48,897 nt of DNA, from positions 1 to 48,897 of the IMG/VR virus record IMGVR_UViG_3300025543_004178; one strand, written 5' to 3'. This stretch comes from a virus. The notes under the pieces were generated by a model, which made no database searches, was not told where the DNA came from, and saw only the letters and a list, made by a program, of their open reading frames with translations. A program made the position numbers and the translations under genes. Each line of letters begins with the position of its first letter. Positions within the stretch are counted from its first letter, which is position 1. Shown in pieces: positions 1 to 48,897 of the stretch.

Positions 1-61
1 TACTCATTCCGAAAGGAACAGGGTTAGTCGTGATACCTGCTTTTGCTTTTCTTGTTGGCAT
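1..61 (-). CDS. Partial small protein, N-terminal 20 codons only
   Basis: A minus-strand ATG at 61 opens a frame that runs off the left edge of the window. The visible N-terminus is basic (MPTRKAKAG...). It starts 3 bp after the stop of the 83-aa gene to its right, which fits the tight operon layout. Too little is visible for a function. Confidence 0.55.
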   Translation of the reverse strand, partial: MPTRKAKAGITTNPVPFGMS

Positions 62-64
62 TGA

Positions 65-316
65 TTAGTCGTAATGTTTGAGTGTGCTTCCTGGTTGTTT
101 CTTAGCCTTGCCGATCACATCTTTCCATCCTGGATGTTTAGTGTAAATCCTACTGAAGGGATCCCCCATCTCAACGCCAAGACATGGAGCATTATCTGGT
201 GTGTAATAACGCTCCCAGTCTGGATTATCTTTCAACCACTGGTCCCAATCATGAATGCTCATGATCACTTCTTTGGTTTCACCAGTTTCTTTATTCTTTA
301 CTGGATAAGTTGCCAT
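65..316 (-). CDS. Conserved hypothetical protein, 83 aa
   Basis: Small soluble protein rich in Trp, Asp and Lys, with no signal peptide or membrane segment. The frame is open further upstream, but those codons overlap the end of thyX. The ATG at 316 (MATYPVKN...) leaves a short gap after thyX and puts a CTAAATAG late-promoter-like motif (337-343) just upstream, so I chose it. Function unknown. Confidence 0.7.
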   Translation of the reverse strand: MATYPVKNKETGETKEVIMSIHDWDQWLKDNPDWERYYTPDNAPCLGVEMGDPFSRIYTKHPGWKDVIGKAKKQPGSTLKHYD

Positions 317-335
317 GTGAAAATAATGTGTAGGT

Positions 336-977
336 CTATTTAGTTTCGCCCCAAGCAGCCTCAGCAATCACTGGGAACTGTTCGGTAAAGATACGCTTAC
401 ACTCAAGGGCAATGTCCATGTGCTCTTTCTGAGTTCCGTTTGCTGATCGGAGGTCAATGTAGTGAAGCCAGGAACGAAGAGAACCTGACATATAAAGACG
501 AGTGGGACAAGCAAGAGGAAGTACAAACCGAGCACACTCTTTAGCAATTCCGTCATCCAACATCTCCTGATAAAGTTTCATCGATTGATCGAAATGATCC
601 TTCATCTTGAGACGATAATGGTGAATCAGTTGGGGATCCACATCATCAATAGAGTTTTGACGATTCTTGGTGTCTTGGCGTCGCAGTTCTGGAATGGGGA
701 TCGCCTCGGAGAGTAAGGAACTATCAGCATAACGTTGTGAGAACTCTTGATATGTGAACGAACGGTGGCGCAAAATTTGAGCCGCCAGTCCACGGGTGGT
801 TTCAATCTCCAGAGTCATGAACGCTTGCTCAAAGATGCTCCAGTGCTTGTGTTTGATACAGTAACGAAGAAGTCCAGCATAATTATCGTTGTCTTGATTT
901 GCTGGATTAGAAACCCGAGCACAATAAGCAACTTGCTTCTCTGCGTCTGGTGTACATGAAATCAGTTTTACATTCAT
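336..977 (-). CDS. thyX: FAD-dependent thymidylate synthase ThyX
   Basis: Makes dTMP from dUMP using methylene-tetrahydrofolate and FAD/NADPH, supplying thymidine for phage DNA synthesis. The 213-aa protein carries the ThyX signature RHRSFTYQEFSQRY near residues 69-82 and the later SLRSWLHYIDLR segment, where the family has its catalytic Ser and dUMP-binding Arg. The length is normal for ThyX. Its ATG overlaps the stop of the 55-aa gene upstream (ATGA), indicating translational coupling. ThyX is common in cyanomyoviruses and fits with nrdA/nrdB elsewhere in the window. Confidence 0.97.
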   Translation of the reverse strand: MNVKLISCTPDAEKQVAYCARVSNPANQDNDNYAGLLRYCIKHKHWSIFEQAFMTLEIETTRGLAAQILRHRSFTYQEFSQRYADSSLLSEAIPIPELRRQDTKNRQNSIDDVDPQLIHHYRLKMKDHFDQSMKLYQEMLDDGIAKECARFVLPLACPTRLYMSGSLRSWLHYIDLRSANGTQKEHMDIALECKRIFTEQFPVIAEAAWGETK

Positions 978-1141
978 TTTTTTTCCTTACGAACCCTCTT
1001 TAATTCTTTCAGTTCTGTCTTGATCATTTGATAAGCGGTTTCAGAATCTATCTTATCACCAATTTCCAAGGCAACGATGACTTCGATGCGAGTTCCAAAA
1101 TGCATCAGAGCTCGTTCAAACGAATCCAAATCATCATACAT
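974..1141 (-). CDS. Small charged protein, 55 aa
   Basis: Minus-strand frame from ATG 1141 to TGA 974. Its stop overlaps the thyX start as ATGA, and its start overlaps the stop of the gene to its right by 8 bp. The C-terminus is Lys/Arg-rich and the rest is predicted helical, with no cysteines or membrane segment. The overlaps on both sides are the main support. Function unknown. Confidence 0.7.
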   Translation of the reverse strand: MYDDLDSFERALMHFGTRIEVIVALEIGDKIDSETAYQMIKTELKELKRVRKEKK

Positions 1142-1382
1142 TTCTGTATCTCCCGTAGTCTGTGTAATATGCTTTGTAAAAAGCGATCACTCCAGCACTA
1201 ATCTCATTACCTTGAGAGACCCAATCATGAGCACACTCATAAATTGATTGTGGTGAGTGTTTTGGTGATCCATCTTCCTTAAGTTCACCACCATATTTCT
1301 CAAGGAGAATACCTAAAACTTCTTGTCTCAGTTTCATTCTCTTATCGGAGTATCTCCAATCAGTCAGGGTATCCGTCGTCAT
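1134..1382 (-). CDS. Conserved hypothetical protein, 82 aa
   Basis: The frame is open from 1475, but the upper part lies over the 55-aa gene at 1360-1527. The ATG at 1382 (MTTDTLTDW...) gives only a 23 bp overlap and is preferred. Soluble, mixed charge, aromatic-rich C-terminus (AFYKAYYTDYGRY). No motif recognised. It sits in a run of small coupled genes upstream of thyX. Confidence 0.65.
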   Translation of the reverse strand: MTTDTLTDWRYSDKRMKLRQEVLGILLEKYGGELKEDGSPKHSPQSIYECAHDWVSQGNEISAGVIAFYKAYYTDYGRYRNV

Positions 1383-1527
1383 CGTCCCATACCTCATCGT
1401 AATCTGAAATCTTTGGTGATTGGTAATCTGATTTATATGCATCAACATCTGAGTAAACCTCGGACTCCAATGCATCGACCAGGAGTTTGAGGTTCCTCAC
1501 AATGAGTTTGAGTTTGTCTTTTTCCAT
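1360..1527 (-). CDS. Small acidic protein, 55 aa, start abuts a terminator
   Basis: From ATG 1527 (MEKDKLKL...) to the stop at 1360. Amphipathic Leu-rich N-terminal helix, then a very acidic tail (DEVWDDDDGYPD). A hairpin plus seven U (1528-1552) ends directly at this ATG, and the only good Shine-Dalgarno (GGAGG) lies inside that stem. Translation therefore either depends on the hairpin opening or uses an in-frame ATG at 1554. Function unknown. Confidence 0.6.
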   Translation of the reverse strand: MEKDKLKLIVRNLKLLVDALESEVYSDVDAYKSDYQSPKISDYDEVWDDDDGYPD

Positions 1528-1552
1528 AAAAAAAGGGAGGATCTCTCCTCCC
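1528..1552 (-). terminator. Rho-independent terminator-like hairpin
   Basis: Perfect 7-bp stem GGGAGGA/TCCTCCC with a 4-nt loop, followed on the minus strand by seven T. It lies after the DUF4278-like gene and ends exactly at the next ATG, so read-through would be needed to express that gene from upstream. Confidence 0.75.
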
Positions 1553-1581
1553 ATTATAACACTAATCAAATGTGAAGACAA

Positions 1582-1749
1582 TCACTTGTTGTAAGTGTGT
1601 CCACGATAACAAAAGGTTCCGTGAGTCTCAGAGGGCTCGTGACCGCACAGGGTGTACTCAATACCACGATAAGAAGTGGCATGAATCTGTGCATCGTGCA
1701 GTGCAGATGCTTTTTTAATCTGCTGACGAATCAGGTTGAGAGTGTTCAT
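1582..1749 (-). CDS. DUF4278-like small protein, 55 aa
   Basis: Frame from ATG 1749 to TGA 1582 with a good Shine-Dalgarno (CAGGAG, 7 nt before the ATG). It contains YRGIEYTL and a C-terminal YRGHTY, resembling the short 'YRG.xY' DUF4278 proteins of cyanobacteria and their phages. That assignment is from memory of the motif. Its start overlaps the end of the gene to its right by 35 bp. Role unknown. Confidence 0.75.
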   Translation of the reverse strand: MNTLNLIRQQIKKASALHDAQIHATSYRGIEYTLCGHEPSETHGTFCYRGHTYNK

Positions 1750-2002
1750 GATTTTGCTCCTGAAGAATGAGATTTTTAGGCCCCGTTCCTTCAGTCGTTT
1801 GCGGATTATGGTCCTCCTTACAGGAAGGATCTGTTCCTTCCCATGTTCTTGTCACAAAGTCTAGCTTTTGACCAGCATTAAGCAACTCCGAACTTAGGAT
1901 TCTTTCTCTCATCCATGCTGACTGCTCACAAGACAAATAATGTTCTGGGTCAACAGGTGCTCTTTGAGTGATTAGATTCAAAAAGATGAGAAAATCAACC
2001 AT
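1715..2002 (-). CDS. Hypothetical protein, 95 aa
   Basis: Frame from ATG 2002 to the stop at 1715. Hydrophobic first ten residues, then a polar, Glu/Gln/Ser-rich C-terminus with low-complexity character. No recognised motif. It has a clear upstream regulatory region (hairpin 2040-2063, TATAAT-containing palindrome, CTAAATAA at 2100-2107), which supports it as first gene of a transcript. No strong Shine-Dalgarno, so moderate confidence. Confidence 0.5.
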   Translation of the reverse strand: MVDFLIFLNLITQRAPVDPEHYLSCEQSAWMRERILSSELLNAGQKLDFVTRTWEGTDPSCKEDHNPQTTEGTGPKNLILQEQNHEHSQPDSSAD

Positions 2003-2039
2003 AATCTGAACGATCCGTTCCGCGACTTACTTGCGTCTC

Positions 2040-2107
2040 ATTCGCTATTCGCAAACAGCGAATGTGATGAACGATAGGTGTATTATAACACCAGTAATAT
2101 TATTTAG
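2040..2107 (-). promoter_or_regulatory. Promoter region with hairpin before the 95-aa gene
   Basis: Read on the minus strand: a CTAAATA late-promoter-like motif (2101-2107), a 16-bp near-palindrome (2077-2092) that contains TATAAT, then a 7-bp stem hairpin (ATTCGCT/AGCGAAT, 2040-2063) about 40 nt before the ATG. The gap 2003-2116 holds no gene. The motifs suggest both host-type and late transcription. Confidence 0.5.
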
Positions 2108-2116
2108 TCAAATTTG

Positions 2117-2311
2117 TTACAAATTTACTTCCTTTGCTTCCTCAATCATCTTAGAGATGACATCCTCTGTTCCATCCATGGTCTTAACTGCAAAGAGACT
2201 GGACCTCTGATACTTCTTGAGTTTCTTATACTTCTTGACAAGTGCTTGAACCTGGTCACTGTTCATGTCCAGACCTTCAAACTCCACGTTGTAATCACCA
2301 AATCCACTCAT
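2117..2311 (-). CDS. Conserved hypothetical protein, 64 aa
   Basis: ATG 2311 overlaps the preceding stop as ATGA. Acidic N-terminus, a Lys/Tyr-rich middle (KKYKKLKKYQRSS) and a helical acidic end (SKMIEEAKEV). No signal or membrane segment. Last gene of a three-gene coupled set (2117-3125). Function unknown. Confidence 0.75.
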   Translation of the reverse strand: MSGFGDYNVEFEGLDMNSDQVQALVKKYKKLKKYQRSSLFAVKTMDGTEDVISKMIEEAKEVNL

Positions 2312-2571
2312 GCTTTTTTCTTTCCTTTAGACTTAGCAGGATTCTCCCAGGTTTTGGGGTTGACTCTTCCTTCTGATTGCTTGAAGGTTTTCAACCCCTC
2401 TCTGTACTGATCCCAGTAATAATCAAACAGTTCAACTTTCTTGCCACACATGGTAATGTCATAACAAGTTTTTCCATCCTTCTCATAAGTCACCAGATAA
2501 GCGGTGTAAGGAAGACTTCGATCGTTTGCTAAGGATGGGTCACAGTTCTCATGTAAGACAATGATGGACAT
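2308..2571 (-). CDS. Conserved hypothetical protein, 87 aa
   Basis: An upstream in-frame Met at 2589 lies within the DUF6433-like gene. The ATG at 2571 forms a TAATG junction with that gene's stop, so I chose it. Soluble, aromatic-rich (ELFDYYWDQYREG) with a strongly basic tail (KSKGKKKA). The tail suggests nucleic-acid contact, but no motif is recognised. Confidence 0.75.
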   Translation of the reverse strand: MSIIVLHENCDPSLANDRSLPYTAYLVTYEKDGKTCYDITMCGKKVELFDYYWDQYREGLKTFKQSEGRVNPKTWENPAKSKGKKKA

Positions 2572-3125
2572 TAACTCCGTCCACCCCATTGGATGTCGGG
2601 GAATGCTTCCTCAACAACACCAAAAGGAATCTTGTAAAGACGCTCAAGATTCTTATCCTTTACCAGGCACAGAATATCTGCTTCCTGAGGATGAAGACCC
2701 TCAAGCATCTGAATGAACATGCTCTCACGACGGAGACCAGACAATGAATCGTTACCACCTTTGATAAAGTGATACAGATTCTTCCATTCCTTCCTCAGCG
2801 AAGTGTGATCAGTTCCAATGGGAACATCATTCTTCTCATAAGGAACTTCACCCTCAGGCAAGAGAGAGATGACACTCTCGTCAAAGTTCCAAATCAGAAT
2901 CGCTTTCAGAGCATCAGTTGAATATGTCTTCAGAACTTCAACCTTCTTGGCATTGGTCCTTTGCTTGCTTGCAAGATCAAGGATCTCAGACATGAAAGGG
3001 TTGGGAGGAAGTTTCTTCAGAGGAGTTTCCGCCTGAGTCGCTGGTGCTGCTTTCTTAGCAGTGGTCTTTTTAGCAGGTGTTCTCCTCTTAGGAGTCGCAT
3101 CAAGATCTTTTGTCGTCGTGGCCAT
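2571..3125 (-). CDS. DUF6433-like cyanophage protein with basic N-terminal tail
   Basis: 184 aa. Residues 1-35 are a Lys/Ala/Pro/Thr-rich, probably disordered tail (RRTPAKKTTAKKAA). The rest has the conserved cyanophage block I associate with DUF6433: KVEVLKTYSTDALKAILIWN, LPEGEVPY, GTDHTSLRKEWKNLYHF, and a C-terminal FPDIQWGGR. Function is not known. The basic tail resembles histone-H1-like or DNA-binding tails, which is inference. First gene of a coupled trio. Confidence 0.8.
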   Translation of the reverse strand: MATTTKDLDATPKRRTPAKKTTAKKAAPATQAETPLKKLPPNPFMSEILDLASKQRTNAKKVEVLKTYSTDALKAILIWNFDESVISLLPEGEVPYEKNDVPIGTDHTSLRKEWKNLYHFIKGGNDSLSGLRRESMFIQMLEGLHPQEADILCLVKDKNLERLYKIPFGVVEEAFPDIQWGGRS

Positions 3126-3172
3126 AATTGTAGAATCTCTAAGTTCAGTTTAGTTGATTTAAGTTGATTTGT

Positions 3173-3400
3173 TTATTCGTCATCATAATGAAAATCTTCT
3201 GGATTCTCAAACCTGATTGACATAACCTCTTCGGGAATGAATTGTCCGTTCTCGTCGAACATCTCTGGATGAATTGGAACAAATTCTGTTTGCTTCCGAA
3301 ACACATAATCTCTTGCCAACCAACCGATCATACCCCCCAACAGGAAGAACATGATTGACATTACAACAGACAATGTGAGTGTAATTGCCAGTGCTTCCAT
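3173..3400 (-). CDS. Small membrane protein, 75 aa
   Basis: One N-terminal transmembrane segment (about residues 5-30, ITLTLSVVMSIMFFLLGGMI) followed by an acidic soluble tail ending DFHYDDE. ATG at 3400 with AGGAG just upstream (minus strand), giving a firm start. Not recognised beyond being a typical cyanophage small inner-membrane protein. Confidence 0.75.
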   Translation of the reverse strand: MEALAITLTLSVVMSIMFFLLGGMIGWLARDYVFRKQTEFVPIHPEMFDENGQFIPEEVMSIRFENPEDFHYDDE

Positions 3401-3409
3401 TGTTTTCTC

Positions 3410-3637
3410 CTAAGATCGTTTCCTTTTGAAATCCAGTTGGAAGTCAATAAGAAAATGAATCTCCCTCTTGAAGAGAGATAACATCTTCCCAAACTTCAAC
3501 TGAAAAGTTTTGGGTTCCTCTCTTCTCCTGTTTTTGTTTCTTAAAATCAACTCGACTCCCCGATTAACTTTCGGTTCGTCTTCGTTATCGTTATTTAGAA
3601 ACCTTTCTTCGTCTTCCAGGTCTTCGCTCTTGCTCAT
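3410..3637 (-). CDS. Hypothetical protein, 75 aa, overlaps upstream gene
   Basis: The frame is open from 3712. The ATG at 3637 (MSKSEDLEDEERF...) limits overlap with the 120-aa gene to 47 bp. Acidic first third and very basic last two thirds (RNKNRRREEP, DFKRKRS). No motif recognised. The charge pattern and the absence of another candidate in 3410-3590 favour it being real. Confidence 0.6.
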   Translation of the reverse strand: MSKSEDLEDEERFLNNDNEDEPKVNRGVELILRNKNRRREEPKTFQLKFGKMLSLFKREIHFLIDFQLDFKRKRS

Positions 3638-3953
3638 ACTTCCAGGCATCTTCAAGGATCTTGTAAAGGTAATTCTTGATCTTTCTTGCCTCTGGTTTAC
3701 CAAGATAACCATAAGCTTCTCTGAGTTGTTTATGCTCAGAGTCTGTTCCTCCCTCCAGATATTCTTCTAGATCTAGAATCAAACTGTTAATTTCATGTGC
3801 GGTGTCACTGTTAATGAATGCCTCAGTGTCACGCTTTGTTGCTTTAGAACTCTTCAAGTAAGCATACATGTCCAAGACATACTTACCTTCAAATGCAAAA
3901 TCAATTGCCTCTTCAACTGTTCCAAATAGAGTGTAGAGTTCTGCTTGTTCCAT
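3591..3953 (-). CDS. Conserved hypothetical protein, 120 aa
   Basis: ATG 3953 forms a TAATG junction with the glutaredoxin stop; the longer frame to 3998 would run into that gene. All-helical look with acidic and Tyr-rich segments and a very basic C-terminus (ERRPGRRRKVSK). Coupled to glutaredoxin upstream, but no motif shows a redox role. Function unknown. Confidence 0.75.
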   Translation of the reverse strand: MEQAELYTLFGTVEEAIDFAFEGKYVLDMYAYLKSSKATKRDTEAFINSDTAHEINSLILDLEEYLEGGTDSEHKQLREAYGYLGKPEARKIKNYLYKILEDAWKYEQERRPGRRRKVSK

Positions 3954-4189
3954 TAGACCAAATTGTTTTCTTGGAGATATTTGATAGTTTCGGTACATCC
4001 ACCGAGAAGTTTTTCATCAACCACCACTTGGGGGAAAGTGGATGAAGATCCAAATTCTTTTTTGAATTGTTCTCTGGTGAAGTCCGAGTCCAGTTTATAA
4101 ATCACATGCTGCAGTTCTGCCAACTGGAGAACTTGTTGAACCTTGGTGCAGTAAGGACAATTGTCCTTCGAGTAAACTGTGAAGGTCAT
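3953..4189 (-). CDS. Glutaredoxin
   Basis: 78 aa, a normal single-domain glutaredoxin. The redox motif CPYC is at residues 11-14, followed by the family's cis-Pro region (TFPQVVVD) and the GGCTET end that binds glutathione. It likely returns electrons to the phage ribonucleotide reductase encoded at 42214-45703, or to cellular thiols. ATGA overlap with the 57-aa gene upstream. T4 carries an analogous nrdC. Confidence 0.95.
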   Translation of the reverse strand: MTFTVYSKDNCPYCTKVQQVLQLAELQHVIYKLDSDFTREQFKKEFGSSSTFPQVVVDEKLLGGCTETIKYLQENNLV

Positions 4190-4359
4190 TGATTCTTAAG
4201 TTTGTCGAAATGTTCTTGAGAAGCAAAGCAGAGTTTGTATCCTGGAAAGTATTTCTTTTGGATGGCAGTTGCACCCAGAGAGAGGATGTAACTTCCTTTC
4301 ATCCAAACTTCTTTTTTGTCTTCCAGGATAACGTGTTCTACAGGAAACTTCTTTTCCAT
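4186..4359 (-). CDS. Small hypothetical protein, 57 aa
   Basis: ATG 4359 lies 2 bp after the upstream stop, inside CTCTAAATATGG, which also matches the late-promoter core. The stop overlaps the glutaredoxin ATG (ATGA). Basic, with a hydrophobic centre (SYILSLGATAI). No motif recognised. Junctions on both sides support it. Confidence 0.7.
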   Translation of the reverse strand: MEKKFPVEHVILEDKKEVWMKGSYILSLGATAIQKKYFPGYKLCFASQEHFDKLKNQ

Positions 4360-4361
4360 AT

Positions 4362-4583
4362 TTAGAGTTTTCCTCCAACTGTTCCTGCAAATGTTTTTTC
4401 TGGTTCGGGCCATCCTTCTTGGAGTCCCTTTAGATAAAAGTGTGTCATTCTAATAACCGAATTCTCAGTCAGTCCAGAGACAAGTCCCTTACCCTCTTTA
4501 TCGAAAGAATGATAAAGAAACCTGCCCTTAACCACTTCAAAGATTCCATCAATTAGTTTCGGAGCTGGGTCCTGTGTACTCAT
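4362..4583 (-). CDS. Conserved hypothetical protein, 73 aa
   Basis: From ATG 4583, overlapping the gene to its right by 35 bp. Soluble with alternating beta-type segments (IFEVVKGRFLYHSF, NSVIRMTHFYLKG). No catalytic motif. Part of the coupled run of small genes that includes glutaredoxin. Function unknown. Confidence 0.7.
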   Translation of the reverse strand: MSTQDPAPKLIDGIFEVVKGRFLYHSFDKEGKGLVSGLTENSVIRMTHFYLKGLQEGWPEPEKTFAGTVGGKL

Positions 4584-4833
4584 GTGCTTGTTTCAAATCA
4601 GGATTTGGTTGCGAGGGAGAGAATGGATCTCTGTCAAGATTTTTAATTACAATAAACGCATCCTTATTGTACTTGCGAGCACCGAATGGTGTGGACCAGC
4701 GAGGATTAGCAGTGGGTGGTTGGTGAATGCCAGAGACAGCAGTCCCACCAACCTCAACCACAATGTCATCACCGACTTCCCATCCGAGTGCTTCGACTGC
4801 ATCAACAAGTCGCTTGATAACGGTTTCTTTCAT
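4549..4833 (-). CDS. Conserved hypothetical protein, 94 aa
   Basis: ATG 4833 overlaps the stop of the membrane protein upstream (ATGA). N-terminal helix then a Gly/Val-rich strand region (WEVGDDIVVEVGGTAVSG) and a Pro-rich C-terminus. Contains no recognised active-site motif. Function unknown. Confidence 0.7.
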   Translation of the reverse strand: MKETVIKRLVDAVEALGWEVGDDIVVEVGGTAVSGIHQPPTANPRWSTPFGARKYNKDAFIVIKNLDRDPFSPSQPNPDLKQAHEYTGPSSETN

Positions 4834-5204
4834 TTAGTTCTCCAATTAGGATCTGAAGGGGCATGTGCGGATCGCTCGTAAACGATCGCATCTGCCTGCT
4901 CAGGGTCAAAGACCTCAAGTTTACGGCGCTTGCTCTTTGCATTGGTCACCAGAATGGCACCAGAGGTCAGAGGAGGAGCAATACTCATTGTAATGCCCAT
5001 GTCAACAAGAGACAAGGGAACACATGCCACAGCGACTCCTGTGCCCCACCAGAAGGGTTTCCAGAAGTTGGTCTTCGCTGCGTAGTAAAGAGAGGAGACA
5101 GGAGGAAGAATAAGGTGACCAATCACAACTGCCCAGCAGCGTGTTGCTGCTTGTTTTGCCTCAGAAACTCCACGTTTCTTCTCAAGATATTCAGAGTAAT
5201 CCAT
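4830..5204 (-). CDS. Membrane protein, 124 aa
   Basis: ATG 5204 forms a TGATG junction with the preceding stop; a TTG one codon earlier is less likely. Two hydrophobic stretches (about residues 22-44 and 50-80, including a WKPFWWGTGVAVACVPLSL turn) suggest two or three membrane passes, followed by a basic then acidic cytoplasmic tail. Not recognised. Confidence 0.72.
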   Translation of the reverse strand: MDYSEYLEKKRGVSEAKQAATRCWAVVIGHLILPPVSSLYYAAKTNFWKPFWWGTGVAVACVPLSLVDMGITMSIAPPLTSGAILVTNAKSKRRKLEVFDPEQADAIVYERSAHAPSDPNWRTK

Positions 5205-5356
5205 CAAGGTTTGTCTTTAACACGATGGTTATACTCTATCACAATCTGTTCCGATTGATCAGTCTTGTTTGTGACAGTTTTATGACTGATCTTATACTTG
5301 CCAAGATCTCTGGCAAATTCATGGAGTCGGTACCAGGAGAGATGAGGTTCTGTCAT
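5204..5356 (-). CDS. Small hypothetical protein, 50 aa
   Basis: The frame is open to 5482, but that part runs over a terminator hairpin and a better-supported 33-aa gene. ATG 5356, 5 nt after the terminator's U tract, is the likely start. Polar and basic, with no motif. It is coupled by TGATG to the membrane protein downstream. A new transcript should start nearby, but I see no clear promoter. Confidence 0.55.
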   Translation of the reverse strand: MTEPHLSWYRLHEFARDLGKYKISHKTVTNKTDQSEQIVIEYNHRVKDKP

Positions 5357-5361
5357 GACAT

Positions 5362-5383
5362 AAAAAAGAGGGTCGTCTGACCC
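5362..5383 (-). terminator. Terminator after the psbD operon
   Basis: 5-bp stem GGGTC/GACCC with a 4-nt loop, extended by G/C pairs and followed by a C and six U on the minus strand. It lies just downstream of the 33-aa gene that ends the psbD transcript. Confidence 0.75.
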
Positions 5384-5396
5384 CCCGAATGGAACT

Positions 5397-5498
5397 TTAT
5401 TTATTTTGTAATATCGATAACACAAAGAGTAAAACACCGAAGGCAATGCTGAATAATAACATTGCCAAAAAAACGGTGTCACTTTGAAAAGTCAACAT
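5397..5498 (-). CDS. 33-aa single-pass membrane peptide behind psbD
   Basis: Tiny frame with a strong Shine-Dalgarno (GGGGAGGAAG) ending 6 nt before ATG 5498. Nearly the whole peptide is one transmembrane helix (FLAMLLFSIAFGVLLFVLSI) with a short polar N-terminus and QNK C-terminus. Size and layout resemble low-molecular-weight photosystem II or cytochrome b6f subunits, but the sequence matches none I know by eye. It overlaps the 59-aa gene by 20 bp and lies in the psbD operon, so a photosystem-linked role is a reasonable guess only. Confidence 0.7.
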   Translation of the reverse strand: MLTFQSDTVFLAMLLFSIAFGVLLFVLSILQNK

Positions 5499-5658
5499 AT
5501 AAAACTTCCTCCCCAGGTTGTGGTGCCTCTGGATGACGTTTAGGTTGAGGTTTGTTCATCTCATCATTAATTGATTTGATGTTACCCCACATCATCGCAA
5601 AGGCAGCGCCAGCGATGAGCGCAAAGCAAGTGAAATAAACTGGAGCAAGATAATTCAC
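5479..5658 (-). CDS. 59-aa membrane-anchored protein coupled to psbD
   Basis: GTG start at 5658 overlapping the psbD stop (GTGA). N-terminal transmembrane segment ([20 protein letters not shown]), then a polar Pro/Gln-rich tail. No other start fits the gap, and coupling to psbD is tight. Not recognised; cyanophages often carry small membrane genes near psbD. Confidence 0.72.
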
Positions 5659-6713
5659 AGAGCGTTTCCTCTTGGAAGAACTTCCTCAGGGAACACAAAG
5701 TTCTCGTGTGGTTGATCGACTGGTGCCAACCAGTTTCTGAGACCCTCATTCAACAAGATGTTCTTGGTGTAGAAGGTTTCAAACTCTGGATCTTCTGCTG
5801 CTCTGATCTCCTGACTCACAAAGTCGTAAGCACGGAGGTTGAGTGCCAGACCGATGATGCCGATGGAAGAAGTCCAAAGACCCATCACTGGAACAAACAA
5901 CATGAAGAAGTGCAACCAGCGTTTGTTGCTGAAGGCAATGCCGAAGATCTGTGACCAGAATCTGTTGGCAGTAACCATTGAATAAGTCTCTTCCTCCTGT
6001 GTGGAGTCAAAGGCTTTGAAGGTGTTTGCTTGGTCACTGTCTTCGTACAGTGTGTTCTCGACTGTTACGCCGTGGATTGCTGAGAGGAGTGCTCCACCCA
6101 GAATTCCAGCGACTCCCATCATGTGGAACGGGTTAAGCGTCCAGTTGTGGAAACCCTGGAGGAAGAGGAGGAACCTAAAAATTGCAGCCACACCAAACGA
6201 TGGCGCAAAGAACCAACTCGATTGTCCGAGAGCGTAGATGAGAAATACACTGACAAATACAGCGATAGGACCAGAAAAAGCGATCGCATTGTAGGGACGG
6301 ATTCCGACGAGACGTGCAATTTCAAACTGCCGAAGCATGAATCCTATGAGAGCAAAGGCTCCGTGGAATGCCACAAAAGGCCAGAGTCCCCCAAGTTGGA
6401 ACCAGCGGACGATATCTCCCTGAGCCTCTGGGCCCCATAAAAGAAGGAGGCTATGTCCGAAAGCATCAGCAGGAGTAGAAACAGCAGCAGTGAGAAAGTT
6501 AGCACCCTCAAGGTATGAACTCGCCAGGCCATGGGTGTACCAACTGGTAACAAAGGTGGTTCCTGTAAGCCAACCGCCAATAGCGAGATAAGCTGTAGGG
6601 AAAAGGAGAAGGCCAGACCAACCGACAAAAACAAACCTATCACGCTTAAGCCAATCATCGAGAACATCGAACCACCCCCTTTGTTGAATAGGTCGTGAAA
6701 GTGATGCAGTCAT
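5655..6713 (-). CDS. psbD: Photosystem II reaction-centre protein D2
   Basis: Full-length D2 at 352 aa with five transmembrane helices. Signature stretches include [18 protein letters not shown] at the N-terminus, the [15 protein letters not shown] helix, [16 protein letters not shown] carrying the chlorophyll and iron-ligand His region, and the C-terminal [12 protein letters not shown]. It pairs with D1 to hold P680 and quinones in the thylakoid membrane. Phage copies are thought to sustain photosynthesis during infection. Separated from psbA by a terminator hairpin; two tiny membrane genes follow in the same transcript. Confidence 0.99.
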
Positions 6714-6742
6714 TTTGAAGTTTTGTTAAGTTGTTTTGAGAC

Positions 6743-6765
6743 AAAGAAAGGGGTGTTACCACCCC
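6743..6765 (-). terminator. Terminator-like hairpin between psbA and psbD
   Basis: 6-bp stem GGGGTG/CACCCC with a 4-nt loop, followed by TTTCTTTGT on the minus strand. It sits about 25 nt after the psbA stop and 30 nt before psbD. The imperfect U tract suggests partial termination that could set the psbA:psbD ratio. Confidence 0.7.
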
Positions 6766-6790
6766 AGTTCTTTATATTGTTATTCTGTTA

Positions 6791-7870
6791 TCAACCAATG
6801 GCAGGAGCAGTGAGAGCAACAGGAGTGTTCTCGACAGCAGCCAGGTCCAGAGGGAAGTTGTGGGCGTTACGCTCGTGCATAACTTCCATTCCCAGACCAG
6901 CACGGTTGAGCACGTCTGCCCAAGTGTTGATCACACGACCCTGAGAGTCGATAACGGACTGGTTGAAGTTGAAACCGTTCAGGTTAAATGCCATCGTGGA
7001 AACACCCAGAGCGGTGAACCAGATGCCAACAACGGGCCATGCAGCAAGGAAGAAGTGCAGGGAGCGTGAGTTGTTGAATGAAGCGTATTGGAAGATCAGA
7101 CGACCAAAGTAACCGTGAGCGGCAACGATGTTATAAGTTTCTTCTTCTTGACCGAACTTGTAACCATAGTTCTGTGACTCGTTCTCAGTGGTTTCACGAA
7201 CCAGCGAGGAAGTAACGAGCGAACCGTGCATTGCAGAGAAGAGTGAACCTCCGAAGACACCTGCAACTCCCAGCATGTGGAAGGGGTGCATCAGGATGTT
7301 GTGCTCAGCCTGGAAGACCAGCATGTAGTTGAAAGTACCACTGATGCCGAGGGGCATCGCGTCAGAGAAAGAACCTTGACCGAAAGGATAGACCAGGAAA
7401 ACAGCAGAAGCAGCAGCGACAGGTGCGCTGTAAGCAACGCAGATCCAAGGACGCATTCCGAGACGGTAGGAAAGTTCCCACTCACGTCCCATGTAAGCAT
7501 AGATGCCGATGAGGAAGTGGAAAACTACGAGTTGGAAAGGACCTCCGTTATAGAGCCATTCATCAAGAGATGCGGCTTCCCAAATGGGATAGAAGTGGAG
7601 ACCGATTGCGTTCGAAGAAGGAATAACAGCACCAGAGATGATGTTGTTTCCATACATGAGTGAACCAGCAACGGGTTCACGGATGCCGTCGATGTCCACA
7701 GGGGGAGCACCGATGAAGGCAATGATGAAACAGGTTGTAGCAGCCAGAAGGCAAGGAATCATCAGGACGCCGAACCAACCAACATAAAGACGGTTGTCGG
7801 TGCTGGTGACCCAGTTACAAAACTGTTCCCAAGAAGTATTCTGTTTTGAGCGAGTAAGAGTTGCAGACAT
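6791..7870 (-). CDS. psbA: Photosystem II reaction-centre protein D1
   Basis: Full-length 359-aa D1 with no intron. The Mn-cluster ligands are all present (D170 in [11 protein letters not shown]189-H190 in FQAEHN, H332-E333 in [10 protein letters not shown]342 and A344 in FPLDLA), followed by a 15-residue C-terminal extension of the kind removed by CtpA. Residue 130 is Glu ([11 protein letters not shown]), as in the high-light D1 form of Synechococcus. D1 turns over fast in light, so phage expression keeps electron flow alive. It has its own promoter (8028-8059) and a structured leader. Confidence 0.99.
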
Positions 7871-7920
7871 TTTAGATAAGTCTAAGTAGGTCCATCAGGG
7901 AAATGGTGGAGATACTTATT

Positions 7921-7992
7921 TCCTCGCCACCCTTAGACGAGGATATGAGAGACGGATTGGTTGCCCTGCCTAGTCTCGGTCAAACGGCAGGG
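7921..7992 (-). other. Structured 5' leader of psbA (two hairpins)
   Basis: The roughly 150-nt untranslated leader between the promoter and the psbA ATG can form two stems: CCCTGCC/GGCAGGG (7964-7970 with 7986-7992) and TCCTCG/CGAGGA (7921-7926 with 7938-7943). Cyanobacterial psbA leaders are known to control mRNA stability, so a similar role is inferred. Apart from this leader and the promoter, 7871-8055 holds no gene. Confidence 0.55.
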
Positions 7993-8027
7993 GTTCACAC
8001 AACGTTACATTTCGTAAGTCGTTGGTG

Positions 8028-8059
8028 TATTTATAACATGAAACTTAACACGTTGTCAA
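8028..8059 (-). promoter_or_regulatory. psbA promoter, sigma70-like plus T4-like late motif
   Basis: On the minus strand TTGACA (8054-8059) and TATAAA (8030-8035) are 18 bp apart. The -10 is part of an exact TATAAATA (8028-8035), the T4 late-promoter consensus. One element may therefore serve both host sigma factor and phage gp55-type sigma. The -35 overlaps the stop codon of the 51-aa gene. Confidence 0.75.
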
Positions 8060-8211
8060 CCGTTAAACTCATTAAGAAATTCTAAAACCTTATTCAGATA
8101 TTGATTTGCCAGGTCCTTCTGAACGGGATCTCTCCATTCCTTATGCAACTCATTCTTGAGTTTATAAAGTTTGGCTTCCATGTCTGGTTTGCTTATGCGA
8201 CCTCTCCCCAT
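8056..8211 (-). CDS. Small helical protein, 51 aa
   Basis: From ATG 8211 to TGA 8056, overlapping the Zn-ribbon-like gene by 19 bp. Basic and helical throughout (MEAKLYKLKNELHKEW, QYLNKVLEFLNEF). Its last codons form the psbA -35 box. No motif recognised. Confidence 0.68.
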   Translation of the reverse strand: MGRGRISKPDMEAKLYKLKNELHKEWRDPVQKDLANQYLNKVLEFLNEFNG

Positions 8212-8468
8212 GACTGAGACTCCCTATCAATAAATGCTTTACGTTTTGCCCAAGTGTCTTTCTCACCGTAAATGTGTCCCTTCTTGTATGATTTATTGAT
8301 ACAATCTGGAGAATTAACTGTGGTGCAGACAAGGTTACTTAAAACCTCTGGGTCTCCGACTTTTCCAGTTCCTAACCAAATGTGTTGTCCGTTTAACCAG
8401 ACTGCTCCACACTTAGGACACTCCTCTCTCTTCAGAGAAAAGTCGGAAACCTCTCTTTGATCGTCCAT
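8193..8468 (-). CDS. Zinc-ribbon-like protein, 91 aa
   Basis: One CPKCGAVW knuckle at about residues 17-24 and two further Cys (VCTTVNSPDC) could form a four-Cys zinc site. ATG 8468 forms a TAATG junction with the upstream gene. Soluble and basic in its second half. Binding of nucleic acid or protein is possible, but the function is unknown. Confidence 0.72.
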   Translation of the reverse strand: MDDQREVSDFSLKREECPKCGAVWLNGQHIWLGTGKVGDPEVLSNLVCTTVNSPDCINKSYKKGHIYGEKDTWAKRKAFIDRESQSWGEVA

Positions 8469-8683
8469 TAGAAATTTGGAAGTGTTACGGGTCCGTCCCC
8501 ACCAGTTGTTGGAAGTTCAGGAGTGCTGGGAATCTGAAGAGATTCTGTAACTGATTTAATTATAACACTCTTAAGAGAATCTGTAATATTCTCTCGGTTC
8601 GCATAAAGAGTGTATCCACCTGCTACAACTCCAGCCGACACAGCAAATGAAAGTACAGCGAGTGCGTTGATGACCTTCTGCAT
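8468..8683 (-). CDS. Exported or membrane-anchored protein, 71 aa
   Basis: ATG 8683 has GGAG 7 nt upstream and is preferred to the Met six codons earlier. N-terminal hydrophobic segment (INALAVLSFAVSAGVVAGGY) acts as a signal anchor; the tail is Thr/Pro/Gly-rich. First gene after the divergent promoter at 8709-8726. Not recognised. Confidence 0.72.
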   Translation of the reverse strand: MQKVINALAVLSFAVSAGVVAGGYTLYANRENITDSLKSVIIKSVTESLQIPSTPELPTTGGDGPVTLPNF

Positions 8684-8708
8684 AATGAAACTCCATAGCA
8701 TTGAGAAC

Positions 8709-8726
8709 TTATTTATCTCTAAATAA
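8709..8726. promoter_or_regulatory. Symmetric divergent late promoter
   Basis: A perfect inverted repeat TTATTTA-tctc-TAAATAA contains a late-promoter-like core on each strand (GATAAATAA leftward, CTAAATAA rightward). It sits between the leftward 71-aa gene and the first gene of the rightward island, and no other promoter is visible in 8684-8753. Confidence 0.6.
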
Positions 8727-8753
8727 CGGTAGTTCTATTTTCAATGTTTTCAA

Positions 8754-9266
8754 ATGAAGAAACTATTGCTTTTAGCTTCTTCGTTATTTCTTTTTTCACC
8801 CGTTGCTAACGCTGCCGAAATCACTTCGAGATTGACTGACTCAATTCAGTTGACTGTTGATGGTGCAGCATCTGCCGCTACAAGAATTGGAAACTCATAC
8901 AGCGTGAGCGGTAATGGAGTCTCCACCACTGATGGCACAACAAGCGGCGTGGTTGGTGGTTTGGGCGCTGCAACCAATGGCGTAAATTCTTTCACATCAA
9001 TTACAGCCTCTCAGGCCACTGATGGTTCTGCTTTCTCATTCAGTCAGTCTTACACTGCTGGTGATGCAGACAATGCAACGACATCTGTTTCTTCTGGAGT
9101 TGTTGGTTCTCTTCCACTATTTGGAACGACGACTACAACTTCGGGCGGTGTAGCAGGAACGCTGGCTGGTACGCTGTCAAACACCGGTGTTCCAACTGTG
9201 ACTGCTGGTGGCGCTGGCACAACAGCAATCGGACAACGTTCAATTGAATTGAGCGTATTCAAATGA
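8754..9266 (+). CDS. Exported Ser/Thr/Gly-rich protein, 170 aa
   Basis: Clear signal peptide (KKLLLLASSLFLFSPVANA, cleavage after residue 20). The mature part is almost entirely Gly, Ser, Thr, Ala and Val with repeated short beta-type segments, like a beta-solenoid or adhesin-like secreted protein. No cysteines. First gene of the plus-strand island; its stop overlaps the next ATG. Could be periplasmic, surface or virion-associated; not recognised. Confidence 0.8.
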   Translation: MKKLLLLASSLFLFSPVANAAEITSRLTDSIQLTVDGAASAATRIGNSYSVSGNGVSTTDGTTSGVVGGLGAATNGVNSFTSITASQATDGSAFSFSQSYTAGDADNATTSVSSGVVGSLPLFGTTTTTSGGVAGTLAGTLSNTGVPTVTAGGAGTTAIGQRSIELSVFK

Positions 9267-9646
9267 CCGATGATCTCCCATTAGCAATCCTCTTAGGGGC
9301 GTTGTTGGGAGTGCTGCACGGGACTGCCCAACTCGCACAGGCAGCTCCTGTGGTTCCCAACTTCACACGAGGAACAATCACAAGCGAAACCACCACCAAA
9401 ACTGAAGTGGTGGAGGTTATTCGTCAAGTCGAATACACAACTGGAACATCTTACACAGTTACAGGGACAAACATAAACATTCCTGCTAACCCAACCCCAG
9501 GTGCAAATTACACCATCATCAATCAGGGTGAACCATTCCAGTTTTCTGAAACTTATCTTGGCCCTGGAACGGCTTCTGAAACATGGATCGATCGTCGCAC
9601 CGTCATAGAATCTACAACAAATTCTATGTCAGTCTTTACTCAATAA
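9263..9646 (+). CDS. Exported protein, 127 aa
   Basis: ATGA overlap with the previous gene. Acidic start, then a hydrophobic export segment (LAILLGALLGVLHGTAQLA) ending AQAA, a likely cleavage site. The mature part is Thr-rich and beta-type (TSYTVTGTNINIPANP). Probably works with the two neighbouring exported proteins. Function unknown. Confidence 0.75.
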   Translation: MTDDLPLAILLGALLGVLHGTAQLAQAAPVVPNFTRGTITSETTTKTEVVEVIRQVEYTTGTSYTVTGTNINIPANPTPGANYTIINQGEPFQFSETYLGPGTASETWIDRRTVIESTTNSMSVFTQ

Positions 9647-10197
9647 CATTATTGTTTGGTGGTGCGGCAGTTGCTCAAACGGCACCATCCAACACAAACA
9701 TCGCTGGACCAACAGCGAGTGCAACCGGTAATGTTACAAACCAGGCTGTTCAGGTCTTGCAGGGACCGTTCGCAGTAAACCAATATGACCCTGGAGTAGC
9801 ATGTCAAGGAGCGACTTTCAACATCGCTCCTTTTATTATGGGAACCAGATCATACAACTGGGATCCAGAATCCTACCTAAATGGAGGAGGAAACATGGGT
9901 GTCTCAGCATCCTGGCAGATTCCTTTGGATAGAGAAGCAGTTCAGTTGTGTAAGGACAGAGCAAGAATTGCTAACAGAAGACAACAAGCAGAGGCAGACA
10001 AGGCTCGATTGGATTTTGAACTTGTAAGACTTTTGAAATGTGGAGAAGCAATGAAGTCTGGCGTTCGCTTTCATCCCGAAAGTCCTTATGCCAGCATCTG
10101 TTCTGATGTTGTTGTTGTAACTCCAAAACCTCAACCAGTCGAAAATAATGAATCTAATTCAAAAACACAAACTCTTAATAAGCAAGTTTCAGAATAA
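9583..10197 (+). CDS. Exported protein, 204 aa
   Basis: Signal peptide near residues 14-32 (SITLLFGGAAVAQ, likely cleavage after AVA). The mature N-terminal half is Asn/Gly/Thr-rich. A helical, basic middle (RARIANRRQQAEADKARLDF) and four Cys follow, two flanking a GVRFHPESPY segment. It overlaps the previous gene by 64 bp. The start is uncertain because no better ATG precedes the signal peptide. Not recognised. Confidence 0.72.
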   Translation: MDRSSHRHRIYNKFYVSLYSITLLFGGAAVAQTAPSNTNIAGPTASATGNVTNQAVQVLQGPFAVNQYDPGVACQGATFNIAPFIMGTRSYNWDPESYLNGGGNMGVSASWQIPLDREAVQLCKDRARIANRRQQAEADKARLDFELVRLLKCGEAMKSGVRFHPESPYASICSDVVVVTPKPQPVENNESNSKTQTLNKQVSE

Positions 10198-10273
10198 ATA
10201 CCACATCTCAGACTACAAACTTTTGTGGATTTCATTCGCTAAGGGTCTGTTGATCGGGGCAATCTTCTTATGA
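10148..10273 (+). CDS. 41-aa membrane peptide
   Basis: Frame from ATG 10148, overlapping the 204-aa gene by 50 bp, to TGA 10273, which overlaps the next ATG (ATGA). Basic N-terminus and a C-terminal transmembrane segment (WISFAKGLLIGAIFL), i.e. tail-anchored. Junction and topology are the support; function unknown. Confidence 0.55.
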   Translation: MNLIQKHKLLISKFQNKYHISDYKLLWISFAKGLLIGAIFL

Positions 10274-10431
10274 CAGATCCCGTTTGGTCAGTCATCTTCA
10301 TGGTCTTTCTAAGTCTCGTGTTGGCAGGACTGATGATTGTATACGTCTTTTACCTAATACAACAGGAGAACAAAGATGGCCAAGTCCGCGAACAAGGGCA
10401 AGAAAGGTCAATCAAAGCAGAATCAAGGTAA
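10270..10431 (+). CDS. 53-aa membrane protein
   Basis: ATGA-coupled to the 41-aa gene. One transmembrane helix (about residues 6-30, IFMVFLSLVLAGLMIVYVFY) and a charged Gln/Glu/Arg tail. Its last 56 bp encode the start of the next gene in another frame. Small size and single pass could fit a lysis or membrane-stress peptide, but nothing proves it. Confidence 0.62.
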   Translation: MTDPVWSVIFMVFLSLVLAGLMIVYVFYLIQQENKDGQVREQGQERSIKAESR

Positions 10432-10474
10432 CGCGACTGCGAAAAAGGCTAAGAACGGGGGTAAGAAAAAATAA
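10376..10474 (+). CDS. 32-aa very basic peptide
   Basis: Strong Shine-Dalgarno (AGGAG, 8 nt before ATG 10376). Composition is Lys 12 of 32 with Gly, Gln, Asn, Ala and almost no hydrophobics (SANKGKKGQSKQNQG). Probably disordered and nucleic-acid or polyanion binding, like a histone tail. It is nested partly in the preceding gene in another frame. Confidence 0.65.
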   Translation: MAKSANKGKKGQSKQNQGNATAKKAKNGGKKK

Positions 10475-10478
10475 ATAT

Positions 10479-10754
10479 ATGCCAAGAGAATGGAATACTT
10501 CTTTTAGGGAACCCTGGAACCCTGTGATAAAGAAGTGCTTGGATGGTGTAGATCTCCATACCAAGTTGTATCTTGAAAGTCAGGATACCTTTCATCTGAA
10601 CCAGGCAGATTTACTTAGACTCTATGTATCAAGATTAAAAACCTGGATACATAACACAGAACCAGAAGGATTTCACAGGAACGAAAACAATGGGAGCAAT
10701 GACACCACCAAGTCGGAAGAGTTGTTACAACTTCCGAGTGATCAGCATAGATAG
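10479..10754 (+). CDS. Conserved hypothetical protein, 91 aa
   Basis: ATG 10479 follows the previous stop by 4 bp; the longer open frame to 10284 crosses two genes. Helical, with a Trp-rich start (REWNTSFREPWNPVIKKC) and a LYLESQDTFHLNQADLLRLY helix. A familiar cyanophage small protein, but the function is unknown to me. It overlaps the nuclease-like gene by 65 bp. Confidence 0.72.
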   Translation: MPREWNTSFREPWNPVIKKCLDGVDLHTKLYLESQDTFHLNQADLLRLYVSRLKTWIHNTEPEGFHRNENNGSNDTTKSEELLQLPSDQHR

Positions 10755-11151
10755 AGTGCTGGATGGAGACACGATTGATGTCACAATTGACTTAGGATTT
10801 GACTTATATAAAAAGGAGAGAGTTCGTGTTGCAGGAGTGGATACGCCAGAGAAACGAACACGAGACGAAGAAGAGAAGGCTCTGGGATACGATGCCACAA
10901 ACTGGCTTAAGGAAAAACTTGAAGGTGCTATCTCTGGCGACGATGATCTCGTTATTAGGACTGAGCTTGTTGGCGGTGTGGGTAAATATGGGCGTCTTCT
11001 CGGGTGGCTCTACATCGGGGACGCAGAAGTCTCTCTCAACGAACAAATGATTACCGAAGGATATGCCTGGGCATATGATGGTGGCACCAAACAAAAAGAC
11101 TTTGAAGAACTTCGTGAAATTCGTCGTGCTCATGGCACGTTAGTAGAATGA
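10690..11151 (+). CDS. Staphylococcal-nuclease-like (thermonuclease) protein
   Basis: 153 aa, one OB-fold SNase domain. RVLDGDTIDV (first Asp pair), RVRVAGVDTPEKR (catalytic Arg plus the D-T-P-E calcium and general-base region) and GKYGRLLG (second Arg) are all present, so it should be an active Ca2+-dependent nuclease cutting DNA or RNA. No signal peptide is visible, so it acts in the cytoplasm or is packaged. It may take part in host DNA breakdown. An alternative ATG lies three codons in. Confidence 0.92.
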   Translation: MGAMTPPSRKSCYNFRVISIDRVLDGDTIDVTIDLGFDLYKKERVRVAGVDTPEKRTRDEEEKALGYDATNWLKEKLEGAISGDDDLVIRTELVGGVGKYGRLLGWLYIGDAEVSLNEQMITEGYAWAYDGGTKQKDFEELREIRRAHGTLVE

Positions 11152-11234
11152 TTTCTACTCTTTATGTTTTTTCTTTTGTGATTTTACTGGTTACTGCAAT
11201 GGAATCATCATTTCCTGTGAGAAAGAAAAAGTGA
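11148..11234 (+). CDS. 28-aa membrane peptide
   Basis: ATGA overlap with the nuclease stop and GTGA overlap with the next gene. One hydrophobic helix (TLYVFSFVILLVTAM) and a basic tail (PVRKKK). The double coupling is the main evidence. Function unknown. Confidence 0.55.
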   Translation: MISTLYVFSFVILLVTAMESSFPVRKKK

Positions 11235-11422
11235 TTAGTTTGTATCTAACAATCGTAATTGTTGCTTTGATGATTGCATATGCTGGTATTGAAGGAACCC
11301 TCAGAGTCTTTGCCTGGATGGATCTCCAAATCAGATTCATCCCAATCAAAATCAAAATGGAACTGATGAAAAGAAAACTGAAGTCCCAACTCGACAGGGA
11401 TCGAGATTACTTAAAAAGATAA
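11231..11422 (+). CDS. 63-aa membrane protein
   Basis: GTG start overlapping the previous stop. N-terminal transmembrane helix (LYLTIVIVALMIAYAG), then an amphipathic, Lys/Arg-rich cytoplasmic part (KMELMKRKLKSQLDRDRDYLKR). Last gene of the plus-strand island; it converges on the 257-aa minus-strand gene with a 5-bp gap. Confidence 0.7.
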   Translation: MISLYLTIVIVALMIAYAGIEGTLRVFAWMDLQIRFIPIKIKMELMKRKLKSQLDRDRDYLKR

Positions 11423-11427
11423 GATCT

Positions 11428-12201
11428 CTAAATCGAAAACTTTGCTCCCAGTTTCTTCGCAATTGCCTTAGGTGGTTGGAAATATTTCTTAAATCTTTTA
11501 ACTCCATCTTTGGTAAGACTTTTTGAAAGTTCTTCATCAATGATGATCTTATTGTCATACTCCCAGAAAGCATCGATGTCCACCTGATCACGAAGATACT
11601 GTTCTAACTTCTCGATCTTGCTCTCCAGGATTTTCATTCCCTTACCAGAGTATTCGATAACGTCAGCGGATCCCTCTCCATTAGGAACAAAATGGAGAAC
11701 TGGTTTGACCTGCTTGACTTTCACTTTCTTTTTCTTTCCTTTCAACAGTTGTTTGAGAAGAGGATCTGCTGCTGATTTGATCTGACCAATCACAATGCTG
11801 GCACCCAAAGCAACAGTGGTCGTAACAACAGCAGTTGCACCAGCAGTGATGAGAGGTGCAACCTCTGGAAGAGGAACATCCATGCCTGCCACATTGACAG
11901 TTGGTGTCTGTGGCAGGTCACGAGTGTCTGGTCTTGGAGCTGCTTCCTGCTGGTTTCTCTGATTTTCTGCTTCGACTGCCTCTCTCCACTCGTCCTCCGT
12001 TGGAGCATCGATTACTGGGTAATCAATAGTGGGATCGGTCATGTCGATCACAGGTGCCCTGAGACCCCTTGTGACGGGTCCTGGAACCCCCTGAGTGACA
12101 GGAACATCGATAGGATCAATGGTTCTAACAACAGGGGGAGGAAGGTCCCTGATGACGTTTACAGGTCTACTTCGTACCTGAATCGGTGGGATTTGGGACA
12201 T
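11428..12201 (-). CDS. Conserved cyanophage protein, 257 aa, Pro-rich with one membrane segment
   Basis: Residues 1-70 are Pro/Val-rich and probably extended (RDLPPPVVRTIDPIDVP). A hydrophobic segment (about 113-142, ITAGATAVVTTTVALGASIV) is followed by a Lys cluster (LKGKKKKVKVKQVK) and a folded C-terminal domain. It overlaps the membrane protein upstream by 35 bp. The layout suggests a virion or membrane-associated structural protein, which is inference only. Confidence 0.7.
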   Translation of the reverse strand: MSQIPPIQVRSRPVNVIRDLPPPVVRTIDPIDVPVTQGVPGPVTRGLRAPVIDMTDPTIDYPVIDAPTEDEWREAVEAENQRNQQEAAPRPDTRDLPQTPTVNVAGMDVPLPEVAPLITAGATAVVTTTVALGASIVIGQIKSAADPLLKQLLKGKKKKVKVKQVKPVLHFVPNGEGSADVIEYSGKGMKILESKIEKLEQYLRDQVDIDAFWEYDNKIIIDEELSKSLTKDGVKRFKKYFQPPKAIAKKLGAKFSI

Positions 12202-12652
12202 TGGTTGTAGACATTACAGGTGGTGGAGCAGCAATTGTGATTGGTGCTTGCTCAATTCGAATCGTCTGAGATGGTGCTGTTTGTGCAGCAGTGGCAATCA
12301 GTTTTTCCAAGTCTGCCTTGGAAACACCACCAGCAGCACCACCCATCTTCATTGTTCCGTCGCCAGACTTCTTAGCAGTCTGAACACCAAAGGTGGCTAA
12401 CACCCCAGTGAACACCGATGCGATAAAAGTTGGATCAAGTTTCTGCTCAGGAATTCCCAGAGCGGGTGGAAGTTTGATGTAAGCAAGAGTGAGAATTCCG
12501 CCAGACCAAACAAGAATGCCAAGACGAACAAACGTGCTGATCACAGCAAGATGTTCTTCACTATCACCTGAAGCATCTTTGATTCTTCCAAAGATACCTT
12601 TCTTCTTCTCCTCTTTCTTTTCCTCAACGTCCTTTTTAATTTCTTCAGGCAT
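12167..12652 (-). CDS. Membrane protein, 161 aa
   Basis: Charged Lys/Glu N-terminus (EEKKEEKKKGIFGRIK), two transmembrane segments (about 38-60 and 74-92), then a Gly- and Ala/Pro/Thr-rich tail. ATG 12652 lies about 20 nt after a CTAAATAA late-promoter motif. It overlaps the 257-aa gene, so the two are probably made together. Not recognised. Confidence 0.75.
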   Translation of the reverse strand: MPEEIKKDVEEKKEEKKKGIFGRIKDASGDSEEHLAVISTFVRLGILVWSGGILTLAYIKLPPALGIPEQKLDPTFIASVFTGVLATFGVQTAKKSGDGTMKMGGAAGGVSKADLEKLIATAAQTAPSQTIRIEQAPITIAAPPPVMSTTNVPNPTDSGTK

Positions 12653-12670
12653 GAGTTTATAGAGAGGCGC

Positions 12671-12678
12671 AGTTATTT
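12671..12678 (-). promoter_or_regulatory. Late-promoter motif CTAAATAA
   Basis: Late-promoter-like core on the minus strand 19 nt upstream of the 161-aa membrane-protein ATG. It also overlaps the stop of the 39-aa gene. Confidence 0.5.
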
Positions 12679-12796
12679 AGAAATACATTAAGCTAAAAGT
12701 AAACACCACAAAAATAATAATCACAAAGATCATAAATCCCACACCTGCCCAGTTCACCCAATTGGGCATTGGTTCATAATTGTGTTTATGTGACAT
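12677..12796 (-). CDS. 39-aa membrane peptide
   Basis: From ATG 12796. Polar N-terminus (SHKHNYEPMPNWVNW) and a long C-terminal transmembrane helix (GFMIFVIIIFVVFTFSLMYF). The stop is within the next late promoter; its exact base is uncertain by one or two. Very like the small membrane peptides common in these phages; function unknown. Confidence 0.6.
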   Translation of the reverse strand: MSHKHNYEPMPNWVNWAGVGFMIFVIIIFVVFTFSLMYF

Positions 12797-12809
12797 GAAA
12801 GTAATAGAT

Positions 12810-12841
12810 AAAAAAATACCCCAGAAAAAATTTTTCCAGGG
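12810..12841 (-). terminator. Terminator after the peroxiredoxin gene
   Basis: A-T-rich stem capped by CCCTGG/CTGGGG pairs with T-run on the minus strand (ATTTTTTT). The symmetric A/T arms could also stop rightward transcription. Confidence 0.55.
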
Positions 12842-12863
12842 TAAAGGTTTCTGTTTAGTGATT

Positions 12864-13424
12864 TCAGACTGGGGCAGTCTCGCGTGAGTTGACCTTCAGG
12901 TAATCATAAACCTGCTCAGGTGTGCTCTCACGATAAGGGTCTGCTTCGTGGTTGTCAGACTTGCCGTCTTCGACGAAGAGTTTTTCGATCACTCCGTCTT
13001 GAACGACTGCTGCGTAACGCCAGGAACGATCACCGAAACCAAGGTTACTCTTAGCAACCAGTTGACCCATGGCACGAGTAAAGTAAGCGTTGCCATCGGG
13101 GATCAGTTGAACCTTTTCGATGTTCTGATCTTTTGCCCAAGCGTTCATAACAAAGGCATCGTTGACAGAGACACAATAAACAGCGTCAACACCAAGAGCA
13201 CTGAAGTCTTCAAACTTTTCCTCAAATCCAGGCAACTGATAAGCACTGCAAGTAGGAGTGAATGCACCAGGCAAACTGAAAACAACCACACGCTTACCAC
13301 TGAAGAGATCAGTGGTTGTGCGAGTAACAAAGTCTCCATTCTCTCTGAACTTAAATTCCACATTGGGAACTGAATCACCTTCTTTTTTCATTGGAATCTC
13401 CCAAATAACGTCTTTGATAATCAT
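12864..13424 (-). CDS. Peroxiredoxin (Prx5 / hybrid-Prx type)
   Basis: Reduces hydrogen peroxide and organic peroxides with a catalytic Cys. PGAFTPTCSAYQLPGF holds the peroxidatic Cys; VSVNDAFVMNAW, IPDGNAYFT and the Arg in GDRSWRYA complete the Prx5-type pattern. No glutaredoxin domain is fused, so it probably uses separate glutaredoxin or thioredoxin. ATG 13424 overlaps the upstream stop (ATGA), but ATG 13391 (MKKEGDSVP...) has an ideal Shine-Dalgarno (GGGAG, 6-nt spacing) and matches the family N-terminus; either may be used. Next to hli and ferredoxin, it fits light-stress defence. Confidence 0.95.
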   Translation of the reverse strand: MIIKDVIWEIPMKKEGDSVPNVEFKFRENGDFVTRTTTDLFSGKRVVVFSLPGAFTPTCSAYQLPGFEEKFEDFSALGVDAVYCVSVNDAFVMNAWAKDQNIEKVQLIPDGNAYFTRAMGQLVAKSNLGFGDRSWRYAAVVQDGVIEKLFVEDGKSDNHEADPYRESTPEQVYDYLKVNSRETAPV

Positions 13425-13552
13425 TGATTAGTTGAGTAAGCGGGTTGCATAAGACCGCCACCTGGACCATCTTGGTCATCATCCTCTTGATTATCTAAGA
13501 TCAAATAAACAATTATAAAACCCACCAACAGTCCGAGGTAGGCTTTAAACAT
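13421..13552 (-). CDS. 43-aa membrane protein with acidic tail
   Basis: TGATG junction with the hli stop and ATGA with the peroxiredoxin start. One N-terminal transmembrane helix (YLGLLVGFIIVYLIL) and an acidic Gly-rich tail (NQEDDDQDGPGGG). Location between hli and peroxiredoxin suggests a thylakoid or stress link, unproven. Confidence 0.65.
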   Translation of the reverse strand: MFKAYLGLLVGFIIVYLILDNQEDDDQDGPGGGLMQPAYSTNQ

Positions 13553-13659
13553 CACCAGATTCCTGGGATGATCTGACCTGTGGTCAGGTAAGCACCGAAT
13601 GCTGCAACGATGCCGATCATGGCTGCCCAGCCATTAATTCTTTCTGCCTTTTCGTTCAT
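13552..13659 (-). CDS. hli: High-light-inducible protein, minimal 35-aa form
   Basis: Short one-helix protein of the Hlip/CAB family with the chlorophyll-binding pattern E-x-x-N-x-x-x-A-M (ERINGWAAM), the usual Arg being replaced by Trp-Ala context, followed by IGIVAAFGAYLTTGQIIPG, which matches the Hlip end. Good Shine-Dalgarno (AGGAG). Hlips bind chlorophyll and carotenoid and protect photosystem II during excess light. It is near the lower size limit for the family. Confidence 0.9.
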   Translation of the reverse strand: MNEKAERINGWAAMIGIVAAFGAYLTTGQIIPGIW

Positions 13660-13670
13660 TGTTTTACTCC

Positions 13671-13757
13671 TTAGTAAGTTTCTGAAAGTTGATTTACTGA
13701 GTGTGCCAGAAGAACAAAGAATGTAACACTGGTCACTGTAAAAATAAGTTCGGTCAT
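13671..13757 (-). CDS. 28-aa membrane peptide between ferredoxin and hli
   Basis: TAATG junction with the ferredoxin stop. Single hydrophobic helix (ELIFTVTSVTFFVLLAH). Fills the only gap in this photosynthesis-related string of genes. No family recognised. Confidence 0.55.
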   Translation of the reverse strand: MTELIFTVTSVTFFVLLAHSVNQLSETY

Positions 13758-14053
13758 TAGAACAGGTTCTCCTCTTGTTCTGTAAGAATTACACTGTCGC
13801 TTGTGGGATAAGCAACGCACAAAAGAGCGTAACCTTCTTCAGTTTGATCATCGTCCAGGAAAGTTTGGTCTTCGTTATCGACTGTCCCTGAAATGACTTT
13901 ACCTGCACATGAGGAGCAGGCACCAGCACGGCATGAGTAAGGAAGGTCAACACCTTGCTCCTCAGCAGCGTCAAGAATATATTGATCCTCTGGACACTCA
14001 ATGGTGGTTGAGGTTCCTTCGGGTGTTTGAAGTGTTACTTTGAAAGTTGCCAT
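13757..14053 (-). CDS. petF: Plant-type [2Fe-2S] ferredoxin
   Basis: 98 aa, usual length. Cluster ligands are visible as CRAGACSSC (three Cys at positions 41, 46 and 49) and the fourth in LLCVAYP. It carries electrons from photosystem I to reductases (for example NADP, nitrite, thioredoxin or bilin reductases). Cyanophage ferredoxins may feed phage-encoded reductases. It sits between two hli genes in one transcript. Confidence 0.97.
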
Positions 14054-14069
14054 TGTTAGTTCTTAGTTG

Positions 14070-14264
14070 TCAGAAGATTCCGAAGAAGAGGTTACCAGTG
14101 ATAGCGTAAGAAACGAAACCAGCAATAATGCCGACCATAGCCCAACGCCCATTGGTTCTCTCCTTTACCATGTTTGGTGTAAGCATTCCGTAGTTTTCAT
14201 AATACATAACGGGCTCTTTTGCCCACATGTTCTGTTGTCCACGGTCATTTGTTGTAACAGTCAT
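14070..14264 (-). CDS. hli: High-light-inducible protein, 64 aa
   Basis: Typical Hlip: polar N-terminus (about 33 residues) and one helix with the chlorophyll-binding motif ERTNGRWAMVG, ending GFVSYAITGNLFFGIF, the C-terminus seen in phage-type Hlips. First gene of the hli-petF-hli-prx string, with its own promoter and a leader palindrome (14266-14300). Confidence 0.95.
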   Translation of the reverse strand: MTVTTNDRGQQNMWAKEPVMYYENYGMLTPNMVKERTNGRWAMVGIIAGFVSYAITGNLFFGIF

Positions 14265-14265
14265 T

Positions 14266-14300
14266 GTAACTAATGTGAAGTTTAGTTACATTATTTATTA
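14266..14300 (-). promoter_or_regulatory. hli promoter with leader palindrome
   Basis: AATAAATAATG (late-promoter-like core, about 14290-14300) is followed by a perfect 8-bp inverted repeat GTAACTAA/TTAGTTAC (14266-14273 with 14282-14289) whose last base is 1 nt from the hli ATG. A TTGACA further upstream (about 14313-14318) could serve as a -35. The hairpin covers the ribosome-binding region. Confidence 0.5.
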
Positions 14301-14318
14301 TTTCTTTACTTTTGTCAA

Positions 14319-14336
14319 GGGGTGGTTGCCCACCCC
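14319..14336 (-). terminator. Hairpin after pstS
   Basis: 7-bp stem GGGGTGG/CCACCCC with a 4-nt GCAA loop (minus strand). The tail is TTGACA rather than a U run, so it may protect the 3' end or terminate weakly. It is directly followed by the hli promoter. Confidence 0.55.
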
Positions 14337-14371
14337 CGTCTTGAAATCATAACACGAATAAGTAATTTTAC

Positions 14372-15349
14372 TTACTTAAGTGTGTCAACCGCTGCCAAAG
14401 CACGTTGTCTGAGTCCCTCAGGAAGAGGAACATAACCCAGAGAGTCTGCCTTACCCTGTGCTCCAGGACTCAGCATGTAACGGAGAGTGTCCTTTACTGC
14501 TTCGTTGTTGGAGTGTTCGGGATAAGCGAGAACCCAGGTCAGTGAAACGATTGGATAAGCGTTCTCACCAGAGGGATTGGCATCAGCGCCACGGAGTTTG
14601 TCGTCCAGGACGATCTGTGCCAGACCAGCAGAGGCAGTCTCTGCAGAAGCAAGAACATAATTGCCATCTTTGTTTTCGAGAGCAACTTGTTGGAGACCTT
14701 GTTTCACATAACCATAATTAACATAACCAATGGCTCCATCAATCTGTTTGATCTGTGCTGCGACACCAGAGTTACCTTTGGCACCAACACCAACAGGCCA
14801 CTTCACTGACTTACCAGTGCCAACTCTTGCCTTCCACTCAGGAGAGAATGCAGACAGGGAGTTGGTAAAACCTTTAGTGGTTCCAGATCCATCGGAGCGA
14901 TGAACAACCTTAATGGGAGTGTCAGCACAACCGAATGTTGACCAGTTAGTGATGTTTCCGAGGAAGACATCAGCCAGTTGAGTCTGAGTCATTTTAGCAT
15001 CACAACCAGGAAGGTTGTAAGCAGGAACGATCGCACCGCCCGTCATAGGAATATGAACCAGACCAGTTGCAGGGATCTTGGAATCCTTTACAGCGCCATC
15101 AGAGGCACCGAAATCAACTGTACCAGCAGTAAACTGACGAACACCAGCACCACTGCCAACTGCCTGATAAGAGACCTTGTGGCCACCTTCAGCAGCGTAG
15201 TCTTGGAACCAACGTTGATAGAGAGATGCTGGGAACGTTGCTCCAGCAGCAGTCAACTGCTGAGGAACAAACGATGTCTCCACTTTAGGAGAACAAGCAA
15301 CCAGGGCAACGCTTCCAAGAGCGACTGCCGCAATCTTTTTGAGTGTCAT
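14372..15349 (-). CDS. pstS: Phosphate ABC transporter substrate-binding protein PstS
   Basis: Binds phosphate in the periplasm for the host Pst transporter. 325 aa with a lipoprotein signal (VALVAC, lipidated Cys at about 19) and PstS signatures AAGATFPASLYQRW, VGSGAGVRQF, DFGASDG and RSDGSGTT, which hold the phosphate-contacting Ser/Thr/Asp/Arg residues. The phage likely boosts phosphate uptake; in other cyanophages pstS is controlled by host PhoB. It follows an outer-membrane-like gene in the same transcript, with TTAA repeats upstream. Confidence 0.97.
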   Translation of the reverse strand: MTLKKIAAVALGSVALVACSPKVETSFVPQQLTAAGATFPASLYQRWFQDYAAEGGHKVSYQAVGSGAGVRQFTAGTVDFGASDGAVKDSKIPATGLVHIPMTGGAIVPAYNLPGCDAKMTQTQLADVFLGNITNWSTFGCADTPIKVVHRSDGSGTTKGFTNSLSAFSPEWKARVGTGKSVKWPVGVGAKGNSGVAAQIKQIDGAIGYVNYGYVKQGLQQVALENKDGNYVLASAETASAGLAQIVLDDKLRGADANPSGENAYPIVSLTWVLAYPEHSNNEAVKDTLRYMLSPGAQGKADSLGYVPLPEGLRQRALAAVDTLK

Positions 15350-15358
15350 GATAAGTTA

Positions 15359-15721
15359 TCAGAACTTGTACTTGGTACCAACTTCAACTTTCCAATCACG
15401 AGTTGAATCGTTTTGGAAGAGATTCTCAAACTTTCCGTAAGCAGAGAAGTTCTTGGTAATCTTTACTTTACTGCCAATTTCCAGTGCTGTAAAGGTCTCG
15501 TTGTCTTTTCCTTCAGGAGACATAACACCAACACCACCTTCGATGTAAGGAGTGAAGTCACCTGCTTTCCATTCGTAACCAACACGTCCTTGGTTGGTCA
15601 GACTCTTATAATCATCGTCCGTTCCTTTGACTTCAGTCTTGGTCTCCACATAGGGACCTGCAAGGGCAGGTGCTGCCATGACGGGCACAGCCAGGATAGC
15701 AGCAAGAGCGATTGCTTTCAT
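15359..15721 (-). CDS. Small outer-membrane beta-barrel-like protein (copy 1)
   Basis: Signal peptide (KAIALAAILAVPVMAAPALA). The 100-residue mature part has alternating polar and hydrophobic strands (GRVGYEWKAGDFTPYIEGGV) and ends GTKYKF, a terminal aromatic typical of outer-membrane barrels. It shares GPYVETKTE..DDYK and the KY-F end with the 127-aa protein at 15929, so they are paralogues. Located directly before pstS, it could help phosphate cross the outer membrane or alter the surface; this is inference. Confidence 0.8.
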   Translation of the reverse strand: MKAIALAAILAVPVMAAPALAGPYVETKTEVKGTDDDYKSLTNQGRVGYEWKAGDFTPYIEGGVGVMSPEGKDNETFTALEIGSKVKITKNFSAYGKFENLFQNDSTRDWKVEVGTKYKF

Positions 15722-15844
15722 TGTTCTTAATACCTTTTGTTTGGGGTTTACAAGTTTGTCTTTTAAAGACTTTATTATTGTAATGGACCAGTAACTGTTT
15801 TAAGTTATGGTTCAATTAAATCTCACCTAAGACAAACCTCGTTA

Positions 15845-15873
15845 TTTAAGCCAGCTTAACTGAAACTTAATGT
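15845..15873 (-). promoter_or_regulatory. Candidate Pho-box-like TTAA repeats upstream of the pstS transcript
   Basis: Three TTAA cores at 15846, 15856 and 15867 (spacing 10 and 11 bp) resemble the roughly 11-bp TTAA repeats of cyanobacterial Pho boxes. CTTAAATAAC here also resembles a late promoter. Two further TTAA (15800, 15816) lie between it and the gene. The match to the flanking consensus is imperfect, so this is tentative. The rest of 15722-15884 has no gene. Confidence 0.4.
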
Positions 15874-15884
15874 CACAAAAGGCA

Positions 15885-15911
15885 CAAAAAAGGGGGACCC
15901 GAAGGTCCCCC
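15885..15911 (-). terminator. Strong rho-independent terminator
   Basis: 8-bp GC stem GGGGGACC/GGTCCCCC closed by a stable TTCG loop (minus strand), followed by six T. It ends the transcript of the 127-aa outer-membrane-like gene, separating it from the pstS transcript. Confidence 0.92.
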
Positions 15912-15928
15912 ATTGTTATCTGATGTTA

Positions 15929-16312
15929 TCAGAAGCTGTACTTAACGCCCAGCTTACCACCAACACCCAGGTTCTCGGCAGAGAAGTCGCTGTCAGCGGT
16001 AGCAGCGGACAGTTCGCCGTAAACACCAACGCTGGAGCTCAGGGCAGCAGAAGCTCCGATCTTACCAGACCAGACTTGCTCGTTCTGAACGCCGTCAGCA
16101 GCAACGACGGAAGGACCACCCTGGATGTACCAGGAGGAGTCACCATCACCGATGGCACCCTCGTATCCAACGTGGAAATCTGTGGTTGCCCCAGTGTAGT
16201 CATCGCCGGTCCAACCAGCGTTGGTCTCAACGTTCACATAAGGACCTGCAAAAGCAGCGCCTGCGAACAGAGTTGAAGAAGCAGCCAGGGCTGCGAATGC
16301 GGATTTAATCAT
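15929..16312 (-). CDS. Small outer-membrane beta-barrel-like protein (copy 2)
   Basis: 127 aa with signal peptide (FAALAASSTLFAGAAFA). Mature part beta-type (DFHVGYEGAIGDGDSSWYIQ, ASAALSSSVGVYGEL) and ends VKYSF, a barrel-type terminal Phe. Paralogue of the protein at 15359. It is a single-gene transcript with a TATAAATA late promoter, a long structured leader and a strong terminator, suggesting high expression. Function unknown. Confidence 0.82.
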   Translation of the reverse strand: MIKSAFAALAASSTLFAGAAFAGPYVNVETNAGWTGDDYTGATTDFHVGYEGAIGDGDSSWYIQGGPSVVAADGVQNEQVWSGKIGASAALSSSVGVYGELSAATADSDFSAENLGVGGKLGVKYSF

Positions 16313-16331
16313 TTTAGTTACCTTATTTTCT

Positions 16332-16438
16332 CGCAGAGTTATCCTGCGGATGAGAGGAGACTCGACATGTCTCCGTTAGACTCACGGCACCTCTACGAGT
16401 AGTTGAGGTGTCAGTGCCGCTTCGTTGGTTTATTTATA
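16332..16438 (-). promoter_or_regulatory. TATAAATA late promoter and three-hairpin leader
   Basis: Exact TATAAATA at 16431-16438 (minus). The following leader of roughly 110 nt holds three hairpins in a row: CACCTC/GAGGTG (16388-16410), GGAGAC/GTCTCC (16356-16374) and CGCAG/CTGCG (16332-16348), then the ATG at 16312. Such a leader may stabilise the mRNA. No gene lies in 16313-16463. Confidence 0.65.
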
Positions 16439-16463
16439 ACCTTTTTATTTCAGTTTGTTAAAA

Positions 16464-17279
16464 TTAGGACTCGTAAGTCTCAGGTTGAGGAGGGGGTCCT
16501 GATGGATTACTGATTCTACCTAAGTAAGGATCATAATCCATTAACTCATCAATGCTCATCTGTGATCCTTTTTGTGACCAGAATCCTAACTGAGCGTTGA
16601 AGTTTCCTTTGTGGAATGCATCCACATGCTCTGGGTGAATTGATGATCCCAATTCAGTCCTGTAAAGAAGGAGAGGAAGAGCGTAAGTGTTACCTGAGTT
16701 ATAAAGGAGGTCGTCAGCAACTGGGCGTGGACGAACTCCGTTGTCCAATTTATACTTTTCCCCACGACAGTGAAGTCGAAGCATCTTCTCAGCGTGGTGC
16801 CTGGTGATTAGATAACAAGCGGTGGAAAATTCATTAACAAACCTCTTGTGAATTTTGACGTTGATGTCTCCAGTACAAATGATTGCGATCTGGCAGACAT
16901 CCCAGTCGTAAGGAATTTTAGCATAAAAATCTCGCCAGTTAAAATTCCAGAACCTTACAAGATCCAGACTGACATCATCCTCCATTATGACAGCGTAAGG
17001 TTCTCCACTGTCATAAAATTGTTTGATTGCTTTCAGGTGAGAGGTCACACATCCGATTTCACCAGAAGACATCATGTCAGGATAACGTCCCTTGATGATG
17101 TCACTCAGGTCATCCTCTCGTCCATCATAAGCAGACACACGAGTGTAATTTTCGATCTCCCAGTACTTAAACTGATCCTCCATGTACTCTCGTCTCTCTG
17201 GTTGCCCATCAAGATTGAGGTAATAAATGGGACCGATGCCCTTCAGTTTAAATGCCGATTTGTTTCTGTCTCTGTCCAT
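16464..17279 (-). CDS. Glycosyltransferase family 25-like (LPS modification)
   Basis: 271 aa. GT25 pattern: N-terminal IYYLNLDGQPERREYMEDQF, then SSGEIGCVTSHLKAI and AVIMEDDVSLD with the metal-binding D-D-V. A late VADDLLYNSGN may be the acceptor-site motif. Probably adds a hexose to lipopolysaccharide or a surface glycan. It overlaps the epimerase upstream by 32 bp and closes the sugar cluster. C-terminus Pro-rich. Confidence 0.88.
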   Translation of the reverse strand: MDRDRNKSAFKLKGIGPIYYLNLDGQPERREYMEDQFKYWEIENYTRVSAYDGREDDLSDIIKGRYPDMMSSGEIGCVTSHLKAIKQFYDSGEPYAVIMEDDVSLDLVRFWNFNWRDFYAKIPYDWDVCQIAIICTGDINVKIHKRFVNEFSTACYLITRHHAEKMLRLHCRGEKYKLDNGVRPRPVADDLLYNSGNTYALPLLLYRTELGSSIHPEHVDAFHKGNFNAQLGFWSQKGSQMSIDELMDYDPYLGRISNPSGPPPQPETYES

Positions 17280-18159
17280 GAATCCAATCTAACACGTCAA
17301 TCTCAGGTTTCCACCCGATCACTTTTTCAATCTTAGTTATGTCAGCCAGAGTTGTCTCTGCTTCGCCTTGACGGGGAGGAAGATAAACCTGGTTGTCAGA
17401 GATGGCATTGGCAAGTTCTTGAATGGAATAATTCTTTCCACTTCCGACATTGAAGAACTCACCCTCATGTCCCTGCAGAGGCATCACAGCAGCAAGATAA
17501 TTTGCTCGTGCAACGTCCTGAACATGAATGAAGTCTCTTCGTGCCTGACCAGTTCCAACAATGGTCAGAGCGTCTCCAACCGCTGCCTGGCGCTGGAAGA
17601 CACCGATGACAGGAGAGTACTGACCCTTAGTTGGAGACCTCTCCCCAAACACATTAAAGTAACGAAGAGACACTGTTTCCAACCCATAGAGGTCAGTGTA
17701 CATCTTACAGAATTTCTCTGCAGCAATCTTGGATGCAGAGTAAGGATTCAAACAATCATCAGGTTGTGTCTCCACATTTGGTGCTGGGTTCCTACCATAA
17801 CCCGAAGATGTAGAGGAATAAACCAGACGCTTGACATTTGCTTCTCTGGCACACTGAAGGACCACAGTGGTTCCCACACAGTTCTTATGGACTGCATTGA
17901 TGGGGTTTTTGATGGCAGGTTGAAGTCGTGATTCTGCTGCAAGGTGGAACACATAATCCACACCTTCAAACAGTTCTCTCATGGCATCATAATCTGTGAT
18001 GTCCACAAGGTGAGACTTACTGGTGTCTGCCCAATAAAAGTTATCGTTGTTGGCACTCTGGTTATCAACTTGAATAACCTGATGCCCTTGTTCATTCAAA
18101 TAATCAACCAGGTTTGACCCGATGAAACCAGCGGCACCTGTTACTAAGCTGCGTGTCAT
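17248..18159 (-). CDS. NAD-dependent sugar-nucleotide epimerase (GalE-like extended SDR)
   Basis: 303 aa. NAD-binding GAAGFIGSNLVDYL at the N-terminus, FHLAAES, SSTSSGYG and the catalytic YSASK (Tyr-x-x-x-Lys). Mid-length extended SDR, most like UDP-glucose/UDP-glucuronate 4-epimerases. A UDP-sugar dehydrogenase at 32710 could supply UDP-glucuronate. Substrate not certain. ATGA-type overlap with the HAD fusion upstream. Confidence 0.9.
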   Translation of the reverse strand: MTRSLVTGAAGFIGSNLVDYLNEQGHQVIQVDNQSANNDNFYWADTSKSHLVDITDYDAMRELFEGVDYVFHLAAESRLQPAIKNPINAVHKNCVGTTVVLQCAREANVKRLVYSSTSSGYGRNPAPNVETQPDDCLNPYSASKIAAEKFCKMYTDLYGLETVSLRYFNVFGERSPTKGQYSPVIGVFQRQAAVGDALTIVGTGQARRDFIHVQDVARANYLAAVMPLQGHEGEFFNVGSGKNYSIQELANAISDNQVYLPPRQGEAETTLADITKIEKVIGWKPEIDVLDWIHGQRQKQIGI

Positions 18160-18884
18160 TTTTTATACGATTGATAAATTAGAGTCTTAACTCTGGTGGT
18201 AGAGTATGGGTGTTCGGATCGAGGAATCCAAACGATTGGTAAACCGATTCCAACTCCCGTGTAACTGCCGTCACTGTAATCATCCCCCAAGAAACGCATA
18301 TGATATTCACCACTATCAAGCAGAGCAAGATATTGATCTTCCTGATCGTAGGTGACAACTTCATCGACATCTTTCAGTGACAGAAGAATTTCTTTGCGAT
18401 CCTCCACAGACTGAACTGGTTTAAGTTTCCAGTCCCGTTCTGTGTTGGGGTCTTCATGAAGAGCAACTGTGAGATGGTTACAGTAATTCTTCGCATACTT
18501 GAACATTCTAACATAACCAGGATGAAGAATGTCGAAAGCACCAGCAACGATACCCTTCGTTACAGGGAGAGTCTTTCTCCAGTCCTCAACATTGATACCT
18601 TTGTCATCAATGAACAAGTCAGCATTAGGTTTGTGAAACATGGGTTCCAGTTCATGAAACTTGACTCCCCACTTCTTCAACTGTTGTTTCGTCTTGAGAC
18701 TCCAGTCCATCCCTGAACCACGACCACGAGCAGTCATCAGAATGATATAATGTCCCTCATCATAAAGACGGTTCACAGTCTCAACCATGAACCGCTTAGG
18801 TGTGGAATTGTCGTAATCATTCTTCCCCTTATCTGTTACAGGAGTGTCACAGATGGTTCCGTCAATATCAAAACAATATCTCAT
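18156..18884 (-). CDS. Fusion: HAD-like phosphatase plus cytidylyltransferase-like domain
   Basis: 242 aa from ATG 18884 (ATGA overlap with the SIS gene). Residues 1-110 are a HAD domain: YCFDIDGTICDTP (nucleophile Asp and second Asp), IILMTARGR and FIDDKG. Residues 120-240 are a glycerol-3-phosphate-cytidylyltransferase-like domain with GAFDILHPGYVRMF and PYSTTRVK. The second His of the usual HxGH is Tyr (HPGY), so transferase activity is uncertain. In this cluster the HAD half could act as a heptose-bisphosphate phosphatase (GmhB role), which is inference. Confidence 0.85.
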   Translation of the reverse strand: MRYCFDIDGTICDTPVTDKGKNDYDNSTPKRFMVETVNRLYDEGHYIILMTARGRGSGMDWSLKTKQQLKKWGVKFHELEPMFHKPNADLFIDDKGINVEDWRKTLPVTKGIVAGAFDILHPGYVRMFKYAKNYCNHLTVALHEDPNTERDWKLKPVQSVEDRKEILLSLKDVDEVVTYDQEDQYLALLDSGEYHMRFLGDDYSDGSYTGVGIGLPIVWIPRSEHPYSTTRVKTLIYQSYKK

Positions 18885-19399
18885 CCAACAACTCCATGAA
18901 GGAAGATCTGGTGGACACATTCTATCACACCATAATTATCGCTGTCAATGTAATAATTCCAGAGTGCTTTCTTGGCACGAGTTCTGAGTCTGTTGTTAAT
19001 AAAGAAACCACTCAGAATTCCATAAGCAATGTTCTTATCTTCACAATATTTCTGACACTTGATAATGTTCTCCGACTCACCACTGGAACTGATGAGAATC
19101 ACCAGAGTGTCTGGTTCAACATGATACTTCAAGAACTGAAGGTATGACTCCTCATAACCAAAGTCATTGGCAAGCATGGTGATCATTGAAGCATCAGAGA
19201 AGATCGACACCTTCTTATTGTGAAACTTCATGTAATCCTGAGAGATGTGAGAAGCGACAGAACTGCTTCCTCCGTTTCCCAGAATCAAAATTCTCTTATG
19301 GTTACCAAACGCTTCCTGGAACTTTACAAACTCCTCTTCAGCATGAGCACTCTTCAGTGCTTCCACGTACTCATCAAATGGATTCACCACGCACTCCAT
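18881..19399 (-). CDS. gmhA: SIS-domain phosphoheptose-isomerase-like protein (GmhA-like)
   Basis: 172 aa, one SIS domain. ILGNGGSSSVASHISQDYMK, DASMITMLANDFGYEE and ISSSGESENI are the GmhA signature pieces: the last two hold substrate-phosphate Ser/Thr, and the D-A-S and G-Y-E region is typical of sedoheptulose-7-phosphate isomerase. It would make D-glycero-D-manno-heptose 7-phosphate. ATG 19399 overlaps the kinase upstream; a GTG at 19402 is possible. Confidence 0.88.
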   Translation of the reverse strand: MECVVNPFDEYVEALKSAHAEEEFVKFQEAFGNHKRILILGNGGSSSVASHISQDYMKFHNKKVSIFSDASMITMLANDFGYEESYLQFLKYHVEPDTLVILISSSGESENIIKCQKYCEDKNIAYGILSGFFINNRLRTRAKKALWNYYIDSDNYGVIECVHQIFLHGVVG

Positions 19400-20318
19400 C
19401 ACTTACTAAATTGATTTTAACATTATCGTAAGGGATCCTCAAACTGTCCTTCTCTGAGAAGGTCAGAAAGAATCCACCATTTCCAGCACCACAGAGACGA
19501 TGTGCGAGAACAGTTGGTTCTTCTGTCAACTCTTCATCCATTTCCCTGATGTGTTTATTTTCTGTAATCAGATCACAAGTTTTTTTCTTCTTCTCCCACC
19601 CTTCTCCAATCAAATAAAGAAATTCATCATGCTCATTGAACTTGATGGCATCATAAGCATGTTTCACTGTTTCCAACAGTGGTTTTACCTTGTCCAGATT
19701 TTCGGTAATTCCTTTGAGAACCACCTTTGAATTTCTTGTAACTCCTGTAAACACAAGATGTAAATCATGAAAGCCCAATACACTATCAGGAAGATACTCA
19801 AACCTAACAGTGCCGTCACGAAGGAACTCAATTCTCTTGAAACCCCCAACACCGCAGCCGTAGGGATCCTGATAACCGCAGTAAGGATTGAACTTAAGTT
19901 CGAGAGTGTAGGCAAGTGCACAGATCTCTGTTTCTGATAAGTTAATATTTAGAAACATTGAACAAGCTTTGATCAAACTGATCAGGTAAGAAGACGAAGA
20001 CGCTAACCCGCTCCCCTGTGAGTAAGCATCACTTGTCAATGTAACCTGACATGGTGGCATGTTGAAGTGTTCTAACACAACTCTTACCACCTCGTTTTGG
20101 ATGTCCTTAATCTCAGACACCTCTTCTCGTCGTGAGTAATTGATAATGTATTTGTGGTCTCGATTGAAACCAAACTTATCCTGACTGATGGTCACATAAG
20201 TCTTCAGGTCACAAGTGAAACTGATAACAGATCCATAACCATACTTTTCAACGAAGTAAGGGTTATCAGTGGGTCCACCAAACAATGACACCCTCAACGG
20301 ACACGAAGCAATAAACAT
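19374..20318 (-). CDS. hddA: GHMP-family heptose-7-phosphate kinase (HddA-like)
   Basis: 314 aa. GHMP motif 1 PLRVSLFGGPTDNPYF, motif 2 QGSGLASSSSYLIS (ATP loop) and motif 3 RLCGAGNGGFFLTF are clear. This subgroup includes D-glycero-alpha-D-manno-heptose-7-phosphate 1-kinase, and the GmhA-like partner next door supports that substrate. Strange next to a PfkB-type kinase that would do the same step on the other anomer (21855-22592). Confidence 0.88.
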   Translation of the reverse strand: MFIASCPLRVSLFGGPTDNPYFVEKYGYGSVISFTCDLKTYVTISQDKFGFNRDHKYIINYSRREEVSEIKDIQNEVVRVVLEHFNMPPCQVTLTSDAYSQGSGLASSSSYLISLIKACSMFLNINLSETEICALAYTLELKFNPYCGYQDPYGCGVGGFKRIEFLRDGTVRFEYLPDSVLGFHDLHLVFTGVTRNSKVVLKGITENLDKVKPLLETVKHAYDAIKFNEHDEFLYLIGEGWEKKKKTCDLITENKHIREMDEELTEEPTVLAHRLCGAGNGGFFLTFSEKDSLRIPYDNVKINLVSDGVRGESI

Positions 20319-20677
20319 TAGTCACCTTTCTCCAGTCTGTAACTGTCCTCTTCAAAGTGTGTAGTTGAGAACTCAAACAGTTCAGTATCCTTCAGTGCTA
20401 CGAACTGATGTCTCATTCCTGTGGGGATATGCATCTTGTCACCCTCCACCAGGATCTTCATGTCTGCGGTTTCCAAATTATTCTGGAAACTGTAGTACAT
20501 TTCAATGGCACCCTTCTGAACGTAGAAGACTTCATCCTTCAGTTCATGATAATGAAAGGAACACTTCCTTCCCTTAGCAATGAACAGGAGTTTTCCACAG
20601 TACTCAGGACAATTTGCAATCCATTTTTCATAACCCCATCCTTTAGGAACAAACTTGATGGGATCACTCGCAAACAT
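20318..20677 (-). CDS. Cupin, phosphomannose-isomerase-type
   Basis: 119 aa from ATG 20677 (AGGAG 8 nt upstream); the longer frame overlaps the transferase by 130 bp and is unlikely. WGYEKWI, the metal-binding pair FHYHELKDEVFYV and the second motif IPTGMRHQFVAL form a one-domain cupin like type II mannose-6-phosphate isomerase or sugar epimerases. The exact sugar is unknown; it may supply a mannose or heptose derivative. Confidence 0.82.
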   Translation of the reverse strand: MFASDPIKFVPKGWGYEKWIANCPEYCGKLLFIAKGRKCSFHYHELKDEVFYVQKGAIEMYYSFQNNLETADMKILVEGDKMHIPTGMRHQFVALKDTELFEFSTTHFEEDSYRLEKGD

Positions 20678-21080
20678 TCTTGCATCTCCTGATGATTTCA
20701 CTGGATGAATACCCCCCAACCCGATTAAAGAACCGAGTCGCTGCCGCAAACTCTCTTCCGACTCCTTCATGATTTCTCCAATCTCCTCCATCAACTAAAA
20801 TGTCAGGTCGGTAAAACTGAATGAGTTCTTCCAACTCTTCTCGCGTGTCAAATCCTAACACGAGATCAATGTATTTAATCGCTTCTAAAAGAGTCTTTCT
20901 GTCAGCGAAGGTATTGATAGGTCGTGACGGTCCTTTGTCTCGTGCGATCTTTGCATCGGAATCGAGACCAACAATGAGCCTTCCTTCAGTTCCTGCCAAG
21001 GACTTGGCTGCAGCAAAGAGGGCAATATGCCCAGGATGAAGTAAATCAAAACACCCATTACACCACACTACCTTCGACAT
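20664..21080 (-). CDS. hldE: Heptose-1-phosphate nucleotidyltransferase (HldE C-domain-like)
   Basis: 138 aa, the stand-alone nucleotidyltransferase half of RfaE/HldE. NGCFDLLHPGHIALF has the catalytic HxGH, LIVGLDSDAKIARDKG the nucleotide loop, and GYSSSEII the S/T-S/T-x-I end motif. It would join ATP (or CTP) to heptose 1-phosphate. The kinase half is a separate gene at 21855-22592, as in some bacteria where HldE is split. Confidence 0.87.
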   Translation of the reverse strand: MSKVVWCNGCFDLLHPGHIALFAAAKSLAGTEGRLIVGLDSDAKIARDKGPSRPINTFADRKTLLEAIKYIDLVLGFDTREELEELIQFYRPDILVDGGDWRNHEGVGREFAAATRFFNRVGGYSSSEIIRRCKNVCE

Positions 21081-21867
21081 AATCTTTCACAGTTTTGAAC
21101 TCATAATCACCCCACTCTTGTTTTGCACAGGTGAATTCCTGATACTTTCCTCTGAGGTGCGGTGGGAAACTAATGTACTTTATCTCTGCATTATAACACT
21201 TAGCAACTACATCTGCAACTTCTTGGAAAGAGATTGGTTTGCTGGTGCCCAGATCATAAATTCCTGATGGTTTTTCGTTGTCCAAAACAATGTTAATCAG
21301 GTCATCCACATGCACAAAGTCTCTGCAGAATCTTTCAGACATGTGGAACAGAGTGATCTCACCTTTGTTCTTTGCTTCCTTGATAAACTTGGAGACAGGC
21401 GAGGATTGATTTCTCTCAACCTTATCTTCCTCATGTGGTCCATACACATTGAAATATCTGAATCCCTGGATGTGCTTGAATTCATCCATATGATCCTGAA
21501 CCCAATAATCCACTGTCAGTTTTGACAGAGCATAAAAATTCAGGGGGTTGTGGTGGGGAAAGTGATTTCCATAAACAGATGCAGAGGAAGCATACTTCAC
21601 GGGGATACCTTTGACCTTGGCAATCTCAAACAATGAGATGGTGAAGCACACATTGTAGTTGTGAATCTTCTCAATGTTTGTTTCCGTTGTGTCGGAGACT
21701 GCACCCTGGTGGAGAATGAACTCCACATCATTCCAGTCCTCAAATGTCTTGAGGAACGTCCAGCAATCATTGAATTCAACAGGAACAACTTCCCAAGTTT
21801 GCTCCAATACTTTTCTGAAGTTCTTCCCAATGAAACCATTGGCTCCAGTAAGAATTACTTTTGGCAT
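21058..21867 (-). CDS. hldD: ADP-glyceromanno-heptose 6-epimerase-like (HldD)
   Basis: 269 aa extended SDR. GANGFIGKNF binds NAD(P); ILHQGAVSDTTETN, KYASSASVYG, YALSKLTVDYWV and GFRYFNVYGPHE match HldD/RfaD, including the Tyr-x-x-x-Lys and the H-Q-G-A piece. It would turn ADP-D- into ADP-L-glycero-D-manno-heptose, the last activation step. It overlaps the PfkB kinase by 13 bp. Confidence 0.9.
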   Translation of the reverse strand: MPKVILTGANGFIGKNFRKVLEQTWEVVPVEFNDCWTFLKTFEDWNDVEFILHQGAVSDTTETNIEKIHNYNVCFTISLFEIAKVKGIPVKYASSASVYGNHFPHHNPLNFYALSKLTVDYWVQDHMDEFKHIQGFRYFNVYGPHEEDKVERNQSSPVSKFIKEAKNKGEITLFHMSERFCRDFVHVDDLINIVLDNEKPSGIYDLGTSKPISFQEVADVVAKCYNAEIKYISFPPHLRGKYQEFTCAKQEWGDYEFKTVKDYVEGSVV

Positions 21868-22592
21868 AGCGTGGTTACTCCTTTGTGTTGTACGACTTCA
21901 GAGGCACACTTGTTGGCAAAGTTTATTGCAGACTCAAGATTGTTAGTCTCAGTGTATTGAAATGCTAGTCCTGCCATAAAGGTATCACCTGCACCAGACA
22001 CATCCAAAACCTCAACTTTATTCATAACAGGAAATATTTTACCACGATAAACGCAACCTTCACCGCCAACTGTTTTTATTACCTTATCGTTGACGAATCG
22101 ATTGATAAAAGTTTTTGACTTTTCGTATTCGTGATTGTTAATCTTAATAAACTTTGCTTTGAGTGCCCAGATGTCTAGAACCTTCTTCGTGTCTAGAAAG
22201 ACCTGTGGGTGGTTGGCACAAATGTATTCAATGTCTTCCCCTGTTAGAAACCCCTTATCATAGTCGGAGATAACAATTGAATCATAATCAAAGCTAATTT
22301 TATTTATGTCAATCGGTTTTGCTGAGAAACTTGTATCAACTCTTACAAACATGTGGTTGCTTTTGTCATCAACGAACCTGGTCTTCTTCATCTGTTTCCA
22401 GTTGTCGTTGGTCAGGATGCTGCAAGCATTAGACAGTCCCTGAAGGTTCTTGTAGACGTTGTAAGCCATCCCAGGTGTTTCCACCACGTTGACTGTCTCC
22501 AACACAGGGACAGGTCTGTCAGGCGCTAATCTGGATGTCTTACAGTAAGTATAAACATCGAGACAACTGTCCCCAATAACAAGGATACCCAT
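21855..22592 (-). CDS. hldE: PfkB-family heptose-7-phosphate kinase (HldE N-domain-like)
   Basis: 245 aa. The PfkB end motif LDVSGAGDTFMAGLAFQY holds the catalytic Asp. An N-terminal IGDSCLDVYTY, VPVLETVNVVETPGMAYN (substrate lid) and a central DYDKGFL fit the D-glycero-beta-D-manno-heptose-7-phosphate kinase half of HldE. Slightly shorter than usual (about 310 aa), so some loops are missing. Works with the transferase at 20664. Confidence 0.87.
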   Translation of the reverse strand: MGILVIGDSCLDVYTYCKTSRLAPDRPVPVLETVNVVETPGMAYNVYKNLQGLSNACSILTNDNWKQMKKTRFVDDKSNHMFVRVDTSFSAKPIDINKISFDYDSIVISDYDKGFLTGEDIEYICANHPQVFLDTKKVLDIWALKAKFIKINNHEYEKSKTFINRFVNDKVIKTVGGEGCVYRGKIFPVMNKVEVLDVSGAGDTFMAGLAFQYTETNNLESAINFANKCASEVVQHKGVTTLCQK

Positions 22593-23785
22593 CAGTACCG
22601 AGACTTACGCTCAACAATTATAGCAGGTCTACCACTTTCCACAGCACCACGGAAAGCATGAATTACATCATCCCCAGTCACAGGATCATGGACAGGAAAA
22701 CTAACTGCCTCACGGAAAACCTTAGTGAAGTCTTGTGAGTGTGTGATGCCAGAATAGAAAGGACCAGCGTCAGCAGTTACAGCACGAATGATGACAGGAC
22801 ACTTAAACTCACCATGAGAGATCCGTTCGATCTTGTCAATGTGATTGATGATTGCGTCAGCAGCAACCAACATGAAATCATGACGTTCGTAATAAACCAC
22901 AGGAAGAAATCCTTCGAACGACATACCAATTGCAAGACCTGCCATCAGGTTCTCTGCCACAGGTGTCTCAAGTTTCTGTTCGTCTGGAACATCCTTCAGA
23001 GTTCCAATGGCATTGCCATACTTAACGTTGTAACCAATAAAGATTGCACCCTGCTCACCCAGTTCAGTCTGAGTTTGAATCATTGCCTCTTTATATGAGA
23101 GGTCAGTCTTCTCGTAAGTTGGATAAGTAAAGGGTTCCAGGGGTGGGAAGTATTCGTTATCAGTCTTCTTCACTGCCTTGGACAGATCAATCATCCCAGG
23201 TTTGCGGCAGTGAGGATAGGTGCAGGTGTATTGATAACGAATGACGTTGGGAGAGTTCCACTCAGGATGTGCAGTCTTACCCCAACGGTCCTCATTGGTA
23301 GCTTCGCAACTGCGATCGTTACTTTCAATAACAAAAGTGCATGGAAGATCAAAACCATCCACATAACGAACTGCTTCCGCCAAGTGTCCATTATCTTCCG
23401 TCCCGTCACCCACGAAACACCAGACTCGCTGGTCTGATCCTTTCCGTTTGAGTGCCCACGCAACGCCAGCAGCAATAGCAGGAGTGCCGCCAATGATAGC
23501 AGAGAGGAAGAAATTCCGTTCTCGATCATAAACAAACATGCTCCGTCCATCTTTAATCTTCTGCTCCAATTCCTCAGGAGGAATGCCGTGGAGCAGAGCG
23601 TGATAGTGATTACGGTGGTTGGAGATTACATAATCACCTTCCTTAATGTCTTTGAAAATATTAATTAGTTGTTCTTCGTTACCACCCGACAGGTGAAACA
23701 AAAAGGGCAACTGGTTGTCCATGTAAAGGTCACCAATCCTGTCCTCAAAGGCAATCAGTTCCTCTTTAGTCCACACCTTTCTCAT
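22592..23785 (-). CDS. Compact TPP-dependent E1-like enzyme, alpha and beta parts fused
   Basis: 397 aa. Residues 1-200 resemble the E1-alpha (acetoin/pyruvate dehydrogenase) with GDGTEDNGHLAEAVRYV plus a downstream ESNDRS, the GDG...N TPP motif. The rest has a beta-like VAENLMAGLAIGMSFEG and a flavin-free PYR-type domain with YYERHDFMLVAADAI. Normal alpha and beta total over 650 aa, so the C-terminal dimer domain is missing. No E2 or E3 partner is in view. In a sugar cluster it may add a two-carbon unit to a sugar; inference. Confidence 0.8.
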   Translation of the reverse strand: MRKVWTKEELIAFEDRIGDLYMDNQLPFLFHLSGGNEEQLINIFKDIKEGDYVISNHRNHYHALLHGIPPEELEQKIKDGRSMFVYDRERNFFLSAIIGGTPAIAAGVAWALKRKGSDQRVWCFVGDGTEDNGHLAEAVRYVDGFDLPCTFVIESNDRSCEATNEDRWGKTAHPEWNSPNVIRYQYTCTYPHCRKPGMIDLSKAVKKTDNEYFPPLEPFTYPTYEKTDLSYKEAMIQTQTELGEQGAIFIGYNVKYGNAIGTLKDVPDEQKLETPVAENLMAGLAIGMSFEGFLPVVYYERHDFMLVAADAIINHIDKIERISHGEFKCPVIIRAVTADAGPFYSGITHSQDFTKVFREAVSFPVHDPVTGDDVIHAFRGAVESGRPAIIVERKSRY

Positions 23786-24795
23786 TCGTTGTCTCCGATC
23801 TTAATCATAATTCTACCAGCATTACCACTTCTCAACAAGTCAAAAGCATCATTTACTTCGTCAAGTGTGAAAGTGTGAGTGTGTAGTGTTTCGTAATCCA
23901 GTTGACCATCCATTGCAAGTTTGATGTAACGAGGGATGTCCTGTTCTGGATCTGTTCGACCACCCTGAGTTGCTCTGATGGATTTACCAGATCCATCAAA
24001 CATTGACACAGCGTCCTTAAGAGACAAGGTGGCACCAGGTTTAGGTTGACCAACAAGAATCAAACGTCCACTCGGTGTCAGTCTGTTGAATGCAGCAGCA
24101 ATCACTCCTGGAATCCCAGTGGTGTCAATAATGACATCTGCCTGTGGGAGGTCTGTAACATTTATAAGGAAATCATCGGCACCCATTTGACGTGCCAATT
24201 CTTCCATGTTTTGATTGATGTCAATTCCGATGATCGGTGTTGCAGACTTCATCTTCGCTGCTTGAATCAGATTCAACCCAACACCGCCACAACCAGTTAC
24301 GGCCAGGGTCTCCCCGAACTTAAGGTCGCACTCGTTGTCAATAATACCGAGAGCGGTAGTGAGAGAACACCCAAGCATAGCAGCAAGAACAGAGGGAGTT
24401 TCATGAGGGATACTTGTGATACGGTTTTCTGAGACAATTGAATACTCACCAAGTGTTGTGACTTTACCACTGGAAATGGTTCGGCTTCCCAGGATGTAAT
24501 TGGGAAACGGTGACTCAATGCCACTTCCTGGTCTCCAGTGCATAACAACTTTATCATTGACCTTGACTGTCGTCACACCAGGACCAATTGCTTTTACAAT
24601 TCCACATCCTTCGTGTCCCATCAAATGAGGAAGAAACTTGGCATTGCCTTTATGTCCTCTGATCTCATGAAGTTGTGCTCCACAAAGACCACTGACAAGA
24701 ACCTTTACCAGAACCTGACCAATTCTCAATTCGGTGAGACCAACCTCTTGAACAACAAGCGGCGAATCAATCTTTTCTAAAACTGCTGCTTTCAT
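23782..24795 (-). CDS. Zinc-dependent alcohol dehydrogenase family (MDR)
   Basis: 337 aa. Catalytic zinc Cys in SGLCGAQLHEIRG, GHEGCGIVKAIGPGV with the second ligand region, and a Rossmann GCGGVGLNLIQAAK for NAD(P). The four-Cys structural zinc lobe common in class III and related enzymes is replaced by MHWRPGSGIESPFPN without Cys. Coupled (ATGA-type) to E1 downstream, so the two probably act in one sugar-alcohol pathway. Confidence 0.9.
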   Translation of the reverse strand: MKAAVLEKIDSPLVVQEVGLTELRIGQVLVKVLVSGLCGAQLHEIRGHKGNAKFLPHLMGHEGCGIVKAIGPGVTTVKVNDKVVMHWRPGSGIESPFPNYILGSRTISSGKVTTLGEYSIVSENRITSIPHETPSVLAAMLGCSLTTALGIIDNECDLKFGETLAVTGCGGVGLNLIQAAKMKSATPIIGIDINQNMEELARQMGADDFLINVTDLPQADVIIDTTGIPGVIAAAFNRLTPSGRLILVGQPKPGATLSLKDAVSMFDGSGKSIRATQGGRTDPEQDIPRYIKLAMDGQLDYETLHTHTFTLDEVNDAFDLLRSGNAGRIMIKIGDNE

Positions 24796-25427
24796 TTGTT
24801 TCTCTTCCTCAGTTTGATCTCATTTACATAGTGGTGTTTTCTGTTCACCAAATCCAAAATCTGGTTTGCAACCTCATCGACATCCATCAGAGTGTCATAG
24901 TTGTTTCTGTCTTCTGTAATCCTTGTCTGGATGCCACCTGGATAAACATCCAGGATCTCTACACCAGTTCCCACAGCACCTGCTTGAAGTGCTTTGGAGA
25001 ATCCCATCATTGCATACTTACTGGCACAATAAAGTGCCTCATCCTTATTGGGATGATCAACAGACAGAGAGTTGATGTTAATGATCAAACCACCTCCACT
25101 TCTCCTGAAGTAATTGAAGACTCTCTTGAGCATCAGGATTTGTGCCGTTACGTTGGTGTCAATAATCTCCTTAACCTTATCATCACTGGTTATTTCAGGA
25201 CCAATGTTCCAATACACAGCAGCATTGTTGATAAACACTTGAATGTTACACTGTTGCAACCAGTCATAAAACTGATCAATGAACTGAGGATCGGTGATGT
25301 CACCTGTGATGCGACACTTACCCCTCCTCATGTGAGGAAAGATCACATGACCTCTCTGAATACCATTGTCCATGAGTGCTCTTCCGAGTCCAGAGGCACA
25401 CCCAGTGATCATAATGTGTTTCACCAT
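24792..25427 (-). CDS. Short-chain dehydrogenase/reductase
   Basis: 211 aa. Cofactor motif TGCASGLGRALMD, NNAAVYWNIG, the catalytic Ser in NINSLSVDHP and YCASKYAMMGF (Tyr-x-x-x-Lys). A classical single-domain SDR. Next to the Zn-alcohol dehydrogenase and E1-like gene, it may reduce the sugar product. Substrate unknown. Confidence 0.92.
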   Translation of the reverse strand: MVKHIMITGCASGLGRALMDNGIQRGHVIFPHMRRGKCRITGDITDPQFIDQFYDWLQQCNIQVFINNAAVYWNIGPEITSDDKVKEIIDTNVTAQILMLKRVFNYFRRSGGGLIININSLSVDHPNKDEALYCASKYAMMGFSKALQAGAVGTGVEILDVYPGGIQTRITEDRNNYDTLMDVDEVANQILDLVNRKHHYVNEIKLRKRNK

Positions 25428-25615
25428 TCAATCCCCCTATAAGTTGGACCACACCCATAGAAGTTCTCACACAGGAAATCAAAGTCCTCCACCAGAACCT
25501 CCAGTGGTGTCTTCTCTTCAGGTTTTGCAACCTGATTTAACTCTTCTTCCAACTGTTTCAAGTCCAGTGGTGGGAGGTCGGGTGGCGTTGTTGCCAATAA
25601 GAAAGGAAGAATCAT
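25421..25615 (-). CDS. Small protein, 64 aa
   Basis: ATG 25615 overlaps the upstream stop (ATGA) and the stop overlaps the SDR start by 7 bp. Pro/Leu/Glu-rich, with a C-terminal CENFYGCGPTYRGIEW containing a TYRG piece reminiscent of the 1582-1749 gene. No function assigned. Confidence 0.65.
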   Translation of the reverse strand: MILPFLLATTPPDLPPLDLKQLEEELNQVAKPEEKTPLEVLVEDFDFLCENFYGCGPTYRGIEW

Positions 25616-26388
25616 AGAGTGACAACGTAATCAACACAGTCAAGATAAAAAGCACCAAATGGTGGTACCTCATCATCTAACCATTTTAGCATATTCCCAT
25701 AAAGAGTTTGGGAAACAAACACATTAACGTTGAGTGATTCGTTGTATCTTTGAACTGCTGTTGCCAGGGCAACTGACCCACTGTGAAGACCCCATAAACC
25801 ATAGGAGGAATTCATTAGATCACAATAATGATAAATGGACGTGACCACAACATCTGTGTCACAATCCACATCCACCTTTGATTCACTGACAGTTTGATCA
25901 AAGACAACTCTGGCAAACCTTTTGTTAGGATGCATGTCTTTTAGTTCGGCGTAAGTCCAGGCAAGTCTGTTGAGATCATAACCATTTCCAACACCATCAA
26001 ACTTAAGACTGGTTGCAGTAAAGTCCACCAGTATGGTGTCCTCAAACCCCTCAATCTTTTTAGGTTCGTAATAAATCTTAGGTCTGGTGTTGGTAGGTTT
26101 CAGACCGTGAAGATGTTCCCAGTTACTAATCCAGTTTCCTGTGTGGTTCTTAACTTCAATCTCGGGAATGTCTCCTGCTGTCCTCTTTCCCTCTTTGACT
26201 CCCTTCACATAAGGGTTCAGTCCCCACACCAAATCGTAAATTTCTTTGTTGCGAAACTCACTCCCATCTGCCAAGTAAGTTTCTCTCCTCTGCTGCTTAT
26301 AAAATTCTTCGGGTAATGTGGAGAACTGGAGTTGATCTCCAAGTCCTCCATTCCATGCACCAAGAATTACATCAAGCCTCTTTCTCAT
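25612..26388 (-). CDS. GT9-like glycosyltransferase (candidate heptosyltransferase)
   Basis: 258 aa. GGLGDQLQFSTLPEEFY resembles the glycine-rich N-terminal loop (GDxxxxTP) of ADP-heptose LPS heptosyltransferases, and GLWGLHSGSVALATAVQRY resembles their C-terminal sugar-nucleotide loop (S/H-x-x-x-A-L-A). The rest is divergent. Given the heptose-activation genes nearby, it may be the transferase that uses ADP-heptose. Overlaps def by 17 bp. Family call is tentative. Confidence 0.65.
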   Translation of the reverse strand: MRKRLDVILGAWNGGLGDQLQFSTLPEEFYKQQRRETYLADGSEFRNKEIYDLVWGLNPYVKGVKEGKRTAGDIPEIEVKNHTGNWISNWEHLHGLKPTNTRPKIYYEPKKIEGFEDTILVDFTATSLKFDGVGNGYDLNRLAWTYAELKDMHPNKRFARVVFDQTVSESKVDVDCDTDVVVTSIYHYCDLMNSSYGLWGLHSGSVALATAVQRYNESLNVNVFVSQTLYGNMLKWLDDEVPPFGAFYLDCVDYVVTL

Positions 26389-26815
26389 AACGTGTCATCA
26401 ACTTCCCATCTAAGTGATCAACTTCGTGTTGAACGATACGTGCTTCAATTCCATCAAGCACCCATCTCTTATATTTACCATTGGCATCTTGGAACTTAAC
26501 TTTGATGATACTGGGTCTCTCAATTTCCATGTAATGATCTGGAATACTCAAACATCCTTCCTCCATCAACACAGTTTCTTCTGAAAATTCAGTGATGTTT
26601 GGATTGATCATTTCCTGAATCTCACCATCTTCCATCTGCACAATGATGAGGCGAAGGTTATAACCAACTTGTGGAGCGGCAAGACCCACACCTCCAAGTT
26701 CAACCATCTTATAAATCATTGCCTCCATGAGGTCACAGAGTTCCATGTTAATAAGAGTTGGGACAGATTCCCTTGCTAAACAGGGGTCTCCATCAAGTTT
26801 GAGTTCGAGTTCCAT
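26372..26815 (-). CDS. def: Peptide deformylase
   Basis: 147 aa, a little shorter than bacterial enzymes. All three motifs present: GVGLAAPQVG, EGCLSIP and QHEVDHLDG (Cys and two His bind the metal, Glu is catalytic). Removes the N-formyl group from new proteins. Cyanophage deformylases are known to be compact and are proposed to favour D1 maturation. It lies in the sugar cluster rather than near psbA. Confidence 0.97.
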   Translation of the reverse strand: MELELKLDGDPCLARESVPTLINMELCDLMEAMIYKMVELGGVGLAAPQVGYNLRLIIVQMEDGEIQEMINPNITEFSEETVLMEEGCLSIPDHYMEIERPSIIKVKFQDANGKYKRWVLDGIEARIVQHEVDHLDGKLMTRYEKEA

Positions 26816-27456
26816 TAAAGTCTCCAGAGGATTTGATATCCATCATGAAGAAGTTCAGCACCAATGTCATCCATAAAATGTTCAATGAATGCTGCCTTGC
26901 CACCACGAGCAAGTGATGCTCTGTACTGATCAAAGATCGGTGTGTTGAGGTGGTCATCAACACATATAATTGTTCCCTTCTTTAGATTCTTCATCACAGC
27001 ACACAACTCCTTAAGGTGGTGCTCTTGTGAGGGGATGGGATTGTCGGGTTCAAAGTCAAAAGAATCCAGATAAAGAAAGTCAATCTTCTTTTCTTCTGGT
27101 AGTGACCAAAGATATTTGACAGAATCAGAACAAGTTACCTTGGTCTTATCTGAAGTCATTGCTGTTGCATGATTTACATTATCCTGATTGATGTCAACAG
27201 AAAGAACTTCACCATCATAATAATTTATAAAATCATCAAAGATGTAAGTGCTGGCACCATCGTCACCCAAAGCAAGTTGACCATGATCTGCTCTCATGCA
27301 TCCAGTCTCAACAATCAGAAAATTTTTATCCTCTTTCTGATCAAGAAGTTCAAAGACAATGGACAGAGAGGATGCTCTGTCCCTCTGAGGATTTCTTCCT
27401 TCAGGTTGCAGAAGTTTAGCAAAGAACTTGCTGCTGAATCTTTTACTGTAAGTCAT
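26815..27456 (-). CDS. SAM-dependent methyltransferase-like protein
   Basis: 213 aa with a class I Rossmann layout: NFLIVETGCMRADHG (motif I), GEVLSVDINQDN (motif II acidic end) and DFLYLDSFDFEP (motif IV), then ICVDDHLN. Resembles Methyltransf_24/CmcI types that methylate sugars or small molecules. Likely methylates a glycan. One-base overlap with def. Confidence 0.75.
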   Translation of the reverse strand: MTYSKRFSSKFFAKLLQPEGRNPQRDRASSLSIVFELLDQKEDKNFLIVETGCMRADHGQLALGDDGASTYIFDDFINYYDGEVLSVDINQDNVNHATAMTSDKTKVTCSDSVKYLWSLPEEKKIDFLYLDSFDFEPDNPIPSQEHHLKELCAVMKNLKKGTIICVDDHLNTPIFDQYRASLARGGKAAFIEHFMDDIGAELLHDGYQILWRL

Positions 27457-29006
27457 TTCAATTCTCTGTTCTCAATAATACGATAATCCTCTAACACATC
27501 AGCATTTCTCTCATAAAAGATCTTGCTGTTTTTATGCTGTGCTTTATATAGCCATGGAGCAGGCTCTCCAGTTTCCTTTCTGGTTCCACCCCATGATGGA
27601 TCAGATTCAAAATCAATCCAGTAACAACCGCAAACCTTATTTAGTTTCTTCCTCATGCGGAACATTAGATCATGATCATCCATGTCCTGTGGTGAGAATG
27701 CTTCATCCAAGTAATTCATCTTGACAAGATCATCTCTGTCAATCATCAAAGGACCACGATTGACTGTTCCTCGGACAGCAAAGACATCCCGTGGTGTGTT
27801 ACTTCTGTTTGCCTCATCACAAGGTTCCACGATGTCACACCAGCAGTCATCTCGGTCTTCCTGACCCAGGTGCGTCCCTGCACCTCTCGTGTAATTGTGC
27901 GCTGTCCTTGCAGTCACAGCGAACACATCATTAAATTCTTGGAAGGGTTTCCTCATTCTGGTGTTCCATCCCTTCTCTTTGATCACCATGTCATCCTGAA
28001 CAATGATCACATAATCACCCCTTGCTTCCTTCAAACCGATGTTGTTTGCCTTTGTCTCAAAGACATCATCAGCATGAAGGATTGTCACTCTGCTGGTAAT
28101 GGTGGAGTTATTCAGGTAATCATCCAGAACTGCTTCACTGTTGTCGGTGCATCCATCCAAAACAACAATGATTTCATAGTTTCCTTCTGTGTTGTCTTCA
28201 ATTCCTTCCAGAACTTGTTCTAGAATGTCTCCCTGATTATGAACTGTGAGGATGATGCTGTCGGTCAGAGTCTCTTTGATGTAAGGAACTTTCTCTTTGA
28301 TTGCCACAAGATAAGTGTCGATGGGACGATAAATCTGAACAGAATTGTTATTGTAACGTTCGTACCAATAGTCAGCGTTACATTCAATCAAAGCACGAAT
28401 TTCACTGCCAACCACAGACAATCCATCTCTGATTGCCATGTTAGTAAGAATGCTCTGATCATGACGACACTCTTTGAATCCCTCAATCTGTGGGAGCCCA
28501 GACTCATCTGTCAGTTCTCCATTCACACGCTCATCAATGCACCACATCAACCACTCTTTCAGGATGTCCTTTGCTTCATCACAGACACGCCAGAAAGTGA
28601 AACCTGCTTCCAGTTGATTAGAGTTGTAGTAATCCTCATCATCACATTCCATGAAGTGGAAACAATCACGTTTGGTGTAATCACCATTGCGAGAGTTACC
28701 AAGAGGAAGAAGACACGCATCATCACCCATGACTTCATCGACATACTTAAAGATGTCAGGGTGAACAATGTCCAAGGCATCCAGACAAAGGATCTTGTCA
28801 CCCTCCTCCAATTGCTTCATTGCTTCAAGAATGAAGTAAGGTTTCCAAGCAAACCATTCATGAAGGTTGGTGTGTCCAACCTGCAGGTCAGTTTCATCAA
28901 ACCCAATGTGATTGACTTTCCAGTTCTTTGATTGATTCTCTAAGAACTTCTGTCCTTTTTTATACTTTTTATCACCAAAGGCAACAGTAACAAGATTCCA
29001 ACTCAT
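27453..29006 (-). CDS. Two-domain glycosyltransferase (C-terminal GT2)
   Basis: 517 aa from ATG 29006. The N-terminal 230 residues resemble a GT-A domain (GDKILCLDALDIVHPD for the D-x-D region, HDQSILTNMA). The C-terminal domain is a GT2: SIILTVHNQGDILEQVL, VVLDGCTDNSEAV, IIVQDDMVI, and DMDDHDLMFRM at the acceptor site. So two transfers may be done by one polypeptide. No membrane segment. Couples to the methyltransferase (ATGA-type). Confidence 0.85.
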   Translation of the reverse strand: MSWNLVTVAFGDKKYKKGQKFLENQSKNWKVNHIGFDETDLQVGHTNLHEWFAWKPYFILEAMKQLEEGDKILCLDALDIVHPDIFKYVDEVMGDDACLLPLGNSRNGDYTKRDCFHFMECDDEDYYNSNQLEAGFTFWRVCDEAKDILKEWLMWCIDERVNGELTDESGLPQIEGFKECRHDQSILTNMAIRDGLSVVGSEIRALIECNADYWYERYNNNSVQIYRPIDTYLVAIKEKVPYIKETLTDSIILTVHNQGDILEQVLEGIEDNTEGNYEIIVVLDGCTDNSEAVLDDYLNNSTITSRVTILHADDVFETKANNIGLKEARGDYVIIVQDDMVIKEKGWNTRMRKPFQEFNDVFAVTARTAHNYTRGAGTHLGQEDRDDCWCDIVEPCDEANRSNTPRDVFAVRGTVNRGPLMIDRDDLVKMNYLDEAFSPQDMDDHDLMFRMRKKLNKVCGCYWIDFESDPSWGGTRKETGEPAPWLYKAQHKNSKIFYERNADVLEDYRIIENRELK

Positions 29007-29008
29007 AA

Positions 29009-29332
29009 TCAAAAACGATAAGGTTTGTTAGATTCAAAATGAACATGAGGACCAGAACTCCATTCTCCCGTATCCCCACAAAGACCAATCACATCACCTT
29101 GAAGGTAATAAGTCTGTGGACCAACTTCACCAAGATGTGAATAAGAAGTCTCCCTATCCTCATACTTTAGCACAAAGACCCAACCCATCTTGTGTGACCA
29201 GTAGAAAGTTCCAGCACCAGCATGAACTGCCCGAACAGGATCTCCTGGAATGCAGGAAAAATCGTATGCCTGATGAGTGGGTGATGGGTCTTGAGTAATC
29301 ACACCCTCAACGGGATAATCGTAAACATACAT
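29009..29332 (-). CDS. Small M23/LytM-type peptidase domain
   Basis: 107 aa. HxxxD (THQAYDFSC), YSHLGEV and the G-P-H-V-H-F pair supply the zinc ligands (His, Asp, second His) and catalytic His of M23 peptidases. Half the size of usual LytM domains, with no signal peptide, so export or virion location is unclear. Odd inside a glycan cluster; could cut peptidoglycan stems or be a decorating enzyme. Confidence 0.85.
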   Translation of the reverse strand: MYVYDYPVEGVITQDPSPTHQAYDFSCIPGDPVRAVHAGAGTFYWSHKMGWVFVLKYEDRETSYSHLGEVGPQTYYLQGDVIGLCGDTGEWSSGPHVHFESNKPYRF

Positions 29333-30135
29333 TAGGAGTAGGGGATAATTTTCCAGTGGGGAGGATATAAGTCCTCTGTAGATTTATCTGAGTTATTGGG
29401 ACCGAACCATTTGTTAGGGACAATCACTTTCCCTCGGTCTGCCAGATAAGCACCCCACCAGGAATAAGTTGAATTCGCAATGATAAAATCACTACATTGT
29501 GTCATCAGATAAAGGTCATGATAAGAACTGTTCCCCTCAGAGATCATGAATCTGTCATCAGCGAACAGTGTTTGAATGTGACACCATTTAGGATCATCGG
29601 AGAAGATAATTACCTGTCTGTCAGAATCAAACTCTTCCAATGCTTTCTCATAATATTCCATTGACAAGTTGTGATGGTTAGCAGAGTTGATGATATAATC
29701 TCCTCTGCGGATGTGAAGAGCAACTGGATTATTAAAGTATTCAAGAAGACCTTCACAGTCATCAACAATTTGTTGCTTGAACTTGAAATGATCTCTTACA
29801 TTTTGTTTGACGTGATCAAAGTATTTGTAAGATTGGAAGAACCCAACCAGTGACACATCAGTGTCTGGTGACAGTTTGAGAAGATCTGGATCATAAGTAA
29901 ATCCTTTCTCCTGAAGATCAGAAGCAGGAATGAATCCAACGTTTTGTTCTGGGATGTCAAAAACATCAAAGAGTTCGACTCTCAGTTTGTTTCCGAGACC
30001 ATCAACAACAACTTGGTCATGTCTGGGGACACAAAAAGATGTCCCAATACCACATGCCACTCCCATGACAGAGGCGTATTGGAACATCTGATTACCAAGT
30101 TGCCCGAGTCTCCCCAGGTAATTGAATCCTATCAT
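29332..30135 (-). CDS. GT11 family glycosyltransferase (fucosyltransferase-like)
   Basis: 267 aa. GRLGQLGNQMFQYASVMG at the start, LHIRRGDY (GDP-sugar site) and NSTYSWWGAYLA are the GT11 signatures of alpha-1,2-fucosyltransferases. It likely moves a GDP-linked deoxy or manno-type sugar; a GDP-mannose-3,5-epimerase-like gene at 34546 could make the donor. Couples to the duplicated GT at 30132. Second GT11 copy at 31817. Confidence 0.9.
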   Translation of the reverse strand: MIGFNYLGRLGQLGNQMFQYASVMGVACGIGTSFCVPRHDQVVVDGLGNKLRVELFDVFDIPEQNVGFIPASDLQEKGFTYDPDLLKLSPDTDVSLVGFFQSYKYFDHVKQNVRDHFKFKQQIVDDCEGLLEYFNNPVALHIRRGDYIINSANHHNLSMEYYEKALEEFDSDRQVIIFSDDPKWCHIQTLFADDRFMISEGNSSYHDLYLMTQCSDFIIANSTYSWWGAYLADRGKVIVPNKWFGPNNSDKSTEDLYPPHWKIIPYS

Positions 30136-30965
30136 TTGTATTTCTTTAGATACTTTTGATCTCGATAATAAAGTCGCAACTCATCTGGACTTAGACCAGA
30201 TAAGAAATTCCAAAGTGCAATATTATCTTTCATATGAGGATTGCCATGGTAAGAAACAGGCCATGAGTTATTCCCACGACTGTGTTCCAGGTGATAGATC
30301 CAATTTTCAATCCTTCCAACATTATAACCTAATGTTGTGAATCTGTGAATTCTTTCTTTATCTTCTGGTGCTGAACCATGGAAGTTCTCGTTCTCCATTC
30401 CACCCTCAATGTAAGCAGAACGTCTGAAGAACTGAACATGACCACTCTCTGCATTGTCAATCTCAACCTTCTTCTCTAAGTAAGAAAACTCACAATCATT
30501 GGAGAGAAACTCAGAGACCATCTTATCAGTGGCAAACACTTTCTTTTGCCAGGGACCAAGGCCATAAGGGTAAATGACATCAAAAGGACCCTCTGTGAGT
30601 TGCTTCTGTGCCTCCAGATAAGTCTGAATGGGCATCAGAACATCACAGTCATAGTTAGCAATAACGGGTGTGTCTGCCTTATGAAGCATCTCATTGATGT
30701 AACGCATCCTGTAAAACACAGAATCATCAGGATCTTCCTGCTCAAACATATGAGTCAGATTACCAATGGCATCCTCCACATACTCAGAAATCTGAGGGAG
30801 AGCAACCTGTTCAAAGACAGATTCATTATCGACTTCTTTAATGATCACCTTAGTGTCGAAGTTCTCCAGGAGAAAACAACACACAGTGATCACATTTCTC
30901 AGACGATCATCAGACTCAATTTTGATGGGAATGATAAACGTCGTGTCTTTGAGATTATGTTTCAT
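30132..30965 (-). CDS. GT-A glycosyltransferase, duplicate copy B
   Basis: 277 aa from ATG 30965, chosen because it matches the start of copy A (MKHNLKDTTFIIPI). YDCDVLMP is the D-x-D metal motif, and NAESGHVQFFRRS and ENENFHGSAPEDKERIHRF match the galactosyltransferase-type acceptor region. Very close in sequence to the 273-aa protein at 30994 (same order throughout), so it arose by tandem duplication. ATG formed by TGATG with a fossil gene end (30965-30993). Confidence 0.88.
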   Translation of the reverse strand: MKHNLKDTTFIIPIKIESDDRLRNVITVCCFLLENFDTKVIIKEVDNESVFEQVALPQISEYVEDAIGNLTHMFEQEDPDDSVFYRMRYINEMLHKADTPVIANYDCDVLMPIQTYLEAQKQLTEGPFDVIYPYGLGPWQKKVFATDKMVSEFLSNDCEFSYLEKKVEIDNAESGHVQFFRRSAYIEGGMENENFHGSAPEDKERIHRFTTLGYNVGRIENWIYHLEHSRGNNSWPVSYHGNPHMKDNIALWNFLSGLSPDELRLYYRDQKYLKKYK

Positions 30966-30993
30966 CAGTTCGGAATCACAGTCCATTCGGGGG
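30965..30993 (-). pseudogene. Remnant of a GT11 gene 3' end between the duplicated GTs
   Basis: Read on the minus strand this stretch encodes P-E-W-T-V-I-P-N-stop, which equals the last codons (EEWTVIPN-stop) of the GT11 gene at 31817-32713. The remnant directly follows the stop of copy A and its TGA overlaps the start of copy B, so the duplicated unit carried the tail of the upstream GT11. Confidence 0.8.
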
Positions 30994-31815
30994 TCATTGA
31001 TACTTCTTAAGATACTTCTGTTCTTTATAATATTGCTTCAGCTCATCCTTGTTTAGAGTTTGGAGGAATTGCCAAAGTGCATTGTTGTTTTGCATATGTG
31101 GATTAGTAATCCAAGAATTCTGACCTCTCTTATGCTCAAGATGATAAACGAAACCTTCAATTCTGGTAACTCTATATCCAAGAGTTACAAACCTAAACAA
31201 CCTTTCCTTATCTTCTGGAGAGTATGACTTAAAGTTCTCATTTTCCATACCACCTTCAATCCAAGTAGATCTTCTGAAGAACTGAACATGACCACTCTCA
31301 GCATTATCCATCTGATGATTAGATTCTAAGTATTTGAAATCACAATCATTAGACAGGAAATCAGAAACCATTTGATCTGTAGCATAGATTTTCTTTTGCC
31401 ACATTCCTTGACCATAGGGGTAAATGACATCTGCTTCATCATTTACAATCAGATCCTGTGCCTGTATGTAAGTTCCTAGTGGAAGAAGAACATCACAGTC
31501 ATAGTTAACAACTACTTCTGTCTCACACATAGAAAGCATCTCATTGATATACCTCATTCTGTAGAAGGTATCATCAATGGGATCAGACTCTACAAAAATA
31601 TGAGTGAGATTACTAATAGCATCTTCAACATATTCTCTAATCTGAGGAAGTGCTTCTTTCTGAAACACTGACTGTTTATCTACTTCCTTAATGATTACTT
31701 TGGTATCAAAGTTTTCTAGAAGGAAACAACAAGTTGTAATAACATTCCTCAACCTATCATCAGATTCAATTCTGATGGGAATAATGAATGTTGTATCTTT
31801 CAGATTGTGTTTCAT
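30994..31815 (-). CDS. GT-A glycosyltransferase, duplicate copy A
   Basis: 273 aa. Same architecture as copy B: LKDTTFIIPIRIESDDRLRN start, YDCDVLLP (D-x-D), NAESGHVQFFRRS, ENENFKSYSPEDKERLFRF and KEQKYLKKYQ end. The codons look more AT-rich and differ from copy B at many third positions, so the copies have been apart for some time. It follows the GT11 at 31817 by one base. Donor and acceptor unknown. Confidence 0.88.
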   Translation of the reverse strand: MKHNLKDTTFIIPIRIESDDRLRNVITTCCFLLENFDTKVIIKEVDKQSVFQKEALPQIREYVEDAISNLTHIFVESDPIDDTFYRMRYINEMLSMCETEVVVNYDCDVLLPLGTYIQAQDLIVNDEADVIYPYGQGMWQKKIYATDQMVSDFLSNDCDFKYLESNHQMDNAESGHVQFFRRSTWIEGGMENENFKSYSPEDKERLFRFVTLGYRVTRIEGFVYHLEHKRGQNSWITNPHMQNNNALWQFLQTLNKDELKQYYKEQKYLKKYQ

Positions 31816-31816
31816 A

Positions 31817-32713
31817 TCAATTAGGAATTACAGTCCACTCCTCAGGATAAAGATCGCAACAGTTATTTACTGCTTCCAGAACAGGACCATAGAAGTGCTC
31901 AGGAACAACAATGGGATTGGTTCTGTTTCTTTGCAACCATGCTCCCCACCAACCCAGAGTGCTTGAAGACAAGATTGCTCCGTTACACAGAGACATCAGA
32001 CACAAATCAGTGTAAGGAACCTTCGAGTGTCTGTGAGACCCATCACCTTCAAGACAAAGGTGATCATACTCAGGAACGTCAGTGTTGACCAGGAACCTCT
32101 CACTGTCAAAGAACTCCTGTTCAGAGCACCATTCTGGATCATCAGAACAAACCAGAACATGTGCATCCTCAGAAAACTCTTTCAATGCTCGTTCATAATA
32201 ATCGAACGTCATCATCCGATAATAATCTTCTCTTCCAACGTTATCCCCTCGTCGGACATGAAGGAATAGAATGTTATCGAACTCAGATAAGAACTCACGA
32301 CATGGATCAGCGATTTCATCTTTGAACTCAAGACCCTTACGAATGTCATTCTCAATGTGCTTGAAATAACGCTCAGTTTGTAGATAACCATCAAGGTTGC
32401 AATTGTCCTCAAAGTTATCAAAGAGATCCTGGTCAAAGTTATAACAAGACTCGGTGACATTTTTCGTGCTGTTGAGTGCTTTTAGATTATCAAAACTGAA
32501 CATTGCCTGAGGAGACACGTTCTTATTCACAAATCCAGTGGGTGCCTGCTCCTTAAATGGATGATGCATCCCATAATTTGCGTAAGTGGGATGATCTTCT
32601 GGTGGAATGCACCAGTCATAACCGTGGTGAGCAGCAATGCCTCTTAGTGCTGCATATTGAAACAGTTGGTTTCCAAACCTTCCGTTCGTTCCAAGTCTGT
32701 CGTAACCAATCAT
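31817..32713 (-). CDS. GT11 family glycosyltransferase (fucosyltransferase-like), second gene
   Basis: 298 aa. GRFGNQLFQYAALRGIA, HVRRGDNVG and SSSTLGWWGAWLQRN carry the GT11 pattern. It differs clearly from the 267-aa GT11 at 29332, with a longer loop around residues 50-75. Together the two make an alternating GT11-GT / GT-GT11 order. Likely acts on a GDP-sugar. It ends DLYPEEWTVIPN, whose last codons are repeated as a remnant at 30965-30993. Confidence 0.9.
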   Translation of the reverse strand: MIGYDRLGTNGRFGNQLFQYAALRGIAAHHGYDWCIPPEDHPTYANYGMHHPFKEQAPTGFVNKNVSPQAMFSFDNLKALNSTKNVTESCYNFDQDLFDNFEDNCNLDGYLQTERYFKHIENDIRKGLEFKDEIADPCREFLSEFDNILFLHVRRGDNVGREDYYRMMTFDYYERALKEFSEDAHVLVCSDDPEWCSEQEFFDSERFLVNTDVPEYDHLCLEGDGSHRHSKVPYTDLCLMSLCNGAILSSSTLGWWGAWLQRNRTNPIVVPEHFYGPVLEAVNNCCDLYPEEWTVIPN

Positions 32714-33867
32714 ACGTTCACCACAAAAACACCTTCAGTAATATTATCCTTACTGTCTACAAATTTTACCTTATCTCCGTAAGTTGCTTGAAGATCACTG
32801 TAAACACGATTATCAATCTTCGGATCAACCAAAATGTAAACTGACTTGTCCCATGCCAGAAGATCCTGTGCCAACCTGAACTGTTGACTCTCCGTCAGGA
32901 TGTCAGTTCCTTTCTTGTAAGTGATGGACTCAAAAAAGAATGGTTTGTTATGTTCATTCATCTTGATGTACCAGTCACGAATGAACCTGGCATGTTGGTT
33001 GTTGATCTCATCAGTTACAACACCCAAGTTGTATTCAAGTCCAAGACTTTGAGCGTAAGCACCGAATGCCCTGTTATCTCTGGGAAGACAGGGACCACCA
33101 TAACCAAAACCGTAACCAAGATACTTAGAACCCACACGGGAGTCTGTTCCAATGGTCCTCAGGACAGCAGTAACCTCATCACCACATCCTGCCTGTTGGA
33201 GAAGATCACCAAGCATGTTGGCATAACTGATCTTGGTGGTAAGGAAACAGTTCAGTGCAATCTTTGTGATCTCTGCTGCCTTTGCTGACATCCCACAGAC
33301 GATTGCCCTGGTGGTTTGAATCTTTTGATAAAGAGTCTTAATATCCTTAACGATTCTTTCGGCATATTGATCACTCTGATCATAACCCAGGAGAACCATG
33401 TCTGCCTTTCTCAGATCATTGACAATGGAACCTTGTGCGATGAACTCAGGATTGTAGAGAACCTTAATGTTGTTAGGAAGTTTCTCTTTGAATCGGTCAC
33501 AGTCACCAGGGTTCACTGTGGATCCAATGACAAAGTACTTAGTCTTCTCACAGAAGGAAAAGTCCTCAACCACCTGCCAGATAGCAGAAACATCATAGTT
33601 ACCGTCATCCAGTGAAGGGGTGGCAACCAGTGTGTAAATCAGATCACACTCATCAATAACTTGAGCGTTACTGGTGGTTGCTCTCAGATTCTCTGATGCT
33701 CTAAGGAGATTCAGAACCTCAGGTTCATTTGTTTTGATTCTTTTGTTATTGATCCCCGCGACATAATCCTCTCGGATGTCGGAGACCAATACATCATAAC
33801 CTGCTGCTTCACACAGGAGGGCAAAGCAGATGCCAAGTCTGCCTGCCCCAATTACACCAATCTTCAT
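32710..33867 (-). CDS. UDP-sugar / GDP-mannose 6-dehydrogenase family
   Basis: 385 aa. GVIGAGRLGICFALL binds NAD; IGSTVNPGDC, YNPEFIAQGSI, GMSAKAAEITKIALNCFL (active-site Lys and Asn) and GYGGPCLPRDNRAF with the catalytic Cys form the full set. Makes a UDP-uronic acid (or GDP-mannuronate). The GalE-like gene at 17248 could epimerise the product. ATGA-type coupling to the GT11 gene. Confidence 0.92.
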   Translation of the reverse strand: MKIGVIGAGRLGICFALLCEAAGYDVLVSDIREDYVAGINNKRIKTNEPEVLNLLRASENLRATTSNAQVIDECDLIYTLVATPSLDDGNYDVSAIWQVVEDFSFCEKTKYFVIGSTVNPGDCDRFKEKLPNNIKVLYNPEFIAQGSIVNDLRKADMVLLGYDQSDQYAERIVKDIKTLYQKIQTTRAIVCGMSAKAAEITKIALNCFLTTKISYANMLGDLLQQAGCGDEVTAVLRTIGTDSRVGSKYLGYGFGYGGPCLPRDNRAFGAYAQSLGLEYNLGVVTDEINNQHARFIRDWYIKMNEHNKPFFFESITYKKGTDILTESQQFRLAQDLLAWDKSVYILVDPKIDNRVYSDLQATYGDKVKFVDSKDNITEGVFVVNV

Positions 33868-34604
33868 AACTTGAATGTAGGAATGGGATCCATCTTGTGT
33901 TTGTTACGGGCGTTGAACCAGTGAAGTTCCCTAACAGCAGGACCAGTTCCAGTCTCCATTGCCAGCTCCAGATCCTCATAAGAGGCACCCAGTTGATCTT
34001 CGTCGGTTCTCTTGTCGTCCCAGAGACCGTCAGTGGGTTTTGCTTCGATAATATCTTGACTTACGCCCAGATGCTTTCCAAGTTCCCATACTTCAGTCTT
34101 ATAAAGGTCAGCGATGGGAGCAATGTCCACACCACCGTCTCCATATTTAGTGTAAAACCCAACACCATAATCTTCGACCTTGTTACCTGTGCCGACAACC
34201 AAACCAGAGTTCTCACCAGCAATCTGGTAAAGGGTAACCATTCTCAGACGTGAGCGGGTGTTGGCAAGTGCCAGTGGGTCCTGAGCATAACCAGACAAAG
34301 ACTTCTTAAACTGTTCAAACACTTCAGTTAGATCAAACTGAACCATCGAAACGTTTTCATAATTTTCAGTCAACCAAAGAAGATGATTGATTGAAAGTGT
34401 TCGTTGTCCTTCATCCTGGTGAATTGGCATTCCAATTACATAAACAGGAAGTCCAGTTTCAGCACAGAGAGTTGAAACCACAGCAGAGTCGATGCCACCA
34501 GAGACACCGACCACAAATGATTTCAACCCACTTCCTTTAAGATAATCAGACAGCCACGAGGTTATTCTCGTTTTCAGTTTGTCGTAGTCCTTGATTCTGT
34601 TCAT
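33864..34604 (-). CDS. nadE: NAD+ synthetase, ammonia type
   Basis: 246 aa from ATG 34604; the longer frame enters the upstream gene. VVGVSGGIDSAVVSTL (PP-loop), GTGNKVEDYGVGFYTKYGDG, DIAPIADLYKTEVWELG and PTDGLWDDKRTDEDQLG are the classic NadE motifs. Makes NAD from deamido-NAD. In this cluster it may feed the NAD-dependent dehydrogenases and epimerases, or restore NAD against host depletion. Confidence 0.96.
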   Translation of the reverse strand: MNRIKDYDKLKTRITSWLSDYLKGSGLKSFVVGVSGGIDSAVVSTLCAETGLPVYVIGMPIHQDEGQRTLSINHLLWLTENYENVSMVQFDLTEVFEQFKKSLSGYAQDPLALANTRSRLRMVTLYQIAGENSGLVVGTGNKVEDYGVGFYTKYGDGGVDIAPIADLYKTEVWELGKHLGVSQDIIEAKPTDGLWDDKRTDEDQLGASYEDLELAMETGTGPAVRELHWFNARNKHKMDPIPTFKL

Positions 34605-35646
34605 TGTCAATCTGTTGCTTAATCCAATTATAAGTTCTTGAGATGCCTTCTTCAAGAGTCATCCCATAATCCCATCCTAATTCTTTACGGATGACATCGT
34701 TGTTACTGTTGCGACCACGAACACCCAAAGGTGCATCCAATTTGTGACGACGCTGAACTGCCTTGCCAGAAACTTTGGCAACAGTCTCAACCAATTGATT
34801 GATGGTGACCATTTCTTCGGAACCAATGTTCACTGGTCCGATGAACTCAGAGTCCATCAATCGACGAGTTGCTTCGATGCACTCATCGACATATAGAAAA
34901 GATCGAGTTTGTTCACCGTCTCCCCAGACTTCGATTGCTCCACCAACTTCTGGGAGTCTTCCGACTTTACGGCAGATGGCAGCAGGAGCCTTCTCTCGAC
35001 CCCCGTCCCAAGTTCCCTCTGGGCCAAAGATATTATGGTAACGGGCAACACGCACAGCAATACCATAATTCCGATGGTATGCAAAGTAAAGTCTTTCAGA
35101 GAATAACTTTTCCCATCCGTATTCGCTATCTGGATTAGCGGGGTATGCAGATTGTTCACGGCAGTCGGGGTTGTTAGGATCGAGTTGGTTGTGTTCTGGA
35201 TACATGCAGGCAGATCCAGAATAGAAGATCTTAGTGTAGTTTCGACCAGTCCTCTCGTTCCTTTGACGTTGACTCTCCAGTACGTTTAGGTTGATGGTTG
35301 CAGAGTTATGCATGATATCTGCATCGTTTTCACCAGTGAAGACAAAACCTGCTCCACCCATGTCAGCAGCAAACTGATAAATCTCATCAAATGAGTGAAC
35401 ATAACGATAAGGAACTTCCTTGTAGAAGTTACCTGCTGTTCCCTTGTACTCCAGGACACGACCAACGAAGTCGAAGTCTCGGAGGTCACCAAGAATAAAC
35501 TCATCCGCTTCAGAGTCTGAGAACTCAGGACGCTTGAGGTCTACACCTCGGACCCAATAACCCTCAGACTTGAGGCGCTTCACCATATGACTTCCAATAA
35601 ATCCACCAGCACCCAGAACGAGTGCCTTCTTCTGATATTGAGACAT
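34546..35646 (-). CDS. GDP-mannose 3,5-epimerase-like extended SDR
   Basis: 366 aa. GAGGFIGSHMVKRL, YQFAADMGGAGFV, YSGSACMYPEHNQ, SEYGWEKLFSER (Tyr-x-x-x-Lys), YHNIFGPEGTWDGGREKAP and MVTINQLVETVA strongly resemble plant and bacterial GME, which turns GDP-D-mannose into GDP-L-galactose. That product could be the donor for the GT11 genes. Overlaps nadE by 59 bp; first gene of the sugar transcript. Confidence 0.9.
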   Translation of the reverse strand: MSQYQKKALVLGAGGFIGSHMVKRLKSEGYWVRGVDLKRPEFSDSEADEFILGDLRDFDFVGRVLEYKGTAGNFYKEVPYRYVHSFDEIYQFAADMGGAGFVFTGENDADIMHNSATINLNVLESQRQRNERTGRNYTKIFYSGSACMYPEHNQLDPNNPDCREQSAYPANPDSEYGWEKLFSERLYFAYHRNYGIAVRVARYHNIFGPEGTWDGGREKAPAAICRKVGRLPEVGGAIEVWGDGEQTRSFLYVDECIEATRRLMDSEFIGPVNIGSEEMVTINQLVETVAKVSGKAVQRRHKLDAPLGVRGRNSNNDVIRKELGWDYGMTLEEGISRTYNWIKQQIDNEQNQGLRQTENENNLVAV

Positions 35647-35672
35647 TATTAGTTGATTATCTGTTTATTATT

Positions 35673-35936
35673 TTATGCTTTGCTTGCCAGTTTGTCAAAG
35701 TTTGGTTCAGTTGCTCTTGCAACATACTCAAGAACTTTAACTCTGTTCTCAAGATCCGCACTTGCAGTCGGAGCATCCGCACCCTTTGCTGAACGTGATT
35801 TCACTTGTTTCTTCAACTGTGCGTTCTCCTCCTGAAGCTTTCCCACGGTTTCTTCCAGGGATTTCAATCTTGCTTCAACTTCTTGATCATACTGACTCAT
35901 GTATGCGCCAGTTGCAGAAGTAACTCTCTCAGACAT
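35673..35936 (-). CDS. Coiled-coil protein, 87 aa
   Basis: From ATG 35936, just after a terminator-late promoter pair. A long heptad-type coiled coil (about 14-44, EVEARLKSLEETVGKLQEEN), a short basic/Ala linker (KSRSAKGADAPTAS) and a second helix. Dimerising small protein, possibly virion-associated. No family recognised. Confidence 0.72.
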   Translation of the reverse strand: MSERVTSATGAYMSQYDQEVEARLKSLEETVGKLQEENAQLKKQVKSRSAKGADAPTASADLENRVKVLEYVARATEPNFDKLASKA

Positions 35937-35956
35937 GTTAATTTTAGTCGCTGCCT

Positions 35957-35989
35957 TATTTATGAAAAAAGGACCCCCGAAGAGGTCCT
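35957..35989 (-). promoter_or_regulatory. Terminator immediately followed by late promoter
   Basis: Minus strand: hairpin AGGACC/GGTCCT (35970-35989) with a T6 run, then CATAAATAA (35957-35965) about 20 nt before the 87-aa ATG. It ends transcripts coming from 36128 and starts the next one. Confidence 0.7.
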
Positions 35990-36007
35990 GTGCGTGAGGT
36001 AGGCTCG

Positions 36008-36085
36008 CCACTTGTTTTTGGGAGAAACAAGAAACTCAGAGGTCATCGACTCCACCACTTGCTCTTTAGAGAAGCAAGAAACTCA
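36008..36085 (-). repeat. Two tandem hairpin-forming repeats
   Basis: Two units of about 31 nt (36008-36038 and 36055-36085, period 47) share GAGTTTCTTG and CAAGTGG and each folds into a stem (CTTGTTT/AAACAAG and CTTGCT/AGCAAG). Arms covary between units (G-C for A-T), indicating selection on structure. The gap 35990-36127 has no gene. Confidence 0.65.
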
Positions 36086-36127
36086 TGGGGTTCATCCCGA
36101 CCAGTGCTGTTAGAGTCCATCCGTGAC

Positions 36128-36373
36128 TTAATCATCATGAACATACGCTGGAACATTATCAGGATCTAACCAGCAGGTGTAATCGTGATCTTCCATCGCA
36201 GTCAGAAGTTGCATTTCATTGTCGCACAAATACATGTCTCGATAACGTCCTGTGTAGGAGTCAATCTTTTGAATACGACAATCAGGTTTACCATTGATTT
36301 CCAAGGTTCCAACCTGAATATAACGATAAGGAAACCGCTCCATAAGAACGGTTGGTTTCCGAGTGACGTTCAT
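36128..36373 (-). CDS. Conserved hypothetical protein, 81 aa
   Basis: ATG 36373, 2 bp past the stop of the 72-aa gene. Soluble, aromatic-rich (RFPYRYIQVGTLEI), with acidic end (DPDNVPAYVHDD). No motif or membrane segment. Coupled to the 72-aa gene. Function unknown. Confidence 0.7.
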   Translation of the reverse strand: MNVTRKPTVLMERFPYRYIQVGTLEINGKPDCRIQKIDSYTGRYRDMYLCDNEMQLLTAMEDHDYTCWLDPDNVPAYVHDD

Positions 36374-36375
36374 AA

Positions 36376-36594
36376 TCAAGAAGCGACTTCAACGGCATCA
36401 AGGTCTTCAGCAAGACAATCAATCAAGATGTCATAATCATCGAGGGGGTCTCCAGAGAACTGGACACCTTCGTTCTCATAATATTTACGAACCTTTTTGA
36501 AAAGTTTGGGGTTCTTGACATCAAGGTAGAAAACACCTTCGACCGCAGAACGGAGGGTGGTGAGATCTTTTTTGAACTTGGAGATAACAGTCAT
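36376..36594 (-). CDS. Conserved hypothetical protein, 72 aa
   Basis: ATG 36594. Basic N-terminal half, acidic C-terminal half (DYDILIDCLAEDLDAVEV). Helical throughout. A CTTATAATAAA box about 30 nt upstream may be a promoter. No family recognised. Confidence 0.7.
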   Translation of the reverse strand: MTVISKFKKDLTTLRSAVEGVFYLDVKNPKLFKKVRKYYENEGVQFSGDPLDDYDILIDCLAEDLDAVEVAS

Positions 36595-36651
36595 TGTTCT
36601 GTTTGATTACCTTTTTATTATAAGGGTAAATCCTGTTGTTTAATCAGGAGA

Positions 36652-36675
36652 GTGGACAGCATAATCAGTGTCCAC
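36652..36675 (-). terminator. Hairpin after the Phd-like gene
   Basis: Perfect 7-bp stem GTGGACA/TGTCCAC with a 10-nt loop just past the stop of the Phd/YefM-like gene. No T run follows, so it is a weak terminator or mRNA-end protector. Confidence 0.45.
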
Positions 36676-36676
36676 C

Positions 36677-36847
36677 TTAAGATGCTTCATCGTGATTCGT
36701 GTACAAATTAAGAATGGAATCATCTGCAGGGGCAAACACTGCTGCTTTTCCATCTTCATTTATAACACCAATGGTTTCACCATTTTCAACCCTGGCGAAG
36801 AGTTCATCAAAGTTCTCTTCCCATTCCTTAACAGTAAAAACTTCCAT
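36677..36847 (-). CDS. Phd/YefM-like antitoxin, 56 aa
   Basis: Frame from ATG 36847. FTVKEWEENFDELFARVENGETIGVINEDG followed by a VFAPADD end matches the Phd/YefM core (short N-terminal strand, helix with ENF-L, V-E-N-G-E, strand and G-K-A-A). The usual toxin-binding C-terminal extension is only about 16 residues. No toxin gene is next to it, so it may block a host toxin or act as a DNA-binding regulator. Confidence 0.72.
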   Translation of the reverse strand: MEVFTVKEWEENFDELFARVENGETIGVINEDGKAAVFAPADDSILNLYTNHDEAS

Positions 36848-36882
36848 TAACAGAAGGTAAAGGCAATGTAATTATAACAGAT

Positions 36883-36955
36883 CGGAGTGATAGGATTCGA
36901 ACCTACGGCCCCCCGCTCCCAAAGCGGATGCGCTACCAAACTGCGCCACACTCCG
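36883..36955 (-). tRNA. tRNA-Pro (UGG)
   Basis: Cloverleaf with 7-bp acceptor CGGAGTG/CACTCCG, GTTCGAATC T-loop and anticodon loop TTTGGGA (anticodon TGG). 3' CCA not encoded. Serves CCA codons. Confidence 0.93.
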
Positions 36956-36958
36956 AAG

Positions 36959-36993
36959 TGCAGGTTCCTATCGCCGCTAACCCTGAACCTGCA
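36959..36993 (-). other. Perfect hairpin between tRNA-Ser and tRNA-Pro
   Basis: 9-bp stem TGCAGGTTC/GAACCTGCA, 17-nt loop. It could be a processing signal for the tRNA transcript or a terminator without U run. The rest of 36994-37037 shows a second stem AGTCAG/CTGACT. Confidence 0.5.
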
Positions 36994-37037
36994 AGGGGGT
37001 CACCGCAGTCAGTTTCCTGACTTATGTATTATAGCAC

Positions 37038-37121
37038 GGAAAGGGTGGGATTCGAACCCACGGAAGCTTTCACTTCGCTGGTTTTCAAGACCAGAGCCAT
37101 CAACCACTCGACCACCTTTCC
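37038..37121 (-). tRNA. tRNA-Ser (UGA)
   Basis: 84-nt type II tRNA with a long variable arm, acceptor GGAAAGG/CCTTTCC, anticodon loop CTTGAAA (TGA) and T-loop GTTCGAATC. Reads UCA and related codons. Confidence 0.93.
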
Positions 37122-37123
37122 AA

Positions 37124-37372
37124 TCAACGGACATCAAAGTCCAGTCTTCTGACTTTTCTTTTACGTCTTTCCTCTTGATACATAAGGTCGGCATTAGATA
37201 AAACTCTTTTCGAAGATTTATCTTGATCTGATTTTATCATAATAACCTTAGACAAGTCAACTGCTGTGAGTTTGTCTTCGATAACGGTCATCATATTAGG
37301 ACAACCACAACACTGATGGTGGTGGTCGCTCTTTATCTCCTTGTTGCACTGTTTGCATCTGACGGTGATCAT
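37124..37372 (-). CDS. Small zinc-binding protein, 82 aa
   Basis: CKQC at residues 6-9 and CCGC at 21-24, with three His between, form a likely zinc knuckle. The remainder is basic (QEERRKRKVRRLDFDVR). Likely a nucleic-acid-binding or regulatory protein. Ends 2 bp from tRNA-Ser. Confidence 0.75.
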   Translation of the reverse strand: MITVRCKQCNKEIKSDHHHQCCGCPNMMTVIEDKLTAVDLSKVIMIKSDQDKSSKRVLSNADLMYQEERRKRKVRRLDFDVR

Positions 37373-37384
37373 TGTTCTGCATCC

Positions 37385-38044
37385 TTATTCCTTGATGTAA
37401 TTGTTTTCAATTAACCATGCTCTTGTGAGTGGAGTGGGTTCATAAGTCTCCCAGGGTGCCCCTTTAGCACAAGCATCAAGACCTGCCTGTGTCATTCCAT
37501 CTTCCCAACCTGCCCACTTTGCCTCTGCTTCCCAGGGAACTGCATCTGCTGGATAATTCCGTTCTGCCTGTTCTCTCCAAACTGGAGGAACAACTTCCTC
37601 TGGCATGACGATGGCAATGAGATTGTTCTTGACAGTTCCTGCCATGCAGTCTTGAACCACATGCCATCCCTCGTGGCGCATCACAGTCATCAGGACACTA
37701 GGACGATGGACGAATTTATCATTGAGAAAGAAGTTGTTACCCACAGTGAAGTAAACACCCCTGTGACCAGGAACAAAATACTTCTCAGGAGCAATGTAAA
37801 CTCCGACTCCAATCTCCTTCAAGGGTTTCATCAGAGCATCAAACTCTTCACCAACAAGTTCAAACTTCTTATCGTCACCATAATAATTTGCCAAGTCTGC
37901 GATGGAGTTGATCTGAACCACTCCTTTCGTACACTCACGCATCATCATACAACCCATGGCATCATGGGTGTACCATCCTCTGGTGTTTGGTTCTGCTAGT
38001 GCTGGTGCACCCAGTAACATGAGTGCCAAAATAAATTTCTTCAT
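37385..38044 (-). CDS. Exported metalloprotease-like protein (HEGWH), 219 aa
   Basis: Signal peptide (KKFILALMLLGAPALA). A central MRHEGWHVVQDC segment is an HExxH zinc-binding motif with neighbouring conserved acidic residues (PEEVVPP) that could be the third ligand. Four or five Cys may form disulfides. No named family recognised by eye. It would act in the host periplasm or outside. Sits beside the tRNA cluster. Confidence 0.75.
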   Translation of the reverse strand: MKKFILALMLLGAPALAEPNTRGWYTHDAMGCMMMRECTKGVVQINSIADLANYYGDDKKFELVGEEFDALMKPLKEIGVGVYIAPEKYFVPGHRGVYFTVGNNFFLNDKFVHRPSVLMTVMRHEGWHVVQDCMAGTVKNNLIAIVMPEEVVPPVWREQAERNYPADAVPWEAEAKWAGWEDGMTQAGLDACAKGAPWETYEPTPLTRAWLIENNYIKE

Positions 38045-38060
38045 AAGTTCCCCATGGGAA

Positions 38061-38132
38061 TGCCCGCTGACGGGATCGAACCGCCGACACTCTCCGTGTA
38101 AAGGAGGTACTCTACCTCTGAGCTAAGCGGGC
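38061..38132 (-). tRNA. tRNA-Val (UAC)
   Basis: Acceptor GCCCGCT/AGCGGGC, anticodon loop TTTACAC (TAC), T-loop GTTCGATCC. 72 nt; CCA not encoded. Confidence 0.93.
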
Positions 38133-38136
38133 AAGG

Positions 38137-38208
38137 CTGGCGTGGCAAGACTCGAACTTGCAACCAGAGAGTTAACAGCTCCCTGCTCTGCCATTGAGCT
38201 ACACGCCA
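38137..38208 (-). tRNA. tRNA-Asn (GUU)
   Basis: Acceptor TGGCGTG/CACGCCA, anticodon loop CTGTTAA (GTT), T-loop GTTCGAGTC. The stop codon of the 67-aa gene lies in its 5' end (10-nt overlap). Confidence 0.93.
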
Positions 38209-38402
38209 TTGTGTTTCTCCTCTTTGGATGTTTTGAAGTAGAGTTTGTAATACCTTTGCTTCATCTCTGAAATGGTATTCATGTCCTCTTCAAACCCCAT
38301 GTATTTAAGAAGTTGAAAAGAACCTTCCAGTTCACTCAGCAATCTCAGCACATTGATTGATGTTGTTTTGAGACCACCGAACTGATACTTTTCTCTACCC
38401 AT
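38199..38402 (-). CDS. Small protein ending inside tRNA-Asn, 67 aa
   Basis: From ATG 38402 (MGREKYQFGG...). Helical, basic end (KTSKEEKHNGV). The open frame extends to 38576 across tRNA-Gly and is ignored there. Its UAG stop sits in the first 10 nt of tRNA-Asn. No motif. The leader 38403-38470 has CGGGAACATWATG twice, 50 bp apart. Confidence 0.65.
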   Translation of the reverse strand: MGREKYQFGGLKTTSINVLRLLSELEGSFQLLKYMGFEEDMNTISEMKQRYYKLYFKTSKEEKHNGV

Positions 38403-38470
38403 AATGTTCCCGCTCGGTAAAAAGAGCATTGAAACGTCCGCAAAAGACGCATTATGTTCCCGAACGGGAA

Positions 38471-38542
38471 AGCGGAATATCGGATTCGAACCGACGACAT
38501 CTAACTTGGAAGGATAGCGTTCTACCACTGAACTAATTCCGC
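38471..38542 (-). tRNA. tRNA-Gly (UCC)
   Basis: Acceptor GCGGAAT/ATTCCGC, anticodon loop CTTCCAA (TCC), T-loop GTTCGAATC. 72 nt. Confidence 0.93.
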
Positions 38543-38546
38543 GAGG

Positions 38547-38619
38547 TGGAGAATAGGAGACTCGAACTCCTGACATCCTGCTTGCAAAGCAGGCGCTCTA
38601 CCAACTGAGCTAATTCCCC
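38547..38619 (-). tRNA. tRNA-Ala (UGC)
   Basis: Acceptor GGGGAAT/ATTCTCC with the G3-U70 alanine identity pair, anticodon loop TTTGCAA (TGC), T-loop GTTCGAGTC. 73 nt. Confidence 0.94.
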
Positions 38620-38622
38620 AGG

Positions 38623-38696
38623 CGGGACTGATGGGACTTGAACCCACGACTTCCTGCGTGACAGGCAGGCGCTCTAACCGACTGAGCTACAACCCC
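38623..38696 (-). tRNA. tRNA-Asp (GUC)
   Basis: Acceptor GGGGTTG/CAGTCCC, anticodon loop CTGTCAC (GTC), T-loop GTTCAAGTC. 74 nt. It begins 2 nt after the tmRNA coding piece. Confidence 0.92.
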
Positions 38697-38697
38697 A

Positions 38698-38925
38698 AGA
38701 GGGAGGTTGCCCTCCCCGCAGGTCAGAGTGCTATTGCTTAAACAGCAACGGCAGTCCTCCTAAAGGATACAATTTTATTTGCATCTGTTGTTTGCTTATC
38801 CAAGCAGGTTTCAGTTATAACCCATAACACCCTGTCGAAACCATTGCGTCCCCATGAGTGGAGACGAGGAGAATCGAACTCCTGTCCAAGACATCGGTAT
38901 TATAACCTATTCCTCCGAAGAGGAA
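38698..38925 (-). ncRNA. ssrA: Circularly permuted two-piece tmRNA
   Basis: Minus strand, acceptor piece first (38925 to 38859): T-arm AGGAG-TTCGATT-CTCCT and 3' strand CGTCTCC plus A. A 5-nt spacer (38854-38858) follows, then the coding piece starts GGGGACG-CAATGGTTTCGACAGG. The acceptor stem GGGGACG/CGTCTCC has G3-U70, the alanine identity pair, and GGTGTTAT pairs with ATAATACC of the other piece (P2). The tag reads ANKIVSFRRTAVAV then stop, with resume codon GCA. It ends with hairpin GGGAGG-gcaa-CCTCCC. It rescues stalled ribosomes. Piece ends are estimates. Confidence 0.93.
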
Positions 38926-38999
38926 AGCCTTCTGTCGGACTTGAACCGACGACCTACGGTTTACAAAACCGTTGCTCTATCCAGCTGAGCTAAGAAGGC
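38926..38999 (-). tRNA. tRNA-Thr (UGU)
   Basis: Acceptor GCCTTCT/AGAAGGC, anticodon loop TTTGTAA (TGT), T-loop GTTCAAGTC. Directly upstream of the tmRNA acceptor piece with no spacer. Confidence 0.93.
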
Positions 39000-39003
39000 A
39001 AGG

Positions 39004-39077
39004 CGACTCAGGAGGGATTCGAACCCCCGACCAACTGCTTAGAAGGCAGATGCTCTATCCTGCTGAGCTACTGAGTC
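39004..39077 (-). tRNA. tRNA-Arg (UCU)
   Basis: Acceptor GACTCAG/CTGAGTC, anticodon loop CTTCTAA (TCT), T-loop GTTCGAATC. First RNA of the cluster on the minus strand. Confidence 0.93.
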
Positions 39078-39093
39078 ATCAGAGGGAAGACCC

Positions 39094-39462
39094 TCAAAAA
39101 TGAGGACCCGCTCCAGACTGCCAAACGTTCTCTGAACCGCCTTGGGGTTGGGGATCCAGTTGAACCGTTGTGTTCCCTTTGGCAGTTGATTTATTGTACA
39201 TCACCTCGTGGATGTTGTCAACCTCTTTTGATTGAGGTCCTTCAGCAAGTCTTTGATAGAGTTCTTCATTCTTTTGCTTGACATACTCTATCACCTTTTC
39301 GGTCTTAGGTGCTTCACCAAACCAAGAATCACTTGGAGTTACCACAGGTGCAGGAACTGTTTGATAAGGTTTCTGAACCACTTTTGGTTCCTGTGGTTCA
39401 ACTAGAACCTTGACAGGTTTCAAGACAATTGCCTTGACTAATTTTTTTATTTTGCTGATCAT
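39094..39462 (-). CDS. Hypothetical protein, 122 aa
   Basis: Basic Val/Lys/Pro-rich N-terminal third (KKLVKAIVLKPVKVLVEP), a helical middle and a Gly/Gln-rich low-complexity end. No membrane segment or motif. It lies between endolysin and the tRNA-Arg; probably last gene before the RNA cluster. Confidence 0.65.
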   Translation of the reverse strand: MISKIKKLVKAIVLKPVKVLVEPQEPKVVQKPYQTVPAPVVTPSDSWFGEAPKTEKVIEYVKQKNEELYQRLAEGPQSKEVDNIHEVMYNKSTAKGNTTVQLDPQPQGGSENVWQSGAGPHF

Positions 39463-39483
39463 TGTTTTGTGTCAACGAAATAA

Positions 39484-40134
39484 TTATAACAGACTGTTGA
39501 AGTAACTTTGAAGACGTGCGTGACTCTTTGCAGGCTGTCCATAGTAACTTCCACCGTAAATGGTGGGGAGTGATGCCCACTCGGGTGCGAGTGCTGCCAA
39601 GATTCTCCTAGAAAGTCCTTCTGTCTTGAGAAGATACTCCAGATCATTCGCATTGTTTACACGAATTCCTGCTGCCTTCAATCTCTTGATGATCAACCTC
39701 ACAGCACCTTTGTCCTGACGTTCGGGGGTCATCGGACCACCACCCACGCTGTCCCAGGTGGTGCTGAGGAACTGATAACGACCAGCAGCATCAGAACGAT
39801 GCCAACCAGAACTCAGCACTTGCCTGGGATGGTTGACGCTTGAAAACTGCCTTCCAGTGAACTGTGTGTTGTATCCTTTGTTCGGATACTTCGAAGTTCC
39901 CTCTGCAAATGCAATGGTGTCCAAGAGTGCCATTGTGGCAGGACCAAAGGTTGTCTTCTTTTTATCACCGTTATCGATGTTGTTATCGACATTATCAGTG
40001 TTGGGGTTGTCAGTTTCGATCGTTAGTTTAGACACTCCAACATCCTTTTTCATCACTTCAACACGGTGGTGACCATGATGAAGGGAAGATAATAGCAACA
40101 AAGGAAGACCAAGCAACAGTTTTTTAAATTTCAT
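39484..40134 (-). CDS. Endolysin, lambda-R-like lytic transglycosylase domain
   Basis: 216 aa from ATG 40134. Residues 5-20 are hydrophobic (LLLGLPLLLLSSLHHG), like a signal-arrest-release anchor or a signal peptide. The catalytic part from about residue 70 has LLDTIAFAEGTSK (Glu) and SDAAGRYQFLSTTWD, the lambda endolysin R (GH104-type) pattern that cleaves peptidoglycan glycan strands. It ends in a helix-rich C-terminus. Likely the lysis enzyme, close to C39-like and RlpA-like genes. Confidence 0.88.
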   Translation of the reverse strand: MKFKKLLLGLPLLLLSSLHHGHHRVEVMKKDVGVSKLTIETDNPNTDNVDNNIDNGDKKKTTFGPATMALLDTIAFAEGTSKYPNKGYNTQFTGRQFSSVNHPRQVLSSGWHRSDAAGRYQFLSTTWDSVGGGPMTPERQDKGAVRLIIKRLKAAGIRVNNANDLEYLLKTEGLSRRILAALAPEWASLPTIYGGSYYGQPAKSHARLQSYFNSLL

Positions 40135-40330
40135 CAATACTAATAGAACTCTTTATCCTAATAAAAGGGGGGTACACCACAACCATCTCTGGGGGCACCT
40201 TTCTAGGCTCTAATGACACACCACATTCATATAACAAAAGACCCAATATTACTTGGGTCGTGGCATAATCTTCGTTATTTATCAAGGAGAAAATGTTCTC
40301 CCCCACCCATCGTGTCCATTCGGACACCAA
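40124..40330 (-). CDS. Small protein between C39-like and endolysin genes, 68 aa
   Basis: Overlaps the C39-like gene by 49 bp and the endolysin start by 11 bp. Middle segment TTQVILGLLLYECGVSLEP is moderately hydrophobic, flanked by charged parts; the holin question is open because only one weak helix is seen. It may be a real coupled gene or a chance frame. Confidence 0.42.
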   Translation of the reverse strand: MVSEWTRWVGENIFSLINNEDYATTQVILGLLLYECGVSLEPRKVPPEMVVVYPPFIRIKSSISIDEI

Positions 40331-40953
40331 CGAGATGCTAGTTCCGACTTCTTATAGACGGCACCTCTTCCATTATACACGTCAGAAGAATATCCGTCGT
40401 TAAGAGAACCATAAGGATCATTCACGACATAATCTTCTCCCTTCTTACCGATCACTACACACATATGTCCACCTCTGGGAGCAGATAAAGGACCACGGTG
40501 TAAGATACCAATCACGATTGGACGACCCAATTCTAGTTCGGTGTCCAGATCTTTGAATGAAAGATTATAGTGGAATGTTGATTTTAATCCATACATGCTC
40601 AAAACTTTAGTTTGAACTGCATGATCCGTTGTATCACCAACATTGAATACTTTTTGAACATACGCATCATCTCCCTTGGCACCTTTGAGTGTTCCTGGTT
40701 TGAAATACTCAAGGACCATAGCACAGGAGGATGAGTTACAGGTTCGTTCTCCGTCTCTGTAGTTGTCAGTCTGTGGGAAGTAAGGAACTTCCAACACAGA
40801 TGACTTTGGTTTCTGTCTGTATAATTTGATCCATTCGGAATCATCAGACATAAACTCTGTTGGTAGATTATCTTCCAACCATTGAACAGCAGCAACATGC
40901 TGCTTGTTTTCTTCAGAATAATACTTGAAGAAATTATGTAAATCGACGTTCAT
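40282..40953 (-). CDS. C39-like cysteine peptidase domain protein
   Basis: 223 aa. VPYFPQTDNYRDGERTCNSS (Gln, then Cys), GGHMCVVIGKK (His) and VVNDPYGSLNDGY (Asn/Asp) match the C39-like catalytic triad. No signal peptide and no transporter domain, so it is a stand-alone peptidase, perhaps virion or lysis related. ATG 40953 follows a CTAAATATTG late motif (40976-40982) by about 22 nt. Confidence 0.82.
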   Translation of the reverse strand: MNVDLHNFFKYYSEENKQHVAAVQWLEDNLPTEFMSDDSEWIKLYRQKPKSSVLEVPYFPQTDNYRDGERTCNSSSCAMVLEYFKPGTLKGAKGDDAYVQKVFNVGDTTDHAVQTKVLSMYGLKSTFHYNLSFKDLDTELELGRPIVIGILHRGPLSAPRGGHMCVVIGKKGEDYVVNDPYGSLNDGYSSDVYNGRGAVYKKSELASRWCPNGHDGWGRTFSP

Positions 40954-40975
40954 ATGTGCCGATAAACTGGCTCAA

Positions 40976-40982
40976 TATTTAG
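40976..40982 (-). promoter_or_regulatory. Late-promoter-like motif CTAAATA
   Basis: Minus-strand CTAAATA 23 nt before the C39-like gene, overlapping the end of the rlpA-like gene. Confidence 0.45.
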
Positions 40983-41350
40983 ATAACGCTATAGCAAATT
41001 TTGGTTTCTCCCTGAGAAGGAGGAGCAATCTGACCAAAAGCACCATAAGAAAGATCAAGGATACGGCCATGGACGAATGGCCCACGGTCATTAACGCGGA
41101 CTACAACGGATTTGCCGTTAGATTGATTTGTCACACGCAGTTTGGTTCCAAAAGGCAGCGAGCGATGAGCAGTCGAAAGATCGTAGGCATTATACCTTTC
41201 GCCGTTGGCTGTGGTAAGCCCATGGTATCCATCACCAATCCCATAATGTGACGCATAACCACATGTTGTTGCACTTGCCTCTGCTGCACTCACTTGTGAG
41301 GGAAGTACAACGGCAGCAGATAATGCTGCCATAAAAAATTTTCCTAACAT
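40979..41350 (-). CDS. RlpA-like double-psi beta-barrel protein
   Basis: 123 aa from ATG 41350. Signal peptide (FFMAALSAAVVLPSQVSA). Mature part has SHYGIGDGYHGLTTANGERY, SLPFGTKLRVTN and VVVRVNDRGPF (Asp of the RlpA active site), then GRILDLSYGAF. RlpA proteins are lytic transglycosylases that cut denuded peptidoglycan at septa. No SPOR domain. With endolysin and C39-like genes it forms a cell-wall enzyme group. Confidence 0.9.
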   Translation of the reverse strand: MLGKFFMAALSAAVVLPSQVSAAEASATTCGYASHYGIGDGYHGLTTANGERYNAYDLSTAHRSLPFGTKLRVTNQSNGKSVVVRVNDRGPFVHGRILDLSYGAFGQIAPPSQGETKICYSVI

Positions 41351-41383
41351 TAAAAACAATTAAAATTTACATCCACCTCTTGC

Positions 41384-41821
41384 CTAAGGCATGGGCGGCA
41401 CAAAGTAATCCTTGCGGTAATACCTGCCAAGAATGTTGCTATTATAAAATGCAGGAGTGCCATCTGTCAAGCTTTCAGTCAAGACATTGTGAAGAAACAA
41501 CTGGCGCGTCTCTTCGTAGTTAACACGTCCTGTGGATTTGTGGAGGGATAAGATTTCCCTTTTGAAGTTTTCCACACCCAGAAGTTTGATGTCCTCTTTC
41601 AATTCATCGGAGGACCCGTAATACTTTTTCCAGTCTGACTCAATTTTTACTTTTCTTTTCTTCCCTCTGGGCTTTCGATGAAACCAGAAAACCTTTCTTC
41701 CAATGTAGAGTCGGTCGTTGGTGAGATTGGTAATTTTATAAACAAAACCAAAGTTATCCCCAATATCGTCAGAGGTAAAAGGGACTTCAAGATACAACCA
41801 GGGGTTTTCGTAATCACACAC
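41384..41821 (-). CDS. GIY-YIG-like protein (possible homing endonuclease)
   Basis: 145 aa. FGFVYKITNLTNDRLYIGRK has the F/G-V-Y...Y-I-G core, with W-K-K-Y-Y-G-S-S and a downstream Glu (NYEETRQLF) as in short GIY-YIG domains of T4-like phages. A CTAAATAA motif (41841-41848) lies upstream. Located beside nrdB, where intron or intercistronic endonucleases are common. Activity inferred. Confidence 0.72.
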   Translation of the reverse strand: MCDYENPWLYLEVPFTSDDIGDNFGFVYKITNLTNDRLYIGRKVFWFHRKPRGKKRKVKIESDWKKYYGSSDELKEDIKLLGVENFKREILSLHKSTGRVNYEETRQLFLHNVLTESLTDGTPAFYNSNILGRYYRKDYFVPPMP

Positions 41822-41840
41822 TCATCATGTTTCATCTGCG

Positions 41841-41848
41841 TTATTTAG
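41841..41848 (-). promoter_or_regulatory. Late-promoter motif CTAAATAA
   Basis: Minus-strand core 20 nt before the GIY-YIG-like ATG; it also contains the stop codon of the 136-aa gene. Confidence 0.5.
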
Positions 41849-42251
41849 ACCTCCAAGCGTTCCAATCATCTTTATAATCTTCTTCCCATGGGTCTGGAAA
41901 CTCTGTTGAAACACTAATGGTGTCCAATCCTTCAACTTCAGACTTCTCGGTCTTATAAACAGGTTTTGGTGCTTCCTGTGCTGCTTTCCATCGCTCACTA
42001 ATCTCTCTGATCTGAGCATCAACCTGGTCCATGGTTTGTGAAACCTTAATTCCATAATACCATTCCACAAAACCAGCAAACAAATGCAAAAGAATCGTGT
42101 TTAGAGGTGGTTGTCTTTTAGCACACCACCTCTCTATTTTCTGAATGAAAGTTTGTTTGTCTCTACCAATGAGAAACTCAAACTCATAATAAAATCCGTC
42201 AGTAAAAAGTTTCTTAGAGTTGGAACCCTGAGAAGGTATCTTTCTTGACAT
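41841..42251 (-). CDS. Conserved hypothetical protein, 136 aa
   Basis: ATG 42251 (MSRKIPSQG...) gives a 38 bp overlap with nrdB; the longer frame runs further into it. FYYEFEFLIGRDKQTFIQKI and a hydrophobic helix NTILLHLFAGFVEWYYG suggest a globular domain with one exposed helix; the end is acidic/Trp-rich. Coupled to nrdB in order nrdA-nrdB-this gene. No motif recognised. Confidence 0.65.
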   Translation of the reverse strand: MSRKIPSQGSNSKKLFTDGFYYEFEFLIGRDKQTFIQKIERWCAKRQPPLNTILLHLFAGFVEWYYGIKVSQTMDQVDAQIREISERWKAAQEAPKPVYKTEKSEVEGLDTISVSTEFPDPWEEDYKDDWNAWRSK

Positions 42252-43413
42252 CTTGCTTGAATGATCCGAGAACATAGGATTCGAGTTCCGTTTCCTGTGG
42301 TGCAACCTGGAGACCCTTGGAGGAGATCCAGTGTTGTGTCCAGGGAAGTGGGTTGTTCTTTGCTGCAATGTCATAAACTGGCTTGAGACCAATGGCCTTC
42401 ATTCTACGGTTAGCAATCCATTCAACATATTGCTTGAGAAGAGTGTCATTCAATCCGATCATGCTTCCGTCTTTAAACAAATAGTCTGCCCACTTCTTCT
42501 CTTCATTTACTGCCCTGTCAAACATGGCATAAACCCACTCTTCTTCTTCCTGCATGATCTGTTTCATCTCTGGATCATCACCCTCACGCCACTTGTTAAG
42601 GATGTTCTGAGTGATTGCCAAATGCTGATTCTCGTCTCTTGCAATCAGGGAGATAATCTTGGCAGATCCTTCCATGAGTTTAAGTTCACCGAAGGCGAAA
42701 CTACAAGCAAAACTAACGTAAAAGCGAATACCCTCAAGAATGTTAACGTTGGCGACTGCTCTGAACAGTTTTCTCTTGACATCTTTGAGTTCCTCTTGTG
42801 CTGCTGGGACACCTTCGAGTTGATGTAACCAACCACTGCCATTCCCGTAGGTCTGGGCACAATTGATGAAGTCATCATAAGATTCAGTGACACTCTGTGC
42901 TCGCTCAAGAATTCTTGGATCCTTGATGATCGTGTCAAACACCTCGGATGGATCCGAGTAAATGTTCTTGATGATGTAAGTGTAAGAACGTGAGTGAATC
43001 ATTTCCATGAATCCCCACACTTCCATACACGCTTCCAGTTCTGGAAGAGAGCAATAAGGAATGAATGCCATTCCAGGTCCACGACCTTGAATGGAATCCA
43101 GCATAATCTGATACTTCAGGTTTGAAGTGTAGATGTGCTTTTGTTCTGGACGAAGAGTCAGATAATCTGACCTGTCCTTCTGAAGTGAAACCTCCTCTGG
43201 TCTCCAAAAATAACCCAGTTGTTGAGTTGTGAGTTTCTCAAAGACTGGATACTTATAAGAATCATATCTCTGGACACCAAGTGGAGCACCAAAGAACATT
43301 GGTTGCTTCTTAGTGTTTACCTCTCTACTGTTAAAAACAGTCATTCCTTTCACATCCACATCATTATTACCACCTACTGGTGAAACCTTAAAATCAAATC
43401 GCGCAGGATTCAC
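42214..43413 (-). CDS. nrdB: Ribonucleotide reductase class Ia beta subunit
   Basis: 399 aa. Holds the diiron-tyrosyl radical: EMIHSRSYTY supplies Glu, His and the radical Tyr, and LIARDENQHL the second Glu and His. GTG at 43413 has a strong AGGAGG and starts 20 bp inside nrdA. An ATG at 43344 better matches E. coli NrdB, so the first 23 residues are a possible extension. Works with NrdA to make dNTPs, with the glutaredoxin at 3953 as reductant. Confidence 0.96.
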   Translation of the reverse strand: MNPARFDFKVSPVGGNNDVDVKGMTVFNSREVNTKKQPMFFGAPLGVQRYDSYKYPVFEKLTTQQLGYFWRPEEVSLQKDRSDYLTLRPEQKHIYTSNLKYQIMLDSIQGRGPGMAFIPYCSLPELEACMEVWGFMEMIHSRSYTYIIKNIYSDPSEVFDTIIKDPRILERAQSVTESYDDFINCAQTYGNGSGWLHQLEGVPAAQEELKDVKRKLFRAVANVNILEGIRFYVSFACSFAFGELKLMEGSAKIISLIARDENQHLAITQNILNKWREGDDPEMKQIMQEEEEWVYAMFDRAVNEEKKWADYLFKDGSMIGLNDTLLKQYVEWIANRRMKAIGLKPVYDIAAKNNPLPWTQHWISSKGLQVAPQETELESYVLGSFKQDVKKDTFSGFQL

Positions 43414-45703
43414 AGACTTCCTCCTCTGACTCTGATAGTTCTTTTACTAGATCTTCAAGTTTTTGTTTAGTATTCTCTTTTTCTTCATCACTTCCATCAT
43501 GTTTGGAATCATAAGTGTTGTGATAATAAGAAGTCTTCCATCCATACTTATAGGTGGTAAGGAGATCGTTTGCGATCACGGATGTTGGAACTTCTCTGTC
43601 GGGATAATCTTCCAAGTTATAAGACCAGTTACCTGAGATGGCTTGATCAAAGAACTTTTGCATTACAGCAACAACGTTAATGTAACCCTTGTTGCTTCCC
43701 ATTTCCCAGAGCAGAGTGTAATGATTCTTCAGAGTTGAATACGATGGAACAATCTGCTTAAGAACCCCCTTCTTGGACTTTTTAGCGGACAGGAATGCTC
43801 TAGGTGGTTCAATTCCGTTTGTGGCATTTGACACAACGGAACTGCTCTCTGAAGGCATCTGTGCGGACAAAGTGCTGTGTCGGAGTCCTGTCTCCAGGAT
43901 AGATTTTCTAAGACCCTCCCAATCATGTTGCAGTGGTGTTGTTGTAATCTCGTCTACATCTTTTTTGTAAGTGTCAATGGGAAGAATCCCGTCTGAATAT
44001 TTAGTTCTGCCAAAGTATTCACAGTGTCCCTTCTCCTTTGCCAATGTGTTGGAAGCCTTAAGGAGATAATACTGGAATGACTCAGCGAGTCCATGAACAG
44101 CATCCCATGCTTTCTGTGAGTCATAAGGTGCTTCCAACTTGGCAAGGTAGTGTGCCAGACCAATGAAGCCAACACCCAGAGAGCGACGTGCCTTGGTTGC
44201 AATCTCTGCTGCCTTGACTGGATACTCCTGATAATCAATCAGTTCCTCCAGACCTCTCACAGCGAGGTCACAGAGGTCTTCCAGTTCCTCATCAGATCTA
44301 ATCTTACCAACATTCACTGCAGAGAGAATGCAGAGAGCAATCTCACCCACGGTGTCGTCAATGTGTTGAAGAGGATAAGTGGGCAGAGTGATCTCCTGAC
44401 ACAGATTACTCATCTCAACTTTATCCTTGAAGGATGAATGAGAATTACAGTGGTCGATGTTCATAATGTAAATTCGACCAGTCTCAGATCTCTCCTTCAG
44501 GAGATCCAAAATGAGTTCTTGACCTCCGATAGTCTTTCTTGGAACAGACTGATCTTGTTCATAACGAACATACAACTCATCAAATCCAGGAGTACCAAAA
44601 GCATCATAGAGACCTGGAACATCATGTGGTGAGAAGAGGCTAACTTCTTCATCCTTAATGAAACGTTCATAGAAAAGTTTCGAAATCTGGATGGAGTAGT
44701 CAAGCTTTCTAACACGATTGTCCTCCGTTCCTTTGTTGTTCTTAAGAACCAGAATGTCTTCTATTTCTTGGTGCCAGATTGGGAAGTGGACAGTCGCTGA
44801 TCCACCTCGGATGCCATTTTGTGTGCAGCAACGGACAGTTGCTTCAAACTTTTTGAGAAATGGGACAACGCCTGTGTGCTGAACTTCTCCACCTCTGATT
44901 CGACTGTTGATGCCACGGATGCGACCTGCGTTGATACCGATTCCCGCCCTTTGTGCAACGTACCTGCCAATTGCCATATCAGAGCTAAAGATAGAATCGA
45001 GGGTGTCATCAACATCAACAAGAACACAGCTAGCAAACTGTCGAAGTGGAGTTCGCACTCCCGCCATGATAGGTGTGGGAATGTTGAGTTTGTGCTTCGA
45101 GATTGCGTCGTAGTATCGCTTGACATAAGAGAGTCTCGTTTCCTTGGGATAATCTCTAAAGATAGTCAGAGCGATCATGATATACATGAACTGGGGAGTT
45201 TCATAAACCTTCCCAGTGCTTCTATCCTGTACAAGATATTTATCGACAACCTGGCGTAGTCCAGCATAAGTGAAGAGAAAATCACGCTTGTGATCGAGGA
45301 ACATCTCGACGTGTTCAATTTCTTCTCTTGAATACTTATCAAAGATCTCACGATCATAATGATCAGCGTATGCTTGTTCTGTGATGTGATCAATGAGTTT
45401 TGGAAGAGTCCTGGTTCGACCAAACAACTGCTTCCTCACAGAAAAGAGAAGAAGACGTGCTGCAACAAACTGGTAATTCGGATGATCCAAATCAATCAAG
45501 TCAGAAGCAGAACGAATCAGAATCTCTTGAATTTCAGAGGTAGTGATTCCATCATAAAATTGGATTCCAGATTGAATCTCAACTTGACTCGCAGAGACCC
45601 CTGCAAGACCCTCACATGCCTCTTGCACCATCAAGTGCATCTTATCGAGGTCTAATGGTTCAATTCTTCCGTCTCTCTTCTTGACCTTTGTTCCGTTACT
45701 CAT
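43394..45703 (-). CDS. nrdA: Ribonucleotide reductase class Ia alpha subunit
   Basis: 769 aa, full length. N-terminal ATP-cone-like region (KVKKRDGRIEPLDLDKM). Active-site Cys in FASCVLVD and ALCILSAVNVG, radical site SNLCQE (Asn, Cys, Glu), Tyr pair in SYYHNTYD, and C-terminal CESCAI for thiol exchange. Reduces NDPs to dNDPs. It starts as ATGA with the primase stop and overlaps nrdB. Confidence 0.97.
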   Translation of the reverse strand: MSNGTKVKKRDGRIEPLDLDKMHLMVQEACEGLAGVSASQVEIQSGIQFYDGITTSEIQEILIRSASDLIDLDHPNYQFVAARLLLFSVRKQLFGRTRTLPKLIDHITEQAYADHYDREIFDKYSREEIEHVEMFLDHKRDFLFTYAGLRQVVDKYLVQDRSTGKVYETPQFMYIMIALTIFRDYPKETRLSYVKRYYDAISKHKLNIPTPIMAGVRTPLRQFASCVLVDVDDTLDSIFSSDMAIGRYVAQRAGIGINAGRIRGINSRIRGGEVQHTGVVPFLKKFEATVRCCTQNGIRGGSATVHFPIWHQEIEDILVLKNNKGTEDNRVRKLDYSIQISKLFYERFIKDEEVSLFSPHDVPGLYDAFGTPGFDELYVRYEQDQSVPRKTIGGQELILDLLKERSETGRIYIMNIDHCNSHSSFKDKVEMSNLCQEITLPTYPLQHIDDTVGEIALCILSAVNVGKIRSDEELEDLCDLAVRGLEELIDYQEYPVKAAEIATKARRSLGVGFIGLAHYLAKLEAPYDSQKAWDAVHGLAESFQYYLLKASNTLAKEKGHCEYFGRTKYSDGILPIDTYKKDVDEITTTPLQHDWEGLRKSILETGLRHSTLSAQMPSESSSVVSNATNGIEPPRAFLSAKKSKKGVLKQIVPSYSTLKNHYTLLWEMGSNKGYINVVAVMQKFFDQAISGNWSYNLEDYPDREVPTSVIANDLLTTYKYGWKTSYYHNTYDSKHDGSDEEKENTKQKLEDLVKELSESEEEVCESCAI

Positions 45704-46692
45704 ACTCTTTTCCAGGTTGTAAAGTGTAGCTTTGCTTCGAGATTTTGATATGTATTTGATTTTATCAAATCCTTGACATAATGACCAGCAAGGACCATAT
45801 CATTTATGTCTTTTTCGTGGACGTTTTTCGGCCAGATGACGACTTTGTTTCCTTGTTCAATGTGTCGTTCAATTCGCTTGACAATTTCTTTATTGCGGGG
45901 TTCGTTATCGTAAACAAAAACGAGGTTGCTTCCCTCAAGACAACCCACGTCACCGTCACTCCCACACAGAGCCACACAATTGTCAACGAAAGTGCTGTCC
46001 AGGGGTCCTTCGACCACATAGACAGGTAAGTCTGCATCGATTCGGTCAAGTCCGTAAATCTTTGGTTGTTCATCGTCAATCATTACAGTGATATATTTAA
46101 TGGGGTTTGACGAAAGTGCTCGTCCCTGAACCCCGATCAGGTTACCATCCTTTCGCATTGGGATGACCACTCTGGGTTCTCCGTAGTCTTCGTTCTCAAA
46201 TGTCCCTGGTCTGATGGAGTTGGCAAACTTCTTAAAGTTCTCACAGTAATAAAACTCTCCATCAAAGATTGCCCTCCCATGAAGGTAAATCTTGGAGACA
46301 TTGACATCAAATGCTGATGGCAAATCAATTGTTAATTTCTTTTCGAATTGCGGTTTAGACTCTTTAGCAATGTCAAGAACACTCTCTGGAGTTTCTGTCA
46401 CAAAGTTCTTACCAGTCTGACCACCTTTGAACTTCTCAAAGATGTATTCCTTATGCAGAACAGGATCCAGTTGCTTCAGGAAACTGTTGAAGGAAATGTT
46501 CAGTCCACAGTTGTGACACTTGAAATTAGTGTTGTTCTTGATTCGATACAAATATCCTCGTGCCTTGCTCTTACTCTTCTGTGAGTCACCACAGATCGGG
46601 CAGCGGAAATTGTAAAGATGCGCCTTGACTCTCTTAAACTTTGGAAGTCGTGAAGACAACAGATTGATGTACTTTACATCAATAAAATCCAT
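45700..46692 (-). CDS. 61: DNA primase, T4 gp61-like
   Basis: 330 aa. N-terminal zinc finger CPIC...CHNC (residues 31-62) binds DNA. A TOPRIM domain follows with VVEGPLDSTF (catalytic Glu), VFVYDNEPRN and the acidic DINDMV. Makes RNA primers for lagging-strand synthesis with the gp41-type helicase. Just before nrdA, so DNA synthesis genes are together. Confidence 0.95.
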   Translation of the reverse strand: MDFIDVKYINLLSSRLPKFKRVKAHLYNFRCPICGDSQKSKSKARGYLYRIKNNTNFKCHNCGLNISFNSFLKQLDPVLHKEYIFEKFKGGQTGKNFVTETPESVLDIAKESKPQFEKKLTIDLPSAFDVNVSKIYLHGRAIFDGEFYYCENFKKFANSIRPGTFENEDYGEPRVVIPMRKDGNLIGVQGRALSSNPIKYITVMIDDEQPKIYGLDRIDADLPVYVVEGPLDSTFVDNCVALCGSDGDVGCLEGSNLVFVYDNEPRNKEIVKRIERHIEQGNKVVIWPKNVHEKDINDMVLAGHYVKDLIKSNTYQNLEAKLHFTTWKRV

Positions 46693-46702
46693 ACCAAAGA
46701 GA

Positions 46703-47101
46703 CTAACGCCCTTGAATTATAACAGGTTGTGGTGCTGGTGCCAAGAGGTTGTTTAAAATTCCTGTGCGTAAAAGCAAACCAGTAACATTAACAATAATTG
46801 TTACAGCAGCAAACCCACCGATTATCTTCCAAACCTTTTGTTCTAGTGCTCGTATTCTTGCAAACAGACTGTCATTATTGCGGTCAATTTTATCACTGAG
46901 TTTGTCAACCTTTGCAAATAATACAGTGTCGATTTCTTCTTGCTTTGATATGCGCTCTTCATGGACAGCAAGCATTCTGCTAACTGTTGTATTTACCTCA
47001 CTTAACTTTTCAATCGCGTGATCAATTTTATAAACGATTGGCTTTAAATCTTCGATTTTCTGTTCAAGGATTGCAATTCTAACGTGTTCCTCGTTTGACA
47101 T
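46703..47101 (-). CDS. Coiled-coil membrane protein, 132 aa
   Basis: Long N-terminal coiled coil (about 10-90, IAILEQKIEDLKPIVYKI, KVDKLSDKIDRNNDSLF), then one transmembrane helix (GFAAVTIIVNVTGLLL) and a short Pro-rich end. A common small protein in cyanomyoviruses; function unknown. Overlaps the 105-aa gene by 23 bp. Confidence 0.75.
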   Translation of the reverse strand: MSNEEHVRIAILEQKIEDLKPIVYKIDHAIEKLSEVNTTVSRMLAVHEERISKQEEIDTVLFAKVDKLSDKIDRNNDSLFARIRALEQKVWKIIGGFAAVTIIVNVTGLLLRTGILNNLLAPAPQPVIIQGR

Positions 47102-47396
47102 CGAAGGGAGTGAAGTAAGGGTTGTAATTTAAAGCTTTCTTTCTTGCTTTTCTGTCTTCTCTCTTTTTCTTCCTGTCCATCAAATCTTTGATGGCTTTTT
47201 TGACATACTTATTGCGACCATCCAATCTCATATATGGGTCAAATCCAGCAGTAGGACCAGCAGCATTGGAGGACCCACCAAATCCGCCACTTCCCCCAGG
47301 AGGATTTGCCACCATGCCTTCCTCTGAGACACTGAATTCATTATACATTGCTGTACGAAATGCATTGATTACTCTATCAATTTTGTCCTTGTCCAT
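47079..47396 (-). CDS. Conserved cyanophage protein, 105 aa
   Basis: N-terminal helix, then a Gly/Ser/Pro-rich linker (PPGGSGGFGGSSNAAGP) and a strongly basic half (KKAIKDLMDRKKKREDRKAR). Looks like a flexible structural or nucleic-acid-contacting protein. Overlaps the 130-aa gene by 20 bp. Function unknown. Confidence 0.73.
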   Translation of the reverse strand: MDKDKIDRVINAFRTAMYNEFSVSEEGMVANPPGGSGGFGGSSNAAGPTAGFDPYMRLDGRNKYVKKAIKDLMDRKKKREDRKARKKALNYNPYFTPFDVKRGTR

Positions 47397-47769
47397 TGGT
47401 AATCTTCTCCAGTTCCTCTAGGCAGGTTTGATCCAATTCAATGTCGTGAATATAAGTTTTCGGGAACTCTGGTAACTTATTCAGAAAAACAATAAAGGTT
47501 TTAGTTACCGACCACAAGTTGCTCTCGATCTTATAAAAAAGCATCGGAGTAGCAGCTTCACCAAAGATGTTATAAAGGATAATAAAATGGTTGATCAACA
47601 GGTGAACCCGAAGGTCACCTGTGCTTTTATATCTTTTAAGCAACCTTTTGATATAACGAAAGTGGTTTAGATCTTTTTCAAAATCTTCTTTCGTTACTGC
47701 TGCTGGGTTTTCATAATTTTTAATCGCAAAGAGGAGAAAGTTCTCCTCGTTCAATTCGCTAAACAGCAT
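47377..47769 (-). CDS. Conserved hypothetical protein, 130 aa
   Basis: All-helical (NEENFLLFAIKNYENP, IKRLLKRYKS, LLINHFIILYNIFGE). Soluble with Leu/Ile-rich helices. A frequent partner of nearby virion genes in this phage group. No catalytic motif. Confidence 0.73.
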   Translation of the reverse strand: MLFSELNEENFLLFAIKNYENPAAVTKEDFEKDLNHFRYIKRLLKRYKSTGDLRVHLLINHFIILYNIFGEAATPMLFYKIESNLWSVTKTFIVFLNKLPEFPKTYIHDIELDQTCLEELEKITNGQGQN

Positions 47770-47774
47770 TTACA

Positions 47775-48305
47775 TCATCCTTCAGCAGTAGGATAAGGAA
47801 TGTTACCTGTGGTAATGCCAGACATTGCAACAAGAACTTCTCTCTTAACTCTCAGGTTGCCGTGGTTGTCAACGTAAGTTGTGATTCCAACCCAACCAGC
47901 ATCAATCTTCTCATAACCAGCGGGGCCACCAATTGCAGTGTCAGCATCCGAAACACCATAGATGATTTTATCATCAGTGCCAGAAGAAGACTCACTGTAA
48001 GTGACATCCTTAACACTCGAAACAGGAAGTTCAGAGATGTAGAAATCAGTTCCAGCGATTGTTGCTCCGCTAAGACCTGCGGTAGAACCGATGGTCAGTG
48101 ATTGTGTTCCTGCAATGCTGACAATAGCAGCATCACCGAAATAAGTTCCACCGCTTCCGCGAACACCAAATCGGATTACGTCGCCAACTTTAGCAGCTCC
48201 AGTTTCACCAAAAGTAGTACCAGACCCCGTTACAACACCAGTGCTGTAATCAAGGGACACTGTTCCACCAGAACCAACTGCGTCGTTATTGCCCCAAAGT
48301 GCCAT
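47775..48305 (-). CDS. Putative virion structural protein, 176 aa
   Basis: Gly/Ser/Thr/Val-rich beta-strand protein (ALWGNNDAVGSGGTVSLDY, VVTGSGTTFGETG), like cyanomyovirus structural proteins with this start. Own TATAAATA late promoter about 37 bp before the ATG, as expected for a virion gene. Position in the particle not known. Confidence 0.78.
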   Translation of the reverse strand: MALWGNNDAVGSGGTVSLDYSTGVVTGSGTTFGETGAAKVGDVIRFGVRGSGGTYFGDAAIVSIAGTQSLTIGSTAGLSGATIAGTDFYISELPVSSVKDVTYSESSSGTDDKIIYGVSDADTAIGGPAGYEKIDAGWVGITTYVDNHGNLRVKREVLVAMSGITTGNIPYPTAEG

Positions 48306-48341
48306 GTCTTTGCCCTAGATAAAATTGCTTATGCTAAAAGA

Positions 48342-48375
48342 TATTTATAAAAGCAGGAGATTGAACCCCTGCTTT
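48342..48375 (-). promoter_or_regulatory. Terminator followed by TATAAATA late promoter
   Basis: Minus strand: hairpin AAAGCAGG/CCTGCTTT (48350-48375) with T-rich end, then exact TATAAATA (48342-48349) upstream of the structural gene. Confidence 0.72.
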
Positions 48376-48380
48376 CAAAA

Positions 48381-48584
48381 TCACCCTTCTTCTCTGTTTT
48401 TGATTGCTGCTGCAACAGTTTCCAGCAGTTTATCATCCATGTCAGTCTTGGTCAGTTTAACTGCTTTACCAAGAATAACCAGACAAATATCAATCAGTTT
48501 TTCACCAAGTTCCTCATTATCAGGAATCTTAGCGACTGAATCAGAAATGACTTTTGATGCGAGTGGGAGTAGGAATGAAAGCAT
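48381..48584 (-). CDS. Small helical protein, 67 aa
   Basis: From ATG 48584. A hydrophobic N-terminal stretch (LSFLLPLASKVI) and a second helix IDICLVILGKAVKL. A CTAAATA motif (48608-48614) lies 24 nt before the ATG. No motif recognised. Confidence 0.68.
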   Translation of the reverse strand: MLSFLLPLASKVISDSVAKIPDNEELGEKLIDICLVILGKAVKLTKTDMDDKLLETVAAAIKNREEG

Positions 48585-48607
48585 AATTTGAGCCTCAAAT
48601 TCACATT

Positions 48608-48614
48608 TATTTAG
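48608..48614 (-). promoter_or_regulatory. Late-promoter-like motif CTAAATA
   Basis: Minus-strand core in the 34-bp gap before the 67-aa gene, overlapping no coding sequence. Confidence 0.5.
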
Positions 48615-48618
48615 ATCA

Positions 48619-48846
48619 TCAATCTAAGTTTGACACATATTTCTTTTTCTTGGGATCCCACTTTTTGACCTCGCCCTTACGAAGTCTGGTCTGAGCATTT
48701 TTGGTATCGTCCATGTGTTGCTTCCAGGACTTACCAAACTTCATTCGAAGTTTACGTTCTTTGTCAAGTTTGTCGTGTTCTTTATCCTTGTCTTCCTCTT
48801 TACTGCCGTAATAACCAGTAAAGGGGTCTTCTCGGAAAAAACTCAT
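48619..48846 (-). CDS. Very charged small protein, 75 aa
   Basis: ATG 48846 overlaps the upstream stop (TGATG). Almost all Lys/Asp/Glu/Arg after residue 14 (EEDKDKEHDKLDKERKLRM), so probably disordered or helical. A conserved type in cyanophages; function unknown. Confidence 0.7.
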   Translation of the reverse strand: MSFFREDPFTGYYGSKEEDKDKEHDKLDKERKLRMKFGKSWKQHMDDTKNAQTRLRKGEVKKWDPKKKKYVSNLD

Positions 48847-48897
48847 CAGTCTCTTGGCGAATCGTACTTTGCTCTTGCTTGTGTTTCTTTCTTCTCT
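48846..48897 (-). CDS. C-terminal end of a gene cut by the window edge
   Basis: Minus-strand frame ending ...AKYDSPRD-stop, with the TGA sharing a base with the next ATG (TGATG). Only 16 codons are visible; function cannot be judged. Confidence 0.5.
   Translation of the reverse strand, partial: EKKETQARAKYDSPRD

Follow-up and report, generated by a model that had tools for sequence, protein, structure and literature searches.

Does a cyanophage encode the route to an activated heptose, a sugar reported absent from the lipopolysaccharide (LPS) of its typical hosts? The question is raised by a 48,897-nucleotide stretch of viral DNA (IMG/VR record IMGVR_UViG_3300025543_004178; "the window" below means this whole stretch), in which a first-pass annotation read one run of genes as a nearly complete heptose activation pathway. 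The window is an ocean cyanophage fragment and carries psbA-family genes, ribonucleotide reductase, PstS, a cyanobacterial-type tmRNA and tRNAs. The phage-encoded tmRNA is permuted and lies inside the tRNA array (38701-38942, minus strand; Rfam RF01851, 122.7 bits), and a PhotoRC-II RNA is found upstream of psbA (7908-8007, minus strand). A glycan cluster on the minus strand starts at about 35646 and ends at 16464; immediately upstream of it is a wcaG RNA motif (35997-36086, minus strand; Rfam RF01761, 59.8 bits against a gathering score of 42). By eye, the cluster also contains M23-peptidase-like (29009-29332), peptide-deformylase-like (26372-26815) and NAD-synthase-like (33864-34655) genes. 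Cyanophage LPS gene clusters, and co-occurring clusters of nucleotidyltransferase, kinase, cupin and HldD genes, were noted in 2010 (PMC3037559), and heptose genes in cyanophage SynMITS9220M01 were reported in 2020 (PMC7378029).

All genes named in the first-pass annotation are long overlapping minus-strand open reading frames; they are present in the order it gave, and for each the best or near-best curated model is the named family. The list itself needed amending: a cupin gene had been missed, the HAD phosphatase domain is one half of a fusion, and the block continues to a further epimerase. With these changes, we think the locus is probably a cyanophage surface-glycan cluster with two cassettes for sugar activation; sedoheptulose 7-phosphate is the most likely starting compound of both.

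Cassette A (20318-22592, minus strand) consists of four genes. The first encodes a candidate PfkB heptose 7-phosphate kinase similar to the N-terminal domain of HldE (21855-22592); its best model is TIGR02198 (rfaE_dom_I; 105.7 bits, 2.5e-30; cut-off 345 bits) and its best PDB match is the heptose 7-phosphate kinase 4e84. It is followed by an HldD-like ADP-heptose 6-epimerase (21058-21867; 60% identical to P-TIM68), for which TIGR02197 (heptose_epim) is by far the best model (1.6e-58; 198.4 bits against an equivalog cut-off of 274.6), and by a candidate heptose 1-phosphate adenylyltransferase similar to the C-terminal domain of HldE (20664-21080; best model TIGR02199, rfaE_dom_II, 2.2e-31; 108.6 against 181.5 bits). 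The last gene, between this nucleotidyltransferase and the GHMP kinase of the next cassette, encodes a metal-binding cupin (20318-20677) whose relatives are annotated as "cysteine dioxygenase." A frequent companion of cassette A is a thiamine-diphosphate enzyme of 397 residues in which E1-alpha and E1-beta halves are fused (22592-23785, minus strand). Several loci with relatives of this fused enzyme (among L134-L148) have PfkB but neither HldD nor the nucleotidyltransferase.

Cassette B (17248-20318, minus strand) begins with an HddA-related GHMP kinase, a candidate heptose 7-phosphate kinase (19374-20318; best model NF049969, 2.3e-23, 83.2 against 600 bits; PDB 3k85, 3.9e-23). Next comes a GmhA-related SIS-fold isomerase (18881-19402; best model TIGR00441, gmhA, 2.8e-14, 53.4 against 209.45 bits), whose PDB matches are phosphoheptose isomerases. 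The third gene (18156-18884, likely start ATG at 18884, the open reading frame extending to 18920) fuses an N-terminal HAD phosphatase-like domain to a second nucleotidyltransferase, similar to TagD and the HldE C-domain. The HAD catalytic motifs, including FDxDGT, are mostly retained and the best PDB match is entry 9iqw. The first-pass annotation took this domain to supply the GmhB step, but a curated profile search found no match to a GmhB model; free-standing relatives match TIGR01689, a capsule biosynthesis phosphatase. The cassette ends with an NAD-dependent sugar epimerase of the SDR family (17248-18159; Pfam Epimerase, 7.4e-63; 72% identical to SynMITS9220M01). Its nearest NCBIfam model is galE (170 bits, below cut-off), and by eye it has the motifs SSTSSGYG and YxxxK and lacks the dehydratase TDE motif.

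The SIS, GHMP, PfkB, nucleotidyltransferase and HldD genes are thus nearest to heptose families, as had been claimed, but all score below the NCBI equivalog cut-offs. They can thus be called related to heptose enzymes but not proven orthologs, and paralogous substrates are possible.

By gene content and order, the genes fall into two cassettes that can be separated, and do not make up a single pathway. We rejected the single-pathway reading because cassettes A and B are found apart from each other. There is a candidate for every step to ADP-L-glycero-D-manno-heptose, as first proposed, but the candidates are divided between the two sets. We scanned IMG/VR with an alignment of the GHMP kinase and kept 80 of 118 relatives, which together with two genome loci gives 82. 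The order GHMP-SIS-HAD::NT-SDR (NT, nucleotidyltransferase) is found in 71 of them, and 8 of the remaining 11 end at a contig edge. Most cassette B loci do not have cassette A. The cassette A gene set, in turn, recurs in 60 locus groups and seven isolates. It is shared with the LPS clusters of P-SSM2, P-TIM68 and S-SM2 which, unlike the window, lack a SIS gene and a cassette B-type GHMP kinase. A tblastn search of the cluster genes against known phages gives the order ADH, E1-like, PfkB, HldD, NT, cupin, HAD, SDR, GT25 in P-TIM68; from E1 to cupin this is the order in the window, at about 59-81% identity. In SynMITS9220M01 (PMC7378029) the same search finds GHMP, SIS, HAD::NT and SDR in the window's order at 65-72% identity. 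The stretch of that genome that we read does not contain the HldD-HldE-C set; in its place, a canonical HddA and an HddC-like gene accompany the cupin. The recurrence of gene order, 71 of 82 loci for cassette B and PfkB-HldD-NT-cupin also in P-TIM68, indicates that the arrangement is not due to chance.

This conservation bears on the idea, put forward as possible by Sullivan et al. (2010; PMC3037559), that LPS genes in large-genome phages are functionless. Every gene here does diverge from the cellular enzymes. Yet the frames are open with overlapping starts, the sets are conserved across independent loci and active-site residues are largely retained, and we regard decaying or filler DNA as a very improbable explanation.

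The junction between the cassettes can be seen by comparing cupin-HAD-SDR-GT25 in P-TIM68 with cupin-GHMP-SIS-HAD::NT-SDR-GT25 in the window. The SDR of P-TIM68 is dissimilar to that of the window, and its HAD is free, not fused. Judged from this comparison, cassette B has displaced the HAD and epimerase of a cluster like that of P-TIM68. Since cassette B would have replaced that end of cassette A, the single fused HAD of the window would have to serve both cassettes; the mosaics we checked hold one HAD at most.

What might the two cassettes make? In cassette A, sedoheptulose 7-phosphate would be isomerized by the cupin or, in the window, by the SIS enzyme. The PfkB kinase would then form the 1,7-bisphosphate, the HAD would remove the 7-phosphate, the HldE-C-like enzyme would add AMP and HldD would epimerize the product to ADP-L-glycero-D-manno-heptose. 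Compared with the known pathway to ADP-L-glycero-beta-D-manno-heptose (GmhA, HldE, GmhB, HldD), the window likewise has homologs of the PfkB kinase, the HldE-C-like nucleotidyltransferase and HldD in one cassette, with a GT9-fold gene nearby. It differs in a split HldE, a HAD outside the GmhB family, a cupin where GmhA is usual, and in being phage-encoded. In cassette B, the SIS isomerase, GHMP kinase, HAD, fused nucleotidyltransferase and SDR would make a second NDP-heptose, CDP- or ADP-linked. The known counterpart is the pathway to GDP-D-glycero-alpha-D-manno-heptose (GmhA, HddA, GmhB, HddC), in which a SIS isomerase is likewise paired with an HddA kinase. The window differs in that its nucleotidyltransferase is CTP_transf_like (TagD/HldE-C fold) and fused to a HAD, not of the HddC NTP_transferase type, and its HddA score is only 83 against the cut-off of 600. 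The earlier suggestion that two kinase classes serve two heptose donors fits these data, because the kinase cassettes occur independently.

Two active-site changes are fixed in cassette B. In the SIS proteins, Asp replaces the catalytic Glu65 (E. coli numbering) in 84 of 84 sequences. His180 is retained in all 80 sequences with residues at that position, and N52, S55, H61, D94, S119 and S124 are also retained. In the nucleotidyltransferase, HxGY is found instead of HxGH in 70 of 70 sequences. With these changes, cassette B may make a different NDP-heptose. Its SIS, GHMP kinase and TagD-like nucleotidyltransferase might also have been recruited for an NDP-sugar that is not a heptose, with cassette A alone leading to ADP-heptose. 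The two fixed changes would fit such recruitment, as would the fact that these three genes are the most divergent and that the SDR is closer to GalE than to HldD. The nucleotidyltransferase profile also favors TagD (68.8 bits) over E. coli HldE-C (48.5 bits); these scores point toward TagD without settling which nucleotide is used. On the other hand, the PDB matches of both the SIS and GHMP proteins are heptose enzymes. To our knowledge, a SIS isomerase and an HddA-like GHMP kinase occur together in heptose routes only, and we consider the recruitment unlikely. Two heptose donors remain our preferred reading; besides the two altered active sites, the HAD outside the GmhB family and the fragmentary state of the window count against it. 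In LR756511, a 595-kb uncultured phage genome, the GHMP kinase and nucleotidyltransferase are in frame in one open reading frame of 458 residues (L007, 6986-8362), which links the kinase to the nucleotidyltransferase. An Acidimicrobiaceae MAG contig that looks phage-like by eye (L120, 9208-11219) has a free nucleotidyltransferase with HxGH, a GHMP kinase and an adjoining GmhA-like SIS gene.

Which enzyme carries out the first step where cassette A stands without B? We merged cassette A loci sharing an exact 200-mer into 60 groups. The cupin is present in 60 of 60 and a SIS gene in 0 of 60; as the loci were fetched by GHMP, PfkB, cupin and GT9-gene queries, only statements within a cassette are safe. 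The PfkB scan alone gives 47 HldE-C loci with the cupin and without SIS, and one locus with cupin, SIS and GHMP. Searching the complete genomes of P-TIM68, P-SSM2, S-SM2, S-SSM7, S-CAM1, S-CAM3 and Sf-FS3 gave not a single SIS domain match. The set thus comprises five genes (kinase, HAD, nucleotidyltransferase, epimerase and cupin) for a pathway of five steps. Since the cupin is always present and SIS never, the cupin may replace GmhA. It retains its metal ligands (HxH, Glu, His). A single-sequence search of PDB ranks L-ribose isomerase first (8e-4), and profile matches include D-lyxose isomerase. We tentatively suggest, as a full reading that is somewhat doubtful, that it is an unrecognized sedoheptulose 7-phosphate isomerase that stands in for GmhA in the ADP- and GDP-heptose cassettes of cyanophages, with cassette B providing a second, possibly CDP-linked, heptose donor through altered active sites. 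The prediction turns the missing step into something testable in one assay.

Quite possibly the cupin has another role, as an NDP-sugar epimerase or ketoisomerase, or as a mannose 6-phosphate isomerase for GDP-fucose, and phages with cassette A use heptose 7-phosphate made by host GmhA. In fold comparison CapF, KdgF, phosphomannose isomerase and D-lyxose isomerase tie on Z, leaving isomerase and epimerase undistinguished. GT11 fucosyltransferase-like genes occur in the window, and one near relative of the cupin (L308) has no heptose gene in reach. Among 151 genomes from the family of Prochlorococcus AG-363-P19, 38 have gmhA-like SIS matches, but most have none. The constant presence of the cupin in cassette A groups also argues against another role, and so does SynMITS9220M01, where the cupin is flanked by a canonical HddA (287 bits) on one side and an HddC-like gene on the other.

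The gene named "phosphoheptose isomerase" in cyanophages is a HAD protein related to capsule phosphatases. HAD genes so annotated, with no SIS domain, are found in L005 (12747-13091), L004 (10541-10879) and L302 (13151-13480). The name is widely propagated and needs correcting, because gmhA is listed among well-characterized viral metabolic genes (PMC9238414). In the part of the literature we covered, we found no earlier account of two distinct cassettes, of the misnamed HAD or of this role for the cupin; cyanophage heptose genes and LPS clusters were already known.

A GT9-like gene (25612-26388, minus strand) had been suggested as a user of the product, and its fold supports this. The AlphaFold2 model (258 residues, pLDDT 92) matches WaaC (Z 14.0), TibC (13.6) and WaaF (12.4) in alignments of about 220 residues, scores higher than those of the unrelated structures compared. 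Foldseek places heptosyltransferases first, including TibC in its ADP-heptose complex. Asp18 is invariant in 23 sequences. The gene is recognized by its fold alone: Pfam Glyco_transf_9 gives no match, there is no credible family match and a sequence search of PDB returned nothing useful. Judged from the model, the product is likely a heptosyltransferase, which makes an acceptor step likely, and it would transfer ADP-L-glycero-D-manno-heptose. Homologs lie upstream of the PfkB kinase in loci fetched with GHMP and PfkB; a scan with the GT9-like gene itself also finds loci without PfkB within reach (L209-L214).

If the preferred reading is true, a cyanophage adds this sugar to the surface of the infected cell or the virion, a direct re-coating. 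The first-pass annotation considered the pathway foreign to the host. This holds only in part. Heptose is indeed absent from the LPS of Synechococcus WH8102 and CC9311 (PMC4515613), but the cassette B kinase, or a complete ADP-heptose gene set, is present in some picocyanobacteria. Our survey covered the AG-363-P19 family, with 300 genomes for the cassette B kinase and the 151 above for SIS and HldD. The kinase is found in 5 of 300 (at least 294 bits; the next matches reach at most 138 bits), and a strict-pattern scan of the genome collection finds it in two records only. HldD is above cut-off in 2 of 151 genomes, and one genome of the family holds HldE, HldD, GmhB and GmhA together. One of the host kinase loci is on a 1.9-Mb contig and is hence chromosomal. 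Four of the five host kinase genes have, judged by eye, an apparent ilvC and glycosyltransferase-like genes nearby.

Follow-up and report, generated by a model that had tools for sequence, protein, structure and literature searches.

A permuted two-piece tmRNA with a Val-Ala-Val tag ending in a cyanophage genome fragment

Results and discussion

A permuted tmRNA gene is carried at 38698-38925 on the minus strand of the IMG/VR virus record IMGVR_UViG_3300025543_004178, whose entire 48,897 bases were analysed and are referred to here as the window. The encoded tag ends in Val-Ala-Val, and on the evidence of the sequences compared below this ending is a real variant and not an error. With slightly better than even confidence, the RNA is read as a phage-borne working copy of the two-piece tmRNA known from cyanobacteria that would keep ribosome recycling while relaxing the degradation of tagged proteins. 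The observations behind this reading are the gene order, both helices between the pieces, the alanine identity pair, the open tag frame and the conservation across phages.

Identification and architecture of the tmRNA

ARAGORN called a permuted tmRNA (tmRNA*) with the tag ANKIVSFRRTAVAV. The RNA was also matched over its full length by two Rfam covariance models, cyano_tmRNA (RF01851; 122.7 bits, E 6.8e-33, passing the family cut-off of 70 bits) and tmRNA_permuted (RF04321; 104.3 bits, E 2.2e-19, full length 1-213). A first-pass annotation had proposed a permuted two-piece tmRNA on a phage and suggested a covariance-model search as a check, and its proposal is confirmed by ARAGORN and both models. 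Its description of the architecture also held: the acceptor half precedes the coding half by 5 nt (intervening segment CTCAT, 38854-38858), a 7-bp acceptor stem P1 (CGUCUCC/GGGGACG) contains G3-U70, and an 8-bp P2 (GGUUAUAA/UUAUAACU) includes one terminal G-U pair. The features of the gene are as follows, with their basis in brackets.

38859-38925, minus strand: acceptor piece (sequence, Rfam alignment)
38910-38925, minus strand: hairpin UUCCUC-UUCG-GAGGAA at the 5' end of the acceptor piece, the first helix of the RF01851 alignment (sequence)
38900-38907, minus strand: P2, acceptor-piece strand GGUUAUAA (covariation)
38868-38882, minus strand: T arm GGAGUUCGAUUCUCC (RF01851 alignment, sequence)
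38860-38866, minus strand: 3' half of the P1 acceptor stem, CGUCUCC, with the discriminator A at 38859
38854-38858, minus strand: 5-nt intervening segment, CTCAT (sequence)
38853 down to about 38700, minus strand: coding piece (sequence, Rfam alignment)
38847-38853, minus strand: 5' half of the P1 acceptor stem, GGGGACG, with which the coding piece begins (G3-U70 identity pair)
38834-38844, minus strand: D-loop-like core AUGGUUUCGAC (RF01851 alignment, sequence)
38813-38820, minus strand: P2, coding-piece strand UUAUAACU (covariation)
38794-38805, minus strand: small hairpin GCUUGGAUAAGC ahead of the resume codon (RF01851 alignment)
38738-38782, minus strand: tag reading frame ANKIVSFRRTAVAV, closed by TAA after a final Val codon, GTT, at 38741-38743 (ARAGORN, sequence)
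38719-38762, minus strand: extended P5-like hairpin around the stop codon, within which the RTAVAV-stop module occupies 38724-38758 (covariation)
38701-38716, minus strand: 3'-terminal hairpin of the coding piece, GGGAGG-GCAA-CCUCCC, the last helix of the RF01851 alignment

The gene does not encode a CCA end behind the discriminator A (38859). A resume codon and a short, stop-ended tag frame are present, and the complete appended peptide would be A-ANKIVSFRRTAVAV, since the charged alanine adds one residue.

Covariation in P1 and P2 was assessed over 17 distinct combinations of the two helices from cyanophage loci. In this set, 98% of the pair cells are standard, two-sided changes occur in 7 of the 15 pairs, and the covariation score was matched by none of 500 shuffles, while sliding the partners against each other reduced pairing to 44-60%. 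Since each of P1 and P2 has one strand in the acceptor piece and the other in the coding piece, this covariation supports pairing between the two pieces. The G3-U70 pair is invariant, both in the 17 distinct rows (17/17) and in all 48 sequences with a full 7-bp stem, a count for which pairing, but not G-U, was required. The intervening segment of two relatives contains a complete tRNA-Tyr(GTA) (L025, 5937-6020; L019, 1228-1310), an arrangement that would fit excision by tRNA-processing enzymes.

The 3' part of the RNA departs from the family model. The helix/pseudoknot region that RF01851 places between the stop-codon helix and the terminal hairpin is deleted in the window, and the RNAs of the Val-Ala-Val (VAV) type in general are without the downstream pseudoknot segment, in place of which a long hairpin encloses the stop codon. 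Other cyanophage tmRNAs have a pseudoknot after the stop codon, the second stem of which is paired in 50 of 50 cells (shuffled mean 39.7; 50/50 reached by 0 of 2000 shuffles). Single-sequence pseudoknot scores were no better than those of shuffles, and the covariation test alone is decisive here. As the window exceeds the RF01851 cut-off, the absent pseudoknot was treated as a variant feature and not as a reason for exclusion.

Within the stop-codon hairpin, the partner of tag codon 8 is a triplet further downstream, the pairs being AGG-CCU in the window and AGG-CCU, AGC-GCU, CGC-GCG or GAG-CUC across phages. This pairing is kept in 100% of cases and its covariation score was reached by 0 of 500 shuffles, which explains the variation between R, S and E at tag position 8. 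A role of the AGGAGG within the tag as a Shine-Dalgarno sequence was rejected, since codon 8 covaries with the downstream triplet and the hairpin accounts for the motif.

Genomic context

The window encodes psbA and psbD, together with ribonucleotide reductase, primase, ThyX and sugar-nucleotide genes, the names of which were partly assigned by reading the protein sequences. The closest isolates are Synechococcus myoviruses, with about 75-78% identity to the window and shared synteny. The window therefore reads as part of a T4-like Synechococcus myovirus genome that carries both photosystem genes. The tmRNA lies in a tRNA array, with the following elements around it.

39193-39221, minus strand: promoter-like site TTGACA-17-TACAAT upstream of tRNA-Arg (consensus scan)
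38926-38999, minus strand: tRNA-Thr(TGT), its discriminator base abutting the first base of the acceptor piece (ARAGORN)
38621-38696, minus strand: tRNA-Asp(GTC), directly downstream of the tmRNA (ARAGORN)

The gene had been described as sitting flush between tRNA-Thr and tRNA-Asp, and the gaps are indeed 0 nt on the tRNA-Thr side and 4 nt between the end of the terminal hairpin and tRNA-Asp. A single processed transcript for the array is only suggested, by these tight flanks and by the tRNA-Tyr that related phages carry between the two pieces. The promoter-like site is weak evidence for transcription of the array, as the consensus scan found 9 sites in total where 4.6 were expected.

Several other elements were observed in the window on the minus strand. 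A SegE-type GIY-YIG endonuclease gene (41384-41821) lies between nrdB and the tRNA-tmRNA island, a wcaG RNA motif (35997-36086, 59.8 bits) is located near a sugar epimerase gene (34546-35646), and a PhotoRC-II RNA motif (7908-8007, 52.5 bits) is found immediately upstream of psbA (6791-7870).

Cyanophage tRNA arrays gain and lose genes, and in S-SM2, RN05-S and S-H68 the tRNA island next to nrdB has a similar order but contains no tmRNA. This would be compatible with a functionless, decayed host fragment acquired with the island. However, the compensatory changes in P1, P2 and P5 and the intact tag in 21 sequences make this explanation extremely improbable.

Conservation of the tag ending

The RF01851 consensus at the tag end is GUgGCuGcc-uga, i.e. 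V-A-A-stop, which is rather a typical than a defining property of the family. The first-pass annotation had regarded the V-A-V end as unusual, and this assessment was upheld by the contrast with the Rfam consensus and by the presence of V-A-V in 21 of 21 module-bearing sequences. The same or nearly the same tags were found in further viral contigs. When the 3' module was scanned for with Val required as its final codon, 20 viral contigs were returned, and the identical 20 came back when this codon was left wholly free; GTT is the last codon in all of them and in the window (21/21). Except at the last codon, the module pattern was fixed by the analyst beforehand, so the high identity within the module is partly due to ascertainment; this does not apply to the last codon or to the bases ahead of the pattern (AGGA, codon 8). 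The upstream tmRNA parts of the VAV types are as little as 29-40% identical. The tag codons show synonymous changes with AVAV retained, and because GTT itself is invariant, protein and RNA constraint are inseparable at the last codon. A search with the module against 50,697 phage records revealed no phage tmRNA with the AVAV module, and the V-A-V ending was found in no isolate phage record.

The other cyanophage tags compared here end in VAA, ATA, VTA or SCA, and the basis for the contrast with hosts is the V-A-A consensus of Rfam together with the VAA-type phage copies. The endings SCA, ATA and VTA occur in S-CBWM1 (L077, 2940-3257) and in L004, L010, L014, L028, L031 and L050. Many cyanophage tags also have an extra AxTSDxA-like start before ANNIV.

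Some cyanobacterial hosts might themselves carry AVAV, in which case the phages would have copied the tmRNA along with an ordinary degron for the host protease. Cyanobacterial tags commonly stop with TGA. A genome scan gave no VAV match, but it required TAA or TAG, and the VAA control of the same form recovered only Microvirga and no cyanobacterium, probably for this reason, so that the VAV zero says nothing about hosts. A plasmid search gave no cyanobacterial match. Such a host origin is considered unlikely, as the Rfam consensus is V-A-A-stop and the phage tags closest to it, e.g. that of L009, end in APVAA. Moreover, the VAV types are without the downstream helix/pseudoknot of the consensus, and the best-scoring VAA type, L009, reaches 190 bits compared to 123-159 bits for the closest VAV types.

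Mosaic and divergent relatives

In the relative L021, the acceptor piece and the start of the coding piece are 94% and 96% identical to those of the VAA-type phage L002, whereas the tag core matches the window (95% identity) far better than L002 (52%). Likewise, the upstream part of L071 is similar to RNAs of the S-CAM1 type and its tag is similar to that of the window. From these mosaics, the tag-end module appears to have been transferred between tmRNA backbones by recombination inside the gene. Another apparent recombinant, L007, matches the window exactly in P1 and the acceptor piece and is L005-like at the tag end and 3' end.

The movement of the module between backbones and the invariance of GTT itself would also be expected if the last residue were neutral and Val were kept only because GTT lies in the loop of a stop-codon hairpin that is constrained and mobile between phages as a unit. 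This seems very unlikely, since GTT is predicted to be unpaired in the loop while the positions around it vary, and Ala is retained in the VAA-type phages, whose hairpin is a different one.

Permuted tmRNA-like sequences with an RTAVAV tag, in which CTGGTTATCGACC replaces ATGGTTTCGAC, were found in L086 (about 1060-1290), L088, L089 and L091. All four are below the Rfam tmRNA cut-offs and did not receive a correct call by ARAGORN; two more divergent sequences, L082 and L090, are cut by the end of the locus. The records of L086, L089, L090 and L091 carry photosystem reaction-centre genes and are therefore also cyanophages. As the set includes permuted tmRNAs that are missed by standard models, phage tmRNAs are probably undercounted.

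The VAV-type tmRNA of L081 (552-862; tag ANKIVKFERTAVAV) has a T loop without TTCGAAT (AAGGG-GGCAGTA-CCCTT), and its T arm is perhaps degenerating or altered, a point that weighs against the reading as a working copy. The permuted tmRNAs of the isolates Sf-FS3, S-SSM7, S-CAM1 and S-CAM3 (L027-L030) are unannotated in GenBank, where several of the records draw 'hypothetical protein' ORFs over the gene.

Proposed function

Neither SmpB nor ClpP was found in 15 phage records, many of them fragments, although positive controls were detected, which indicates that host factors are needed. In the working copy that we favour, the array would be transcribed together with its tRNAs, and host tRNA-processing enzymes would free the two pieces and add CCA. 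Charging with alanine would be carried out by the host alanyl-tRNA synthetase. Host SmpB would then deliver the tmRNA to ribosomes stalled on broken mRNAs, which are expected to accumulate in lytic infection, and the ribosome would append A-ANKIVSFRRTAVAV before being recycled for phage protein synthesis. The best-supported reading is thus that a phage-supplied rescue RNA keeps ribosome turnover going during infection.

With the conserved change of its last residue from Ala to Val, the tag would most likely still be a substrate for host ClpXP, though a weaker one. In E. coli, ClpX recognition relies mainly on the terminal Ala-Ala, and changing either alanine raises KM with little effect on Vmax (PMC7652416). 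In Synechocystis, ssrA tags ending in AAV are described as weaker than LVA but still as degradation tags (PMC3446811; PMC9486961), although AAV differs from LAA at two positions and is therefore an imperfect proxy for VAV. Judged from these two organisms, it is plausible that the V-A-V tag acts as a weaker ClpXP degron and that rescued proteins are spared through this weakened recognition. Ribosome recycling would be retained, while the breakdown of tagged proteins would be relaxed.

A stronger effect would result if the phage tag were a non-degron, with tagged proteins spared outright, or if the RNA competed for SmpB and thereby blocked host quality control. The final Val is absolutely conserved on very different backbones, and the tRNA-like-only form of DS6A inhibits host tmRNA (PMC11915505; PMC4131195). 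Both explanations are nevertheless quite improbable: Val is small and hydrophobic, AAV tags still function as degradation signals in the Synechocystis studies cited above, charged terminal residues might be expected of a true non-degron, and the presence of a complete tag frame speaks against a pure SmpB sponge. A bolder extension is regarded as rather unlikely. Here, a cyanophage-specific 3' module lineage, consisting of the RTAVAV-stop hairpin without a pseudoknot, would spread across backbones and rewire trans-translation so that ribosomes are recycled and rescued proteins are no longer destroyed.

Phage tmRNAs have been catalogued, but no published account of the function of their tags was found in the literature searched. 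A fixed non-alanine tag end across divergent cyanophages makes it testable whether the virus wants rescued proteins degraded.

Comparison with known systems

Two-piece tmRNAs in marine phages, including cyanophages, are an already published kind, of which the V-A-V ending is a variant. Marine phages have been reported to carry two-piece tmRNAs, those of cyanophages grouping with cyanobacteria (PMC9004378), and 79 phage tmRNAs are listed in a database from 2025 (PMC11915505). Within the limited literature searched, no paper on phage tmRNA tag endings and no published tag peptides were found.

The window shares with the cyanobacterial two-piece tmRNA (RF01851, RF04321) the permuted order, the tRNA-like domain, G3-U70, P2 between the pieces, an ANNIV-type tag and the terminal hairpin. 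It differs in its V-A-V instead of V-A-A tag end, in the absence of the helix/pseudoknot before the terminal hairpin, and in its very short intervening segment of 5 nt. The permuted tmRNAs of the cultured or single-cell cyanophages S-CAM1, S-CAM3, S-SSM7, Sf-FS3, S-CBWM1 and AG-345-P14 are the same kind of gene, often beside tRNA genes. However, their tags end in VAA, VTA, ATA or SCA, most with the extra AxTSDxA-like start, and the surveyed relatives of this type retain the covarying downstream pseudoknot, unlike the window. The two-piece tmRNA of the methylophage Melnitz and of pelagiphages is also borne by marine phages, but is of the alphaproteobacterial type with a glutamine riboswitch in the locus (PMC9004378). 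The tmRNA fragment of mycobacteriophage DS6A is a further phage-borne relative, which consists of the tRNA-like domain only, has no tag and is inhibitory in E. coli.
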